A stretch of DNA of 52,785 bases. Origin: Reyranella massiliensis 521. GTDB lineage: Bacteria > Pseudomonadota > Alphaproteobacteria > Reyranellales > Reyranellaceae. Positions 1 through 52,785 of the stretch are shown one piece after another; position 1 is the first letter of the stretch, and each line of letters begins with the position of its first letter. The translations under genes were made by a program, and so were the position numbers. The stretch spans positions 1 through 52,785 of the forward strand of contig CAMARK010000025.1 in the NCBI GenBank assembly GCA_945860205.1, read 5' to 3'. A model generated the notes under the pieces. It saw nothing but the letters and a program-made list of their open reading frames with translations, did not search any database and was not told where the DNA came from.

Positions 1-58
1 GGACCTTCTTGCCCTTGATCAGGTTCACGTCGGCGTCACGATCGTAATAGACACGCAT
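1..58 (-). CDS. ilvC: Ketol-acid reductoisomerase, N-terminal fragment (runs off the window)
   Basis: Only the first 19 codons are inside the window. They read MRVYYDRDADVNLIKGKKV, the usual beginning of IlvC just before its Rossmann glycine motif. The family enzyme converts acetolactate or acetohydroxybutyrate to the dihydroxy acid with NADPH, the step after IlvB/IlvN, which lie at 1332-3610 on the same strand. An in-frame ATG at 67 also exists, but an AGGAGG sits about 10 bases before the ATG at 58 and only one base before the upstream one, so 58 is preferred. The lipoprotein gene at 146 is divergent, so ilvC has its own upstream region here. Confidence 0.88.
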   Translation of the reverse strand, partial: MRVYYDRDADVNLIKGKKV

Positions 59-145
59 TGGGGCCATTCCTCCTGGCAGTGTTTGCTCTGTCATGCGACG
101 GGGCTTACTAGACAACCAGACCCGCAAAGGCCAGCCTCGAATCCC

Positions 146-712
146 ATGTTCAAGTCCGTATCAGCTCTGCGCTTTCCCCTCCTGTTGCTCCTCGCCGCCC
201 CCTTCCTGGGAGGCTGCGGCGACCGCTATTCGACCCTGCCGGTGCCCGGCGTCCCGGCAGCGGAGATGCCGGTGCTTGACCAGTCGATCACCAGCTCCAG
301 CCCCGAGCAGGCTCAAAGGGGCATGGGCAACCACACCTGGTTCTGGACCCGCGGCGGTGGCCCGGCGCAGATCCACTATTCTACAGCTGACGGGAGGGAT
401 TTCGTCTGGCTGGTGGGCGAACGGCGGATCCTGGCCGGCCAGTGGCGTGTGGAGAGCAACACCAGCGCCAACGGCCAGGTGATGACCCAGATCTGCCTGC
501 GCTACCCCGGCGTGCGCCGCCAGGACCTGAGCGACAGCTGGCTCTGCCGGCCGGCGGGCACGATGTTCATGGAGATGCAGGAGCGCGAGGCGGGCGATCC
601 GTTGCGCTTCTCAGGCCGCACCCAGGCGAAGTTCGTGCTGGCCACGACTCCGGCCAGCCTGGCCGAGGTCGAGGGCCGCGTTGCCGCGACGCCCGAAAAC
701 ACCGGCTACTAG
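146..712 (+). CDS. Putative outer-envelope lipoprotein of unknown function
   Basis: The 188-residue protein starts MFKSVSALRF, continues with a hydrophobic stretch and reaches FLGGC, a lipobox with the lipidated cysteine near residue 24. The open frame extends further upstream, but the ATG at 146 puts the signal peptide at the N terminus and is therefore chosen. The mature part has no family I recognise. It contains several Trp residues (HTWFWTRGGG, DFVWLVGERR) and two conserved-looking Cys residues (QICLRY, WLCRPAG) that could pair in the periplasm. It lies divergent to ilvC and convergent to the LysE-type gene, whose stop codon overlaps its own stop at 709-712. Role unknown. Confidence 0.7.
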   Translation: MFKSVSALRFPLLLLLAAPFLGGCGDRYSTLPVPGVPAAEMPVLDQSITSSSPEQAQRGMGNHTWFWTRGGGPAQIHYSTADGRDFVWLVGERRILAGQWRVESNTSANGQVMTQICLRYPGVRRQDLSDSWLCRPAGTMFMEMQEREAGDPLRFSGRTQAKFVLATTPASLAEVEGRVAATPENTGY

Positions 713-1332
713 ACCTCGGTCGCCAGCAACCGCACGCCGAGCAGGCCGAGCACGACGCCCATCAGCCGGTCGAGCCAAAGTTTGGTCCGTCGGTAGAAGG
801 CGCGGGCGGCGCCGCCCGAGAACAGAAGCGCCAGCAGCGCGAACCAGGTGAACTCGTTGATGGCAACGATCGCCAGCACCGTCGCATCCATCCAGGCGGG
901 CGGCTGGGCGGGCAGCAGCGAGATGAAGATGCTGCCCATGAAGACCATGACCTTGGGATTGCTGAGCTGCAGCAGCAGCGCCTTCAGGAAGCCCTGCCAG
1001 GCGCCCGCGCGCACCATCGACGCATCGGCCTCGGGCAGCGGCGCGCCGGCATGGCGGATCAGCATGTAGGCGAGATAGAGCAGGTAGAGCGCGCCGGCGA
1101 TGCGGAACGCCACGTAGAGCCCGTCGAAGCGCGCGAACAGCACTTGCAGGCCGTAAAGTGCCGCCGCTGCCCATACCAGCGCGCCCAGCATCATGGCGAA
1201 AGCGGCCAGCAGGCCGGCGCGGCGGCCGGACACGGCGGCGGTCTGGATGACGAGCACCGTCGACGGCCCGGGGCTGGCGACGGCCAGCAGATGCACCACC
1301 GCGAGGCCGGCCAGCGCGATGGCGTAGTCCAT
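709..1332 (-). CDS. LysE/RhtB family amino-acid exporter
   Basis: The 207-residue hydrophobic protein begins MDYAIALAGL and carries the family signature SPGPS at residues 20-24, then GRRAGLLAAFAMMLGALVW, with about six membrane segments. Family members export amino acids such as lysine, threonine or homoserine. The start codon overlaps the ilvN stop as TAATG (1330-1334), so translation is probably coupled to ilvN and the gene is cotranscribed with ilvB-ilvN. Its position suggests, but does not prove, that branched-chain amino acids or their precursors are the substrate. The stop overlaps that of the convergent lipoprotein gene. Confidence 0.85.
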   Translation of the reverse strand: MDYAIALAGLAVVHLLAVASPGPSTVLVIQTAAVSGRRAGLLAAFAMMLGALVWAAAALYGLQVLFARFDGLYVAFRIAGALYLLYLAYMLIRHAGAPLPEADASMVRAGAWQGFLKALLLQLSNPKVMVFMGSIFISLLPAQPPAWMDATVLAIVAINEFTWFALLALLFSGGAARAFYRRTKLWLDRLMGVVLGLLGVRLLATEV

Positions 1333-1840
1333 TACAGCGGCTCGCCGCCGCGCGACATGGCGACAATGCCGGTGCGGCCGACATCGACCACGCCCAGATC
1401 GCCCATCAGGCCGATGAAGGTCTGGACCTTGTCGGAATTGCCGGTGACCTCGAAGACGAACGAATCGGTCTTGGCGTCGATCACCTTGGCGCGGAACACA
1501 TCGGCCAGGCGCAACGCCTCGTCCCGTTTCTCGCCGGTGCCCTTGACCTTGACCAGCGCCAGCTCGCGCTCGATGTGCGGGCCTTCGACCGTGAGGTCGC
1601 GCACGCGATAGACCGGCACCAGGCGGTCGAGCTGCGCCTTGATCTGCTCGATGATCATCGGCGTGCCCTTGGTGACGATGGTGATGCGAGACAGGCTCTG
1701 CTTGGCGTCGGTCTCGGCCACGGTCAGGCTCTCGATGTTGTAGCCGCGGCCGGAGAAGAGACCGACCACGCGCGCGAGAATGCCGGGCTCGTTGGCGACG
1801 AGGACGGAAATGGTGTGGCTTTGAATCTCCGCGGGCGCGC

Positions 1841-1844
<4 letters not shown>
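1332..1844 (-). CDS. ilvN: Acetolactate synthase small (regulatory) subunit
   Basis: The 170-residue protein has an N-terminal ACT domain (HTISVLVANEPGILARVVGLFSGRGYNIESL, residues about 10-40) followed by the C-terminal domain typical of IlvN/IlvH. In this family the small subunit stimulates the catalytic subunit and carries valine feedback inhibition. It starts with GTG inside a GTGA overlap with the ilvB stop, so the two are translated together. The gene order ilvB-ilvN is the common one; the unusual neighbour is the LysE-type exporter that follows with a one-base overlap. Confidence 0.95.
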
Positions 1845-3610
<1,766 letters not shown>

Positions 3611-3633
3611 CACACGCTCTCCTCTGACAAATG

Positions 3634-3657
3634 CGCCGCAAAACGGGTTTTGCGGCG
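3634..3657. promoter_or_regulatory. Perfect dyad at the presumed ilvB transcription start
   Basis: CGCCGCAAAAC at 3634-3644 and GTTTTGCGGCG at 3647-3657 are exact inverse complements separated by two bases. The presumed -10 box ends at 3664, so the first transcribed base would fall at about 3657, the edge of the dyad. It could be an operator, or a hairpin at the very 5' end of the ilvB mRNA. No T-run follows on the ilvB strand, so it does not look like a terminator of miaA. No leader peptide rich in Ile, Val or Leu codons is visible. Confidence 0.6.
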
Positions 3658-3663
3658 GCGCGG

Positions 3664-3692
3664 AACATAGAGGGCAGGTTCCGGAGGGTCAA
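3664..3692 (-). promoter_or_regulatory. Sigma70-type promoter of ilvB-ilvN-lysE
   Basis: Read on the minus strand there is TTGACC (3687-3692), a 17-base spacer, and TATGTT (3664-3669). It lies between the end of miaA at 3719 and the ilvB start at 3610, correctly placed to drive ilvBN. Assigned by similarity to the consensus only. Confidence 0.6.
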
Positions 3693-3718
3693 CCCAAAAA
3701 CGAACGAAACGTAAAGTT

Positions 3719-4657
3719 TCAGACCTCCGTTTTGGTCAAATATTGCGCGGCCAGCGCCAAGGTTTCGGCAGATTGAGGGTCGACCACAAGATCTGGTGTC
3801 ATCTGATGCCGGAACCACGTCATCTGGCGTTTGGCATACTGCCTTATGTGGTCGATGGCGATCTGGCGCGCCTTTTCGAGCGGCAGCTCGCCCTGGAAAT
3901 GGCGGAAGAGCTCAGGCGCGCCGTGCGCCTTCAGGCCGGGCCAGCGCGGATCGGACGAGCGATCGAACACCTGGCGCACTTCAGCCAGTACGCCCTCTCC
4001 CAGCATGATGTCGAAGCGGCTCTCGATCCGGCCACGCAGCCAGCCGCGTTCGGGCACCAGCAGGATCGTGGCGAAGCGCCATGGTGCCGGCGCGCCGGGA
4101 TCGGCCTGCCAGTCGCTCAGCGGCCGGCCGGTCGCGACCGCCACTTCCCAGGCGCGGACATGGCGCTGGCGATCGCCGGACTTCAGCCTGCGGACGATGG
4201 CCGGGTCTTTTTCAGCGAGGCGCGCGCGGAAAGCGTCAGGCCCGAGCGCCTGCCAGTCGGCATTGGCCTGCTCGCGGACTTCCGGGGCCGCGTTGGGAAT
4301 GGCGGCGATGCCCTGCATCAGGGTCCGCAGATAGAGGCCTGAGCCGCCGCACAGGATCGGCGTGCGGCCCGCGGCCAGGCAGCGCGCGATCTCGGCCGAC
4401 GCGAGCGTGCGCCAGCGCGCCGCCGACAGGGTCTCGCTGAGCGGCAGCACGCCATAGAGGACGTGCGGCACGCGCGCGCGCTCCGGAGCGGTCGGCTGGG
4501 CGGTCAGGATCGGAAAGGCATCGTAGGTCTGCATGGCATCGGCGTTGATCACCGTGCCGGCCCCTTTGCCTTGGCACTGCTCGGCCAGTGCAAGCGCCAG
4601 CGCCGACTTGCCGCTCGCGGTCGGTCCGGTGACGACGATGACGCGCCCTTCAGCCAT
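3719..4657 (-). CDS. miaA: tRNA dimethylallyltransferase
   Basis: The 312-residue protein has the P-loop GPTASGKS at residues 11-18, the substrate-binding NADAMQTY segment and ILCGGSGLYLRTLMQG, all hallmarks of MiaA. It transfers a dimethylallyl group to A37 of tRNAs that read codons starting with U. The length matches the family. It is divergent from serB, with about 56 bases between start codons, and lies upstream of ilvB on the same strand. A separate promoter for ilvB follows, so cotranscription with ilvBN is possible but not required. Confidence 0.95.
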   Translation of the reverse strand: MAEGRVIVVTGPTASGKSALALALAEQCQGKGAGTVINADAMQTYDAFPILTAQPTAPERARVPHVLYGVLPLSETLSAARWRTLASAEIARCLAAGRTPILCGGSGLYLRTLMQGIAAIPNAAPEVREQANADWQALGPDAFRARLAEKDPAIVRRLKSGDRQRHVRAWEVAVATGRPLSDWQADPGAPAPWRFATILLVPERGWLRGRIESRFDIMLGEGVLAEVRQVFDRSSDPRWPGLKAHGAPELFRHFQGELPLEKARQIAIDHIRQYAKRQMTWFRHQMTPDLVVDPQSAETLALAAQYLTKTEV

Positions 4658-4683
4658 GGCGGGCGAAAAGACACCGCTTGGCC

Positions 4684-4700
4684 GCCGATTGCAAATCGGC
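4684..4700. promoter_or_regulatory. Small dyad between divergent miaA and serB
   Basis: GCCGATT (4684-4690) and AATCGGC (4694-4700) are exact inverse complements with a GCA loop. The dyad lies in the 56-base region between the start of miaA and the chosen start of serB. It may be an operator or a 5'-UTR hairpin. Nothing else supports either role. Confidence 0.3.
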
Positions 4701-4713
4701 CATTAGAACGGCC

Positions 4714-5604
4714 GTGAATAACGTCTTCGTCCTCATCGCCAATCCCGCCCAGCCGATCCTCGATGCCGCCGCCGTGCAGAATGCGCGCGAACAGCTGGAG
4801 GCCGCGGGCGCCGCGGTGGGTCCCGTCGACTGGTTGGCGCCGGGCATCGCCTGCGACCTGCCGTTCGAGCCCACCGAAGGCACGACCCCGACCGTGAGCC
4901 TGCCCGGCGTCGACGCCGTGGCGCTTTCCGCCGAAGGCCGCCGCAAGCGGCTTCTGGTCGCCGACATGGAATCGACCATCATCGAGAACGAGATGCTGGA
5001 CGAGCTGGCCGAATTCCTGGGCCTGCGCGAGCGGATCGCCGGCATCACCGCGCGCGCCATGAACGGTGAGATCGACTTCGCCGGTGCGCTGATCGAACGG
5101 GTGGGACTGCTGAAGGGCCTGCCGGTGGCCAGGCTCGACGAGGCGGCCGAGCAGATTCGCCCCATGGCGGGTGCCGCGACGCTGATCGCCACCACGCACA
5201 AGTTCGGCGGCTACTGCGCTCTGGTCTCGGGCGGCTTCACCTATTTCACCCGCCTGGTGCATGAGCGCATGGGCTTCGACTTCGACGCGGCCAACACACT
5301 CGACCATGACGGCCGCACGCTGACCGGCACGGTGCAGCGGCCGATCCTCGGCAAGGAAGCCAAGCTCGCCACGCTCGAGCGGCTGTGCGCCCAGCGCGGC
5401 CTCGAAATTGCCCAGTCGCTGGCCGTCGGCGACGGCGCCAACGACCTGCCGATGCTGCAGGCCGCGGGCCTCGGCGTCGCCTTCCGCGCCAAGCCCACGG
5501 TCGCGGCCCAGGTCGCGGCGCGCATCGACAACGGCGATCTCACCGCGCTGCTCTATTTGCAGGGCTATCGCCGGCGCGACTTCGTCGAGAGGAAAGACTC
5601 ATGA
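4714..5604 (+). CDS. serB: Phosphoserine phosphatase
   Basis: The 296-residue HAD-family protein has the nucleophile motif as DMEST at residues 84-88, then EMLDELAEF, ARAMNGEIDF, the SGGFTYF motif, and GDGANDLPML near the C terminus. It hydrolyses O-phosphoserine to serine, the last step of serine synthesis. The N-terminal ~75 residues correspond to the small regulatory-type domain of longer SerB proteins. GTG at 4714 is chosen because homology-like sequence (NNVFVLIANP) begins there; an upstream TTG at 4678 is possible. The second acid of the HAD motif is Glu rather than the usual Asp. It overlaps the next gene by four bases (ATGA). Confidence 0.9.
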   Translation: MNNVFVLIANPAQPILDAAAVQNAREQLEAAGAAVGPVDWLAPGIACDLPFEPTEGTTPTVSLPGVDAVALSAEGRRKRLLVADMESTIIENEMLDELAEFLGLRERIAGITARAMNGEIDFAGALIERVGLLKGLPVARLDEAAEQIRPMAGAATLIATTHKFGGYCALVSGGFTYFTRLVHERMGFDFDAANTLDHDGRTLTGTVQRPILGKEAKLATLERLCAQRGLEIAQSLAVGDGANDLPMLQAAGLGVAFRAKPTVAAQVAARIDNGDLTALLYLQGYRRRDFVERKDS

Positions 5605-6605
5605 CCGAAGCCACCCAGATCGTGCTCGCCAAGCGTCCGGCGGGCGACGTCACCGCCGATTGCTTCCGCCAGGAACAGGTCACCCTGCCGGCGCTGGCCG
5701 ACGGCCAGGTGCTGATCCGCTCCCGCTTCCTGTCCCTCGACCCCTACATGCGCCCGCGCATGACCGAGCTGCGCTCCTACACGCCGCCCTTCGAGCTCGA
5801 CAAGCCGCTGACCGGCGGCTCGGTGGGCGAGGTGGTCGAGTCGAAGAACCCGCGCTTCGCGAAGGGCGACACGGTGATGGGCATGCTGAACTGGGCGAGC
5901 CACACGCTCCACGACGGCAAGGGCCTGCGCAAGATCGATCCCGTAGTCGCGCCGCTTTCCGCCCATCTCGGCGTGCTGGGCATGCCCGCCTTCACCGCCT
6001 GGTACGGCATCACCCAAATCTGCAAACCGAAGGCGGGCGAGACGGCGTTCGTCTCGGCCGCGACCGGCGCCGTCGGCCAGGTGGCGGGCCAGCTCGCCAA
6101 GCTCGCCGGCGCCCGCGTCGTGGGCTGCGCCGGCGACGAGGAGAAATGCCAGTGGGCGGTGCGCGAGGCGGGCTACGACGCCTGCTTCAACCACAAGACC
6201 GAGCGCGACTATGGCGCGGTGCTCGACAAGCTCTGCCCGCAGGGCATCGATTCGGATTTCGAGAATGTCGGTGGCAAGATCTTCCACGCCGTGTTCGCCC
6301 GGCTCAACAATTTCGGCCGCCTCGCCTTCTGCGGCGCCATCTCCGAATACCAGGACGCCGATCCGATCGCCGGCCCGCCCAAGATGTTCACCATCGTGCA
6401 GCGCCGCCTCACCATCCAGGGCTTCATCGTCTCCGACCATGCCGCCCTCATGGGCGACTTTGTGGCAGAAGTCGGTGGTCTCCTGAAAGCAGGCAAGCTC
6501 AAGAGCCGCGAGACCGTGGTCGACGGCTTGGCCCAGGCCCCGCAGGCCTTCATGGGCCTGCTCAAGGGCGAGAACTTCGGGAAGCTGGTGGTGAACGTGG
6601 CATAG
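5601..6605 (+). CDS. NADP-dependent zinc-free oxidoreductase (CurA/LTB4 dehydrogenase type MDR)
   Basis: The 334-residue protein is a medium-chain dehydrogenase/reductase lacking zinc-ligand motifs. LDPYMRPRM near the N terminus and the cofactor loop VSAATGAVGQVAGQLAKLAGARVVG are typical of the curcumin reductase and prostaglandin reductase branch, which reduces activated carbon-carbon double bonds with NADPH. It starts inside the serB stop (ATGA), so it is probably cotranslated with serB, though no metabolic link is evident. A perfect stem-loop covers its stop codon. The physiological substrate is unknown. Confidence 0.9.
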   Translation: MTEATQIVLAKRPAGDVTADCFRQEQVTLPALADGQVLIRSRFLSLDPYMRPRMTELRSYTPPFELDKPLTGGSVGEVVESKNPRFAKGDTVMGMLNWASHTLHDGKGLRKIDPVVAPLSAHLGVLGMPAFTAWYGITQICKPKAGETAFVSAATGAVGQVAGQLAKLAGARVVGCAGDEEKCQWAVREAGYDACFNHKTERDYGAVLDKLCPQGIDSDFENVGGKIFHAVFARLNNFGRLAFCGAISEYQDADPIAGPPKMFTIVQRRLTIQGFIVSDHAALMGDFVAEVGGLLKAGKLKSRETVVDGLAQAPQAFMGLLKGENFGKLVVNVA

Positions 6606-6622
6606 CGCCGAGGCGCTATGCC
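6599..6622. terminator. Stem-loop between convergent oxidoreductase and degP genes
   Basis: GGCATAGCGC (6599-6608) pairs perfectly with GCGCTATGCC (6613-6622) around a CGAG loop. It spans the stop codon of the upstream gene and ends seven bases before the degP stop. No long T-run is present on either strand, so it is a weak or protein-assisted terminator, or an mRNA 3'-end stabiliser, usable in both directions. Confidence 0.55.
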
Positions 6623-6628
6623 AGGTCC

Positions 6629-8125
6629 TTACTTCGTCAGTCTGAGTGCCGCGAAGCGCGGGTCGCCCTGGCGCTCGACGAACAGCAGCACCGACTTCTT
6701 CTTCTGCTGCTGCAGCTTGGCCACGATGTCGGTGATCTCGGCCGGCGTGGTGACCGGCTTCTGGTCGACCTCGAGGATGACGTCGCCCGGCTGGAGCTGC
6801 TTCTCGGCCGCCGGGCTGTTGGGCGCCACCTTGGTGACGATCACGCCCTTCACCTGGTCGGACAGTCCGTAGCGTTCGCGCAGCTGGTCGCTCACCTTCT
6901 GTAAGGTGAGACCGAGCTGCTCGATGGTCGAGGTCACGGGCTGGTCGGCCTCAGCCGGCTTCTTGGGCGTGCCTGTGGCCGAGGCAGTCTGCTTGTCCGC
7001 CTCTTCCTGCTCGCCGATACGGAGCTTCAGCGGCACTTCCTTGCCCTGGCGCCAGACCACGAGATCGATCGTGCTGCCGACCCGGGCGTTGGCGACCAGC
7101 CGCGGGAAGCGGCGCAGGTCGAGCACGTCCTGGCCCGAGAAGCTCACGATGATGTCGTTGCGCTTGAGGCCGGCCTTGGCCGCCGGGCCATCGGCCGCGA
7201 CATTGGCCACCAGCACGCCGCGGGCGCGATCGAGGCCGAAGCTGTCGGCAATGTCGTCGGTGACGCTCTGGTAGCTGACGCCGATCCAGCCGCGCTTGAC
7301 CCGGCCGAACTCGCGCAGCTGGTCGGCGACCTGCTTGACGAGGTTGGAGGGGATCGAGAAGGCAAGGCCGGCGTTGGTGCCGCTGGGCGAGTAGATCGCG
7401 GTATTGACGCCGATCACCTCGCCGTCGGTGTTGAACAGCGGACCGCCAGAGTTGCCCTTGTTGATGGCGGCGTCGGTCTGCAGGTAGTCGTCGAGCGAAT
7501 CGTTCAGCGACCGGCCGCGCGCCGAGATGATGCCGGCGGTCACCGAATGGCCCATGCCGAACGGGTTGCCGATCGCGATCACCCAGTCGCCGACCCGCGA
7601 CTTGTCGGAATCGCCCCACTTCACCGCCGGCAGCGGCTTCTTGTTGGGCGGCTCGACCTTGAGCAGGGCGACGTCGATGCGGCTGTCGGAGCCGATCAGC
7701 TTGGCCTTGAGCTGGGTGTCGTCACGGAAGACGACGGTGATGTCCTCGGCGCCCTGAATGACGTGGTTGTTGGTGATGATGTAGCCTTCGCCGTCGATCA
7801 CGAAGCCGGAGCCGAGCGACGTGCCGCGGCGCTTCTGCTCCTCGCCGCCGCGCTTGTCGAAGAACTCCTTGAACAGCTCCTCGAACGGCGAGCCGGGCGG
7901 CAGCTGCGGCATGTCGCGGAGCCTTGGCCCCTGCTGCGGCACATTCTGGGTGGTGGTGATGTTGACGACGGTCGGCATCAATTTGTCGACCAGATCGGCG
8001 AAGCTTTCGGTGGGCTCGCGCGACCAGGCAGGTGTCGCCACCGCCAGACCAAAAGCCGTTACTGCCGCGAGCGCGGCACCCTTCGAGAAGCTACGAGAAA
8101 AGCTATGAAAATCAGAGAGAATCAC
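6629..8125 (-). CDS. degP: Do/DegP family periplasmic serine protease
   Basis: The 498-residue protein has a signal peptide ending near residue 35 (ATPAWS), then a trypsin-like domain with H121 (NNHV), D151 (RIDVALL) and S226 (GNSGGP), followed by two PDZ domains. This is the layout of DegP/MucD, which degrades misfolded envelope proteins. The frame is open further upstream, but a GTG at 8125 preceded by GGAGG six bases away gives the best start, with the signal peptide at the N terminus. It lies downstream of hflK-hflC, but an intrinsic terminator at 8272-8312 separates them, so it probably also has its own promoter. A heat-shock promoter was sought but none was convincing. Confidence 0.93.
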   Translation of the reverse strand: MILSDFHSFSRSFSKGAALAAVTAFGLAVATPAWSREPTESFADLVDKLMPTVVNITTTQNVPQQGPRLRDMPQLPPGSPFEELFKEFFDKRGGEEQKRRGTSLGSGFVIDGEGYIITNNHVIQGAEDITVVFRDDTQLKAKLIGSDSRIDVALLKVEPPNKKPLPAVKWGDSDKSRVGDWVIAIGNPFGMGHSVTAGIISARGRSLNDSLDDYLQTDAAINKGNSGGPLFNTDGEVIGVNTAIYSPSGTNAGLAFSIPSNLVKQVADQLREFGRVKRGWIGVSYQSVTDDIADSFGLDRARGVLVANVAADGPAAKAGLKRNDIIVSFSGQDVLDLRRFPRLVANARVGSTIDLVVWRQGKEVPLKLRIGEQEEADKQTASATGTPKKPAEADQPVTSTIEQLGLTLQKVSDQLRERYGLSDQVKGVIVTKVAPNSPAAEKQLQPGDVILEVDQKPVTTPAEITDIVAKLQQQKKKSVLLFVERQGDPRFAALRLTK

Positions 8126-8271
8126 GTCCGACCTCCAGCGGCGCTCAGGGCCATACGGTCGGAACGAGCCGGCGCCGAGCGTTCGAGTCATCCCTACATG
8201 AGGGTCGATTGTGGCGCAATTGAAGAGGCTGTGATGTTGCCGATTGTTTCAGTATTTCAAGGCTTTTGCCC

Positions 8272-8312
8272 AAAAAGAACCGGCGGCGTTGCAGGACTGC
8301 AACAGCCGCCGG
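8272..8312 (-). terminator. Intrinsic terminator after hflC
   Basis: Read on the minus strand, an almost perfect hairpin (CCGGCGGC and GTTGCA at 8280-8293 pairing with 8298-8312, with one bulged base) is followed by TTCTTTTTGG. This is a textbook rho-independent terminator 43 bases past the hflC stop. The rest of the 230-base gap up to degP (8126-8271) holds the degP upstream region and no other gene. Confidence 0.8.
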
Positions 8313-8355
8313 TCGGTACGATTTTTGCCACGCCCCGCAGGGCGTTTCGCAGCCG

Positions 8356-9243
8356 CTACTTCTTGGGCATTGCCGGCCCGGCCGGGTCGTTGAAGTAGCG
8401 GAAGAAGTCGGTGTCGGGGCTCAGGATCATGGTCGAACCGCCCGATCCGAAGGAGTTCTTGTAAGCCTCCATGCGGCGGTAGAAACCGTAGAAATCCTTG
8501 TCCTTGTTGAACGCCTCGGCATAGATCCTGGTCGCCTCGGCGTCGGCCCCGCCCATCGTGACCTGGGCGGTCAGACCGGCGTCGGCCTTGAACACCGCGA
8601 CTTCGCGGTCGGCCGTGGCGGTGATGCGGGCCTTCTCCTCGTCGCCCTCGGCGCGGAGCTGGCCGGCCTCGCGCTCGCGGTCGGTCTTCATGCGGTTGAA
8701 GACCGACTGGGAGTTGGCCTGCGGCAGGTCGGCCCGCTTGATGCGGACATCGACCACCTCGACGCCCAGTTCCTTGGTCTTGGCGTTCACCCGCTTGGTG
8801 ATGTCGTCCATCAGGGTGGCGCGCTGGTCGGTCAGCACCGCATGCAGCGGCACCGAGCTCAGCACGCCCCGGATTTCCGAGTTGATCAGCGAATCGAGCA
8901 GACCCCGCAGGGCCGGCTCGCCGCCCGGGACGGTCGTGGCGAACAGCTTGGCCGCCACGATCTTGAAGCGGGCATAGGCGTCGACCACTAGGCGCTTCTG
9001 GTCGCCGGCGATGATCTCGAACTCCTCGGCTTCGTAGTCGAGCAGTCGGGCGTCGATCCGCTGGATGTCCTGGATCAAGGGCACCTTGGCGTAGAGCCCC
9101 GGCACGGTCTTGGGCTCGCCGACGATGGCACCGAACTGGCGCACCAGGACCTGCTTGGTCGGGTCGACGGTGTAGAGGGTCTGCGTGACCAGGAAGCCGA
9201 CGACGGCCAGCAGGACGATGATGATGATCGAACGGTTGCTCAT
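8356..9243 (-). CDS. hflC: HflC, SPFH-domain membrane protease modulator
   Basis: The 295-residue protein has one N-terminal membrane helix (IIIIVLLAVVGFLVTQTLY) followed by an SPFH/Band-7 domain with the conserved DARLLDYEAEEFEIIAGDQKR region. A coiled, charged segment (MKTDREREAGQLRAEGDEEKARI) follows. With HflK it forms a large periplasmic cage around FtsH in the inner membrane and modulates its proteolysis. It overlaps hflK by four bases (ATGA) and is followed by an intrinsic terminator. Confidence 0.95.
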   Translation of the reverse strand: MSNRSIIIIVLLAVVGFLVTQTLYTVDPTKQVLVRQFGAIVGEPKTVPGLYAKVPLIQDIQRIDARLLDYEAEEFEIIAGDQKRLVVDAYARFKIVAAKLFATTVPGGEPALRGLLDSLINSEIRGVLSSVPLHAVLTDQRATLMDDITKRVNAKTKELGVEVVDVRIKRADLPQANSQSVFNRMKTDREREAGQLRAEGDEEKARITATADREVAVFKADAGLTAQVTMGGADAEATRIYAEAFNKDKDFYGFYRRMEAYKNSFGSGGSTMILSPDTDFFRYFNDPAGPAMPKK

Positions 9244-10472
9244 CGCGTGGCTCCCTGCGGCGCGGCGCCCTGCGCGGGCTGGGTCTGTCGGGCAGGCTGG
9301 GTGACGCCTTGCGTCTGGTTCGACCTGAGTTCCGGCAACGGCAGGTAGGGCAGCACGCCGCCCGCTCCCGTGCTGTTCTTGTCGACCAGCACCTTGTTCA
9401 CGTTGCGCAGCACCTCTTCCATCGTGTCGAGGTAGAGACGCTCGGTCGTGATGTCCTTGGCCTTGGCGTATTGTTCATAGACTTGGCTGAAGCGCTGTGC
9501 GTCGCCGCTGGCGCGGGCCACGATCTGGGCCTTGTAGGCTTCCGACCGCTGGATGATCGACTCCGCCTCACCCTTGGCCCTGGGAAGGACCTGGTTACGA
9601 TAGGTGTTGGCCTCGTTGATGCTCTTCTCCTTGTCGGCGCGCGCCGCCTGGACGTCGCGGAACGCCGCGATGACCTCCTGCGGCGGGTCGACCCGCAGCA
9701 GCTGGATCTGGGAGATGCGAACGCCCAGCCCGTATTCGTCGAGCATGCGCTGCAGCAGGTCCTTGGTGTCCTGCTCGATACGGCTGCGGCCCTCGGTCTG
9801 GGCATATTGCAGGTTCGACTTGCCGATGATCTCGCGCATCGCCGCCTCGGCGCCGTCGCGGACGTTCTGCTCGGGATTGCGCACATCGAAGGCGTACTTG
9901 AACACGTCCTTGATCTGCCACAGCACGGCGTACTCGATGTCGACGATATTCTCGTCGCCGGTCAGCATCAGGTTCTCGGTCGAGGTCGGACGCGGGCCGC
10001 GGGTATAGGGCGTCGCCGGCGTCTGGCTGCCGCGGGCGCCCAACACGACGCGGCGCTGGTTCTGCACGTCGACCACTTCCACCCGGCCGATCGGGCTCGG
10101 CCAATTGTAGTGCAGGCCGGGTTCGACCGGCTTGAGATAGGGCGCGCCGAAGACGAGCTGGATCGCCTGCTGGTTGGGCTGGACCCGGAAGAAACCGGTG
10201 GCGAGCCAGATCACCACAGCCGCCAGCACGATCAGCACGACGCCCTTGTAGGAACCGAAGCCTCCCGGGATGAGGTTCTTCAGCCGTTCCTGCCCCTTGC
10301 GAATCACGTCTTCCATGTCGGGTGGCCGGCGCCCGCCGAACGGGCCGCCGCCGCCGCGATTGCCGCCGCCGCCGCCACCGCCGCCGCCCCATGGGCCGCC
10401 GCCGCCGCCACCACCGCCGCCGCTACCGCCACCGCTGCCCCAGGGGCCGCCGCTGTTGTTATTCCACGCCAT
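9240..10472 (-). CDS. hflK: HflK, SPFH-domain membrane protease modulator
   Basis: The protein has about 410 residues. It starts with a cytoplasmic tail of Gly, Trp and Pro (roughly residues 5-50), then a membrane helix (VVLIVLAAVVIWLATGFF), an SPFH domain and a Gln/Pro-rich tail. The Gly-rich head is typical of HflK. Two ATGs are adjacent (10475 and 10472); GAGG lies six bases before the second, which is chosen. It forms the FtsH-associated complex with HflC and is the first gene of the operon, divergent from mrp. The GGC/GGT tract makes the DNA at 10330-10460 strongly repetitive, but this is coding low complexity. Confidence 0.95.
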   Translation of the reverse strand: MAWNNNSGGPWGSGGGSGGGGGGGGGPWGGGGGGGGGNRGGGGPFGGRRPPDMEDVIRKGQERLKNLIPGGFGSYKGVVLIVLAAVVIWLATGFFRVQPNQQAIQLVFGAPYLKPVEPGLHYNWPSPIGRVEVVDVQNQRRVVLGARGSQTPATPYTRGPRPTSTENLMLTGDENIVDIEYAVLWQIKDVFKYAFDVRNPEQNVRDGAEAAMREIIGKSNLQYAQTEGRSRIEQDTKDLLQRMLDEYGLGVRISQIQLLRVDPPQEVIAAFRDVQAARADKEKSINEANTYRNQVLPRAKGEAESIIQRSEAYKAQIVARASGDAQRFSQVYEQYAKAKDITTERLYLDTMEEVLRNVNKVLVDKNSTGAGGVLPYLPLPELRSNQTQGVTQPARQTQPAQGAAPQGATR

Positions 10473-10539
10473 CATTCACCTCAGGGCCGCCCGGCAGATT
10501 GCCCGACCGCATTGCCGCTTTTGATTTCACGCCGGCCTG

Positions 10540-10568
10540 CATATATGTGACGGCAGCAACACCTTCAA
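10540..10568 (-). promoter_or_regulatory. Sigma70-type promoter of hflK-hflC
   Basis: On the minus strand TTGAAG (10563-10568), a 17-base spacer and TATATG (10540-10545) lie about 70 bases before the hflK start. The 140-base gap between hflK and mrp contains no gene. The mrp promoter on the other strand is not clear. Confidence 0.5.
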
Positions 10569-10612
10569 TCAAGCGGCGACACGAATTTGCCGGGCAGTGG
10601 AAGCGAGCGATT

Positions 10613-11755
10613 ATGGCCGAAGTGACGGAATCAGCCATCCGCAAGGTTCTTGAGACGGTCATGGACCCCGCCAGCGGCAACAGCGTGGCGAACGCCGGCC
10701 TGCTGGGCGGGATCGCCATCCGTGGCGGCCATGTCGCCATCACCCTTGACGTCGACCCGGCCCGCGGCACCGCCCTGGAACCGCTGCGGCAGGCCTGCGA
10801 ACAGGCCGTCCGCGCCATGCCGGGCGTGCTGTCGGCCACCGCCGTGATGACGGCCGAGCGTGCCACCCCGCCGCCACCGGCCGCCCCGGGACAAGGACAC
10901 GGCCACAGCCACGGTTCCGCCACAAAGACAACCGGCGGCGGCGGTCGCATCGACGTGCCGGGCGTAAAACACATCATCGCCGTCGCCTCGGGCAAGGGCG
11001 GCGTCGGCAAATCGACCACCGCCGTCAATCTGGCGCTTGGCCTTTCCGCCAACGGCATCGCGACCGGACTGCTCGACGCCGACATCTACGGCCCCTCGAT
11101 GCCGCGCATGCTGGGCGTCACCGAGAAGCCGGATTCGGCAGACGGCAAGATGCTGAAGCCGATCGAGCGCTATGGGCTGCGCACCATGTCGATCGGCTAC
11201 ATCGTCAACGAGGACACGCCGATGATCTGGCGCGGCCCGATGGTGTCGAGCGCGCTGGAGCAGATGCTGCGCGACGTGGAGTGGGGCGAGCTCGACGTGC
11301 TGGTGGTCGACATGCCGCCGGGCACCGGCGATGCCCAGCTGACACTGGCGCAGCGCGTCGCGCTGGCCGGCGCCGTGATCGTGTCGACGCCGCAGGACAT
11401 CGCGCTGGTCGATGCGCGCAAGGGCCTCAACATGTTCCGCAAGGTGGCAGTGCCGGTGCTCGGCATCGTCGAGAACATGAGTTACTTCCTCTGCCCCAAG
11501 TGCGGCGAGCGGTCGGAGATCTTCGGCCACGGCGGCGCCCGCGAGGAGGCAGAGAAGCTCGGCGTGCCGTTCCTGGGCGAGGTGCCGCTGCATCTCGACA
11601 TCCGCACGACCTCCGACAGCGGCCGTCCGATCGTGATCGACAAGCCCGACAGCCCGCATACGCAAGTCTACAAGAACATCGCCGGCCGGGTCTGGAAGCA
11701 GCTCTCGGCCAACCAGCGCGGCGCCCGCAAGGCACCGACCATCGTCGTTCGTTAA
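10613..11755 (+). CDS. mrp: Mrp/ApbC-type iron-sulfur cluster carrier P-loop ATPase
   Basis: The 380-residue protein has an N-terminal DUF59/MIP18-like domain (residues about 5-80). A linker with the His-rich GQGHGHSHG around residues 93-101 follows, then an Mrp/NBP35 ATPase domain with the deviant Walker A GKGGVGKST at 127-135. CPKC at C294 and C297 is the motif that holds a bridging [4Fe-4S] cluster in dimers. The family delivers Fe-S clusters to apoproteins. The ATG at 10613 is preferred because the DUF59 domain begins there. It is divergent from hflK and convergent with the GNAT gene. Confidence 0.93.
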   Translation: MAEVTESAIRKVLETVMDPASGNSVANAGLLGGIAIRGGHVAITLDVDPARGTALEPLRQACEQAVRAMPGVLSATAVMTAERATPPPPAAPGQGHGHSHGSATKTTGGGGRIDVPGVKHIIAVASGKGGVGKSTTAVNLALGLSANGIATGLLDADIYGPSMPRMLGVTEKPDSADGKMLKPIERYGLRTMSIGYIVNEDTPMIWRGPMVSSALEQMLRDVEWGELDVLVVDMPPGTGDAQLTLAQRVALAGAVIVSTPQDIALVDARKGLNMFRKVAVPVLGIVENMSYFLCPKCGERSEIFGHGGAREEAEKLGVPFLGEVPLHLDIRTTSDSGRPIVIDKPDSPHTQVYKNIAGRVWKQLSANQRGARKAPTIVVR

Positions 11756-11765
11756 CCGAAGGGCG

Positions 11766-12350
11766 CTAGGCTCGCTTCTTGCGCCGGGCCGCCTGCTTCC
11801 TGGGTTGCCACTTCCCAGTCATGCCGTGCACGCCGATCATCGAGCCTGCGACCAGCTCGAGGGCGAGGAAGCGGCGTTCCTCGACCCAGCCGGGGAGCTG
11901 GATGTTGAGGGCGAGGTCGCGGCGGAAGCCGAACTGATTGTAGTACTCGGGGTCGCCGACCAGGATGATCCGGCTGTGGCCCTGCATCCTGGACTGCGCC
12001 ATGGCATGCCACATCAGCGCCTTGCCGTAGCCCAGCCCGCGCAGCTCGGGCGAGATCGCAAGCGGCCCCAGCAGGACCGCGGGCCACTGCTCGTTGACCA
12101 CGATCGGCCAGTTGCGGATCGACGCCACCATGCGGTCCTTCTGGTCGATGGCGACGAAGCACAGTTCGCGAATCGGCGGCACGTCCTCGCGCAGGCGATA
12201 GACCGTCTTCTGCTGGCGATCCGGGCCGAACGCCGCCTCGTTCATCGCCTCGACGGCGGCGGCATCGCGCGGCCGCTCGCGCAGCAGCCGCAGGCGGCCA
12301 GGATCGCGGATCGCGACCGCGGCATGGGCAGCGCGAACGGCCCTCGCCAT
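11766..12350 (-). CDS. GNAT family N-acetyltransferase
   Basis: The 194-residue protein has the GNAT core. LLGPLAISPELRGLGYGKALMWHAM contains the Q/RxxGxG/A acetyl-CoA loop as RGLGYG, followed by RIILVGDPEYYNQFGFRR, the usual last motif. It ends in a basic tail (KQAARRKKRA). The acceptor is unknown; this branch resembles the small-molecule/YhbS-like acetyltransferases. Its ATG overlaps the thyX stop (ATGA), so it is probably translated from the thyX mRNA. Confidence 0.85.
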   Translation of the reverse strand: MARAVRAAHAAVAIRDPGRLRLLRERPRDAAAVEAMNEAAFGPDRQQKTVYRLREDVPPIRELCFVAIDQKDRMVASIRNWPIVVNEQWPAVLLGPLAISPELRGLGYGKALMWHAMAQSRMQGHSRIILVGDPEYYNQFGFRRDLALNIQLPGWVEERRFLALELVAGSMIGVHGMTGKWQPRKQAARRKKRA

Positions 12351-13285
12351 CAGCCTTGCCCGAGCGCCGTCATCAGCTCGCGCCATTCGCGGGCGCTCAT
12401 GCCACTCGACTTCTGGTCGACCTTCTCGCCCGCCAGCAGGCGTTTCACGATGGCGAGGCCGGTCTTCGAGAGATGAGCACCGCCCATGCGGTATTCCATG
12501 AAGGCGTCGTGGCTGATCGGGCACCAGCGCTTCAGCGTGTCGATCATGACGTCGGCATAGACGCGAATCTCGTACTGGGCGTGGGCGTCGGCACGCAGCG
12601 ACAGGAAATGCATGAGATTGTGGAGGTTCGTCTTCCAGTACCACTGGGTATAGAAGGCGAGCGACAGGTTCATGCGCGCAAGCTCGCGCGCCAGGCCGGA
12701 GCGCTCGGGATCGAGCGGCTCGCCGGCCTCGCCCTCGTTCAGCATCTCCATATAGTGCTCGTAAACCAGCTCGGAATCCTTCTTGAGGATGTCAAAGACG
12801 CGCTCGGCTTCCTTGCCGGCCAGCACCGCGTCGCGTCCCTGCCGGTTGGCCTTGCTCTGGGCCGCAAGATGCTCGGCCTTGGGAACGTAGAATTCGTTGT
12901 CGAGGATCGAGTAGCGCGCGGAATATTCGTTCACGTTGGCGGTGCGATGGCGAATCCACTGCCGCGCCACGAAGATCGGCAGCTTCACGTGATATTTGAT
13001 TTCGCACATCTCGAACGGCGTCGTGTGACGGTGCCGGATGAGATAGTTGATCAGCCCGCGGTCCTCGCTGACCTTCTTGGTGCCCCGGCCATAGCTGACA
13101 CGCGCCGCCTGCACGACGGCGGCGTCGTCGCCCATGTAGTCGACGACGCGGACGAAGCCGTGATCGAGCACCGGCAGGGCCTGGTAGAGGATCTCCTCCA
13201 GCGCCGGTGCGATCGGCCGAAGGGTCGGCTGCGCGCCGGCCCGCGTCTGATCGATTTCGGCCTGCTGGTCGGTGGAGAGGGGCAT
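12350..13285 (-). CDS. thyX: Flavin-dependent thymidylate synthase
   Basis: The 311-residue protein carries the ThyX signature [15 protein letters not shown] from residue 112, and RHRHTTPFE at 84-92, which contact FAD and dUMP. ThyX methylates dUMP using methylene-tetrahydrofolate and NADPH through FAD, replacing ThyA. It is on the long side for the family because of a ~40-residue N-terminal extension. It is divergent from the tmRNA gene, with 134 bases between them, and is followed by a coupled GNAT gene. Confidence 0.95.
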
Positions 13286-13350
13286 TTTTCGGTCGTCCTT
13301 TGTTGGCCGCGGACTCTATGGGCGGCGGGCCGGCGCTACCATGGGGAAAT

Positions 13351-13378
13351 CACGAGGCCCAAGGCACGAGGCCCAAGG
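13351..13378 (+). repeat. Perfect 14-bp tandem duplication upstream of ssrA
   Basis: CACGAGGCCCAAGG occurs twice in a row (13351-13364 and 13365-13378), six bases before the presumed -35 box of the tmRNA gene. It may be a slippage duplication or two binding sites for one factor acting on ssrA and/or the divergent thyX. Confidence 0.6.
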
Positions 13379-13384
13379 GATGCC

Positions 13385-13413
13385 TTCAAATTGCCGGGCG
13401 AAGCGCCTATATA
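13385..13413 (+). promoter_or_regulatory. Promoter of the tmRNA gene
   Basis: TTCAAA (13385-13390), a 17-base spacer and TATATA (13408-13413), with the start expected near 13420. That is exactly where a GNRA-capped hairpin (stem 13420-13424 with 13429-13433, GAAA loop) opens the acceptor piece. The position agrees with the RNA ends inferred from structure. Confidence 0.6.
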
Positions 13414-13417
13414 AGAA

Positions 13418-13735
13418 CTGTCGGGAAACCGACTATGGCGATAAACGCCGCGTGACATAAGCGTTTCGGACCCGGGGGCGGTACCCGGCGCCTCCACCAT
13501 TTCTCTCCGTTCCCATTCAGGGCGCGGAATCGATGGGGGCGAAACAGGATCGACGAGCGTGGTAAAGGCGCGGTTTTTGCCCGGTATGGTTCCGCCGCAA
13601 CGGACCACACACAAGTGCTAACGATAACACCGTTACACTCGCTGCTGCCGCCTAAACAGCGGACGTAAGCGCGGTCCGGGGGGCACCGGGCAACAGAAGC
13701 CCCCCACTTTCCTTCCGCTGCAATGCCCGCTATTG
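13418..13735 (+). ncRNA. ssrA: tmRNA, circularly permuted two-piece type
   Basis: The acceptor part comes first. After a small GAAA-loop hairpin it contains a T-arm (stem CCGGG/CCCGG) and CGCCTCC followed by an encoded CCA ending at 13499. A 35-base segment (13500-13534), presumably removed, separates it from the coding part, which starts GGGGGCG at 13535 and pairs with CGCCTCC to form the acceptor stem. A tmRNA-like D-region (GGATCGACG) follows. The tag frame at 13617-13655 reads ANDNTVTLAAAA then stop. A 7-bp hairpin (13678-13684 with 13699-13705) and a hairpin near 13721-13740 probably belong to the pseudoknot region. The 3' end is approximate. tmRNA with SmpB rescues stalled ribosomes and tags the nascent chain for proteolysis. 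Confidence 0.93.
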
Positions 13736-13758
13736 GCATCGTTGACTCTCCCATCACC

Positions 13759-13791
13759 CGGGCCGATGGTCCGCAGAGAATTTTTCCGACA
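13759..13791 (+). terminator. Possible weak terminator between ssrA and sspB
   Basis: CGGGCC-GAT-GGTCCG forms a 6-bp stem including one G-U pair, followed after seven bases by TTTTT at 13781-13785. The spacing between stem and T-run is longer than ideal, so read-through into sspB, whose start is at 13796, is plausible. Confidence 0.3.
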
Positions 13792-13795
13792 GGCC

Positions 13796-14335
13796 ATGAA
13801 CGATCGCTTTCAATACGACGCTCTCGTCGACGACGCGCTGCGCAGCGTCGTGCGCCGCGTGCTGACGCAAGTGGCGGAAAAAGGCCTGCCCGGCTCCCAC
13901 CATTTCTACATCAGCTTCCGCAGCACTGATCCCGGCGTCGAACTGCCTGACTATCTGCTTGCCAAGTATCCGGAAGAGATGACGATCGTGCTCCAGCACC
14001 AGTACTGGGACCTCGTCATCGGCGAGGAATCGTTCGAGGTGACGGTGAGCTTCAACAAGCTGCAGGAGCACATCAAGGTGCCGTTCGCCGCGCTGTCGGC
14101 CTTCGTCGACCCCTCGGTGCGCTTCGGCCTGCAATTCGACCGCAAGGACAATGCGGCGGGCGAGAAGCCCGAAGCCGCGGCCGTGGCGCCGACGCCCCTG
14201 CCGGCACCCGAGAAGCGGCCGGCCCAGGCCGGTCCGGCCGGAGACGAGGACAAGCCCGCGGATGCCGCAGCCGAGGCCAAGCCCGAGGACGCCGCCTCCA
14301 AGATCGTCAAGCTCGACAGCTTCCGAAAGAAGTAG
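13796..14335 (+). CDS. sspB: SspB, ClpXP adaptor for ssrA-tagged proteins (alpha type)
   Basis: The 179-residue protein has the SspB fold region at residues 1-115 (YDALVDDALRSVVRRVL, PEEMTIVLQHQYWDL, VPFAALSAFVDPSVRFGLQF). An Ala/Pro/Glu-rich flexible linker follows, then the C-terminal IVKLDSFRKK that matches the ClpX-binding tail of alpha-type SspB. It tethers ssrA-tagged proteins to the ClpX N-domain for degradation. ATG at 13796 fits the usual N terminus; an in-frame ATG at 13766 would add ten residues. It lies directly downstream of ssrA, so tag and adaptor are encoded side by side. Fumarase follows 63 bases on. Confidence 0.92.
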   Translation: MNDRFQYDALVDDALRSVVRRVLTQVAEKGLPGSHHFYISFRSTDPGVELPDYLLAKYPEEMTIVLQHQYWDLVIGEESFEVTVSFNKLQEHIKVPFAALSAFVDPSVRFGLQFDRKDNAAGEKPEAAAVAPTPLPAPEKRPAQAGPAGDEDKPADAAAEAKPEDAASKIVKLDSFRKK

Positions 14336-14398
14336 ATAGACGCCGCAACGCGGCTGCGGCAGGGATGCCGGCGCCGAGCGCAGTGGCCAGGAGAGACC

Positions 14399-16015
14399 AT
14401 GCCCGAATTCCAGTTCCAGCAGATGTTCCCGAGCGGCCCGGACACCACGCCCTACCGCAAGCTCAGCTCCGATTTCGTCGGCACCACGACGTTCAACGGC
14501 CGCGAGGTCCTCACCGTCGATCCGGCGGGCCTCACCCTGCTGACGGCGGCCGCCTTCCACGACATCTCGCATCTGCTGCGGCCGGGCCATCTGGCGCAGC
14601 TGCGCGCGATCCTGGACGACGGCGAGGCCTCGGCCAACGACAAGTACGTGGCGCTCGAGCTGCTGAAGAACGCCAACATCTCGGCCGGCGGCGTGCTGCC
14701 GATGTGCCAGGACACCGGCACGGCGATCGTGATGGGCAAGAAGGGCCAGGCGGTGTGGACCGGCGGCGGCGACGAGGCGGCGATCGCCAACGGCGTCTAC
14801 AAGACCTACACCGAGACCAACCTCCGCTATTCGCAGGTCTCGCCGCTGTCGATGTTCAAGGAAGTGCAGACCGGCACCAACCTGCCGGCGCAGATCGACA
14901 TCTACGCCACCGACGGCGATGCCTACAAATTCCTGTTCATCGCCAAGGGCGGCGGCTCGGCCAACAAGACCTACCTGCACCAGCAGACGCCGGCGGTGCT
15001 GAACGAGGCAGCACTTCTGAAATTCCTCGACACCCAGATCCGCACCCTGGGTACGGCGGCCTGCCCGCCCTACCACCTCGCCATCGTGGTCGGCGGCACC
15101 TCGGCCGAGATGAACCTCAAGACGGTGAAGCTCGCCTCCACCCGCTACCTCGACGACCTGCCGAGCGAAGGCAACGACAAGGGCGTGGCCATCCGCGACC
15201 GCGAGATGGAGAAGAAGGTGCTGGAGCTCACGCGCCAGATGGGCATCGGCGCCCAGTTCGGCGGCAAGTATTTCTGTCACGACGTGCGCGTGATCCGCAT
15301 CGCCCGCCACGGCGCCTCGGTGCCCATCGGCATCGGCGTCTCCTGCTCGGCCGACCGCCAGGCCATGGGCAAGATCACCAAGGAAGGGATCTTCCTCGAA
15401 CAGCTCGAGCACAATCCGGCGCACTACCTGCCAGACATCGAACCGCGGCAGCTTTCCGGCGACGTCGTGTCGGTCGACCTCGACAAAGGCATGGCACACA
15501 CGTTATCGATCCTGACCAGGCATCCGGTGAAGACGCGCGTGAACCTCACGGGCACGCTGATCGTGGCGCGCGATTCGGCGCACGCGAAGCTCAAGGAGCG
15601 TCTCGACCGCGGCGAGGACCTGCCCGACTATTTCAAGCAGTTCCCAGTCTATTACGCCGGCCCGGCCAAAACGCCCACGGGCATGGCTTCAGGCTCGTTC
15701 GGCCCGACCACCGCCGGCCGCATGGATTCCTACGTCGATCTCTTCCAGGCCAATGGCGGCTCGATGGTCATGCTGGCCAAGGGCAACCGCAGCAGGCAGG
15801 TCGTCGACGCCTGCAAGAAGCACAAGGGCTTCTATCTCGGCTCGATCGGCGGCCCGGCGGCGATCCTGGCGCAGGACGTCATCAAGAAGGTCGAGGTGCT
15901 GGAGTATCCGGAGCTCGGCATGGAAGCGATCTGGCGCATCCAGGTCGAGAACTTCCCGGCCTTTATCATCACCGACGACAAGGGCAACGATTTCTTCAGC
16001 GACCTGAAGATCTAG
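14399..16015 (+). CDS. fumA: Class I (iron-sulfur) fumarate hydratase
   Basis: The 538-residue protein is of the fused FumA/FumB type. The N-terminal alpha part contains [11 protein letters not shown] and [16 protein letters not shown] with cluster cysteines, and [11 protein letters not shown] adds another. The C-terminal beta part has [26 protein letters not shown]. It interconverts fumarate and malate in the TCA cycle with an oxygen-sensitive [4Fe-4S] cluster. CAGGAG lies seven bases before the ATG. It is followed by a strong bidirectional terminator. It may also be read from the sspB transcript, as nothing between them looks like a terminator. Confidence 0.95.
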
Positions 16016-16029
16016 GCGCAAAGAAAAAA

Positions 16030-16057
16030 GACCCCGGACGGTTTCCCGTCCGAGGTC
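16030..16057. terminator. Bidirectional intrinsic terminator
   Basis: GACCCCGGACGG (16030-16041) and CCGTCCGAGGTC (16046-16057) pair with one mismatch around TTTC. An A-rich tract precedes it (AAGAAAAAAG at 16021-16030) and TCTTCTG follows. The minus strand therefore has a strong U-tail for the convergent SH3 gene, and the plus strand a weaker one for fumarase. Confidence 0.8.
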
Positions 16058-16077
16058 TTCTGCTGCTGTCCAACGAC

Positions 16078-16105
16078 GATCCGTCAAATCCCCAGATGAC
16101 GGATC
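16078..16105. terminator. Second stem-loop between the convergent genes
   Basis: GATCCGTCA (16078-16086) is the exact inverse complement of TGACGGATC (16097-16105) with a 10-base loop. It lies 24 bases past the stop of the SH3 gene on the minus strand. Without a T-run of its own, it may stabilise the 3' end or act together with the terminator at 16030. Confidence 0.45.
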
Positions 16106-16128
16106 ATCGCCCTTCCAAACTCTTGCGA

Positions 16129-16683
16129 TCAGCCGCGGCAGCCGCCTTCCTTGGCGCACCACTTGTCGATCCAGACATTGCCATGGCGCGCGTTGATGAC
16201 CTGCAGCCACGCGCCGCGGCAACCCAGCACGCGGAACTTCATGTCGTCGCCCTCGATCGTCGTCAGTGCGCGGCCGAGCATGCCCGGACGGTCGTAGACG
16301 GTGATCGGGCCATCGACGCGAGCATCGACCGCGAGCAGGTCGGCCGGCACCCAGCCGTAGGGCTGCGCCGTTCCGGCTTCGGCGGCGCGATAATCCGCCG
16401 CCGTGCTGAGCGCGATGCGGGCCCAGCCGCTCTGGCTCGCGGCGACTGTTACGACCGACCGTGCGGGATCGGCCTTCGACCCGCTCCGTCCCGCCAGCGA
16501 GCCGATCACCGTGCCCTCGGGCGTCGGCTCGGCGCGCACGGGTACGATCTCGCCGCGGTGGAGCGTTGCGTAGGCTTGCGTTGGCGTACAGGTACCGGAT
16601 AGGCCGGTACTGGCATCGACCGAGCGCTCGAGGACAGCAAAGCCCGCGAGCACGGCGATCGTGCCGACTATGGCGCGAATCAT
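16129..16683 (-). CDS. Secreted SH3-domain protein
   Basis: The 184-residue protein has an N-terminal signal peptide (MIRAIVGTIAVLAGFAVLERSVDAS) and two bacterial SH3-like repeats. The first (about residues 35-115) ends in SGWARI...YGWVPADLLA; the second (about 120-180) reads ITVYDRPGMLGRALTTIEGDDMKFRVLGCRGAWLQV and ends NVWIDKWC. Four Cys residues could form disulfides in the periplasm. Such domains often bind peptidoglycan or other envelope ligands, but no catalytic domain is attached. The ATG at 16683 has GGAAGGA six bases upstream, so the longer upstream reading is rejected. Function unknown. Confidence 0.78.
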   Translation of the reverse strand: MIRAIVGTIAVLAGFAVLERSVDASTGLSGTCTPTQAYATLHRGEIVPVRAEPTPEGTVIGSLAGRSGSKADPARSVVTVAASQSGWARIALSTAADYRAAEAGTAQPYGWVPADLLAVDARVDGPITVYDRPGMLGRALTTIEGDDMKFRVLGCRGAWLQVINARHGNVWIDKWCAKEGGCRG

Positions 16684-16708
16684 CGTCGTTCCTTCCCACA
16701 TTTTTGGG

Positions 16709-16728
16709 CGGCAGATCCCCATCTGCCG
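16709..16728. repeat. Perfect 8-bp stem-loop upstream of the SH3 gene
   Basis: CGGCAGAT (16709-16716) and ATCTGCCG (16721-16728) flank CCCC. It lies 26 bases before the SH3 start on its 5' side, so it could be an operator or leader hairpin. The 239-base gap (16684-16922) contains no gene, but holds this stem-loop, an 18-bp palindrome and a further inverted repeat. Confidence 0.5.
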
Positions 16729-16815
16729 GCCCCTTCACCCACCGTCCTTCTAGCAATCGTATGGAGCCGGAGTCGTGACGGCGTTTGTAAGAGTTGTTTC
16801 GAAGCGTGTGGCGGC

Positions 16816-16833
16816 GCAGAATCGCGATTCTGC
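16816..16833. promoter_or_regulatory. Perfect 18-bp palindrome with two GANTC sites
   Basis: GCAGAATCGCGATTCTGC is its own inverse complement over all 18 bases. It contains GAATC and GATTC, both recognition sites of the cell-cycle methylase CcrM of alphaproteobacteria. It lies 90 bases before the VOC gene start in a divergent intergenic region. A regulator operator is possible; no factor can be named. Confidence 0.5.
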
Positions 16834-16844
16834 AAGGTGCTTCA

Positions 16845-16872
16845 AGAACTTCCAGCGACTTGATGAAGTTCT
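16845..16872. promoter_or_regulatory. Inverted repeat upstream of the VOC gene
   Basis: AGAACTTC (16845-16852) and GAAGTTCT (16865-16872) are exact inverse complements 12 bases apart, 50 bases before the VOC start codon. Compatible with a dimeric regulator site or a leader hairpin. Confidence 0.4.
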
Positions 16873-16922
16873 GCCTAAGAAGAGATCGTGGCTTTTCTGT
16901 GCGGCGCGCTACACTTGCCGCC

Positions 16923-17600
16923 ATGGATCTCGCCAAACAGCACCTCGACGTCGGCCTGTTCTCGACCAGGCGCGACGAGCAGCTCGCCTTCTGGCAGCAG
17001 ACCGTGGGCCTACCCTACGACCATATGGGAAAGGTCGGCGGCGGCGTGCAGCAGCACCGCCACCATATGAACGGCTCGATCCTTAAGATGAACCACTCGC
17101 GCGATCCCCTACCCGCCGCGGCGCCCTCGGGGATCATCGGCCTCGAGATCGCGCGTGAAGGCCTTGCAGCGCCCCAGCCGCTGGCCGATCCCGACGGCAA
17201 CAAGGTGACGCTGGTGCGGAAGGGCACGAACGGCGTCGAGGGCATCGCGATCCTGCTCAGGGTCAACGATCCCGCCGCCCACGACCGCTTCTGGACCGAG
17301 GCGATGCAGTTCGATCGCGCAGGTGCAGGGCGCTACCGCTGCGGCGATTCGCTGATCGTGATTGCCGGGCAAGGCAAGATCGAACGCAGCCCGCAATGGC
17401 GCGGGCCGGGCTATCGCTACACCACTGTCCAGGTGTGGGATTGCCTCGCCGAGTACGCCGGCATCCTGGCGCGCGGTGGCACCTCGGGCGGCGAGCCCCG
17501 GATCCTGGGCGAGACGGTGCGCTATGCCTTCGTCTGCGATCCCGACGGCAACCATATCGAGATCAGCCAGCGCGCCTCGCTGACCGGCGGCAAGCTCTAG
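16923..17600 (+). CDS. VOC (glyoxalase/bleomycin resistance/dioxygenase) family protein
   Basis: The 225-residue protein shows two VOC modules. The first (residues about 5-100) begins LDVGLFSTRRDEQLAFWQQTVGLPYDHM and ends PLADPDGNKVTLV. The second (about 105-220) ends RYAFVCDPDGNHIEISQ. DPDGN with a following Glu is the usual metal-ligand strand. The family covers glyoxalases, dioxygenases and resistance proteins, and I cannot name the substrate. The ATG at 16923 is chosen because it places the first VOC strand at the N terminus. The 3' end overlaps the first unit of a 15-bp tandem repeat. The histidine-rich VQQHRHHMNG in module one could bind metal. Confidence 0.75.
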   Translation: MDLAKQHLDVGLFSTRRDEQLAFWQQTVGLPYDHMGKVGGGVQQHRHHMNGSILKMNHSRDPLPAAAPSGIIGLEIAREGLAAPQPLADPDGNKVTLVRKGTNGVEGIAILLRVNDPAAHDRFWTEAMQFDRAGAGRYRCGDSLIVIAGQGKIERSPQWRGPGYRYTTVQVWDCLAEYAGILARGGTSGGEPRILGETVRYAFVCDPDGNHIEISQRASLTGGKL

Positions 17601-17635
17601 GGTCGTAAGCTCTGGGGTCGTAAGCTCTGGGGTCG
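17592..17635 (+). repeat. Three tandem 15-bp repeats at the end of the VOC gene
   Basis: The unit AAGCTCTRGGGTCGT occurs at 17592-17606, 17607-17621 and 17622-17635, the last one base short. The first copy encodes the last codons and stop (AAG CTC TAG) of the VOC gene. The repeat fills the gap before the convergent DUF6481 gene, which ends at 17643. Probably a recent slippage expansion. Confidence 0.85.
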
Positions 17636-17642
17636 GGAGAAG

Positions 17643-18023
17643 CTACTTCTTGCGCGCTTTGCGGGCGGCGTAGCGGGCGTCGCGGGCAGCCTTCTGCTCA
17701 GCCTCGCTCAGCACCACCTTGACCGGCCGGCGGGCTTCGCGCTCGGCCGCCTCAGCGGCTTCCACGGCTGCGGCCTCGACGGCAGCCGCGGCCCTCGCCA
17801 CCTCGCGTTCGGCCACGAGGCGCGCCTGCTCGGCCTGCTTGGCCTCGCGGCGCTCGGTCTCGCGCGCTTCGCGGGCAGCGGCAACCGCGGCACGTTCAGC
17901 CAGGCGGGCGGCAAACTCCGGGTCGTTGGCGGGATCCTTGGCCCGGGCCTTCTCGAGCAGGGCCTGCTTGGCCTTGGCCGCCGTCTCCAACCGATCCGCG
18001 AAGTCTATCTTCCTGCCGCTCAT
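17643..18023 (-). CDS. DUF6481 family charged coiled protein
   Basis: The 126-residue protein is almost entirely Ala, Glu, Arg and Lys, predicted as one long helix. The N terminus (MSGRKIDFADRLETAAKAKQ) and C terminus (EQKAARDARYAARKARKK) match what I know of the alphaproteobacterial DUF6481 family. It lies 12 bases downstream of typA on the same strand and is likely cotranscribed with it. The family has no known function. Association with RNA or ribosomes would fit the basic tail and the typA neighbour, but this is speculation. Confidence 0.7.
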   Translation of the reverse strand: MSGRKIDFADRLETAAKAKQALLEKARAKDPANDPEFAARLAERAAVAAAREARETERREAKQAEQARLVAEREVARAAAAVEAAAVEAAEAAEREARRPVKVVLSEAEQKAARDARYAARKARKK

Positions 18024-18035
18024 CGTTCTTCGTTC

Positions 18036-19868
18036 CTATTCCGCCGCTGCCGCGGACGATTCTTTCTTGGCGCGCTTGCGATCTTCCAGCTTCAGGAAGC
18101 GCTTGCGCAGACGGATCGACTTGGGCGTGATCTCGACCAGCTCGTCCTCTTCAATGTAGGCGATCGCCTGCTCGAGCGACATCTTGCGCGGCGGCGTGAG
18201 CTTCACGGCCTCATCCTTACCGGCCGCGCGGATGTTGGTGAGCTGCTTGCCCTTGAGCACGTTCACTTCGAGGTCGTTGCCGCGGCTGTGCTCGCCGATG
18301 ATCATGCCCATGTACACCGGCACGCCCGGATCGATGAACATCGGGCCCCGCTCTTCGAGGTTCCACATCGCATACATCACCGCATTGCCCGGCGCATTTG
18401 CGATCAGCGCGCCGTTGCGCCGGCCGGCGATGGGCCCACGATAAGGGCCGTATTCGTGGAAGATGCGGTTCATCACGCCAGTGCCGCGCGTGTCGGTCAG
18501 GAACTCGCCGTGATAGCCGATCAGGCCGCGCGACGGGGAGTAGAACACCAGGCGGGTCTTGCCGGCGCCCGAGGGCCGCATGTCCTGCAGCTCGCCCTTG
18601 CGCATGGAGATCTGCTCGACCACGATGCCGGTATAGGCGTCGTCGACGTCGATCACGACTTCCTCGATCGGCTCGAGGCGCTGGCCGGTCTTGGGATCGG
18701 TCTGGAACAGCACGCGCGGGCGGCCGACGGCGAGTTCGAAGCCCTCGCGGCGCATGGTCTCGATCAGCACGCCGAGCTGCAACTCGCCGCGGCCGGCGAC
18801 CTCGTAGGAATCGGCATTCGCGGTGTCGGTGACGCGGATGGCGACGTTGCCCTCGCCCTCGCGCATCAGGCGCGCGCGGATCATGCGGGTCGTGACCTTG
18901 TCGCCCTCGGTGCCGGCCAGCGGCGAGTCGTTGACCGAGAAGGTCATGGCGAGCGTCGGCGGATCGACTGGCTGCGAGGCGATCGGCTCGCTGATCGTGA
19001 GATCGCCGATGGTGTCGGCCACGGTCGCGACCTTGAGGCCGGCGACGGCCACGATGTCGCCCGCTTCGGCGACGTCAAGCGACATGCGCTCCAGTCCGCG
19101 GAAGGCCAGCACGCGGGTGATGCGCGTCTGCTCGAGTTCCGTGCCGTCGCGCGACAGCGCCTTGATATTGGTGTTGGGCTTGATCGAGCCCGACAGGATG
19201 CGGCCGGTCAGGATGCGGCCGAGGAAATTGTCGGCCTCGAGCGTCGTCACCAGCATGCGGAAGGCGGGATCGGGATCGATCTTGGGCGGCGGCACGTGCT
19301 TCAGCACCAGGTCGAACAGCGGCTCCATGTCCTTGTGCTCGGCCTCGAGCGAGGTCGCGGCCCAGCCCTGCCGGGCCGAGGCGAAGAGCGTCGGGAAGTC
19401 GAGCTGCTCGTCGCTGGCTTCCAGCGCCGAGAACAGGTCGAACACCTCGTCGTGCACCTCGTGGGCGCGGGCGTCGGAGCGGTCGACCTTGTTGATCAGC
19501 ACGATCGGCCGGAGGCCGAGGCGCAGCGCCTTGCCGAGCACGAACTTGGTCTGGGGCAGCGGGCCCTCGGCCGCGTCGACCAGCAGCACGACGCCGTCGA
19601 CCATCGACAGGATGCGCTCGACTTCGCCGCCGAAATCGGCGTGGCCAGGCGTGTCGACGATGTTGACGCGCGTACCCTTCCAGACGACCGAAGTCGCCTT
19701 GGCGAGGATGGTGATCCCGCGCTCGCGCTCGAGGTCGTTCGAATCCATGGCGCGCTCGGCCACCTGCTGGTTCTCGCGGAACGTGCCGCTCTGCTTCAGC
19801 AGGCAATCGACCAGTGTGGTCTTGCCATGATCGACGTGCGCGATGATCGCGACGTTGCGGATATCCAT
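18036..19868 (-). CDS. typA: Translational GTPase TypA/BipA
   Basis: The 610-residue protein is full length. G1 is AHVDHGKTT near residue 10, the switch region has RERGITILAK, G3 is DTPGHADF and G4 is NKVDR. EF-G-like domains and the BipA-specific C-terminal domain with LTNIRAAGKDEAVKLTPPRKMSLEQAIAYIEEDELVEITP follow. BipA is a ribosome-associated GTPase needed for 50S assembly and growth at low temperature or stress. A lysine-rich tail (EDRKRAKKESSAAAAE) extends beyond the core. A good sigma70-type promoter lies upstream. Confidence 0.97.
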   Translation of the reverse strand: MDIRNVAIIAHVDHGKTTLVDCLLKQSGTFRENQQVAERAMDSNDLERERGITILAKATSVVWKGTRVNIVDTPGHADFGGEVERILSMVDGVVLLVDAAEGPLPQTKFVLGKALRLGLRPIVLINKVDRSDARAHEVHDEVFDLFSALEASDEQLDFPTLFASARQGWAATSLEAEHKDMEPLFDLVLKHVPPPKIDPDPAFRMLVTTLEADNFLGRILTGRILSGSIKPNTNIKALSRDGTELEQTRITRVLAFRGLERMSLDVAEAGDIVAVAGLKVATVADTIGDLTISEPIASQPVDPPTLAMTFSVNDSPLAGTEGDKVTTRMIRARLMREGEGNVAIRVTDTANADSYEVAGRGELQLGVLIETMRREGFELAVGRPRVLFQTDPKTGQRLEPIEEVVIDVDDAYTGIVVEQISMRKGELQDMRPSGAGKTRLVFYSPSRGLIGYHGEFLTDTRGTGVMNRIFHEYGPYRGPIAGRRNGALIANAPGNAVMYAMWNLEERGPMFIDPGVPVYMGMIIGEHSRGNDLEVNVLKGKQLTNIRAAGKDEAVKLTPPRKMSLEQAIAYIEEDELVEITPKSIRLRKRFLKLEDRKRAKKESSAAAAE

Positions 19869-19906
19869 GATCTTTTGTGTGTCCGAAGGGAGGTTGGCTG
19901 GGCGCG

Positions 19907-19935
19907 CTTATACGCATGCACCATGGCGCCGGCAA
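19907..19935 (-). promoter_or_regulatory. Sigma70-type promoter of typA
   Basis: On the minus strand TTGCCG (19930-19935), a 17-base spacer and TATAAG (19907-19912) end 39 bases before the typA start codon. A GGGAGG-like ribosome site lies between. Assigned by consensus only. Confidence 0.55.
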
Positions 19936-19976
19936 GGCGGGTTGAGGCGGTGTCTTGCCGCTGTCACAGTGCCCAC

Positions 19977-20204
19977 ATGCATAAACGCTCGGTCACCATC
20001 GACGGTCACCGCACCAGCATCTCGCTGGAAGACGCATTCTGGAGCGAATTATCGGCCCTCGCCCGGGCGCGCGGCCTGTCGCTGAACGCCCTGGTGGCCG
20101 AGATCGACCATGCCCGCAGCGCCGGCCCCGGCTCGCCCAACCTGTCGAGCGCGCTGCGTCTCCATGTGCTCGACGAGCTGCGCAAGCGCCCCGCCCCGGC
20201 CTAA
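19977..20204 (+). CDS. Small ribbon-helix-helix domain protein
   Basis: The 75-residue protein MHKRSVTIDGHRTSISLEDA... has a beta strand (RSVTIDGHRTSISL) and two helices (DAFWSELSALARARG and LSLNALVAEIDHARS), the layout of the RHH_4 family common in alphaproteobacteria. RHH dimers usually bind DNA through the strand; the targets are unknown. No toxin gene lies beside it, so an antitoxin role is not supported. It is divergent from typA (108-base gap) and ends two bases before the convergent nitroreductase gene. Confidence 0.82.
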   Translation: MHKRSVTIDGHRTSISLEDAFWSELSALARARGLSLNALVAEIDHARSAGPGSPNLSSALRLHVLDELRKRPAPA

Positions 20205-20206
20205 TA

Positions 20207-21037
20207 TCAGTCGAGTTTGAAGCCCTTGGCGCGCACGAATGCGCCGAAATCGGCCCGCTCCGGAACCGAATATTGCCGGGCCTTGTCCTCGGACCATCCG
20301 TAGGCCTGAGCCTCGCCGAACTTCTCGACGAAGCGCTGGGTCTTGTAGGGTTGGGTCTCGTTGCGCCTCCGGTCGTAGGCCGCGACCTTGTCCCGGAGCC
20401 CGGTCTCGTCGTAGCGATCCTGGTGGATCGACACGTCGAGGCCGAGCCTGGGGCTCATCACGCCTTCGAAGGAGGGCCAGCCTATCCCCAGCCCGGCCAC
20501 GGGAAACACATGCTGCGGCAGGCCCAGCACATCGGCCACCTGGGCGGCGTGATTGCGGATCTGGCTGATCGGGCAAGTCCCCAACCCGACGCGGTCGGCG
20601 GCGGCAATGAAGGTCGCAAGCACGATGCCGGCATCGACTGCGGCATTGAAGAACGGGTCGAGATAGTCGTTCACGAAGGGCCGGCCGCGCCATTCGAACA
20701 GCAGCCGGTGGCGGCGATTGTTGCCGCAAAAGACCAGCAGCGCCGGGCCGGCCTTGGCCCAGGGATTCTCCGGGATCAGCGCCTCGAGCTTCGCACGCTG
20801 GGCCTTGTCGGTGACGATCACGATATCGGCCTGCTGCAGGTCGCTCTTGGACGGTGCCGACAGCGCCACCGCGCAGAGCGTCTCGAGCAGGGCGGGATCG
20901 ATTGGCTTGTCGGAATAGCGCCGCACGACGCGGCGGTTGGCCATGTCGGCCAGAACGTCCACGCCTTCAGGCGACTTGGTGAGCGCCGGGGCGGAGCCGA
21001 AGCGCGCCTTGAGGGTCGTCAGCAATCGATCGAGCAA
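20207..21037 (-). CDS. Nitroreductase family flavoprotein
   Basis: The 276-residue protein has the FMN-binding start RRVVRRYSDKPIDPALLETLCAVALSAPS. A middle segment, DRVGLGTCPISQIRNHAAQVADVLGLPQHVFPVAGLGIGWP, is typical of NfsA/FRP-like NADPH nitroreductases. The family reduces nitro compounds, quinones or flavins. The start is TTG with GGAG five bases upstream, the only start that keeps the N-terminal helix. It lies nine bases downstream of asmA on the same strand and may share its transcript. Substrate unknown. Confidence 0.88.
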   Translation of the reverse strand: MLDRLLTTLKARFGSAPALTKSPEGVDVLADMANRRVVRRYSDKPIDPALLETLCAVALSAPSKSDLQQADIVIVTDKAQRAKLEALIPENPWAKAGPALLVFCGNNRRHRLLFEWRGRPFVNDYLDPFFNAAVDAGIVLATFIAAADRVGLGTCPISQIRNHAAQVADVLGLPQHVFPVAGLGIGWPSFEGVMSPRLGLDVSIHQDRYDETGLRDKVAAYDRRRNETQPYKTQRFVEKFGEAQAYGWSEDKARQYSVPERADFGAFVRAKGFKLD

Positions 21038-21046
21038 GATGTCTCC

Positions 21047-24000
21047 TCAGCGGCCGAACAGGCCTGGTATGTTGGGAATGGGAATGGTGGGGATCGACGA
21101 GCGACCCGGCACCGGCACCTGCTCGAGCTGCTTTACGCCCGGCAGGGTGCTGAGCATGCCCGGCGGGTCCTTGGCCGTCCCGCGCACGACGTTGAGCGAG
21201 GGCGACGACAGCGGACCGCGCGCGGTCGTGATCAGATAGGGCGCCGAGCCGTCTTCGGCGATCATGAAGTTGATCGTCGTGTCGGTCGTCGAGCTGCCGA
21301 GGTTGGTGCGGGTCGCAATCCTGGCGGTTGCGTTCTTGCCCTGGACCGTCAGGCCCTTGTCGGAGAGCACACCCCCCGCGATATCGATATGGCCTGCAAT
21401 CGGGTTGTCGTGATTGACGAAGCGGTTCAGCACCAGGGAGATGGCGTTCAGGATATTGCCGACCCCAACGCCGCCCCTCTGGCCGACGGCGCCCAGAACG
21501 TTGCCCAGCGTATTGTCGATCACGCCGCCGGCAGCGCCCGCCGCCGCTCCGCCCAACATCTGCAGCGCCCTGTCGGCACCGGCGAAGATGTGACCGCTCA
21601 ATTGCGCGCCGCCCGCCATCGAACTCTTGAGCTGCTCCGACGTCGCCCCGGCGCCGCGCACCGTGATGCCGTTGGCGTTCAGCCGGCCGTCGAGCGTCAC
21701 CTTCACGCCGCCGCCGAACTGGTTGGTGCCCGCGGTGCTGCGCAGCGCCTCGCCGACATTGATGCCGTTGGCGTCACCCTTGAAATCCAGGGACAGCGCC
21801 GGCTGGCTGCCGTTGACCACGCCGGAAAAGGCCAGCAAGCCGCCATAGAGCGCACCTTTGAAGTGCGAGATGGTCAACACGCCGTCCTTGAGCGTGGCGG
21901 CGAGGTCGGCGTTGCCGATGCGGAGCGGCGCGCTGATCAGTGTGGCCGCCACCAGCTTGAACGAGCCATCGACGCTGCGCAGCGCCGGCGTATCGATTGC
22001 CTGGGCAGCGGCGGGCTGGCCGCGGGCGGCAGGCGCGCGGGCCGCGCCGCCGCCGCTGCCGCCGATCTTGTCGAGGTCGAGCACGTTGGCCCGCAGATCG
22101 GCGATGATGTTGGGCTTGCCCGTGAGCTTGGCGTCGACCGAGCCTTCGAGGGTCTGGCCGTTCAGCGCGATACTGCCCTTGTAGGCCGCCGATTGCGGCG
22201 CGCCCTTGGCAATGCCCGGCAGCGACAGCACGCCGCTCGCCCGCAGGCTGTGGCCCATGCCGTTGACCGTGAACTCGCGCAGAGCCATCTGCTCGACGCT
22301 GCCGGCCACCCCGCCGCTCGCACTTACCGCACCGAGACCGGCCGGGGCCGTGGCGCCGGCGAACTTCAGCAGCCGGGTCATGTCCGGCGCCTCGAAATTG
22401 AAGGCGATGTCGGGACGCGGCTGGGCACTGTCGTAGGCGGCCACCGTGCCGCGTACCGCCAGCCTTGCTCCCAGCAGGTTCGACACCTTGACGTCGGTCA
22501 GGCGCAGCGTGCTGCCCTGGAGGGCGACATCGACGTCGATGCCGCCGATCGTCTCCTTTTGATAGATCAGCCGGGCGACCTTGGCTTTCAGCCCGACCGT
22601 CGGACCGGCCACGGCCGGCCGAGCGGCAGAGGGCGCCGCAGCAGCCGGCTTCTGTCCACTGGCGGCGGCCGGTGCGATGTAGGAATCGAGATCGACCGTG
22701 TCGATCGCCAGGTTGGTCACGATCGACAGCGGCACGCCGAAGGTGACGGCGATACCGCCGCTGCCCTTGAGGTCGTCGAGCTCGAAGACGGCGTCGCTCA
22801 CCGCCACGTTGCCGCCGGTCGACGACATCTTGCCCTTCATGCTGAGACGCGTGAGCTTGGCCGGGGGAACGGAAGAGACGTCGACATCGAGCCACGTCAG
22901 GGTCTCGCGCAGCTTGGGGCCGAGCAGGCTGAAGTCGCCCGACACCGCCGGCCGCGCGGCATCGCCCGTCATGGTCGAGCGCGCCTGCAGGACCATGTCG
23001 CCCGGCAGGGTCGCCGTGAGCTTGGGCACCGCCACGGCGCCGCCGCGCGCCTCCAGTTCGAGCGCCACGTTGCGGATCGGCTTCTTGTTGTAGATCACCT
23101 CGCCGACATCGAGCGCCAGCTTGGCCGTCAGGCTGGCGGGAAAGCCGCCGCCGGCGCTGGCGGCTGCCGGGGCAGCAGGCGTCGCGGCGGCGGCGGGCGT
23201 CGCCGCAGGTGTCGCTGGCCGCGCCAGCGCGGCCAGCCAGTGGTCGAGATCCATCCGCGGCACCACAAGCTTGCCGTCGAGCGCCAGCGCCGGCTTCAAG
23301 GTCACCGACAGCGAGCCCGAGCCGTTGTCCTGGCCCAGGGCCATCTTGAAGTCCCTGGCCGCCACCGCCGTCTGCGAGACGTCGACGGCGCCGTCGAAAT
23401 TGAACTTGCCGGCGAGCAGCGGCGGCAGCGCGGGCTCGGGCTGGCCGGCCAACCGCAGCAGTGCATCGATGAAGGTCGTGAGCTGCTCGGCCGAGACCGA
23501 CGCCATGCCGGCCGCCCGGGCGTTGGGCCCGAGTTCGCTCAACGTCCCCTTGAAGGAGAGCTTGCCGCCGCCCGCCTCGAGGGCGACATCGGCGGTGTGG
23601 CCTGAGGCGTTCCTGGCGCCCACGGCGAGGTCGAGCTTGAGCGGCGCGTCGTTCACGGTGGCATTGCCCGCGAGCGAATAAGGTCCGTCGAGTGAGCCGA
23701 CCGATGCCGAGAAATTGGCCTTCTCGGCCACCAACGACACACCGGCCTTGGAGTCGCTGAAGATCAGCGTGCCGTTCTCGATGGTGAGGCGGCCGAGCGA
23801 CAGCGGCTTGGCCGAGCTTGGCTTGGCCGCTGCGGGCTTCGCTTCGGCCACCGACTGCGCGAGCTCCCAGTTCGGCTTGCCCTCGGCATTGACCTCGAGA
23901 ACGATCTTGGGCTCGACCAGGGTCACCTCGCTCACCTCGATGCCGCCCATCAGCAGGGCGAGCAGCGAGGGCTTCACGGTGACCGACTTCACCTCGACCA

Positions 24001-24256
24001 TGTTCGCGTTCTTGGAACCCGGCACGTTGAAGAATTTCACGCCGCTGATCGAGACGCTCGGCACCGGCAGCAGCGAGAGGCTGATGGGCCCGTCGAGCAC
24101 GAGGTCGCGGCCCGTCGCCTTCTTCACCTCGGCGGCGATCATGGGCTTGTAGGAATTGACGTCGATGAGCAGGGGCGCCGCGAGCAGCACCACGATCAGC
24201 AGGCCAACGATGCCGCCGCCGCCAACCAAAACCTTCTTGCGCATGGAGGGGGTCAT
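21047..24256 (-). CDS. AsmA family envelope protein
   Basis: The 1069-residue protein has one N-terminal membrane helix (VGGGGIVGLLIVVLLAAPLLI), then the AsmA domain (NSYKPMIAAEVKKATGRDLVLDGPISLSLLPVPSVSISGVKF). A long repetitive beta-rich middle follows, with two Ala/Pro linkers, and a C-terminal AsmA_2 region (VNHDNPIAGHIDIAGGVLSDKGLTV) and a short tail. Larger relatives (TamB, YhdP, YdbH) form bridge-like tubes that carry phospholipids between inner and outer membranes, so a role in outer-membrane lipid supply or assembly is a fair inference. AGGAG lies six bases before the ATG at 24256. Confidence 0.9.
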   Translation of the reverse strand: MTPSMRKKVLVGGGGIVGLLIVVLLAAPLLIDVNSYKPMIAAEVKKATGRDLVLDGPISLSLLPVPSVSISGVKFFNVPGSKNANMVEVKSVTVKPSLLALLMGGIEVSEVTLVEPKIVLEVNAEGKPNWELAQSVAEAKPAAAKPSSAKPLSLGRLTIENGTLIFSDSKAGVSLVAEKANFSASVGSLDGPYSLAGNATVNDAPLKLDLAVGARNASGHTADVALEAGGGKLSFKGTLSELGPNARAAGMASVSAEQLTTFIDALLRLAGQPEPALPPLLAGKFNFDGAVDVSQTAVAARDFKMALGQDNGSGSLSVTLKPALALDGKLVVPRMDLDHWLAALARPATPAATPAAAATPAAPAAASAGGGFPASLTAKLALDVGEVIYNKKPIRNVALELEARGGAVAVPKLTATLPGDMVLQARSTMTGDAARPAVSGDFSLLGPKLRETLTWLDVDVSSVPPAKLTRLSMKGKMSSTGGNVAVSDAVFELDDLKGSGGIAVTFGVPLSIVTNLAIDTVDLDSYIAPAAASGQKPAAAAPSAARPAVAGPTVGLKAKVARLIYQKETIGGIDVDVALQGSTLRLTDVKVSNLLGARLAVRGTVAAYDSAQPRPDIAFNFEAPDMTRLLKFAGATAPAGLGAVSASGGVAGSVEQMALREFTVNGMGHSLRASGVLSLPGIAKGAPQSAAYKGSIALNGQTLEGSVDAKLTGKPNIIADLRANVLDLDKIGGSGGGAARAPAARGQPAAAQAIDTPALRSVDGSFKLVAATLISAPLRIGNADLAATLKDGVLTISHFKGALYGGLLAFSGVVNGSQPALSLDFKGDANGINVGEALRSTAGTNQFGGGVKVTLDGRLNANGITVRGAGATSEQLKSSMAGGAQLSGHIFAGADRALQMLGGAAAGAAGGVIDNTLGNVLGAVGQRGGVGVGNILNAISLVLNRFVNHDNPIAGHIDIAGGVLSDKGLTVQGKNATARIATRTNLGSSTTDTTINFMIAEDGSAPYLITTARGPLSSPSLNVVRGTAKDPPGMLSTLPGVKQLEQVPVPGRSSIPTIPIPNIPGLFGR

Positions 24257-24324
24257 GGGATGCTCCTGTCGTCCGGCTCGACGAAACAGTAGCGCATCAC
24301 CTTGCCGCGAGGCATAGAGAAAAA

Positions 24325-24510
24325 ATGGTCGAGATCGTCAACCTGAAGCGCGTGCGCAAGGACAAGGCGCGGCGTGATCGCGAGAACGAAGCCGACGCCA
24401 ACCGGCGACGCTTCGGCCGCACCAAGGCGGAGAAGACCGCCGACAAGGACGCAGAGACACGCGCCCGCCAGTCGCTCGCCGGCAAGCGGCTCGAAACCGA
24501 GAAGCCCTGA
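24325..24510 (+). CDS. DUF4169 family small basic protein
   Basis: The 61-residue protein MVEIVNLKRVRKDKARRDRE... is highly charged and helical, with the FGRTKAEK segment characteristic of the DUF4169 family found in alphaproteobacteria. No function is known. It is divergent from asmA (68 bases between starts) and ends six bases before the convergent HxlR gene. The open frame is short, but the family match makes it a real gene. Confidence 0.75.
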   Translation: MVEIVNLKRVRKDKARRDRENEADANRRRFGRTKAEKTADKDAETRARQSLAGKRLETEKP

Positions 24511-24516
24511 TCGCGC

Positions 24517-25023
24517 CTAGCGCGGCGGGCGGTTCAGCGTCAGGCGTTCGAAGAAGGCGCGCGTGCCCTGATCGGCGCCGGGCCCGGCCACGGCGCGCAC
24601 GTTGGTGAGTTCGATCCGCCGGCCGCTCTCGGCATCGATCAGCACCGGATCGAGCGGACGGCCGTCGCTGCGGTCGACGAGATCCATCGGCTTGCCGCCG
24701 CGCGCCGCCGCACCATGACGGTCGCCCCACTGTTTCAGGCCGACGATGACGGTGAACAGCGCCGCGCCCTTGTCGGTCAGGCGGTATTCGTGGCGCAGCG
24801 GCCGCTGCCGGTAGGCGGTCTTGCGGAAGACGCCGGCCTCCACGAGTTTCTTCAGCCGCGCCGTCAGCACGTTGCGGGCGATGCCGAGGTTTTCCTGGAA
24901 TTCGTCGAAGCGCCTGACGCCGTAGAAGGCATCACGCACGATCAGCAGCGTCCACGGCTCGCCCACGACCTCAAGGGCCGAGGCGATGGAACAATTCATC
25001 TGCTCGTAGGACGTGCGCCGCAT
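24517..25023 (-). CDS. HxlR family winged-helix transcriptional regulator
   Basis: The 168-residue protein begins MRRTSYEQMNCSIASALEVVGEPWTLLIVRDAFYGVRRFDEFQ, with the HxlR signature Cys at residue 11 and the GxxWTxxIxR motif. The wing RLTDKGAAL follows. Some family members sense electrophiles through the N-terminal Cys. The C-terminal ~60 residues are an extension with D/P/R-rich sequence. Its neighbours are nhaA, downstream gene of another unit on the same strand, and DUF4169, convergent; no clear target gene is adjacent. Confidence 0.9.
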   Translation of the reverse strand: MRRTSYEQMNCSIASALEVVGEPWTLLIVRDAFYGVRRFDEFQENLGIARNVLTARLKKLVEAGVFRKTAYRQRPLRHEYRLTDKGAALFTVIVGLKQWGDRHGAAARGGKPMDLVDRSDGRPLDPVLIDAESGRRIELTNVRAVAGPGADQGTRAFFERLTLNRPPR

Positions 25024-25062
25024 GATGGTGAAAGTATAGACCGCGACGGGCGTCGCGCAATC

Positions 25063-26229
25063 TCAGGGCCGCGACGGCCAGCGCAACACGGCATAGCCGA
25101 CCAGCGCCGACAGCAGCGAGCCGACCAGGACGCCCAGCCGGACCTGCGATTCATGGCTCGCATCCGCGAAAGCCAGCGTGCCGATGAACAGGCTCATGGT
25201 GAAGCCGATGCCGCCAAGGATCGACACGCCGTAGAGCTGCCGCCATGTGGCACCCGCCGGCAGAGCGGCCACGCCCAGCGCGATGAGGAGGCCTGCACCC
25301 AGTACGATGCCCACCTGCTTGCCCAGGAAGAGGCCGGCGACAATGCCTAAGGGCACCGGCTCGACCAAACTCGCGAGCGACAGGCCGGCAAGCGACAGGC
25401 CGGCGTTGGCGAAGGCGAACACCGGCATGATCAACCAGGCCGACCATGGCTTCAGCGCATGTTCGAGAACGATCGCGGGCTGTGCACCCTCGGCCTCGCC
25501 CACCGCCTTGAGAGGGATGAACATCGCAAGCACGACGCCCGCCCCCGTCGCATGCACGCCCGATTCCAGCACCGATACCCACAGCACCACGCCCACAAGC
25601 AAATAGGGGCCAAGCCGCCGGACACCCACTCGGTTGAGGATCGCGAGCCCCACGATGCAGACGCCCGCGAGCGCCATCGCCTGGAACGAAAGCTGGCTGG
25701 TGTAGAAGACGGCGATGATCACGATGGCACCGAGATCGTCGACGATCGCCAGAGTGGTCAGGAAGACTTTGAGTGCCAGCGGCACGCGGCTGCCCAGCGC
25801 CGCCAGGACACCCAACGAGAAGGCGATGTCGGTGGCCGCCGGAATGGCCCAGCCGCGCAGGGCGACGGCATCGCCCCAGTTGAGACCGACATAGATCAGG
25901 CCCGGCACGATCATGCCGCCCAGCGCGGCGGCGACGGGCAGCGCCATCTGCGAGGGTCGCGACAGCTCGCCCTCGACGACCTCGCGCTTGATCTCGAGGC
26001 CGACCAGTAGGAAGAACACCGCCATCAGCCCGTCGTTAATCCACAGCAGAAGCGGTTTGGCGAGGCCGATCCCGCCATAGGTAAGCGCGAGCTTGGTGCC
26101 GAGCAGGCCATGGACGGTGCCGGCGAGCGGCGAATTGGCGAGCACCAGCGCCAGCACGGCCGCCGCCAGCAGCGGCAATGCCGACGCCGCTTCGCTGTCG
26201 ATGAAGGCTTTTAGCCGGTTCGTGCGCAC
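25063..26229 (-). CDS. nhaA: Na+/H+ antiporter NhaA
   Basis: The 388-residue membrane protein has the NhaA order of segments. NDGLMAVFFLLVGLEIKREVVEGEL comes early, AIPAATDIAFSLGVLAALGSRVP (the ATDIAF unwound helix) follows, and LAIVDDLGAIVIIAVFYT holds the paired Asp residues for ion exchange. IGFTMSLFIGTLAF lies near the end. It exchanges sodium for protons across the inner membrane. Translation starts with GTG at 26229, 24 bases after a terminator hairpin that closes the upstream gene, so its promoter must overlap or lie very close to that terminator. Confidence 0.95.
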   Translation of the reverse strand: MRTNRLKAFIDSEAASALPLLAAAVLALVLANSPLAGTVHGLLGTKLALTYGGIGLAKPLLLWINDGLMAVFFLLVGLEIKREVVEGELSRPSQMALPVAAALGGMIVPGLIYVGLNWGDAVALRGWAIPAATDIAFSLGVLAALGSRVPLALKVFLTTLAIVDDLGAIVIIAVFYTSQLSFQAMALAGVCIVGLAILNRVGVRRLGPYLLVGVVLWVSVLESGVHATGAGVVLAMFIPLKAVGEAEGAQPAIVLEHALKPWSAWLIMPVFAFANAGLSLAGLSLASLVEPVPLGIVAGLFLGKQVGIVLGAGLLIALGVAALPAGATWRQLYGVSILGGIGFTMSLFIGTLAFADASHESQVRLGVLVGSLLSALVGYAVLRWPSRP

Positions 26230-26252
26230 GTCCCCGTTCCCAAAACAGCAAA

Positions 26253-26278
26253 ACGCCCGGGTCTTTCGGCCCGGGCGT
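26253..26278 (-). terminator. Intrinsic terminator of the Bax-inhibitor-1 family gene
   Basis: ACGCCCGGGTC (26253-26263) pairs with GGCCCGGGCGT (26268-26278) over 11 pairs including one G-U, around TTTC. On the minus strand TTTGCTGTTTTGG follows. It lies 35 bases past the stop codon at 26313 and just before the nhaA start. Confidence 0.75.
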
Positions 26279-26312
26279 CTCGATGAAAATCAGTTCCCGC
26301 TATTCGCGTTCT

Positions 26313-27056
26313 CTATTCCCGTTCCTGGCCGAGGAAGCTCATGAGGAACTGGAACAGGTTGACGAAGTCGAGGTAGAGGCTGAGAGCACCGAACACAGCC
26401 ACTTTCTCCAGGGCATCTGTGCCCCAAGCCTCGGCGTACTGTTCCTTGATCCTCTGGGTGTCGTAGGCGATCAGCCCCGAGAAGATCAACACGCCGACGG
26501 CGGAGATGATGAAGCTCATCGTGCCCGACGGCCAGATCATGTTGACGAGGCCGGCAAGGATGAGACCGATCAGACCCATGAACAGGAACTTGCCCATCGC
26601 CGAAAGGTCGCGCTTGGTCGTGTAGCCGTAAAGGCTGAGCGCGCCGAAGGCGGCCGCCGTCACGAAGAAGGTGCGGGCGACCGACGCCCCGGTGTAGCGG
26701 AACAGCAGCAGCGACAGGCTGACGCCCATCAACGCCGTGACCGTCCAGTAGACTGCCTGCACCGCGCCCGTGCTCATGGTGGCGGCGCGGAACGAGACCA
26801 GCAGCAGCAGGCCGATCGGCGCCAGGATCGCGATCCAGCCCAGCATGTTGAGGCCGACGACACGGCCCGCCTGAAGCTGGAAGAACATGCCCGCGAGTTC
26901 CGGCGAGCTGAACAGGCCGAAGGCCACGATGCCCGACAGCGCGAGCCCCGAAGCCATGTAGTTGTAAACGCGCACCATGTGGGCGCGCAGGCCGACATCG
27001 AACGTTGCCTGGTCGGCAATCGTTGCGCCGCGGTTGAAGGTGTCGAAATTCGCCAT
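26313..27056 (-). CDS. Bax inhibitor-1/YccA family membrane protein
   Basis: The 247-residue protein has about seven membrane segments with the family pattern. MVRVYNYMASGLALSGIVAFG opens it, AAFGALSLYGYTTKRDLS lies in the middle, and IAYDTQRIKEQYA with LYLDFVNLFQFLMSFLG closes it. Bacterial relatives include YccA, an FtsH substrate and inhibitor, and YetJ, a pH-dependent calcium leak channel. With hflK/hflC encoded in the same window, an FtsH link is tempting, but they are 17 kb apart. It has its own terminator. The 136-base upstream gap to ybbP shows no clear promoter. Confidence 0.93.
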   Translation of the reverse strand: MANFDTFNRGATIADQATFDVGLRAHMVRVYNYMASGLALSGIVAFGLFSSPELAGMFFQLQAGRVVGLNMLGWIAILAPIGLLLLVSFRAATMSTGAVQAVYWTVTALMGVSLSLLLFRYTGASVARTFFVTAAAFGALSLYGYTTKRDLSAMGKFLFMGLIGLILAGLVNMIWPSGTMSFIISAVGVLIFSGLIAYDTQRIKEQYAEAWGTDALEKVAVFGALSLYLDFVNLFQFLMSFLGQERE

Positions 27057-27192
27057 TTTGGTTCAAGCCTCCAAGAGGGGCCTCATGCCGAGCCCCTTCG
27101 TCGCATAATCTGGTCACTCAGCCGGTGTGAATCAATAGAGATAAAGCCTTGAATTGTTGCGTTTTACTTTCAAAGACAGGGAAATTTCCGGG

Positions 27193-29709
27193 TCATTCGT
27201 TGCGAAGCAGCGCGAGCGGCCGCTGGCGCAGGGCGGCCAAGGTCCCCGCCAGACCAAAGGCCAGGGTGAGCGCCATGGCGCCGAGGGCGACGCCCACCGC
27301 CACCGCGGGAAGGAACGTCCAGTCGAGTCCCATCAACCGATTGACCACCAGCCAGGCGCCCAGCGTGCCGACGCCCAGCGCCGCCACCGCCGTGGCGAGG
27401 CCGAGGAAGGCGAATTCCCAGGCAAAGATGCCGGCGATGCGCGCCCGCGTGGCGCCCAGCACCTTCATCACCACGGCCTCGTGCACGCGGCGCCGCTGGG
27501 TGGCGAGCATGGCGCCGGCCAGCACCAGGACGCCCGCCAGGATGCTGAGGAAGCCGATGACCCGCGTCGCAAGTCCGATGTTGCCAAGCACGCCGGTCGC
27601 CGTCTCGATGGCGTCGCGGATGCGCACCACGGTGACATTGGGGAACTGGTCCGTGACGGCCTTGAAGATCGCGTCCTCGGCCTCGGGCATCGATTTCACC
27701 GTGGCCAGGAAAGTGTGCGGGGCGCGGTCGAGCGTGCCGGGCGAATAGACGAAGACGAAATTGATGGCGAGCGTCGTCCACTCGATGCGCCGCAGCGAGG
27801 AAATCTTGGCCTCGATGTCGCGGCCTAGAATGTTCACCGTGATGGTGTCGCCGAGGCCGAGGCCGAAGGACTTGGCCAGCGTCTCGTCGAACGAAATCAA
27901 TTGCGGGCCGCGATAGTCGACCGGCCACCACTCACCGGCCACGATGCGTGAGCCCTCGGGTGGCGTCGCCGAATAGGTGACGCCGCGATCGCCCTCCACG
28001 GCCCAGCGCGACTCCGACGGCACCGCGACTTCAGCCACCGGCTTGCCGCCGATCTTGACGATTCGGCCGCGCAGCGACGGCACCTTGTCCAGCGCCCCCG
28101 CTCCCAGCACTGCGGCGATCGCCTTCTCGAAGGCCGGCATCTGCGTCGACTGGACATCGACAAAGAAAAAGGCCGGCGCATCGCTCGGGATGCGCCGCAT
28201 GAGCTGTTCGCGCAAATTGCCCTCGATCAGCGCCGTCGCCACCAGCACGGTGAGGCCGAGCCCCAGCGACAGCATGACGATGGGCGTCGGCGCGCCGGGG
28301 CGATGGAGATTGGCCAGCGCCAGCCTGAGACCGGCCAGCTTCGGCTTGCCGGCGCGCGCCGCCGCCAGCATGACCAGCCGTGCCAGCAGTGGGAAGGCGA
28401 TGAAGGCGCCGACCGCGCCCAGCACGAACCAGCCCGCGATGCGGCGGCTGTCCGACGTGAAGATGGTGAAGGCCGCCAGCGCGAGGGCCACCGCGCCGAT
28501 CGCCAACGCATCGCGCCAGGGCAGACGGCCCTGTCCGACCACGGCGCCGCGCATCAGCGTGGCGGCCGGCACCCGGCGCGCCCGCATCAGCGGCACCAGG
28601 GCGAACAGCAGCGAGACGAGCAACCCGAAGATAGCGGCCGTGAAGAGCGGCCGGGCATAGAGCGAGATACGCGCCCGTACCGGCAGCAGGTCGGCGATCA
28701 AGGCCTCGGCCACGAAGGGCAGCGCCGCGCCAATGGCGACACCGATCGCCACGCCCAGCAGCGCCAGCGCCGCGAGCTGGAGGAAGTAGGTGGTGAAGAC
28801 CAGCCGCTCCGGCGCGCCCAGGCACTTCAGGGTGGCAATGGTGTGCAGCCGGCCGGCCAAAAAGCTCGAGATCGCGTTGCCGACGCCGACGCCGCCCACC
28901 AGCAGAGAGGCGAGGCCGATCAGGCCGATGAACTGGGTTAGGCGGTCGAGCCAGTTGCGGATGCCGCCGCCGGCATCGGCCAGGCCGCGCACCCGCCAAC
29001 CGGCATCGGGATAGCGTGTCGTGAGCGCCTGGATGGTGGCCATGTCGGAGCCGCCCGGGGCCAGCCGCAGGCGGTATTCCCAGTTCAGCAGACTGCCGGG
29101 CTGGACGAGGCCTGAGTCGATCACGGCTTCGAAGGACATCATCAGGCGCGGCCCGAGGCTTGCGAAGGCATTCAGCCCGCGGTCGGGCTCGCGCGCGATC
29201 ACGCCGCGGACCTCGACCGTCACTTCGCCGATCCGCAGCTGGTCGCCCAGCACGAGGTTCATGCGGCGAAGTGCTGCTTCCTCGACCACGGCGCCCCAGA
29301 CACCGTTGCGCCGGGCGAGCGCCTCGGCCAGCGACCCGCCGTCCTTCAGCTCGAGCGTGCCGTAAAGCGGATAGGCCTGCTCCACCGCCTTGAGCTGAAC
29401 GAGCGTCGTGCGGCCGTCGGGCTTCAGCGGCCGCGCCATGGCGCGGCTGTCGATCCAGCGCACGAACTGGCCGCGCTCGCGCAGAAAAGCCATCTGCTCA
29501 GGGCTGGCCTCGCGATAGAGCAGCGACACCGCGACGTCGCCGCCCAGGATCTCGCGTGCGTCGGCGCGCAGGCCTTCCTCGATGGCGCGGCTGAAGGACA
29601 GGATGGCGGCAATCGCCGTAACGCCCAGCGCCAGGCAGGCGATGAAAAGGCGGAAGCCGCCCAGGCCGCTCCGCATCTCGCGCCGGGCAAGCCGGAAAGC
29701 GAGGTTCAT
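27193..29709 (-). CDS. ybbP: YbbP-like ABC transporter permease (FtsX/MacB domains)
   Basis: The 838-residue protein has an N-terminal membrane helix (LFIACLALGVTAIAAILSFS), a large periplasmic MacB-type domain, and two FtsX-type blocks of transmembrane helices (about 260-470 and 700-835). This size and layout match YbbP, the permease partner of YbbA. The start at 29709 (MNLAFRLARREMRSG) is chosen because the helix and 'REMRSG' match the family N terminus. It follows ybbA by ten bases. In other bacteria ybbA-ybbP sits beside tesA, as here, which suggests export or membrane extraction of a lipid or hydrophobic substrate. Confidence 0.88.
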   Translation of the reverse strand: MNLAFRLARREMRSGLGGFRLFIACLALGVTAIAAILSFSRAIEEGLRADAREILGGDVAVSLLYREASPEQMAFLRERGQFVRWIDSRAMARPLKPDGRTTLVQLKAVEQAYPLYGTLELKDGGSLAEALARRNGVWGAVVEEAALRRMNLVLGDQLRIGEVTVEVRGVIAREPDRGLNAFASLGPRLMMSFEAVIDSGLVQPGSLLNWEYRLRLAPGGSDMATIQALTTRYPDAGWRVRGLADAGGGIRNWLDRLTQFIGLIGLASLLVGGVGVGNAISSFLAGRLHTIATLKCLGAPERLVFTTYFLQLAALALLGVAIGVAIGAALPFVAEALIADLLPVRARISLYARPLFTAAIFGLLVSLLFALVPLMRARRVPAATLMRGAVVGQGRLPWRDALAIGAVALALAAFTIFTSDSRRIAGWFVLGAVGAFIAFPLLARLVMLAAARAGKPKLAGLRLALANLHRPGAPTPIVMLSLGLGLTVLVATALIEGNLREQLMRRIPSDAPAFFFVDVQSTQMPAFEKAIAAVLGAGALDKVPSLRGRIVKIGGKPVAEVAVPSESRWAVEGDRGVTYSATPPEGSRIVAGEWWPVDYRGPQLISFDETLAKSFGLGLGDTITVNILGRDIEAKISSLRRIEWTTLAINFVFVYSPGTLDRAPHTFLATVKSMPEAEDAIFKAVTDQFPNVTVVRIRDAIETATGVLGNIGLATRVIGFLSILAGVLVLAGAMLATQRRRVHEAVVMKVLGATRARIAGIFAWEFAFLGLATAVAALGVGTLGAWLVVNRLMGLDWTFLPAVAVGVALGAMALTLAFGLAGTLAALRQRPLALLRNE

Positions 29710-29719
29710 TGCGCGGCGC

Positions 29720-30433
29720 TCACTGGGCCGCCAGCGAAACAGCCGTGCGTTCGTCACTGACCACGAGGCCGTCGGCAATGCGCAAGATGCGGTCGCAGCG
29801 TTCGGCCAGCGCGAGGTCATGGGTGATCAGGATGAGGGTCGCATCGTCGGCGCGCGCCAGCTCGAACAGCAAGTCCATGACCTGCTTGCCGGTGGTGCCG
29901 TCGAGATTGCCGGTGGGCTCATCGGCCAGCAGGAGCTTGGGCCGGCCGACGAAGGCGCGCGCCACCGCGACCCGCTGCTGCTCGCCGCCCGAGAGCTGGG
30001 CCGGATAGTGGCCGATGCGATGACCGAGCCCGACCCGCCTGAGCGCCGCTTCAGCCAGCTCGAAGGCATCGCCGCGGCCGGCGAATTCGAGCGGCAGCGC
30101 CACGTTCTCGTGCGCCGTCATGGTGGGAATGAGGTGAAAGCCCTGGAACACGATACCGATGTGGTCGCGCCGGAGCCGGGCGCGGTCGTCGTCGTCGAGC
30201 GGCCCGAGATCGCGGCCGGCGACCTCGACGCGGCCCGACGTGGCGCGCTCCAAACCGCCCGCCACCATCATCAGGCTCGACTTGCCGGCGCCCGACGGCC
30301 CTACCACTGCCGCAATCTCGCCGGCTGCGATATCGAGTGTAATGCCGCGCAGGATATTGACCGTGCCGGCATCGCTTGCCATGTCGAGATGGACGTCGGT
30401 GAGGCGGACGATGGCGGTGTCTGTAACTGTCAA
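29720..30433 (-). CDS. ybbA: YbbA-like ABC transporter ATP-binding protein
   Basis: The 237-residue protein is a MacB/LolD-type ATPase with Walker A GPSGAGKSS, the Q-loop VFQGFHLIPTMTAHENV, the signature LSGGEQQRV, Walker B LLLADEPTGNLD and the H-loop ITHDLAL. It pairs with the YbbP permease encoded immediately downstream. The start is TTG at 30433 with GGAG five bases upstream; the next Met would delete the first strand. Only 21 bases separate this start from that of tesA on the opposite strand, so the promoters must overlap coding sequence. Confidence 0.9.
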   Translation of the reverse strand: MTVTDTAIVRLTDVHLDMASDAGTVNILRGITLDIAAGEIAAVVGPSGAGKSSLMMVAGGLERATSGRVEVAGRDLGPLDDDDRARLRRDHIGIVFQGFHLIPTMTAHENVALPLEFAGRGDAFELAEAALRRVGLGHRIGHYPAQLSGGEQQRVAVARAFVGRPKLLLADEPTGNLDGTTGKQVMDLLFELARADDATLILITHDLALAERCDRILRIADGLVVSDERTAVSLAAQ

Positions 30434-30454
30434 GAAAGCTCCGGGTAAGGGAAG

Positions 30455-31165
30455 ATGATCTTCGGCACTGGATATGGTGGTTTTGCGGCAAGGGTCAATT
30501 CACGGATCGCGGCGTTTCTGGCGCTGGTTCTGTGCCTCGTGGCCACTGCGGGGTATGCACAAAGCGGGCCGGTACAAAGCGGGCCAGTCAAGATCGCCGT
30601 CCTGGGCGACAGCCTGGCTGCCGGCTACGGCGTCAGCCCGCAGCAGGCGTTCCCGGTCCGCCTGCAGGCTGCCCTGCAAAAACAGGCACGCAAAGTCACC
30701 CTCCTCAATCACGGCGTCTCGGGCGACACCACGGCGGGCGGCGTCGAGCGCGTCGACTGGATGCTGGCCGACAAGCCCGACATCGTGCTGGTGGAGCTCG
30801 GTGCCAACGATGCGCTCCGCGGCTCCGACCCGGCCAGTGCCGAGCGCAATCTCGACGCCATCATCACGAAACTCAAAGACGCCGGTGTGACGGTGTGGCT
30901 GGCGGGCATGCTGGCGCCGCGCAACTACGGTCCGGAATACGCCGCCCAGTTCGACGGCCTCTACAAGCGCCTGGCCGCCAAGCACAACGTGCCGCTCTAT
31001 CCCTTCTTCCTCGACGGCGTGGCGCAGGATCCGGCGCTCAACCAGCCCGACGGCATCCATCCCAATCCGCGTGGCGTCGACATCGTGGTCGAGCGTATCC
31101 TGCCCTTCATCACCAAGAACCTCGACGATTATGCCGCGTCTGTTCGTCGCCCTGCCCGTCCCTGA
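30455..31165 (+). CDS. tesA: TesA-type arylesterase / lysophospholipase (SGNH hydrolase)
   Basis: The 236-residue protein has an N-terminal signal sequence (SRIAAFLALVLCLVATAGYAQ), so it is periplasmic. The block I serine is in VLGDSLAAGYG, block III is LVELGANDALRG, and the Asp/His pair is in DGIHPN. Relatives hydrolyse acyl-CoA thioesters, lysophospholipids and aryl esters. A short duplicated stretch (QSGPVQSGPV) follows the signal peptide. It lies divergent to ybbA-ybbP, the same partnership as in E. coli. It overlaps thpR by 35 bases. Confidence 0.92.
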   Translation: MIFGTGYGGFAARVNSRIAAFLALVLCLVATAGYAQSGPVQSGPVKIAVLGDSLAAGYGVSPQQAFPVRLQAALQKQARKVTLLNHGVSGDTTAGGVERVDWMLADKPDIVLVELGANDALRGSDPASAERNLDAIITKLKDAGVTVWLAGMLAPRNYGPEYAAQFDGLYKRLAAKHNVPLYPFFLDGVAQDPALNQPDGIHPNPRGVDIVVERILPFITKNLDDYAASVRRPARP

Positions 31166-31676
31166 GGAGATCGCCGACGCGCTGGCGGCGCTGCAGTCGG
31201 GCGTGCCTGATGCGCGCTGGCAGACGATGGAGAACCTCCACGTCACGCTCTGCTTCTGCGACGAGGTCCAGGGCACGGTCATGCGCGACCTCGAGGAGGA
31301 GCTTTCGGACATCGCCGGCCCGCGCTTTTCTCTGACGCTGGCGGGCGTCGAGCAATTCAGCACCGGCAAGCAGCCGCGCGCCCTGGTGGCGCTGGTCGAG
31401 AGAAGCGATCAGCTCGACTGGCTGCAGCAGAAGGTTTCGACCGTGGCGCGCAACTGCGGCATCGAGATCGAGCGCCGCAAGTTCCGCCCGCACGTCACCC
31501 TGGCGCGCTTCCCCCAAGGCGCCGAGACCGGCCACCACATCGCCCAGTTCATGGCCAGCAACGGCACTTTCCGTGCCGGGCCGTGGGTGGCCGAGCAGTT
31601 CTCCCTCTATTCGAGCCGGCGCGGTCGCGGCGGACCGATCTACATCGAACAAACGACCTACGAGTTGACGTTCTAG
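31131..31676 (+). CDS. thpR: RNA 2',3'-cyclic phosphodiesterase
   Basis: The 181-residue protein of the LigT/2H family begins MPRLFVALPVPEEI and has the two catalytic HxTx motifs, HVTLCF (about residue 37) and HVTLARF (about residue 119). The enzyme opens 2',3'-cyclic phosphates in RNA ends; the old name 2'-5' RNA ligase reflects an in vitro reverse reaction. The ATG at 31131 lies inside the tesA coding sequence, 35 bases before its stop, giving translational overlap. Its stop overlaps that of the convergent phosphotriesterase-like gene by three bases. Confidence 0.92.
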   Translation: MPRLFVALPVPEEIADALAALQSGVPDARWQTMENLHVTLCFCDEVQGTVMRDLEEELSDIAGPRFSLTLAGVEQFSTGKQPRALVALVERSDQLDWLQQKVSTVARNCGIEIERRKFRPHVTLARFPQGAETGHHIAQFMASNGTFRAGPWVAEQFSLYSSRRGRGGPIYIEQTTYELTF

Positions 31677-32731
31677 ACGAAGGTCAGCAGCCGCCTCGGA
31701 TTGTCGACCAGGATGGTGTCGATCTCGGTTTCGCTATAGCCGCGCTTCTTCATCATCGGCACGACGTTGCGGAAGATGTGGCCGTAGCCATGGCCGCCGA
31801 AGCTCGCCAGCCGCGTGCGGTAGCAGATGTCGTGGCTGATCACGACGCGCTCGAGATGGCCGTGTGAGATCAGCGCCCGGATCAGTTTCAGGCGCGTGGC
31901 GTCGTTTGGCATGTCGATGTCGGAGAGGCCGTAGTAGCTCGCCTCCTGGCCGAACAGGTCGAACTCGATGGTGACGCCCGAATCGGCCAGCTTCAGAAGC
32001 CGCGCCTCGTCGAAGATCGTGCGGTCGATGTGGCTGATGACGATGCGATCGGTCGGATGGCCGGCGGCCTTGATGAAATCGGCGACTTCCTGCGGCTGGT
32101 CGGGATCGCGGCCGGGATGGACATTTATCGCGGCACCCGTCTCCGCAGCAGCAACGAGTGCGGCCTGCATCACGCGCTTCTCGGTATCGGTCCAGGGCGA
32201 GGTGCAGCCGATCTCGCCGATCATTCCGGCACGCACGTCGGTGCCCCCATCCATTCCACTGGGCACGCCGTCCAGGATCTGGCCGATCATTTCGGCCGCG
32301 AAATCGTCGACCGTGCGGCCGTGGTTTTTTGGATCCTGGTAGTCGTTGACGTAGTAGCCGCAGCCCATGATCAGGTGCACGCCGGTGCCGGCGGCGATCC
32401 GCTGCAACCCCCGGGGATCGGGCGAGAGGCCGCCGCAGGTGAGCTCGACGATGGCGTCGCCACCATCATGCTTCATCATGCGGACCTCGCGCGTGGCGAT
32501 ATCTTCCAGGTCGAGCATGTACTTGCGACCGGCCCGCTTGAGGCCGTGGCCGTGGTTGATCTGCCAGACGTTCTCCAGCGTGATCTCGGGCCCGAGGTCG
32601 TTGTCGCCGCGCGTCGCAGGTGGGCGGATGTCGCAGAGCACGTGCTCGTGCATCAGCGTCCGCCCCAGCGCCTCGGGCGCGATCGGCCCGAGGACGGTCT
32701 GGATCTTTCCTTTCAGCGCGTCGCGCGTCAT
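31673..32731 (-). CDS. Phosphotriesterase-family metal hydrolase
   Basis: The 352-residue TIM-barrel protein starts MTRDALKGKIQTVLG and has the metal ligands HEH (H28, H30). A likely bridging Glu is in GMIGEIGCTSP, His residues are in NVHPGRD and ISHIDR, and an Asp is in VISHDICYRT. A Glu rather than a carboxylated Lys as the bridging ligand is typical of the phosphotriesterase-homology/lactonase-like branch, so a lactone or ester is a likelier substrate than an organophosphate. Its start overlaps the stop of a Bug-type binding protein (ATGA), so import and hydrolysis of one compound may be linked. Confidence 0.85.
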   Translation of the reverse strand: MTRDALKGKIQTVLGPIAPEALGRTLMHEHVLCDIRPPATRGDNDLGPEITLENVWQINHGHGLKRAGRKYMLDLEDIATREVRMMKHDGGDAIVELTCGGLSPDPRGLQRIAAGTGVHLIMGCGYYVNDYQDPKNHGRTVDDFAAEMIGQILDGVPSGMDGGTDVRAGMIGEIGCTSPWTDTEKRVMQAALVAAAETGAAINVHPGRDPDQPQEVADFIKAAGHPTDRIVISHIDRTIFDEARLLKLADSGVTIEFDLFGQEASYYGLSDIDMPNDATRLKLIRALISHGHLERVVISHDICYRTRLASFGGHGYGHIFRNVVPMMKKRGYSETEIDTILVDNPRRLLTFV

Positions 32732-33723
32732 TGCGGCTCCAGCTTGGCCGCCTCGATGACCTTCTTCCACTTGGCGTTCTCGGCCACCATCTGTTTGGTC
32801 AGCGCCTCGGCATCGCCGGACAGCTCCGCAGCACCGGCATCGCGGATTTTCTTGATCACCGCCTCGGACTTGGTGCCCTTCACGATCTCGGCACTCAGCC
32901 TGCTCACGATCTCGGGCGGCGTGCCGGCCGGTGCCGCGACGTACCACCACGGCGCCGCGTCGAAGCCCACGTAGCCCTGCTCGGCGATGGTCGGCACGTC
33001 GGGTGCTGCGAACCAGCGCTTGGCCGAGCTGACCCCCAGTGCGCGCAACGCGCCCGACTGGATGTGCTGCAGGTAGGGCGGCAGGTTGTCCATGGTCGTG
33101 AGGATATGGCCGGCCAACAGATCCTTCATGACCAGCGAGGAGCCGCGATAGACGACATGCTCGAGCTTGATGCCAGCCAGGCTGGACAGATATTCCATCG
33201 CCAGGTGGCCGGTGCCACCGACGGCGGGCGAACCGTAGCTCACCTTGTTGGGGCCCTGCGCCTTGCAGTAGTCAACGAACTCCTTGACCGTCTTGGCCGG
33301 GAAGCTCGGATGGACGGCCAGCACGTTGGCCACTTCGCCGACCAGCGCCACCGGCGCGAAGCTCTTCACGCTGTCGTAGGGCATGGTCTTGTAGAGATAC
33401 TGGTTGGTGACGGCGGTGCCGACGGTGCCCAGCAGCAAGGTCATGCCGTCGGGGGCTGACTTGGCCACCAGCTCGGCGCCGACATTGCCGCCGGCCCCGG
33501 TCTTGTTGTCGACCACGAAGGTGCCGCCCATCTGCTCGGTCAGGAGCTGGGCCACGATGCGGCCCAGGATGTCGGTGGTGCCGCCGGCCGCGAAGGGCAC
33601 GACGATGCGCACGGTCTTGCCGGCAGGATAAGCACCGGCACTTTGAGCCCAGCCGTGACGCGCCAGCATCGGTGCGGCCAGCGCCGCGGCAATCGCAGTG
33701 CGGCGGCGGATCATCTTGGTCAT
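32728..33723 (-). CDS. Bug/TctC-type tripartite tricarboxylate transporter substrate-binding protein
   Basis: The 331-residue protein has a signal peptide (RRRTAIAAALAAPMLARHGWAQ) and the Bug core: VRIVVPFAAGGTTDILGRIVAQ, FVVDNKTGAGGNVGAELVAKSAPDG and YRGSSLVMKDLLAGH. These periplasmic proteins bind carboxylates, aromatic acids or amides. No TctA/TctB membrane genes lie nearby, so it is an orphan that must use a distant transporter or act as a sensor. GGGAGG lies six bases before ATG at 33723. It is the first gene of a two-gene unit with the phosphotriesterase-like hydrolase and is divergent from the dimethylformamidase-like gene. Confidence 0.9.
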   Translation of the reverse strand: MTKMIRRRTAIAAALAAPMLARHGWAQSAGAYPAGKTVRIVVPFAAGGTTDILGRIVAQLLTEQMGGTFVVDNKTGAGGNVGAELVAKSAPDGMTLLLGTVGTAVTNQYLYKTMPYDSVKSFAPVALVGEVANVLAVHPSFPAKTVKEFVDYCKAQGPNKVSYGSPAVGGTGHLAMEYLSSLAGIKLEHVVYRGSSLVMKDLLAGHILTTMDNLPPYLQHIQSGALRALGVSSAKRWFAAPDVPTIAEQGYVGFDAAPWWYVAAPAGTPPEIVSRLSAEIVKGTKSEAVIKKIRDAGAAELSGDAEALTKQMVAENAKWKKVIEAAKLEPQ

Positions 33724-33741
33724 GGCGTTCCTCCCTGAGTT

Positions 33742-33760
33742 CGGGCGACTATATCGCCCG
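33742..33760. promoter_or_regulatory. Dyad in the shared divergent regulatory region
   Basis: CGGGCGA (33742-33748) and TCGCCCG (33754-33760) are exact inverse complements around CTATA. The dyad is centred in the 54 bases between the Bug-protein start and the dimethylformamidase-like start, so one bound regulator could control both directions. Which regulator is unknown; none is encoded next to it. Confidence 0.5.
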
Positions 33761-33777
33761 TTGAGGGGGAGACAAAC

Positions 33778-35931
33778 GTGACAGCACCGCTGATCGGATA
33801 CGCCGACCGCATCTCGGTACGGAGCGGCGAAAAAATCGCCTTCAAGATTTCGAGCGCGGGGCCCGCCCCGTACCACGCCATGCTGGTGAAGATCGTTCGC
33901 GGCGATCCCAACCCGGGCGGACCGCCGGCCAAGCTGGAAGACATGTCTGAATACTTCGATGGCCGTTTCGCCTCGCGCGAGCAACGCGCCTTGCCCGGCT
34001 CCTATGCGATGGTCGACGGCGCCAAGGACGTGAAGCTGCCCGCGGCGCTTGGCGTCGAAGCGCTGATCTGGCCGACGCTGGCCACGGACGGGCCGCAAAC
34101 CGTGCTGTCGCGCCGCGACCCCGAGTCGGGCGCAGGCTTCGCGCTGGTGCTCACGCCTGACGGCATGGCACTCGAAGTGGGCGGCGCGCGGATCGTCGTC
34201 GGCAAGCCGCTGCGCGGACGCATCTGGTATCGCGTCTGGGCGAGCGCGGACCCCGTGACCGGCACGTTGCACGTCGGCCAGCAGCCGCTGAAACGCGCCC
34301 ATGCTGTCGACGACGAGGGCGAGGCGCAGATGACGGCGCCGGCGCCGCTGTCGCTCGACGCTGCCCAGCCGATCCTGATCGGCGCCGAGGCGGCCAAGGA
34401 CCGTCCCGCCGGGCGCTGCTTCAACGGCAAGATCGAAGCGCCTTCGATCGCTGGCGTCGCGGCCTGGGACTTCGCCCGCCGCGGCGAGTCGATGGAGATC
34501 GAGGACACCGGCCCCAACGGCCTGCACGGAAAGCTGATCAACCTGCCAACCCGCGCCATGAAGGGCGCGGCCTGGACGGGCGCGGAGCGTGACTGGCGCC
34601 GCGCGCCGCATCACTACGCGGCCATCCATTTCCACGACGACGACCTGCACGATTGCGGCTGGGCGGACGATTTCAGCTTCACGGTCCCGAAAGACATGCG
34701 AAGCGGCGTCTACGGCATGCAGCTCTCCTGCGGCACGCACCGCGACGTCATTCCCTTCTTCGTGCGGCCCCAGGTCGGCAAGCCGCAGGCCAAGGTCTGC
34801 TATCTCGCCTCGACCTTCACCTACCAGGTCTACAGCAACTTCTCCCGCGGGGTTTACGACGAGTCGTTCCGTACGCGCGTCGCCGACTGGAAGGCCTATC
34901 CACACAATCCCGACGACCACAAGGACTACGGCCTCTCGACCTACCACCATCACCGCGACGGCTCGGGCGTGGCCTATTCCTCGCACCTCCGGCCGCTGAT
35001 CACCTGGCGGCCGAATTTCCTGAGCTTCAACGATGCCGCGGGCTCGGGCCTGCGCCATCTGCCGGCCGACACGCATCTCACCGGCTGGCTCGACCGCATG
35101 GGCGTTCCCTTCGACGTCGTCACCGACCACGACCTCGAGGAAAAGGGTGTCGAGATCCTGGCCTCGTACAAGGTGGTGCTGACCGGCTCGCATCCCGAGT
35201 ATCACACCAGCGGCACGCTCGACGCGCTGCAGGCCTACACCGAGACCGGCGGCCGGCTGATGTATCTCGGCGGCAACGGCTTCTACTGGCGGGTGGCGCT
35301 GTCGAAGAAAGTGCCGGGCGCGATAGAAGTGCGGCGCACCGAGGGCGGCATCCGCACCTGGGCGGCCGAGCCCGGCGAATATTACCACTCGTTCGACGGT
35401 GCTTATGGCGGGCTGTGGCGGCGCTCGGACCGGCCGCCCAATCTTCTCTGCGGCATCGGCTTCTCGAGCCAGGGCACGTTCGTGGGCGACTCCTACCGGC
35501 AATCGCCGGCGGCGCGCGACAACACCCACGCCTGGGTCTTCGAGGGAGTGAAGGACGAGTTGTTCGGCGGCTATGGCTTCTCGGGCGGAGGTGCTGCGGG
35601 CTTCGAGCTCGACCGGCTCGACCATCGCCTCGGCAGTCCGCTCAACGCCGTGGTACTGGCCTCGTCGGAGGGCCACGACCGCAAGAACTTCGTCGTCGTC
35701 CACGAGGAGCGGCTGGGCTTCACCACCACCATTCCGGGCCAGACCCTGGAAGCGCTGATCCGCGCCGACATGACCTATATCGAGAAGCCCAAAGGCGGTG
35801 CGGTGTTCTCGACCGGCTCGATCACCTATTGCGGCACCCTGCCCCACAACAAGTTCGACAACGACGTGTCGCGGCTCACCTTCAACGTGCTGAACCGTTT
35901 TAGCGAACTCGGGCTCAAATGGCCCTTTTGA
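33778..35931 (+). CDS. N,N-dimethylformamidase large (beta) subunit-like protein
   Basis: The 717-residue protein matches my knowledge of the dimethylformamidase large subunit. A beta-sandwich N-terminal part comes first. A concanavalin-A-like insert follows (about residues 100-250, with CFNGKIEAPSIAG and ENGL-like NGLHGKLINLP). The long catalytic C-terminal domain contains CYLASTFTYQVYSNFSRG, HPEYHTSG at 472-479, GGRLMYLGGNGFYWRV and a final FNVLNRFSELG. H472 and E474, together with Tyr near 349 and 389, fit the mononuclear-iron Tyr-Tyr-Glu site described for the family. No gene for the ~130-residue small subunit is adjacent. GTG start with GGGGGAG six bases upstream. The amide substrate is unknown. 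Confidence 0.82.
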   Translation: MTAPLIGYADRISVRSGEKIAFKISSAGPAPYHAMLVKIVRGDPNPGGPPAKLEDMSEYFDGRFASREQRALPGSYAMVDGAKDVKLPAALGVEALIWPTLATDGPQTVLSRRDPESGAGFALVLTPDGMALEVGGARIVVGKPLRGRIWYRVWASADPVTGTLHVGQQPLKRAHAVDDEGEAQMTAPAPLSLDAAQPILIGAEAAKDRPAGRCFNGKIEAPSIAGVAAWDFARRGESMEIEDTGPNGLHGKLINLPTRAMKGAAWTGAERDWRRAPHHYAAIHFHDDDLHDCGWADDFSFTVPKDMRSGVYGMQLSCGTHRDVIPFFVRPQVGKPQAKVCYLASTFTYQVYSNFSRGVYDESFRTRVADWKAYPHNPDDHKDYGLSTYHHHRDGSGVAYSSHLRPLITWRPNFLSFNDAAGSGLRHLPADTHLTGWLDRMGVPFDVVTDHDLEEKGVEILASYKVVLTGSHPEYHTSGTLDALQAYTETGGRLMYLGGNGFYWRVALSKKVPGAIEVRRTEGGIRTWAAEPGEYYHSFDGAYGGLWRRSDRPPNLLCGIGFSSQGTFVGDSYRQSPAARDNTHAWVFEGVKDELFGGYGFSGGGAAGFELDRLDHRLGSPLNAVVLASSEGHDRKNFVVVHEERLGFTTTIPGQTLEALIRADMTYIEKPKGGAVFSTGSITYCGTLPHNKFDNDVSRLTFNVLNRFSELGLKWPF

Positions 35932-36400
35932 CCTGAGGCTTCAGGCGCTCGAGCAAGCCCTTGCAGCCGGCCTCGATGAGGCTGAGGGCGCGCTCGAAGC
36001 CGGCCCTCGGTCCACCGATCGGGTCCGCCACGTCGACGATGCCCATCGGCGGGGCGAAGCTCAGGAACAGCTTGGGCTTGCCCGACAGTGCGCGGGGCGC
36101 CAGCCAGCGCATCTCCACGAGATGGCTGCTGTCCATCGCCAGCGGATAGTCGAAGTAGGCAATGTCGTCACTCGTCACCTGCCGCGCGCGGATGTCCGAA
36201 ATATCGTAGCCGCGACTCGCCGCGATCTCGAGCGCCGCCGGCGCCGGGGACTGGCCGACAAATTTCTCCGACGTTCCGGCCGAGGCGATCTCGAAGGCAT
36301 CGGCCACGCCCGCCCGTTCAGCCAGAGTGCGAAACACGCCCTCGGCCATGGGTGAGCGGCAGAGGTTCGCGGTGCAGACAAAGAGGACCTTGATGGTCAT
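35915..36400 (-). CDS. Low-molecular-weight phosphotyrosine phosphatase-like protein
   Basis: The 161-residue protein has the P-loop VCTANLCRSP with nucleophile C9 and R15, and a general-acid DP in VDVADPIGG. The family removes phosphate from protein tyrosines; ArsC-type arsenate reductases share the fold, but the extra arsenate cysteines are absent. ATG at 36400 is preferred over GTG at 36409, with AGGGTGG upstream. Its 3' end overlaps the end of the dimethylformamidase-like gene by 17 bases. It is divergent from the sirtuin gene with 35 bases between starts. No exopolysaccharide tyrosine kinase is nearby. Confidence 0.85.
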   Translation of the reverse strand: MTIKVLFVCTANLCRSPMAEGVFRTLAERAGVADAFEIASAGTSEKFVGQSPAPAALEIAASRGYDISDIRARQVTSDDIAYFDYPLAMDSSHLVEMRWLAPRALSGKPKLFLSFAPPMGIVDVADPIGGPRAGFERALSLIEAGCKGLLERLKPQVKRAI

Positions 36401-36435
36401 GGCCGCCACCCTAGCACGGCGCTAGATTTCGCAAC

Positions 36436-37167
36436 ATGCATCAGGAATATGGCCCGCCCGGCATCGTGGTGCTGACCGGGGCGGGCATCTCCAAGGAAAG
36501 CGGCATCGACACGTTCCGAGACCCCGACGGGCTGTGGAACCGGGTCAACCTCGAGGACGTCGCCACACTGGACGGCTGGCACCGCGACAAGAAGAAGGTG
36601 CTCGACTTCTACAACGAGGCCCGCGGCCTGTTCCGTGCCGCCCGGATCGTGCCCAACGCCGCCCACGAGGCGCTGGCCCGCCTCGAAACTCAATACGGCG
36701 GCGATGTCACGATCGTGACCCAGAACATCGAACTGCTGCACGAGATGGCGGGATCGAAGAACGTGATCCACATGCACGGCCGCGAAGGCGAGGTGCGCTG
36801 CATGACGTGCGGCACGGTCTTCCCCTCCGACGCCGACCTGTCGGTCGAATCGGTGTGCCTAAATTGCCGGGCGTTGGGTGAGCTGCGACCCAACATCGTC
36901 TGGTTCGGCGAGGAGCCGATGCGCCTCGACGAGATCTACGCCGCACTCGGAAGGTGCGGCCTGTTCATGGCCGTCGGGACCTCCGGCCAGGTCTATCCGG
37001 CCGCGGGTTTCGTGTTACACGTCCGCCGTCGCGCCCATGTCCGCACCGTCGAACTCAATCTCGAACCGACCGAGAACCAGCCGCTTTTCGACGAGCATAT
37101 CTATGGCCCCGCGACCCGGATCGTGCCGGCCTATGTCGAACGCATCCTGGCCGGCGACGCGACTTAA
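36436..37167 (+). CDS. SIR2-family NAD-dependent protein deacylase (CobB-like) with unusual active-site residues
   Basis: The 243-residue sirtuin has GAGIS at residues 15-19, TFRDPDGLW, a TQN motif at 95-97, the catalytic H114 in HMHG, zinc cysteines C122, C125, C141 and C144, and GTSGQVYPAAG. It is otherwise close to E. coli CobB, which removes acetyl and succinyl groups from lysines using NAD+. Two differences stand out. The acyl-pocket Tyr-x-x-Arg of class III sirtuins reads YNEAR, so the Arg at +3 is Ala. The NAD-site motif NID reads NIE (E99). It lies 12 bases before an acyl-CoA dehydrogenase gene, probably one operon. Confidence 0.9.
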   Translation: MHQEYGPPGIVVLTGAGISKESGIDTFRDPDGLWNRVNLEDVATLDGWHRDKKKVLDFYNEARGLFRAARIVPNAAHEALARLETQYGGDVTIVTQNIELLHEMAGSKNVIHMHGREGEVRCMTCGTVFPSDADLSVESVCLNCRALGELRPNIVWFGEEPMRLDEIYAALGRCGLFMAVGTSGQVYPAAGFVLHVRRRAHVRTVELNLEPTENQPLFDEHIYGPATRIVPAYVERILAGDAT

Positions 37168-37179
37168 AGGAGAGACCTG

Positions 37180-38949
37180 ATGCCCGATATGCCGCACGGC
37201 GCGCACCACATCGCCAACGACGCGCACGGCCAGAATTTCTACGCCATCGACCGGCAGTTCCAGGACCTGATGTCGCTCTACATGGAGCCCGGCCTGCTGG
37301 CGGCTATGACACCGCACTTCGACCGGCTGGGCGCGCTGGCCGGCGGACGCCTCGACGAGCTCGCCATGACGGCCGACAAGCACCCGCCGGTGCTCAACGC
37401 CCGCGATAGATTCGGACGGGACGAGGACTGGATCGACTATCACCCCGCCTACCGCGAGATGGAGAAGATCGCCTTCGAGGAATACGGCATGCACGCCATG
37501 AGCCATCGCGCCGGCGTGCTCGGCATGGCGCGGCCCGCCCATCCGCTGGTGAAGTACGCCATCACCTATCTCTTCGTGCAGGGCGAGTTCGGCTTGATGT
37601 GCCCGGTCTCGGTGTCGGACACCTCCAACTTCATCATCAAGCGCTACGGCTCCGAGGCGCTGAAGAAGCTGCTGCTCGACCGGCTGCTCAGCCAGGACCC
37701 GGCAACGATGCTGAAGGGCACGCAGTTCATGACCGAGAAGGCCGGCGGCTCCGACGTCGGCGCGCTGGAGACCGAGGCCGAGCGTGTGGGCGTCGGCGCC
37801 GACGGCGTCGAACGCTGGAAGCTCGACGGACAGAAATGGTTTTGCAGCCACGCCGACGCCGATGTCGCCGTCCTGCTGGCGCGGCCGCGCGGCGCGGCGC
37901 CCGGTACGCAGGGCCTCGGCTTGTTCGCGCTGCCGCGGCGGCTGGAAGACGGCAGCCGCAACAGCTACCGGATCGTGCGGCTAAAAGACAAGCTCGGCAC
38001 GCGCTCCATGGCCTCGGGCGAGATCATCCTCGACGGCGCCATCGCCTATGCCGTCGGCGACGTCGGCCGCGGTTTCAAGCAGATGATGGAGCAGGTGAAC
38101 CTGTCGCGGCTCAGCCACGGCGTGCGCGCCGCGTCGATGATGCGCCGCTGCCTCAACGAGGCGCTGGCCGCGGCGCGCAGCCGCCGCGCCTTCGGCCGCG
38201 CCATCGCCGAGTATCCGCTGCTGCGCCGCCAGCTCATGAAGATCATGCTGCCGACCGAGCAGGCGCTTTCCATGTACGCTTTCTCGGCCGATGCGATGGG
38301 CCGCGCAGATGAGGGCGACAAGGACGCGGCCAACCTGCTGCGCATCCTGACGCCGGTCTACAAGTTCCGCGCCTGCCGCGACAACATCCCGGTCGCCAGC
38401 GCCGCGCTCGAGGTCAAGGGCGGCCTCGGCTACATCGAGGAATGGGTGACGTCGCGGCTGGTGCGCGACGCCCAGATCGGCACGCTGTGGGAGGGCACCT
38501 CCAACATCAACGCGCTCGACGTGGTGCAGCGCGCCGTAGGCAAGTCGGGTGGCCACAAGACGCTCAGTGCTGCGCTCAAGGCCAAGTATGAACAGAGCGG
38601 AGCACTGCCCGGACAGTACAAAGGCCTGCTGGGCGCCACGCTCGACCGCGTCGAACGCTTCGTCGAAGCCGTCGCCGCCGATCCCAAACAGGAGAAGCGC
38701 TCACGCATGGCAGCCGGCGCGCTCTATCACGCCACGACGGCGGCACTTATGGCGTGGGAAGGTGCCACTTTAGGCGCCCAGGGTGGCGACGCCCGCCGCC
38801 TGCTGCTGTCGCGCCTGGTGATCGAACATCGCCTCTCGCCGCAGGACCCGCTGTCGATCAGCGAATCGCCGTGGGAAAAGGAAGCGATGGACCTGCTGCT
38901 CGACGACGCGCCGGTGCCGCTGGCGAAGGCCGTCGCGTTGGTGGGTTAA
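37180..38949 (+). CDS. Large acyl-CoA dehydrogenase family protein
   Basis: The 589-residue protein has the acyl-CoA dehydrogenase core. MCPVSVSDTSNFIIKRYGSE precedes the flavin segment KGTQFMTEKAGGSDVGALET; a middle beta domain follows. The C-terminal helical domain has LWEGTSNINALDVVQRAVGKSGGH and a further ~100-residue helical extension, like the AidB/long ACAD group. It probably oxidises an acyl-CoA at the alpha-beta bond with FAD; the substrate is not evident. GGAGAG precedes the ATG. It lies downstream of the sirtuin gene. Its stop overlaps that of the convergent CoA-transferase gene by four bases. Confidence 0.88.
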   Translation: MPDMPHGAHHIANDAHGQNFYAIDRQFQDLMSLYMEPGLLAAMTPHFDRLGALAGGRLDELAMTADKHPPVLNARDRFGRDEDWIDYHPAYREMEKIAFEEYGMHAMSHRAGVLGMARPAHPLVKYAITYLFVQGEFGLMCPVSVSDTSNFIIKRYGSEALKKLLLDRLLSQDPATMLKGTQFMTEKAGGSDVGALETEAERVGVGADGVERWKLDGQKWFCSHADADVAVLLARPRGAAPGTQGLGLFALPRRLEDGSRNSYRIVRLKDKLGTRSMASGEIILDGAIAYAVGDVGRGFKQMMEQVNLSRLSHGVRAASMMRRCLNEALAAARSRRAFGRAIAEYPLLRRQLMKIMLPTEQALSMYAFSADAMGRADEGDKDAANLLRILTPVYKFRACRDNIPVASAALEVKGGLGYIEEWVTSRLVRDAQIGTLWEGTSNINALDVVQRAVGKSGGHKTLSAALKAKYEQSGALPGQYKGLLGATLDRVERFVEAVAADPKQEKRSRMAAGALYHATTAALMAWEGATLGAQGGDARRLLLSRLVIEHRLSPQDPLSISESPWEKEAMDLLLDDAPVPLAKAVALVG

Positions 38950-40052
38950 CGCTTCAGCACTTCGGCCGTATGCTCACCGAGCAGCGGCTCGCGATAGATA
39001 GGCTGCGACGGCTCATTCTTGAAACGCAACACCGGCGCGAAATGCTTGCGGCCCTCGGCGTCGGTCAGGACGGCGCCGCGCTTGACGAGGTTTGCGTCAG
39101 CAATGGCCTCGGGCAGCGTGTTGACCGGCCCGTAGCAGATGTCGAGCGTGTCGAGCCATTGCATCCAGTGCGCCAGCGGCTTGGTCCTGAACGTAGCTTC
39201 GAGGAACTCCATCACCGGCTTCTGATGGGCACCAGGCCATTCGCAGAGCGGTGCCATCTCAGGCTTTCCGAGCGCGCCCAGAAGATTCTTGATGAACTTC
39301 ATCTCCTGGCCCGCGATCACGAGCTGTCGGCCGTCGGACGTGTCGTAGACACGATAGAAGGCCGAGCCACCTGTCGTGCGCTGGTTCTTCACGTCGGGAT
39401 GCTTGTTCTCGGCGAAGGCCGAGCCCACGACATTGGCGCACGATGCCATCAGCGCCTCGTGCATCGAGACGTCGATATAGTCGCCCTTGCCCGTGGTCTG
39501 GCGGCGCAGCAGCGCCATCAGCACGCCGGAGAGTCCGTGCAGGCCGCTCACCAGATCGGCAACCGGGATGCCGGGAATGGCCGGCCTTCCGTCGTCGCCC
39601 AGGGTCAGGCTCAGCACGCCGGTCATGGCCTCGAGGGCGAGATCGTGCGCGGCACGGCCGGGATAGGCGCCGTCCTGGCCGAAGGCGCTGATCGAGCAGT
39701 AGACGATGCCGGGATTTTTAGCGCTCACGGCGTCGTAGCCGATGCCGAAACGCGCCGCGACGCCGGGCCGGAACGATTCCACCAGCACGTCGGCTGCCGA
39801 CGCCAGCCGGAAGAGATCGGCGCGGCCCTGTTCGCTCTTGAGGTCGAGCACGACGCTCTTCTTGCCGCGGCCCATGTTGCGGAAGAACACCGACGTGCGC
39901 TTATCCATCGGTTTGATGTGGCGGCCGGGATCGCCCTCCCCCGGCGGCTCGACCTTGATCACCTCGGCGCCGTGATCGGCGAGTGCCGTGGTGAGATACG
40001 GTCCCGGCAGGAACCAGGAAAGATCGACGACCTTCAGTCCTTCGAGTTTCAT
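38946..40052 (-). CDS. CaiB/BaiF family (family III) CoA transferase
   Basis: The 368-residue protein begins MKLEGLKVVDLSWFLPGPYLTTALADHGAEVIKVEPPGEGDPGR, the standard family III opening. The catalytic Asp lies in AAHDLALEAMTG. The family transfers CoA from one acyl-CoA to another acid, for example carnitine, formate, oxalate, bile acids or 2-methylacyl-CoA (racemase branch). It is the third gene of a unit with another CaiB/BaiF gene and an acyl-CoA dehydrogenase. It overlaps the preceding CoA transferase by four bases (ATGA). The two transferases could act as a heterodimer. Confidence 0.9.
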   Translation of the reverse strand: MKLEGLKVVDLSWFLPGPYLTTALADHGAEVIKVEPPGEGDPGRHIKPMDKRTSVFFRNMGRGKKSVVLDLKSEQGRADLFRLASAADVLVESFRPGVAARFGIGYDAVSAKNPGIVYCSISAFGQDGAYPGRAAHDLALEAMTGVLSLTLGDDGRPAIPGIPVADLVSGLHGLSGVLMALLRRQTTGKGDYIDVSMHEALMASCANVVGSAFAENKHPDVKNQRTTGGSAFYRVYDTSDGRQLVIAGQEMKFIKNLLGALGKPEMAPLCEWPGAHQKPVMEFLEATFRTKPLAHWMQWLDTLDICYGPVNTLPEAIADANLVKRGAVLTDAEGRKHFAPVLRFKNEPSQPIYREPLLGEHTAEVLKR

Positions 40053-41212
40053 GTGCCTTTACCCAGCAGCGAATCGTTGTCGGCGCCAAGCGGCGCGCAG
40101 GCGGCCTGCGTTGGCCTCACGCCATCGATGCGGATCGGATTGGCGAGCACGCGCAGATTTCCCTTCACCGGATGCGGCACCGAAGACACCATCCCGGTCT
40201 CGCGGGCGAAGATGCTGTCGAGCGCCGCGTCGAGCTTGTTGACCGGCGCTGCTGGAAGGAGCCCGTTCAATCTCGCCAGCCACTCCGCCGTCGTGCGCGT
40301 GCGGAAGGTCGGATCGAGCTCGTCAGTCATTTCCGCCCGGTTCTTCGCCCGCGTGTTCGGATCGGGGAAGCGCGGATCGGCCAAAAGGTCCTTGCGATCC
40401 AGCGCCTCGCAGAGCGACAGCCAGAATTTCTGCGTCATGCACATGATGAAGATCCAGCCATCTTTCGTGGGGAAGGTCTGGACCGGCGCCAGCGAGAGAT
40501 GGGCACTCCGGGGCACCCGGGGCGAAACGTCGCCTTCGTTGAGATACCAGAGGCCGGGATAGGTGAGCTGATGCATGGCGACATCGTAGAGGCAGGTTTC
40601 CACGTCGCAGCCCTGCCCCGTCGTGCGCGCCCGCAACAGGCAGGCGAGCAGGCCCACGATGCCCGTCAACCCGCTCATGCTGTCGATCAGCGAGACGCCG
40701 ACGCGCGTCGGCGGGCCGTCGGGCTCGCCCGTCAGCTCCATCAGGCCCGCTTCGGCCTGCATCAAGAAATCGTAGCCCGGCCAATCTGCGCGGGGGTTGG
40801 CATTGCGCGCGTTGGCACGGCCGTACGCCGAGATGTGCAGGCAGACGATCGACGGCTTCAGGTGTTTCAGGCTCGCATGGTCGATACCGAGCTTGGCCGG
40901 CTGCGTGCCACGCAGGTTGTTGACGACGCAGTCCGCGCTCTTGACCAGCGTCTCGAACTGCCACCGTCCCTGGGCCGACTTCATGTCGATGGTGACGCTC
41001 TTCTTGCCGAGGTTCCAGGCCTGGAAATACTCGCTGTCGTCCTTGCCCAACTTGTAGGGCCCGACCTGGCGTGACGGATCGCCATCGGGCGCCTCGATCT
41101 TGATCACCTCGGCGCCCAGTTCGGCCAGAAACATGGTGCCATAGGGCCCAGCGCCGAACTGCTCCAGCGTGAGCACGCGGATTCCCTCGAGGGGTTTTCC
41201 GGGGGGCTTCAC
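40049..41212 (-). CDS. CaiB/BaiF family (family III) CoA transferase, second paralogue
   Basis: The protein has about 387 residues and the family opening LEGIRVLTLEQFGAGPYGTMFLAELGAEVIKIEAPDGDPSR, with a catalytic-Asp region GYDFLMQAEAGLMELTG. It differs clearly from the neighbouring paralogue (DGD insert, DSEYFQAWNLGKKSV), so it is not a recent duplication. A GTG at 41212 overlaps the dehydrogenase stop as GTGA, the junction style seen across this window, and is preferred; a GTG at 41236 would add eight residues. It probably activates the acid oxidised by the acyl-CoA dehydrogenase encoded just upstream. Confidence 0.9.
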   Translation of the reverse strand: MKPPGKPLEGIRVLTLEQFGAGPYGTMFLAELGAEVIKIEAPDGDPSRQVGPYKLGKDDSEYFQAWNLGKKSVTIDMKSAQGRWQFETLVKSADCVVNNLRGTQPAKLGIDHASLKHLKPSIVCLHISAYGRANARNANPRADWPGYDFLMQAEAGLMELTGEPDGPPTRVGVSLIDSMSGLTGIVGLLACLLRARTTGQGCDVETCLYDVAMHQLTYPGLWYLNEGDVSPRVPRSAHLSLAPVQTFPTKDGWIFIMCMTQKFWLSLCEALDRKDLLADPRFPDPNTRAKNRAEMTDELDPTFRTRTTAEWLARLNGLLPAAPVNKLDAALDSIFARETGMVSSVPHPVKGNLRVLANPIRIDGVRPTQAACAPLGADNDSLLGKGT

Positions 41213-42369
41213 GACACGGGATTCCGGCGCATCCACTGGCGCGCGATGATAAGGCGCTGCATCTCGTTGGTGCCCTCGCCGATGCAGGTGAGCGGCGCAT
41301 CGCGATAGAGTCGCTCAATGTCGTACTCCTTGGAGTAGCCGTAGGCACCGTGAATGCGCATCGACTCGATGCTGTTCTCCAGTGCCGCCTCCGAGGAGAA
41401 ATACTTGGCCATGCCCGCTTCCATGTCGCAACGCTCGCCGCGATCGAAGATGTCGGCGGCGTCGAGCGTGAGCAGACGGGCGGCGCGGGCGCGCGTCGCC
41501 ATCTCGCCGATTTTTAGCGCGATCGCCTGATGCTCGCCGATCGGCTTGCCGAAGGTCTTGCGGATCTGGGCGTAGCTTGTGGCGAGGCGAAGCGCGCCCT
41601 CGGCGATGCCGACGCCGCGCGCCGCGACATTGATGCGGCCAAGCTCGAGGCCACCCGCCACCTGGGCAAAGCCCTTGCCCTCGACCTCGCCGATCAGATG
41701 ATCGGCCGGGATGCGATAATCCTCGAAGATCAGCTCGGCCGAATCGATCGACTTGTAGCCCAGCTTCTCGAGCTTGCGGCCGACTTTGAAACCTTCCTTC
41801 TTGGGCGTGATGAACAGGCTCATGCCGGTGTGACGCGGATTGGCGATAGGGTCGGTCTTCACCAGCATGGCGAAGCACGAACCCTCGATGCCGTTGGAGA
41901 TCCAGGTCTTGGTGCCGTTGATCACGTAGCCATTGTTGCCGTCGCGCTTGGCCACCATGCGGATCGACTGCAGGTCGGTGCCAGCATCGGGCTCCGTCAG
42001 CGCCAGCCCGCCGCGGATCTCGCCTGTCGCGAACTTGGGCAGCCAGTGCTGCTTCTGGCGCTCGGTGCCGAATTTCTCGACCGCCAGCGCCAGCATCAGG
42101 TGCGAGTTGAAGATGCCGGTGATCGCCATCCACACTGAGGACACGCGCATCACGATCTCGGCGTAGGTCCGCGCCGGCAGGCCGAGGCCGCCGTACTCGG
42201 GGCTGATCGTGGCGCCGAACAGGCCCATTTCCTTCATCTGTTCGACGATCTCGGCCGGCCAGCGGTCGGCGTGGTCGAACTCTTTGACCCGGGGCGCCAC
42301 CTCGCGCTCGATCCAGCGGTCGATCGTCGCCAGAAGCTGGGCCTCGTCGGCCTTATCGATATTGTTCAT
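41209..42369 (-). CDS. Acyl-CoA dehydrogenase
   Basis: The 386-residue protein has the standard three-domain acyl-CoA dehydrogenase: LALTEPDAGTDLQSI for the flavin, YVINGTKTWISNGIEGSCF, ISPEYGGLG near the N terminus, RKTFGKPIGEHQAIALKIGEM, and YRDAPLTCIGEGTNEMQRLIIARQ at the end. The catalytic base is likely the Glu in this GEGTNE segment or the nearby YGYSKEYDIERLYRD region. The start at 42369 has GGGAGGA about four bases upstream and is preferred to an upstream ATG at 42393. It is the first gene of an operon with two CoA transferases, suggesting an acid-to-CoA-ester-to-enoyl-CoA route. Confidence 0.92.
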   Translation of the reverse strand: MNNIDKADEAQLLATIDRWIEREVAPRVKEFDHADRWPAEIVEQMKEMGLFGATISPEYGGLGLPARTYAEIVMRVSSVWMAITGIFNSHLMLALAVEKFGTERQKQHWLPKFATGEIRGGLALTEPDAGTDLQSIRMVAKRDGNNGYVINGTKTWISNGIEGSCFAMLVKTDPIANPRHTGMSLFITPKKEGFKVGRKLEKLGYKSIDSAELIFEDYRIPADHLIGEVEGKGFAQVAGGLELGRINVAARGVGIAEGALRLATSYAQIRKTFGKPIGEHQAIALKIGEMATRARAARLLTLDAADIFDRGERCDMEAGMAKYFSSEAALENSIESMRIHGAYGYSKEYDIERLYRDAPLTCIGEGTNEMQRLIIARQWMRRNPVS

Positions 42370-42439
42370 TGCGTCCTCCCGCGCCGTCATCATGCCCGAT
42401 GCGCGGAAGTGGACAAGGCCGCGAAGCCTCTGGTCGAAA

Positions 42440-42847
42440 CTAGCCCGCCAGCAATCGCCTGATGTGCCGTTCGAGGTCGCCGTGATGATAGGGCTTGTCG
42501 ATGAACGGGCTGCTCTCGCAGAGGTCGCCCGCTTCCTTGACCTTGCGCGAGACGCCCGACGTCAGGATGACCTTGAGCTGCGGTCGTTCGCGCCGAATCC
42601 ATTGCGCCAGGCCGAAGCCGTCGAGGCTACCCGGCATATTCACGTCGGAAAATACGATATCGACGGCGGTGTTGGCCTTCAGGACTTCGACGGCCTCGTC
42701 GGCGCTGCCGGCCTCGACGACGCGAAAGCCGCATTCACGCAGATAATCCGAAACCGCCATGCGGATCAGTACTTCATCTTCGACGACCAGAATCGACGGC
42801 TGCGATGCCGGCGCCGGCTCGTTCGAATCGATCCCCGCCGCATTCAT
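42440..42847 (-). CDS. Single-domain response regulator (receiver only)
   Basis: The 135-residue protein has the acid pair E23-D24 in VVEDEVLIRM, the phosphoacceptor D68 in IVFSDVNMPG, the Thr/Ser switch ILTSGVS and the conserved Lys in FIDKPYHHGDL. No output domain and no histidine kinase gene is nearby. Such lone receivers act in phosphorelays or by protein contact. It ends 70 bases before the acyl-CoA dehydrogenase gene on the same strand and is divergent from a Bug-protein gene (131-base gap). A short inverted repeat, GAACG-TC-CGTTC, lies about ten bases upstream of its start. Confidence 0.9.
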   Translation of the reverse strand: MNAAGIDSNEPAPASQPSILVVEDEVLIRMAVSDYLRECGFRVVEAGSADEAVEVLKANTAVDIVFSDVNMPGSLDGFGLAQWIRRERPQLKVILTSGVSRKVKEAGDLCESSPFIDKPYHHGDLERHIRRLLAG

Positions 42848-42978
42848 GGCAGTTAGAACGTCCGTTCGGGCATGACGTTGCGCTTCCTGCGGAACAAACC
42901 CGTTGCCGCACTACCGCCGCCGCTATTTCCCATGTCATCATCCGAGAACTCGCTGCGATGAAGCAAGAAGGAAAGACC

Positions 42979-43965
42979 ATGAGAAGGCGCCATTTCACCG
43001 CCGGGTTCGGCACGACGTTGCTTGCGGCACCGGTCTTCGCCCCCTCCGTACGGGCGCAGGGCGAGGACTGGCCCCAGCGCACCGTCCGCATCGTCTGCCC
43101 GTTCACCCCGGGCGGTTCGCAGGACAACATCGCGCGGCGCCTCGCGGCCAAGCTGACCGAGTACCTCGGCCAATCCTTCGTCGTCGAGAACCGCACCGGC
43201 GCCGGCGGCTCGATCGCCGCCGACAACGTCGCCAAGGCGGCCCCCGACGGCTACTCGATGCTGCTGGGCAACATCGGCAGCCACGCCCTGGTGCCGCATC
43301 TCTACGCCAAGCCCGCCTACAACGCCTTCACCGACCTCGAGACCGTGGTCTGGATCGGCACCCAGCCCAACCTGCTGTGCTGCAGCCCGAGCTTCCCCTA
43401 CGACACGATTCCCAAGCTGATCGCCGCAGCCAAGGCCAAGCCCGGCACGATCAGCTACGGCTCGTCGGGGCTCGGCACCTCGCCGTCGCTCACCATGGAG
43501 CTGTTCAAGCAGAAGACCGGCGTCGACATGACCTTCATCAGCTACCGCGGCGCCGCCGCGGCCGCCTCCGACGTGTTGGCCGGCCACGTGCCGCTGTGCA
43601 TCGCCAACATCGACTCGCTGATGAGCCAGGTGAGTGCCGGCAAGTTGAAGCCCGTGGCGACCACCGGCGCGACGCGCTCGTCGGTCTTGCCCGACACGCC
43701 GACCTTCGTCGAGGCGGGCTATCCCGATCTCGTCGTCACCTCGTGGTCGCTGTGGGCGGTGCCGATGGGCACGCCGGCCAAGATCAAGGAGAAGCTCAAG
43801 GCCGCGACCGAACGCGCCCTGCAGGCGCCGGACGTGATCGCCAGCATGAAGGCCGGCGGCTTCGAGCCCGGCACCATGTCGCTGCCCGACGTCGATGCCT
43901 TCATCAAGGCCGAGCACAAGCGCTGGGGCGAGGTCATCCGTGGCGCGGGCATCAAGCCGGAGTAG
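42979..43965 (+). CDS. Bug/TctC-type substrate-binding protein, second copy
   Basis: The 328-residue protein begins MRRRHFTAGFGTTLLAAPVFAPSVRAQ, a signal with a possible twin-arginine start (RRRHF). The Bug core follows: VRIVCPFTPGGSQDNIARRLAAK, FVVENRTGAGGSIAADNVAKAAPDG, YRGAAAAASDVLAGH and a final HKRWGEVIRGAGIKPE. It probably captures an organic acid in the periplasm. No TctA/TctB genes are adjacent. AAGGA lies six bases before ATG 42979, so the ATG at 42958 is less likely. Its 3' end overlaps the start of the glycosylase gene. It differs from the Bug protein at 32728, so it is not a recent duplicate. Confidence 0.9.
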   Translation: MRRRHFTAGFGTTLLAAPVFAPSVRAQGEDWPQRTVRIVCPFTPGGSQDNIARRLAAKLTEYLGQSFVVENRTGAGGSIAADNVAKAAPDGYSMLLGNIGSHALVPHLYAKPAYNAFTDLETVVWIGTQPNLLCCSPSFPYDTIPKLIAAAKAKPGTISYGSSGLGTSPSLTMELFKQKTGVDMTFISYRGAAAAASDVLAGHVPLCIANIDSLMSQVSAGKLKPVATTGATRSSVLPDTPTFVEAGYPDLVVTSWSLWAVPMGTPAKIKEKLKAATERALQAPDVIASMKAGGFEPGTMSLPDVDAFIKAEHKRWGEVIRGAGIKPE

Positions 43966-44482
43966 CCATCTGCTCCCGGACCTGCTGGCACCCGGTCTCG
44001 ACCTGGTGTTCTGCGGCACCGCGCCCAGCCCGGCGTCGTTCAAGGCCTGCGCCTACTACGCCAATCCCGGCAATGCCTTCTGGCCGACCCTGCACGCGGT
44101 GGACCTGACGCCGGAGCGTCTCCCGCCGGAGCGCTTTCGCGAACTGCTGGGCCATGGGCTGGGGCTCACCGATCTCAACAAGACCGAATATGGCTCCGAC
44201 CATGAACTGAGCGCGGGGGCAATGGACGCGAAGTCGCTCCATGCCAAGCTGCGCCGCTACAAGCCTGCCGCCATCGCCTTCACCAGCAAGCATGCCGCCG
44301 CCCTGGCGCTCGGTATCAAGGCGCCCCGCTACGGTCGCCAGAACGAACCGCTGGAAGGCGTGGTGGCCTTCGTGCTGGCCTCGCCGTCAGGCCGCGCCCG
44401 TTCCTTCTGGACGCTGGCGCCGTGGCGGGAGGCTGCCGCCTTCGTGGCCGAGCGCCGCCGCCGGCGGGAGCGCGCGGCATGA
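43940..44482 (+). CDS. Mug/TDG-type mismatch-specific DNA glycosylase with altered motif
   Basis: The protein has about 180 residues. LVFCGTAPSPASFKACAYYANPGNAFWPTLHAVDLTPERL matches the Mug fold start, but motif 1 reads GTAPS (residues 26-30) where E. coli Mug has GINPG with its catalytic Asn. The Mug-like DLNKTEYGSDHELS and the second motif LASPSGRARSFW (NPSG in Mug) are present. The family removes uracil or related bases from mismatches. A variant without the Asn may be a different catalytic group. The start is uncertain: GTG 43940 lies inside the end of the Bug-protein gene and is the first usable codon. It overlaps the next gene by ATGA. Confidence 0.78.
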   Translation: MARASSRSSHLLPDLLAPGLDLVFCGTAPSPASFKACAYYANPGNAFWPTLHAVDLTPERLPPERFRELLGHGLGLTDLNKTEYGSDHELSAGAMDAKSLHAKLRRYKPAAIAFTSKHAAALALGIKAPRYGRQNEPLEGVVAFVLASPSGRARSFWTLAPWREAAAFVAERRRRRERAA

Positions 44483-45882
44483 TCGGCCGCCGCACGGCGC
44501 TCACTGCGTTGCTGGCCGCTCCAGCGATCTCGCACGCGCAGGACAGCTCCGCCCAACTTCGCGATCTCGCACGGCGTGCCACCATCTACCTGTTCCCGGT
44601 CTACGAGATGTACCGCACGCGCTGCCGCGCGACGGTCGACGATACCAATCCCTTGCGCCAGCGGCTCAACCGCTTCCGCCATATCGCAACACTGGCCGAT
44701 GCCCGCGCGCGGGCGGTGACGACACCGAACAACGACACGCTCTATTCGTCGGCCTGGCTCGACCTCTCGATGGAGCCGCTGTTCCTCACCGTGCCGCCGG
44801 TCGGCGGCCTCTATTACAGCTACGCCTTCATCGACCTGTTCACCGACAACTTCGCCTACGTCAGCCACCGGCTGTATGGCGGCCAGCCCCCGCCGCACAT
44901 GATCGTCGGCCCCGACTGGAAGGGCGATGCGCCGTCTGATGTGACTCTGGTCCGCGCGCCGACCAATTCGGTGTGGCTGATCGGGCGCATCCTGGTCGAT
45001 GGGTCGGAGGAACTCGACCGCGTGCGGATCCTGCAGGCCCGCGTGCTGCTGGAGACGCCCGACATGCGCAACGAACGGCGCATCCTCGAAACCCGCGAGC
45101 TGATGCGCCAGCGCACCGTGGCGCCGCCGGAGTCGGTGGCCGACTGGCCCACGCCCAACCCCGCCGATCCGTTCGACCTGTTCGAGGTCGGCATGAGGGC
45201 ACTGGGCGAGAGCCCGCCGCCCGAGCGCGACCGCGCCCTGTTCGAAGCGCTGCCGCCGCTCCGGCTGCGGCCCGGCCGCAAGTTCGACGTCAGGGCCTTC
45301 AGCGAGGCCGAGCGGCGGACGATCCGGGCCGGCATCGAGCAGGGCCACGCCGACATCCGCGCTGCCGCAGGGCGCCCTGGCAAGAGCGTCGACGGCTGGA
45401 CCTACAGCGACCGTCATCTCGGCAACTACGGCACCGACTATCTCTATCGCGCAGCGACAGCCCTCACCGCCCTCGGCGCGCTCGAGCCCGCCGAGGCGGT
45501 CTATGTCACCTGCAATGCCGATTCGGCCGGATGGCCGCTCGACGGCCGCCAGCGCTACGAACTCACCTTCTCGGCCGGCGACCTGCCGCCAGCGGGGGCT
45601 TTCTGGTCGCTTTCCATGTACGAGGTGACGCCAGAGGGCCGCGCCTTTTTCGTCGACAATCCGATCGGGCGCTATTCCATAGGCGATCGCACGCCCGATC
45701 TGGTGCGCACACCGGACGGATCTCTCACGCTCTATCTGCAGCACGAGCGGCCGACGGGTGAGCAGAGCAATTGGCTGCCGGCGCCGGCCGGTCCGATGCG
45801 GCTGATATTGCGGGCCTATGAGCCCGAGAAGCAGATGATTGAGGGACACTATCGCGTCCCGGCGGTGCGGCGGGTCGGCTAG
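44479..45882 (+). CDS. DUF1254 and DUF1214 domain secreted protein
   Basis: The 467-residue protein has a short signal (MIGRRTALTALLAAPAISHA), a DUF1254 domain (about 40-150: VYEMYRTRC, TPNNDTLYSSAWLDLSMEPLFLTVP, YYSYAFIDLFTDNFAYV) and a DUF1214 domain (about 340-455: YEVTPEGRAFFVDNPIGRYSIGDRT, WLPAPAGPMRLILRAYEP). Proteins with this pair are widespread in proteobacteria; no enzymatic role is established that I can name. The start overlaps the glycosylase stop (ATGA). It is followed nine bases on by the convergent metallopeptidase gene. Possible periplasmic binding or hydrolytic function is inference only. Confidence 0.88.
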   Translation: MIGRRTALTALLAAPAISHAQDSSAQLRDLARRATIYLFPVYEMYRTRCRATVDDTNPLRQRLNRFRHIATLADARARAVTTPNNDTLYSSAWLDLSMEPLFLTVPPVGGLYYSYAFIDLFTDNFAYVSHRLYGGQPPPHMIVGPDWKGDAPSDVTLVRAPTNSVWLIGRILVDGSEELDRVRILQARVLLETPDMRNERRILETRELMRQRTVAPPESVADWPTPNPADPFDLFEVGMRALGESPPPERDRALFEALPPLRLRPGRKFDVRAFSEAERRTIRAGIEQGHADIRAAAGRPGKSVDGWTYSDRHLGNYGTDYLYRAATALTALGALEPAEAVYVTCNADSAGWPLDGRQRYELTFSAGDLPPAGAFWSLSMYEVTPEGRAFFVDNPIGRYSIGDRTPDLVRTPDGSLTLYLQHERPTGEQSNWLPAPAGPMRLILRAYEPEKQMIEGHYRVPAVRRVG

Positions 45883-45891
45883 GCGCTCGGG

Positions 45892-46347
45892 TCAGGCGCT
45901 CGGTTGGGCGCGCTGCGATTCTTCCTCGGCCTTGGCCTCGATCGCTTCCATGTCGTCGTCGCTCAGGCCGAAGTGATGGCCGATCTCGTGGATCAGCACG
46001 TGCCGCACGATGTGCGGCAGGTCCTCGCCCGACTCGCACCAGTAGTCGAGGATCGGGCGGCGATAGAGGAAGATGCGATCGATGTCGTTGGCGACGTGAC
46101 CGGCGCCGCGCTCCATCATCGACACGCCCTGATAGAGACCGAGCAGATCGAACGGCGTGTCGAGCTGCATCTCCTTCTCGACCTCGTCGGAGGGGAAGTC
46201 ATCGATCTGGATGCGCACGTTGCCGACATGCTTGCGGAACTCCTCGGGAATCGTGGCGAGCGCCTCGGCGGCGATCGCCTCGAAATCCTCCAGGCTGGGC
46301 GCTATGCCGAAGCAGGGCGTGCGCCGCGGGTTCGTGAACACTGGCAT
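45892..46347 (-). CDS. Metallopeptidase family protein (minimal zincin)
   Basis: The 151-residue protein has HVLIHEIGHHFGLSDDDM with the zinc motif HEIGH, preceded by DRIFLYRRPILDYW. This is the 'metallopeptidase family / DUF1025' group of small cytoplasmic zincins in alphaproteobacteria and actinobacteria. No substrate is known and proteolysis has not been clearly shown for the group. ATG at 46347 begins MPVFTNPRRTPC and has GGGGGAG directly upstream, though closer than ideal. It is divergent from the dipeptide transporter operon with a 146-base gap in which no clear promoter is seen. Confidence 0.85.
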   Translation of the reverse strand: MPVFTNPRRTPCFGIAPSLEDFEAIAAEALATIPEEFRKHVGNVRIQIDDFPSDEVEKEMQLDTPFDLLGLYQGVSMMERGAGHVANDIDRIFLYRRPILDYWCESGEDLPHIVRHVLIHEIGHHFGLSDDDMEAIEAKAEEESQRAQPSA

Positions 46348-46493
46348 GACTCCCCCATATAGGAGCCGCGCGCGCTCGCCAAGCGCCCCGCAAGACAGAT
46401 TGTTCACCGCCGTCTCTTGCCCACCGCCGACGGTTTGGCGCGGGAATCGCATGGTCGCGTTTCGGACCAAACCACCCTAAGCTCCCGACCCGC

Positions 46494-47411
46494 ATGCTGA
46501 GTTTCCTCACCCGCCGCCTGATCGTCGCCTTCCTCGTCGCGGCCACCGTCATGACGCTGGCCTTCATCCTGACGCGGCTGTCGGGCGACCTCGCCACGTC
46601 GATCGCCGGGCCCAATGCGACGCAGGCCGACATCGACGCGATTCGCAAGGCCTACGGCCTCGACCGCCCGGTGCTGACGCAGTTCTTCGACTGGGTCGGC
46701 CGCGCCCTCACCGGCGACCTGGGCGAGAGCTACTTCTTCAAGGCCCGCGTCTCCACCCTGATCGCCGAGCGCATGCCGGTCACGCTCACGCTGGGACTGA
46801 CCGGCCTGGTCATCGCCCTCGTGGTCTCGCTGCCGCTCGGCATCCTGGCCGCGGTCCGCGAGAACACCGCGCTCGACCGCTGTGTCCAGTTGGTGGCGCT
46901 GCTCGGTCAGGCGATGCCCAGCTTTTGGCTCGGCCTGATCCTGATGATCTTCCTGGGCTTGCAGCTCGGCTGGCTGCCGATCTCCGGCACCGGCTCGTGG
47001 CAGCACTATGTAATGCCCGGGATCGTGCTCGCATTCTCGGCCATCCCGGCCCTCACCCGCCTCACCCGCGCCGGCATGATCCAGGCCATGGGCAGCGACT
47101 ATATAAGGACGGCGCGGGCCAAGGGCCTGTCGCGCGCCTCGATCCTGCTGAAGCACGCGCTGCGCAATGCCGCCATCCCGGTGGTGGCGATCGCTGCCGT
47201 CCAGTTGGGCTTCATGCTGGGCGGCTCGATCGTGATCGAGCAGGTCTTCGCCCTGCACGGCGTCGGCTACCTCGCCTGGGAGTCGATCGGCAAGAACGAC
47301 TTCCCCGTGGTCCAGGCGGTCGTGCTGGTGCTGGCGGTGATCTACGTCGCCCTCACCATGCTGGCCGACCTGATGAATGCCGTGCTCGATCCGAGGTTGC
47401 GGGGACCATGA
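46494..47411 (+). CDS. Dipeptide-type ABC transporter permease 1 (DppB-like)
   Basis: The 305-residue inner-membrane protein opens MLSFLTRRLIVAFLVAATVMTLAFIL and has the DppB family order: YGLDRPVLTQFFDWV, a periplasmic loop, six membrane segments. The EAA loop reads YIRTARAKGLSRASILLKHALRNAAIPV, which contacts the ATPases. It forms the channel with the next gene product for peptides, nickel or other small solutes (peptide/opine/nickel family). It overlaps the next gene by four bases (ATGA). First of four cotranscribed genes. Confidence 0.92.
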   Translation: MLSFLTRRLIVAFLVAATVMTLAFILTRLSGDLATSIAGPNATQADIDAIRKAYGLDRPVLTQFFDWVGRALTGDLGESYFFKARVSTLIAERMPVTLTLGLTGLVIALVVSLPLGILAAVRENTALDRCVQLVALLGQAMPSFWLGLILMIFLGLQLGWLPISGTGSWQHYVMPGIVLAFSAIPALTRLTRAGMIQAMGSDYIRTARAKGLSRASILLKHALRNAAIPVVAIAAVQLGFMLGGSIVIEQVFALHGVGYLAWESIGKNDFPVVQAVVLVLAVIYVALTMLADLMNAVLDPRLRGP

Positions 47412-48271
47412 GCGTCGTCAGCCTGAACGCCGGCCCCAAGCGGGGCTGGAAGAGCGTCAGCACCTGGATCGGCGCCGTCATCGTGGGCATCGCAATGTTC
47501 TGCGCCCTCGCGGCACCCTGGATCGTGCCCTACGACCCCTTCGCGCAGGACCTCGGCAAGCGCCTGGTCGTGCCGTTCTGGATGGAAGGCGGCTCGACAG
47601 AGCATCTCCTCGGCACCGACCAGCTCGGCCGCGACTACCTCTCGCGCCTGATCTGGGGTTGCCGCATCTCGATGCTGATCGGTGTCACCGTCACGGTCGT
47701 CTCCGGCCTGATCGGCATCGCCATCGGCGTGCTGGGTGGCTTCATCGGCGGCCGGGTCGACGACGCGGTGCTGTTCGCCATCACCACGCGGCTCTCCATC
47801 CCGGTGGTGCTGGTGGCGCTGGCCGTGGTCGGCCTGCTGGGCAGCTCGATGACGCTCCTGGTCCTCACCTTGGGCCTGCTGCTGTGGGACCGCTTCGCCG
47901 TGGTCGCGCGCTCCACCACCATGCAGGTACGCAACCTCGACTTCGTGGCCGCCGCCTGGTGCGCCGGCTGCTCGCGCTTCCGCATCCTGACCCGCGAGGT
48001 GCTGCCCAACATCGCGAGCCATCTCGTGGTCGTGGCGACGCTGGAAGTGGCGCTCGCGATCCTGCTCGAGGCGGCCCTCTCGTTCCTGGGCCTCGGGGTA
48101 CCGCCGCCGCTGCCGTCGTGGGGCCTGATGATCGCCGAGGCCAAGGACTACATGTTCTTCTCGCCCTGGGTGATCGTGATCCCCGGGGTCGCCCTCTTCG
48201 TACTGGTCCTCGGCATCAACCTTTTAGGCGACGGCTTGCGCGACCTGTTTGGCGCCCGGACCGATACATGA
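47408..48271 (+). CDS. Dipeptide-type ABC transporter permease 2 (DppC-like)
   Basis: The 287-residue inner-membrane protein has the DppC N-terminal cytoplasmic stretch, PYDPFAQDLGKRL, HLLGTDQLGRDYLSRLIWGCRISMLIG, and an EAA loop NLDFVAAAWCAGCSRFRILTREVLPNI. The end has SFLGLGVPPPLPSWGLMIAEAKDYM, all typical of the family. It is the partner of the preceding permease. The ATPase gene starts 11 bases after its stop. Confidence 0.92.
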   Translation: MSVVSLNAGPKRGWKSVSTWIGAVIVGIAMFCALAAPWIVPYDPFAQDLGKRLVVPFWMEGGSTEHLLGTDQLGRDYLSRLIWGCRISMLIGVTVTVVSGLIGIAIGVLGGFIGGRVDDAVLFAITTRLSIPVVLVALAVVGLLGSSMTLLVLTLGLLLWDRFAVVARSTTMQVRNLDFVAAAWCAGCSRFRILTREVLPNIASHLVVVATLEVALAILLEAALSFLGLGVPPPLPSWGLMIAEAKDYMFFSPWVIVIPGVALFVLVLGINLLGDGLRDLFGARTDT

Positions 48272-48281
48272 GGACGGATAC

Positions 48282-49234
<953 letters not shown>

Positions 49235-49238
<4 letters not shown>

Positions 49239-50185
49239 GCGCGATCGAAGTCCGCGGCGTCCACAAGACCTTTCGCGTCAAAGGCGGCATGATGGGCAAG
49301 GACCGCCATGTCGTGGCCTGCGACGACGTCTCCTTCGCCGTGCCGACCGGCGGCGTGCTGGGCGTGGTGGGCGAGTCGGGCTGCGGCAAGTCCACCTTGG
49401 CCCGCCTCATCCTGGGCCTGCTCGAACCCACATCCGGCGAGATCGCGGTCGAAGGCCAGAAGATCTCCGACATGGACCGCAAGGCGCGCGCGCGACTGAT
49501 CCAGCCGGTGTTCCAGGACCCGTTTGCCTCTCTCAACCCCTTGGCTCGCGTGCGCGACATCGTGGCCATGCCGCTCCGCGCCCAGGGCAACATCGATCGC
49601 GCCGAAGTCACGAAGCGCGTCGACGAGATGCTGGCCCGCGTCGGCCTCACGACCGAGATGGGCGCCCGCCTGCCGACGGAACTCAGCGGTGGCCAGCGCC
49701 AGAGGGTCGCCATCGCCCGCGCGCTGGTGCTGCGGCCGCGCATCGTGGTCTGCGACGAGCCGACCTCAGCGCTCGACGTCTCGGTGCAGGCGCAGATCCT
49801 GAACCTGCTGGCCGAGCTCAGGCGCGAACTCGGCCTCACCTATCTTTTTATCAGCCACAACCTCGCCGTGGTCGAGCATGTCGCCAGCGAAGTGGCGGTG
49901 ATGTATCTCGGCCGCATCGTCGAGCGGAAGCCGACCGAGGCGCTGTTCCACCAGCCCGAGCATCCCTACACCAAGGCGCTGCTCGCTTCGGTGCTGACGC
50001 CCGAGCCTGGCCTCGGCGTGCCCGACGTTGGCCTCGGCGACGTGCTGCCCGACCCGGCCAACATCCCGCCGGGCTGCCGCTTCCATCCGCGCTGCCCGAT
50101 CGCCGAGAAGCGGTGCTCAACAGAAACGCCGCCGCTCAGGCCTCGGCCCGGCGGCGGCGGCGTGGAGTGTCTTCTCGTTCCCTAG
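49235..50185 (+). CDS. Dipeptide-type ABC transporter ATPase 2 (DppF-like)
   Basis: The 316-residue ATPase has Walker A GESGCGKST, Q-loop PVFQDPFASLNP, signature LSGGQRQRV, Walker B IVVCDEPTSALD, H-loop FISHNLAV, and a C-terminal domain with CRFHPRCPIAEKRC. It forms the ATPase heterodimer with the preceding protein. It ends 10 bases before the stop of the binding-protein gene on the other strand, so the five transporter genes sit together although transcribed towards each other. Confidence 0.92.
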
Positions 50186-50195
50186 TGGCGGCGCG

Positions 50196-51722
50196 TTATT
50201 TCCACTTGGCGTAGTAGAAGCGCGGCAGCTCGTCGGGGAAGGTCTTGAACTCCAGCGCCTTCACGAAGGCGTAGGTGTTCACGTAGGTGAACAGCGGCAT
50301 CCAGTAGGCCTTCTCGGTCATCAGCTTGATGGCCGCCGAATAGGCCTTCTTCCGCTCAGCAGGGTCGGAGGTGGCACCGCCGTCGGCGACCAGCTTCTCG
50401 AGCTCGGGATCCTTGGAGTAGTTGTCGAGCGCACCGGCGCCGTACATCACCGGGAAGATCGCCGAGACGTCATTGACCGAGTAGCTGCCCCAGCTGCCGT
50501 GAAAGATCGGGCTCTCGCCGCGATGATTCTTCTGGATGGCGGGCGCCACCTGGAGCTGGGTGATCTTGGCCTTGATGCCGACGGCGGCAAGGTCGTTCTG
50601 CTGGGCTGCGCTCCACGAGGTCGGCTGCACGTAGGTCACGAACTCGGTCTCGAAGCCGTTGGGGAAGCCCGCCTCGGCCAGCAGAGCCTTGGCCTTGGCC
50701 GGGTTATAGTCGTACTTCACCCCGGCATCGCCGTCGCAGCCGAACTGGCTGGGGAAGCAGGGCGCCGGCGGCACGCGGCTGCCGCCCTGCACCAGCTTGT
50801 CGGCGATGGCCTGGCGGTTGATGGCGTGCCAGATCGCCTGGCGCACCTTCAGGTTGGTGAGCGGATTGCCCGCCCCGGAGCGGCCGGCGGCATCGAGCGC
50901 TAGATAGCCGATGCGCATCGATTCCTGTCGCACCGCCTGCAGGTGGGGCATCTTGTTCACGTCGTTGGCCTGGTCGGGATTGATGTTCCACATCCAGTCG
51001 GTGCGCTGCGCCAAGAGCTCCGTCACCGAGGTCGCGAGGTCGGGCACGAAGCGCACATGCAGCGTCTTGATCGCGGGCTTGCCCTTGGGCGAGCCCGCCC
51101 AATAGTCGTCGAAGCGCTCGAGCACGACTTCCTTGCCCTGCTCGTTCTTCACGATCTTGTACGGACCGGCGCCGACCGGCTTGGCGGCGAAGCCCTCGGG
51201 GCCGACCTTCTCGCGATAGGCCTTGGGATGGATCGGCGTCACCATGGCGAGATATTCCAGCGCCGCCGGCGTCGGCCGCTTCATCTTGATGCGCACAGCG
51301 AACTCGCCGGTCTTCTCGGCCTTGTCGATCCAGGCATAGTTGGACGGCGTCGCCACCTTGCTCGCGGGATCGGCCGCCATGTTGAGGGTGTAGACCACGT
51401 CGTCGGCGGTGAGCGCGCTGCCGTCGTGGAACTTCACGCCCTGGCGGATGGTGAGGTCGAGCGAATTGTCCTCGGCGAACTTCCATTCGGTGGCCAGCGA
51501 CGGCTTGATCTCGAAGGTCGAGGGATCGCGATGCACCAGCATGTCCCAGGCCTGGTGGGCCAGAATCAGTCCGGTGCGCTGGCTGTTGAAGTACATGTCG
51601 ACGTTGGGCACGGCGTCGGTGAAGTTGATGCGCAGGATATCGGCGCTTTTCTGGGCAAGGGCGGGACCAGCCAGCGCCATCGAGGCGGCGGCCAGAAGCG
51701 CGGTGCGGCGGATGATTTTCAA
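50196..51722 (-). CDS. Dipeptide-type ABC transporter substrate-binding protein (SBP_bac_5)
   Basis: The 508-residue protein has a signal peptide (MKIIRRTALLAAASMALAGPALAQ) and the family 5 binding-protein core (WDMLVHRDPSTFEIKPSLATEWKF, LDLTIRQGVKFHDGSALTADDVVYTL, VGAGPYKI, GFPNGFETEF). It binds a peptide or similar solute in the periplasm for the adjacent DppBCDF-like transporter. Translation starts with TTG at 51722, with AGGAGG about five bases upstream. It is convergent with the transporter operon and so has its own promoter, which allows much higher expression of the binding protein than of the membrane part. Ligand unknown. Confidence 0.92.
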   Translation of the reverse strand: MKIIRRTALLAAASMALAGPALAQKSADILRINFTDAVPNVDMYFNSQRTGLILAHQAWDMLVHRDPSTFEIKPSLATEWKFAEDNSLDLTIRQGVKFHDGSALTADDVVYTLNMAADPASKVATPSNYAWIDKAEKTGEFAVRIKMKRPTPAALEYLAMVTPIHPKAYREKVGPEGFAAKPVGAGPYKIVKNEQGKEVVLERFDDYWAGSPKGKPAIKTLHVRFVPDLATSVTELLAQRTDWMWNINPDQANDVNKMPHLQAVRQESMRIGYLALDAAGRSGAGNPLTNLKVRQAIWHAINRQAIADKLVQGGSRVPPAPCFPSQFGCDGDAGVKYDYNPAKAKALLAEAGFPNGFETEFVTYVQPTSWSAAQQNDLAAVGIKAKITQLQVAPAIQKNHRGESPIFHGSWGSYSVNDVSAIFPVMYGAGALDNYSKDPELEKLVADGGATSDPAERKKAYSAAIKLMTEKAYWMPLFTYVNTYAFVKALEFKTFPDELPRFYYAKWK

Positions 51723-51804
51723 GGAAGCCTCCTGTTTGTTCGGTCGAGCCTAGGCCGTTGCGCCACAATGAGGCAAGCTTCACGCCAACTGAAAGGGACC
51801 CGCT

Positions 51805-52092
51805 ATGACCGCCAGGCTCGCCGGCAAGACCCGCAGCAAGGCTCTCGCCTCGCTCGAGAAATGGAAGGAAGTTCCGGGTCGCGATGCGATCCGGCGCAGC
51901 CTGAAGTTCGCCGACTTCAACCAGGCCTGGGGCTTCATGGCCCGGGTAGCGCTGGCCGCCGAGAAGGCCGACCACCATCCCGAATGGTCCAACGTCTACA
52001 ACAAGGTCGAGATCGTGCTCTCGACCCACGACGCCGGCGGCCTCTCGGCCAAGGACGTGGCGCTGGCCAGGATCATCGATTCGCTGGCGTGA
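51805..52092 (+). CDS. phhB: 4a-hydroxytetrahydrobiopterin (pterin-4-alpha-carbinolamine) dehydratase
   Basis: The 95-residue protein has the family motif [28 protein letters not shown]. The paired His-His and the later His (STHD) form the active site. The enzyme dehydrates the carbinolamine made by aromatic amino acid hydroxylases and so recycles the pterin. No phenylalanine hydroxylase lies nearby, so here it may serve a remote hydroxylase. AAAGGGA lies six bases before the ATG. It is divergent from the binding-protein gene with 82 bases between starts. Confidence 0.93.
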
Positions 52093-52785
52093 ATGAACGG
52101 CATTTGACGTTCAATCGTCGCGAATCGCCTTGTTTTAAAATTGCCCCCTGAAAAACGTCGATACAGCAGACCTTTAGGGCACACCCATCGGACACTGCTT
52201 GTTCACTGTTGTTCAAAGTTGTTCAAAGTTGTTCGCGGTGTTCGGCTTTGTCCGCCAGCTCCACGCCTGCGGTCCGCCTCCGGCGGGTCGCCCTCGCAAC
52301 AGCTTCTGCAGCTTCGGCAGGCCGTGAAGCATGCTCGCCCGCACTCGGGACTCGAAGGCAGACGATCCATCCATCATCCGCTCTTTATCGAGGGTGGGTC
52401 CGGGCGCGTCGCGACACCCTCGGTGACCTGGTGGCGCCCGCGCCGCAGGCAGATGTGGAAATGCCATGGCGGGCCGCTCTTTGCGGGTGTTGGTGCACTG
52501 GAGGTCAAAATCGAGGACCCAAGCCCAGCGCTTGGAAAAGGAGTCGTCCTCCTGGCGCTTCGGGTGGAACGTGCTCCGTCGCAGCTGGGCGCGGTGGGCA
52601 ACGGCCATCGCCGCGCCGGTGCCGCCGATAAAAAAGAAGGGTCTTCCGGGAATCGAGTGGGTGATTGGGGAGATCATAGGGCGCGAAAAGCTTGTGGATA
52701 GCGGTCTTTCTGCGCTTTGAGGCTCGCAGTAATTTGGCACAGTGAGGGATGGGCAAAACAGTGAAGCGGCAGCGTCGTCTGTCGG
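52093..52785. other. 693-base region without a recognisable gene
   Basis: After phhB I find no open frame with a family resemblance on either strand. The first ~110 bases are A+T-richer than the rest. Next comes a 10-bp-period repeat (52201-52240), then G+C-rich sequence with several inverted repeats, for example CGAGGGTG (52389-52396) with CACCCTCG (52415-52422). A 175-codon minus-strand frame (52213-52740) is open, but its translation shows no domain, and it includes the repeat at its end, so it is not called. Candidates are the edge of a mobile or repeated element, a decayed gene, or a non-coding RNA. Confidence 0.4.
52201..52240 (+). repeat. Four degenerate 10-bp tandem repeats (GTTCNNNGTT)
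   Basis: The units are GTTCACTGTT, GTTCAAAGTT, GTTCAAAGTT and GTTCGCGGTG, in exact 10-bp register, followed by TTCGG. A 10-bp period places each unit on the same face of the DNA helix, as in iteron-like or multi-site binding arrays. No replication or partition gene is visible beside it in this window. Confidence 0.75.

Follow-up and report, generated by a model that had tools for sequence, protein, structure and literature searches.

SspB hands ssrA-tagged proteins to ClpXP, and a stretch of the genome of Reyranella massiliensis 521 (52,785 nucleotides, the whole of which is called the window here) raises the question of whether the writer of the tag and its reader, encoded one after the other, belong together in inheritance and in expression. 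The reading that we prefer, with a probability of roughly 60% for the account as a whole, is a conserved two-gene locus with a tmRNA promoter, partial read-through and a separate sspB promoter in Reyranella. On this account, the tmRNA would write the degradation tag and the same-strand gene downstream would supply the SspB-alpha adaptor that delivers proteins with this tag to ClpXP. The tmRNA precursor would begin at its own sigma-70-type promoter and then be cut into acceptor and coding pieces, some polymerase would probably continue into sspB, and in Reyranella a separate promoter-like box would probably be the source of most sspB mRNA, as its conservation suggests. All pieces of the locus are of known kinds. 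Their arrangement in the window is as follows.

12350 to 13285, minus strand: thyX, flavin-dependent thymidylate synthase (PF02511, E 9.5e-57), divergent and upstream of the tmRNA gene.
13385 to 13413, plus strand: tmRNA promoter read from the sequence, -35 TTCAAA at 13385-13390, 17 bases, -10 TATATA at 13408-13413.
13418 to 13499 (5' end approximate), plus strand: acceptor piece with its CCACCA end, from the RF01849 and RF04321 alignments and the sequence.
13500 to 13534, plus strand: intervening segment, poorly conserved in the seven-locus alignment and a loop region of the model.
13535 to 13708 (3' end approximate), plus strand: coding piece of the tmRNA, from the RF01849 alignment.
13617 to 13655, plus strand: tag frame ANDNTVTLAAAA and stop, from ARAGORN.
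13669 to 13705, plus strand: 3' H-type pseudoknot with AACAGAA loop, paired by eye, the loop motif being present in relatives.
13742 to 13770, plus strand: putative sspB promoter, TTGACTCT at 13742-13749, a 17-base spacer after TTGACT and a weak -10-like GATGGT at 13765-13770.
13796 to 14335, plus strand: sspB (SspB-alpha), adaptor for ssrA-tagged proteins, 179 amino acids (PF04386; phmmer to 2nys, 2qas and 2qaz).
14399 to 16015, plus strand: class I fumarase (PF05681 and PF05683), 63 bases 3' of sspB.

The covariance model RF01849 matched positions 13381-13708 of the plus strand with 258 bits (E 6e-74, gathering score 50) over model positions 1-355, and this was the single match across the 210-contig genome. 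ARAGORN called a permuted tmRNA at 13407-13746, with the acceptor before the coding piece and a tag frame with a hydrophobic tail, as befits a member of this family. When the sequence itself was read, the acceptor piece with its CCA end spanned about 13418-13499 and the coding piece started at 13535. A permuted two-piece alphaproteobacterial tmRNA at this locus is confirmed. The original prediction had placed the ssrA gene at 13418 to about 13735; the gene is real, but the conserved RNA ends near 13708 according to RF01849. The AACAGAA loop was found in 129 of 131 tmRNA genes, the exceptions being a variant (G047) and a gene that is cut off (G124). Upstream, TTCAAA and TATAT of the tmRNA promoter were invariant across seven aligned loci, and a two-block promoter model built on 130 tmRNA genes returned CTTTAA and CTATAT with a spacing of mostly 17. 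In permuted tmRNA precursors the intervening segment is excised, which is expected here as well. A G-U pair at the third position of the acceptor stem is an alanine identity element, and such a pair is possible by eye in this RNA. Processing into two RNAs and trans-translation are established for the family and would be expected of the window tmRNA through its membership.

The product of the downstream gene matched PF04386 with 153.3 bits (E 7.1e-45, cut-off 27) over profile positions 2-155 of 156, and no other protein of the genome matched this profile. It was also similar by phmmer to three PDB sequences (2nys, 2qas and 2qaz), which we take to be SspB proteins of Caulobacter and Agrobacterium. 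The identification of 13796-14335 as sspB was thus upheld. Reyranella massiliensis and R. soli were among the named records nearest to the window SspB. As predicted from relatives with solved structures, this protein would bind the ssrA tag and ClpX and speed up degradation. Both smpB and clpX were present on contigs other than that of the tmRNA, so these partners exist in the genome and smpB is not a neighbour of the tmRNA gene.

The conservation of the pair was surveyed in a set of genomes sampled evenly across the class, mostly one per family, with a tmRNA search that covered 142 genomes from 139 genera. Positions for both the tmRNA gene and sspB were obtained in 125 genomes of the class. 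Of these 125, 85 had the tmRNA gene upstream of sspB in the same orientation at a distance of 300 bases or less, and 91 had it within 1 kb. Elsewhere the tmRNA gene was upstream by 301-1000 bases (6 genomes), 1-10 kb (8) or more (2), followed sspB on its strand (1), was encoded on the opposite strand (2) or lay on a different contig (21). At least three of the 21 different-contig genomes (G045, G080 and G124) are uninformative, with the tmRNA at or near a contig end; without them the counts become 85/122 and 91/122, other contig breaks having been only partly checked. Excluded from the 125-genome count were the sub-cut-off tmRNA hits of G083 and G058, the equally sub-cut-off second hits of G026, G109 and G134, and also the second tmRNA hit of G096, even though it was above the cut-off. 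A second set consisted of 80 named loci, which are biased as the best matches to the SspB query. Here the pair was found within 600 bases in 66 loci, with the tmRNA 1.1-2.2 kb upstream in four, undetected within the locus in eight, and with ends too close to judge in two. One of the eight loci without a detected tmRNA (L071) still has, 191 bases ahead of sspB, the loop motif of the tmRNA.

The genes flanking the pair were much less constant. Of the named loci with the genes adjacent, 53 extend for more than 3 kb to either side; when these were searched by tblastn with the window proteins, nine had fumarase within 3 kb downstream and eight had thyX no more than 2.5 kb upstream, a search that an unrelated fumarase would escape. 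Because these outer neighbours turn over, the pair is conserved beyond its neighbourhood, and thyX and fumarase are outside it. The physical adjacency of ssrA and sspB, for which the original prediction had proposed a survey across alphaproteobacteria, therefore holds well beyond this contig. We conclude that ssrA-sspB is a conserved and probably functional gene pair across the class, and we infer from its persistence amid changing neighbours that selection may keep the tag and its reader together. On the other hand, between a quarter and a third of genomes lacked the adjacency, and the breaks were dispersed on a weak tmRNA tree (29 changes versus a shuffled mean of 27.7), so it is not essential.

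Several observations concern the places where the pair is broken or missing. In 16 genomes without a close sspB, the open reading frames 3' of the tmRNA (the only features compared) mostly differed and no single inserted element was seen, and two of these regions (G027 and G039) had a similar cation-efflux-like frame by eye. Extra copies of the AACAGA loop were present downstream of the tmRNA in L244 (G004), L250 (G012), L249 (G119) and L251 (G008), the nearest 20-81 bases away, and suggest a duplication or an inserted element at the 3' end of the gene; the copy in the A+T-rich G008 may be chance. In one Bradyrhizobium locus (L093), what seems to be left of a tmRNA, some 160 bases ahead of the sspB at 3687, is just its last 3' bases, which looks like a separation of the two genes by an element (by eye). 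Neither tmRNA (RF01849) nor sspB was found in four genomes that are 92-100% complete (G187, G180, G198 and G231); as the genes are adjacent, one assembly gap could remove both.

The tag itself also varied with the presence of the adaptor gene. Of 124 genomes with sspB, all from the 142-genome set alone, 120 had the motif A-N-x-N at any position of the tag, versus 7 of 17 without sspB (Fisher p 2.6e-8, kinship ignored), the 17 being those of 36 sspB-less genomes that had a tmRNA above the cut-off. Among genomes of at most 2.0 Mb, the corresponding counts were 41/45 and 6/16 (p 5.6e-5, kinship likewise ignored). Tags were taken from ARAGORN or otherwise from a candidate-frame rule, with two that the caller missed (G089 and G119) added by hand. 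On the weak tmRNA tree the sspB-less genomes fell into ten groups, five of which had at least one member without the motif; of the other five groups, four were single genomes from families with sspB-bearing members. Among the sspB-less genomes are incomplete assemblies whose sisters have sspB, an independent-pairs test restricted to supported branches comprised only four pairs and had no power, and four genomes with sspB lack the motif. We regard the association as a lead only. A writer-reader unit under joint selection, in which the adaptor reads A-N-x-N and the motif is kept with sspB and decays after its loss, is a tentative proposal to which we give somewhat less than even odds. If the pattern holds on a good tree, genomes alone would reveal the tag residues that an adaptor constrains. 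In six genomes (G136, G110, G055, G134, G085 and G141) the called tag contains at least two repeats resembling A-N-x-N, which may mean a pair of adaptor sites in each tag or a wrongly placed resume codon.

By operon criteria, the tmRNA gene and sspB share a strand, are separated by an 87-base spacer and have no plus-strand terminator between them by consensus scan. This spacer had been put at 60 bases, a figure that needs correction because the conserved RNA ends near 13708. A weak terminator had likewise been placed between the genes. The consensus scan of 12800-15200 detected none on the plus strand between tmRNA and sspB, and its two terminator-like sites were both on the opposite strand and no commoner than in shuffles. 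The sole G+C-rich stem read ahead of sspB is the 3' pseudoknot of the tmRNA itself, which is followed by CACTTTCCTTCC. Because this pseudoknot comes without a full U-tract, some read-through into sspB would be expected, and a stop without a U-tract or via Rho may also act before sspB. A stable RNA hairpin in the spacer was rejected, since the 87 bases folded no better than shuffles (z 0.98).

Transcription of sspB from a promoter of its own is suggested in Reyranella by a box in the spacer. The sequence TTGACTCT was invariant in the spacers of all seven aligned close relatives (the window, L063, L064, L065, L067, G066 and G280), and 16 bases past TTGACT stood CGATG in six loci or CGACG in L065, the bases in between being variable. 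This spacing was read by eye in L064 and L065, and L068 and G186 (failed motif search) and L066 (start too near a contig end) were left out of the alignment. The longest invariant run, of eight bases, exceeded that in column shuffles (permutation p 5e-5, seven loci). Because the box is invariant at constant spacing in 7/7 loci, we consider it likely to be a putative -35 with a weak -10, that is, a separate sspB promoter in this genus.

Two wider interpretations of the box were rejected. Control by GcrA/CcrM through the GACTC within TTGACTCT was discarded, as this genome yielded no match to GcrA (PF07750) in a search whose control was positive in Caulobacter and, oddly, also in Sulfolobus. GANTC was not enriched in the sspB spacers of the whole-genome set (14/64, shuffled mean 18.4), and was enriched in those of the named set (30/61, mean 20.0), which is rich in related Bradyrhizobium and Methylobacterium. 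TTGAC as a class-wide sspB promoter was also dismissed for want of enrichment in the whole-genome set (7/64, shuffled mean 6.5). Together with a loose -10, TTGAC was rare and above chance (3/64, mean 0.74; named set 4/61, mean 0.54), the window and G066 being two of the three whole-genome-set cases.

Outside Reyranella, a promoter model trained on tmRNA promoters, which recovers 95/130 of those same promoters at p 0.05, matched 9 of 55 sspB spacers at this threshold (2.75 expected, binomial p 0.0015). Since these matches exceed chance, sspB probably has its own promoter in some families, and a tmRNA-like one probably precedes a minority of sspB genes. In three Bradyrhizobium-type loci without a tmRNA by the model (L071, L093 and L103), a common promoter-like stretch was seen by eye before sspB, with CTGACC or similar, about 17 bases, and TAGCAT or similar.

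The strongest competitor of the mixed reading is that the two genes are transcribed independently, in an old gene order with no link in expression, where the pseudoknot or Rho stops the polymerase and sspB has its own promoter. The box conserved in seven loci, the excess of promoter-like sites in sspB spacers and the promoter-like sequences of Bradyrhizobium-type loci without a detected neighbouring tmRNA all agree with it, and the tmRNA of S. meliloti was read, in PMC2245857, as ending in a two-hairpin terminator without a U-stretch. However, it does not account for the pair staying while flanking genes turn over, nor for the 10 to 16 of 85 genomes in which there is hardly room for a promoter and leader past the pseudoknot. 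Specifically, the sspB start lay no more than 45 bases from the AACAGAA loop in 16/85 adjacent genomes and no more than 60 bases from it in 23/85 when the ATG nearest to the conserved domain, or else GTG or TTG, was taken; if the start furthest downstream was used instead, whatever its codon, these counts were 10/85 and 20/85. Because a promoter and leader hardly fit in such spacers, sspB is likely to be co-transcribed with the tmRNA in these species or to be transcribed from a promoter inside the tmRNA. We therefore consider fully independent transcription an unlikely, though serious, alternative.

The bases past the pseudoknot pointed in the same direction in G+C-rich genomes. In flanks of at least 50% G+C (55 genomes with a close sspB versus 17 without), the best T count per 8 bases past the loop was lower where sspB was close (difference -1.33, GC-stratified permutation p 0.001; T runs p 0.033), and no U-tract difference between adjacent and non-adjacent genomes was observed in flanks below 50% G+C. 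Over all G+C contents, the stratified values were p 0.028 for the T count, 0.11 for the T run and 0.17 for the T excess over background, and runs of at least four T did not differ (p 0.28). This comparison was exploratory, several measures having been tried; it used 128 of 131 genomes (G047, G080 and G124 dropped), and its non-adjacent group includes six genomes at 301-1000 bases and six without sspB.

The opposite extreme, obligate co-transcription of sspB with the tmRNA in this genus and no promoter of its own, is improbable. It would agree with the consensus scan, in which neither a standard sigma-70 promoter nor a plus-strand terminator was found within 12800-15200, and with the TTGACTCT region, which was not significant when the promoter model scored the window sequence alone (p 0.77), but it would leave the invariant eight bases at constant spacing in 7/7 aligned loci without a role. 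An adjacency due to chance, or one that arose by accident on this contig, has nothing in its favour beyond the quarter to third of genomes lacking the pair and is refuted by the presence of the pair in 85/125 genomes of the class and 66/80 named loci.

We thus return to the mixed reading, in which sspB is likely transcribed both by read-through and from its own promoter. The co-expression that had been suggested as possible is partly supported by the lack of a plus-strand terminator, the short spacers of some families and the weaker U-tracts of G+C-rich genomes (exploratory), but in Reyranella-type loci the conserved box looks like a separate sspB promoter. The original prediction had named a strong stop before sspB with a separate promoter, and no conservation in relatives, as what would speak against it; no strong stop was found and conservation is clear. 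On these grounds a transcriptional link of tmRNA and sspB is plausible. The gene order suggests that one locus may balance the supply of the tag against its reading, and short-spacer species offer direct test cases for whether a stable RNA and an mRNA are co-transcribed.

Among the matches listed by full-text literature searches, no paper stating the ssrA-sspB adjacency was found. The closest of those listed was PMC2245857, which reports that both genes flanking the tmRNA are conserved in the alphaproteobacteria compared there; its section 11 leaves these genes unnamed and calls a functional link uncertain.

Compared with known systems, the window tmRNA resembles the alphaproteobacterial two-piece tmRNA (RF01849; Caulobacter ssrA) in its full-length match, permuted order, CCA acceptor and ANDN tag start; its tag ends in LAAAA, and nothing else unusual was noted. 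Likewise, its SspB shares the family profile and conserved core residues of SspB-alpha (PF04386; 2qas, 2qaz and 2nys), whereas the C-terminal linker, compared by sequence, is variable, acidic and rich in alanine and proline. Gene order points to the proteolytic adaptor as a protein partner that alphaproteobacteria keep beside tmRNA. As in the ssrA-smpB pair of many bacteria, for which PMC4131195 surveyed gene neighbourhoods, a tmRNA gene is kept beside a protein partner of the same pathway; here, in contrast, this partner is a proteolytic adaptor encoded downstream, and smpB is on another contig.
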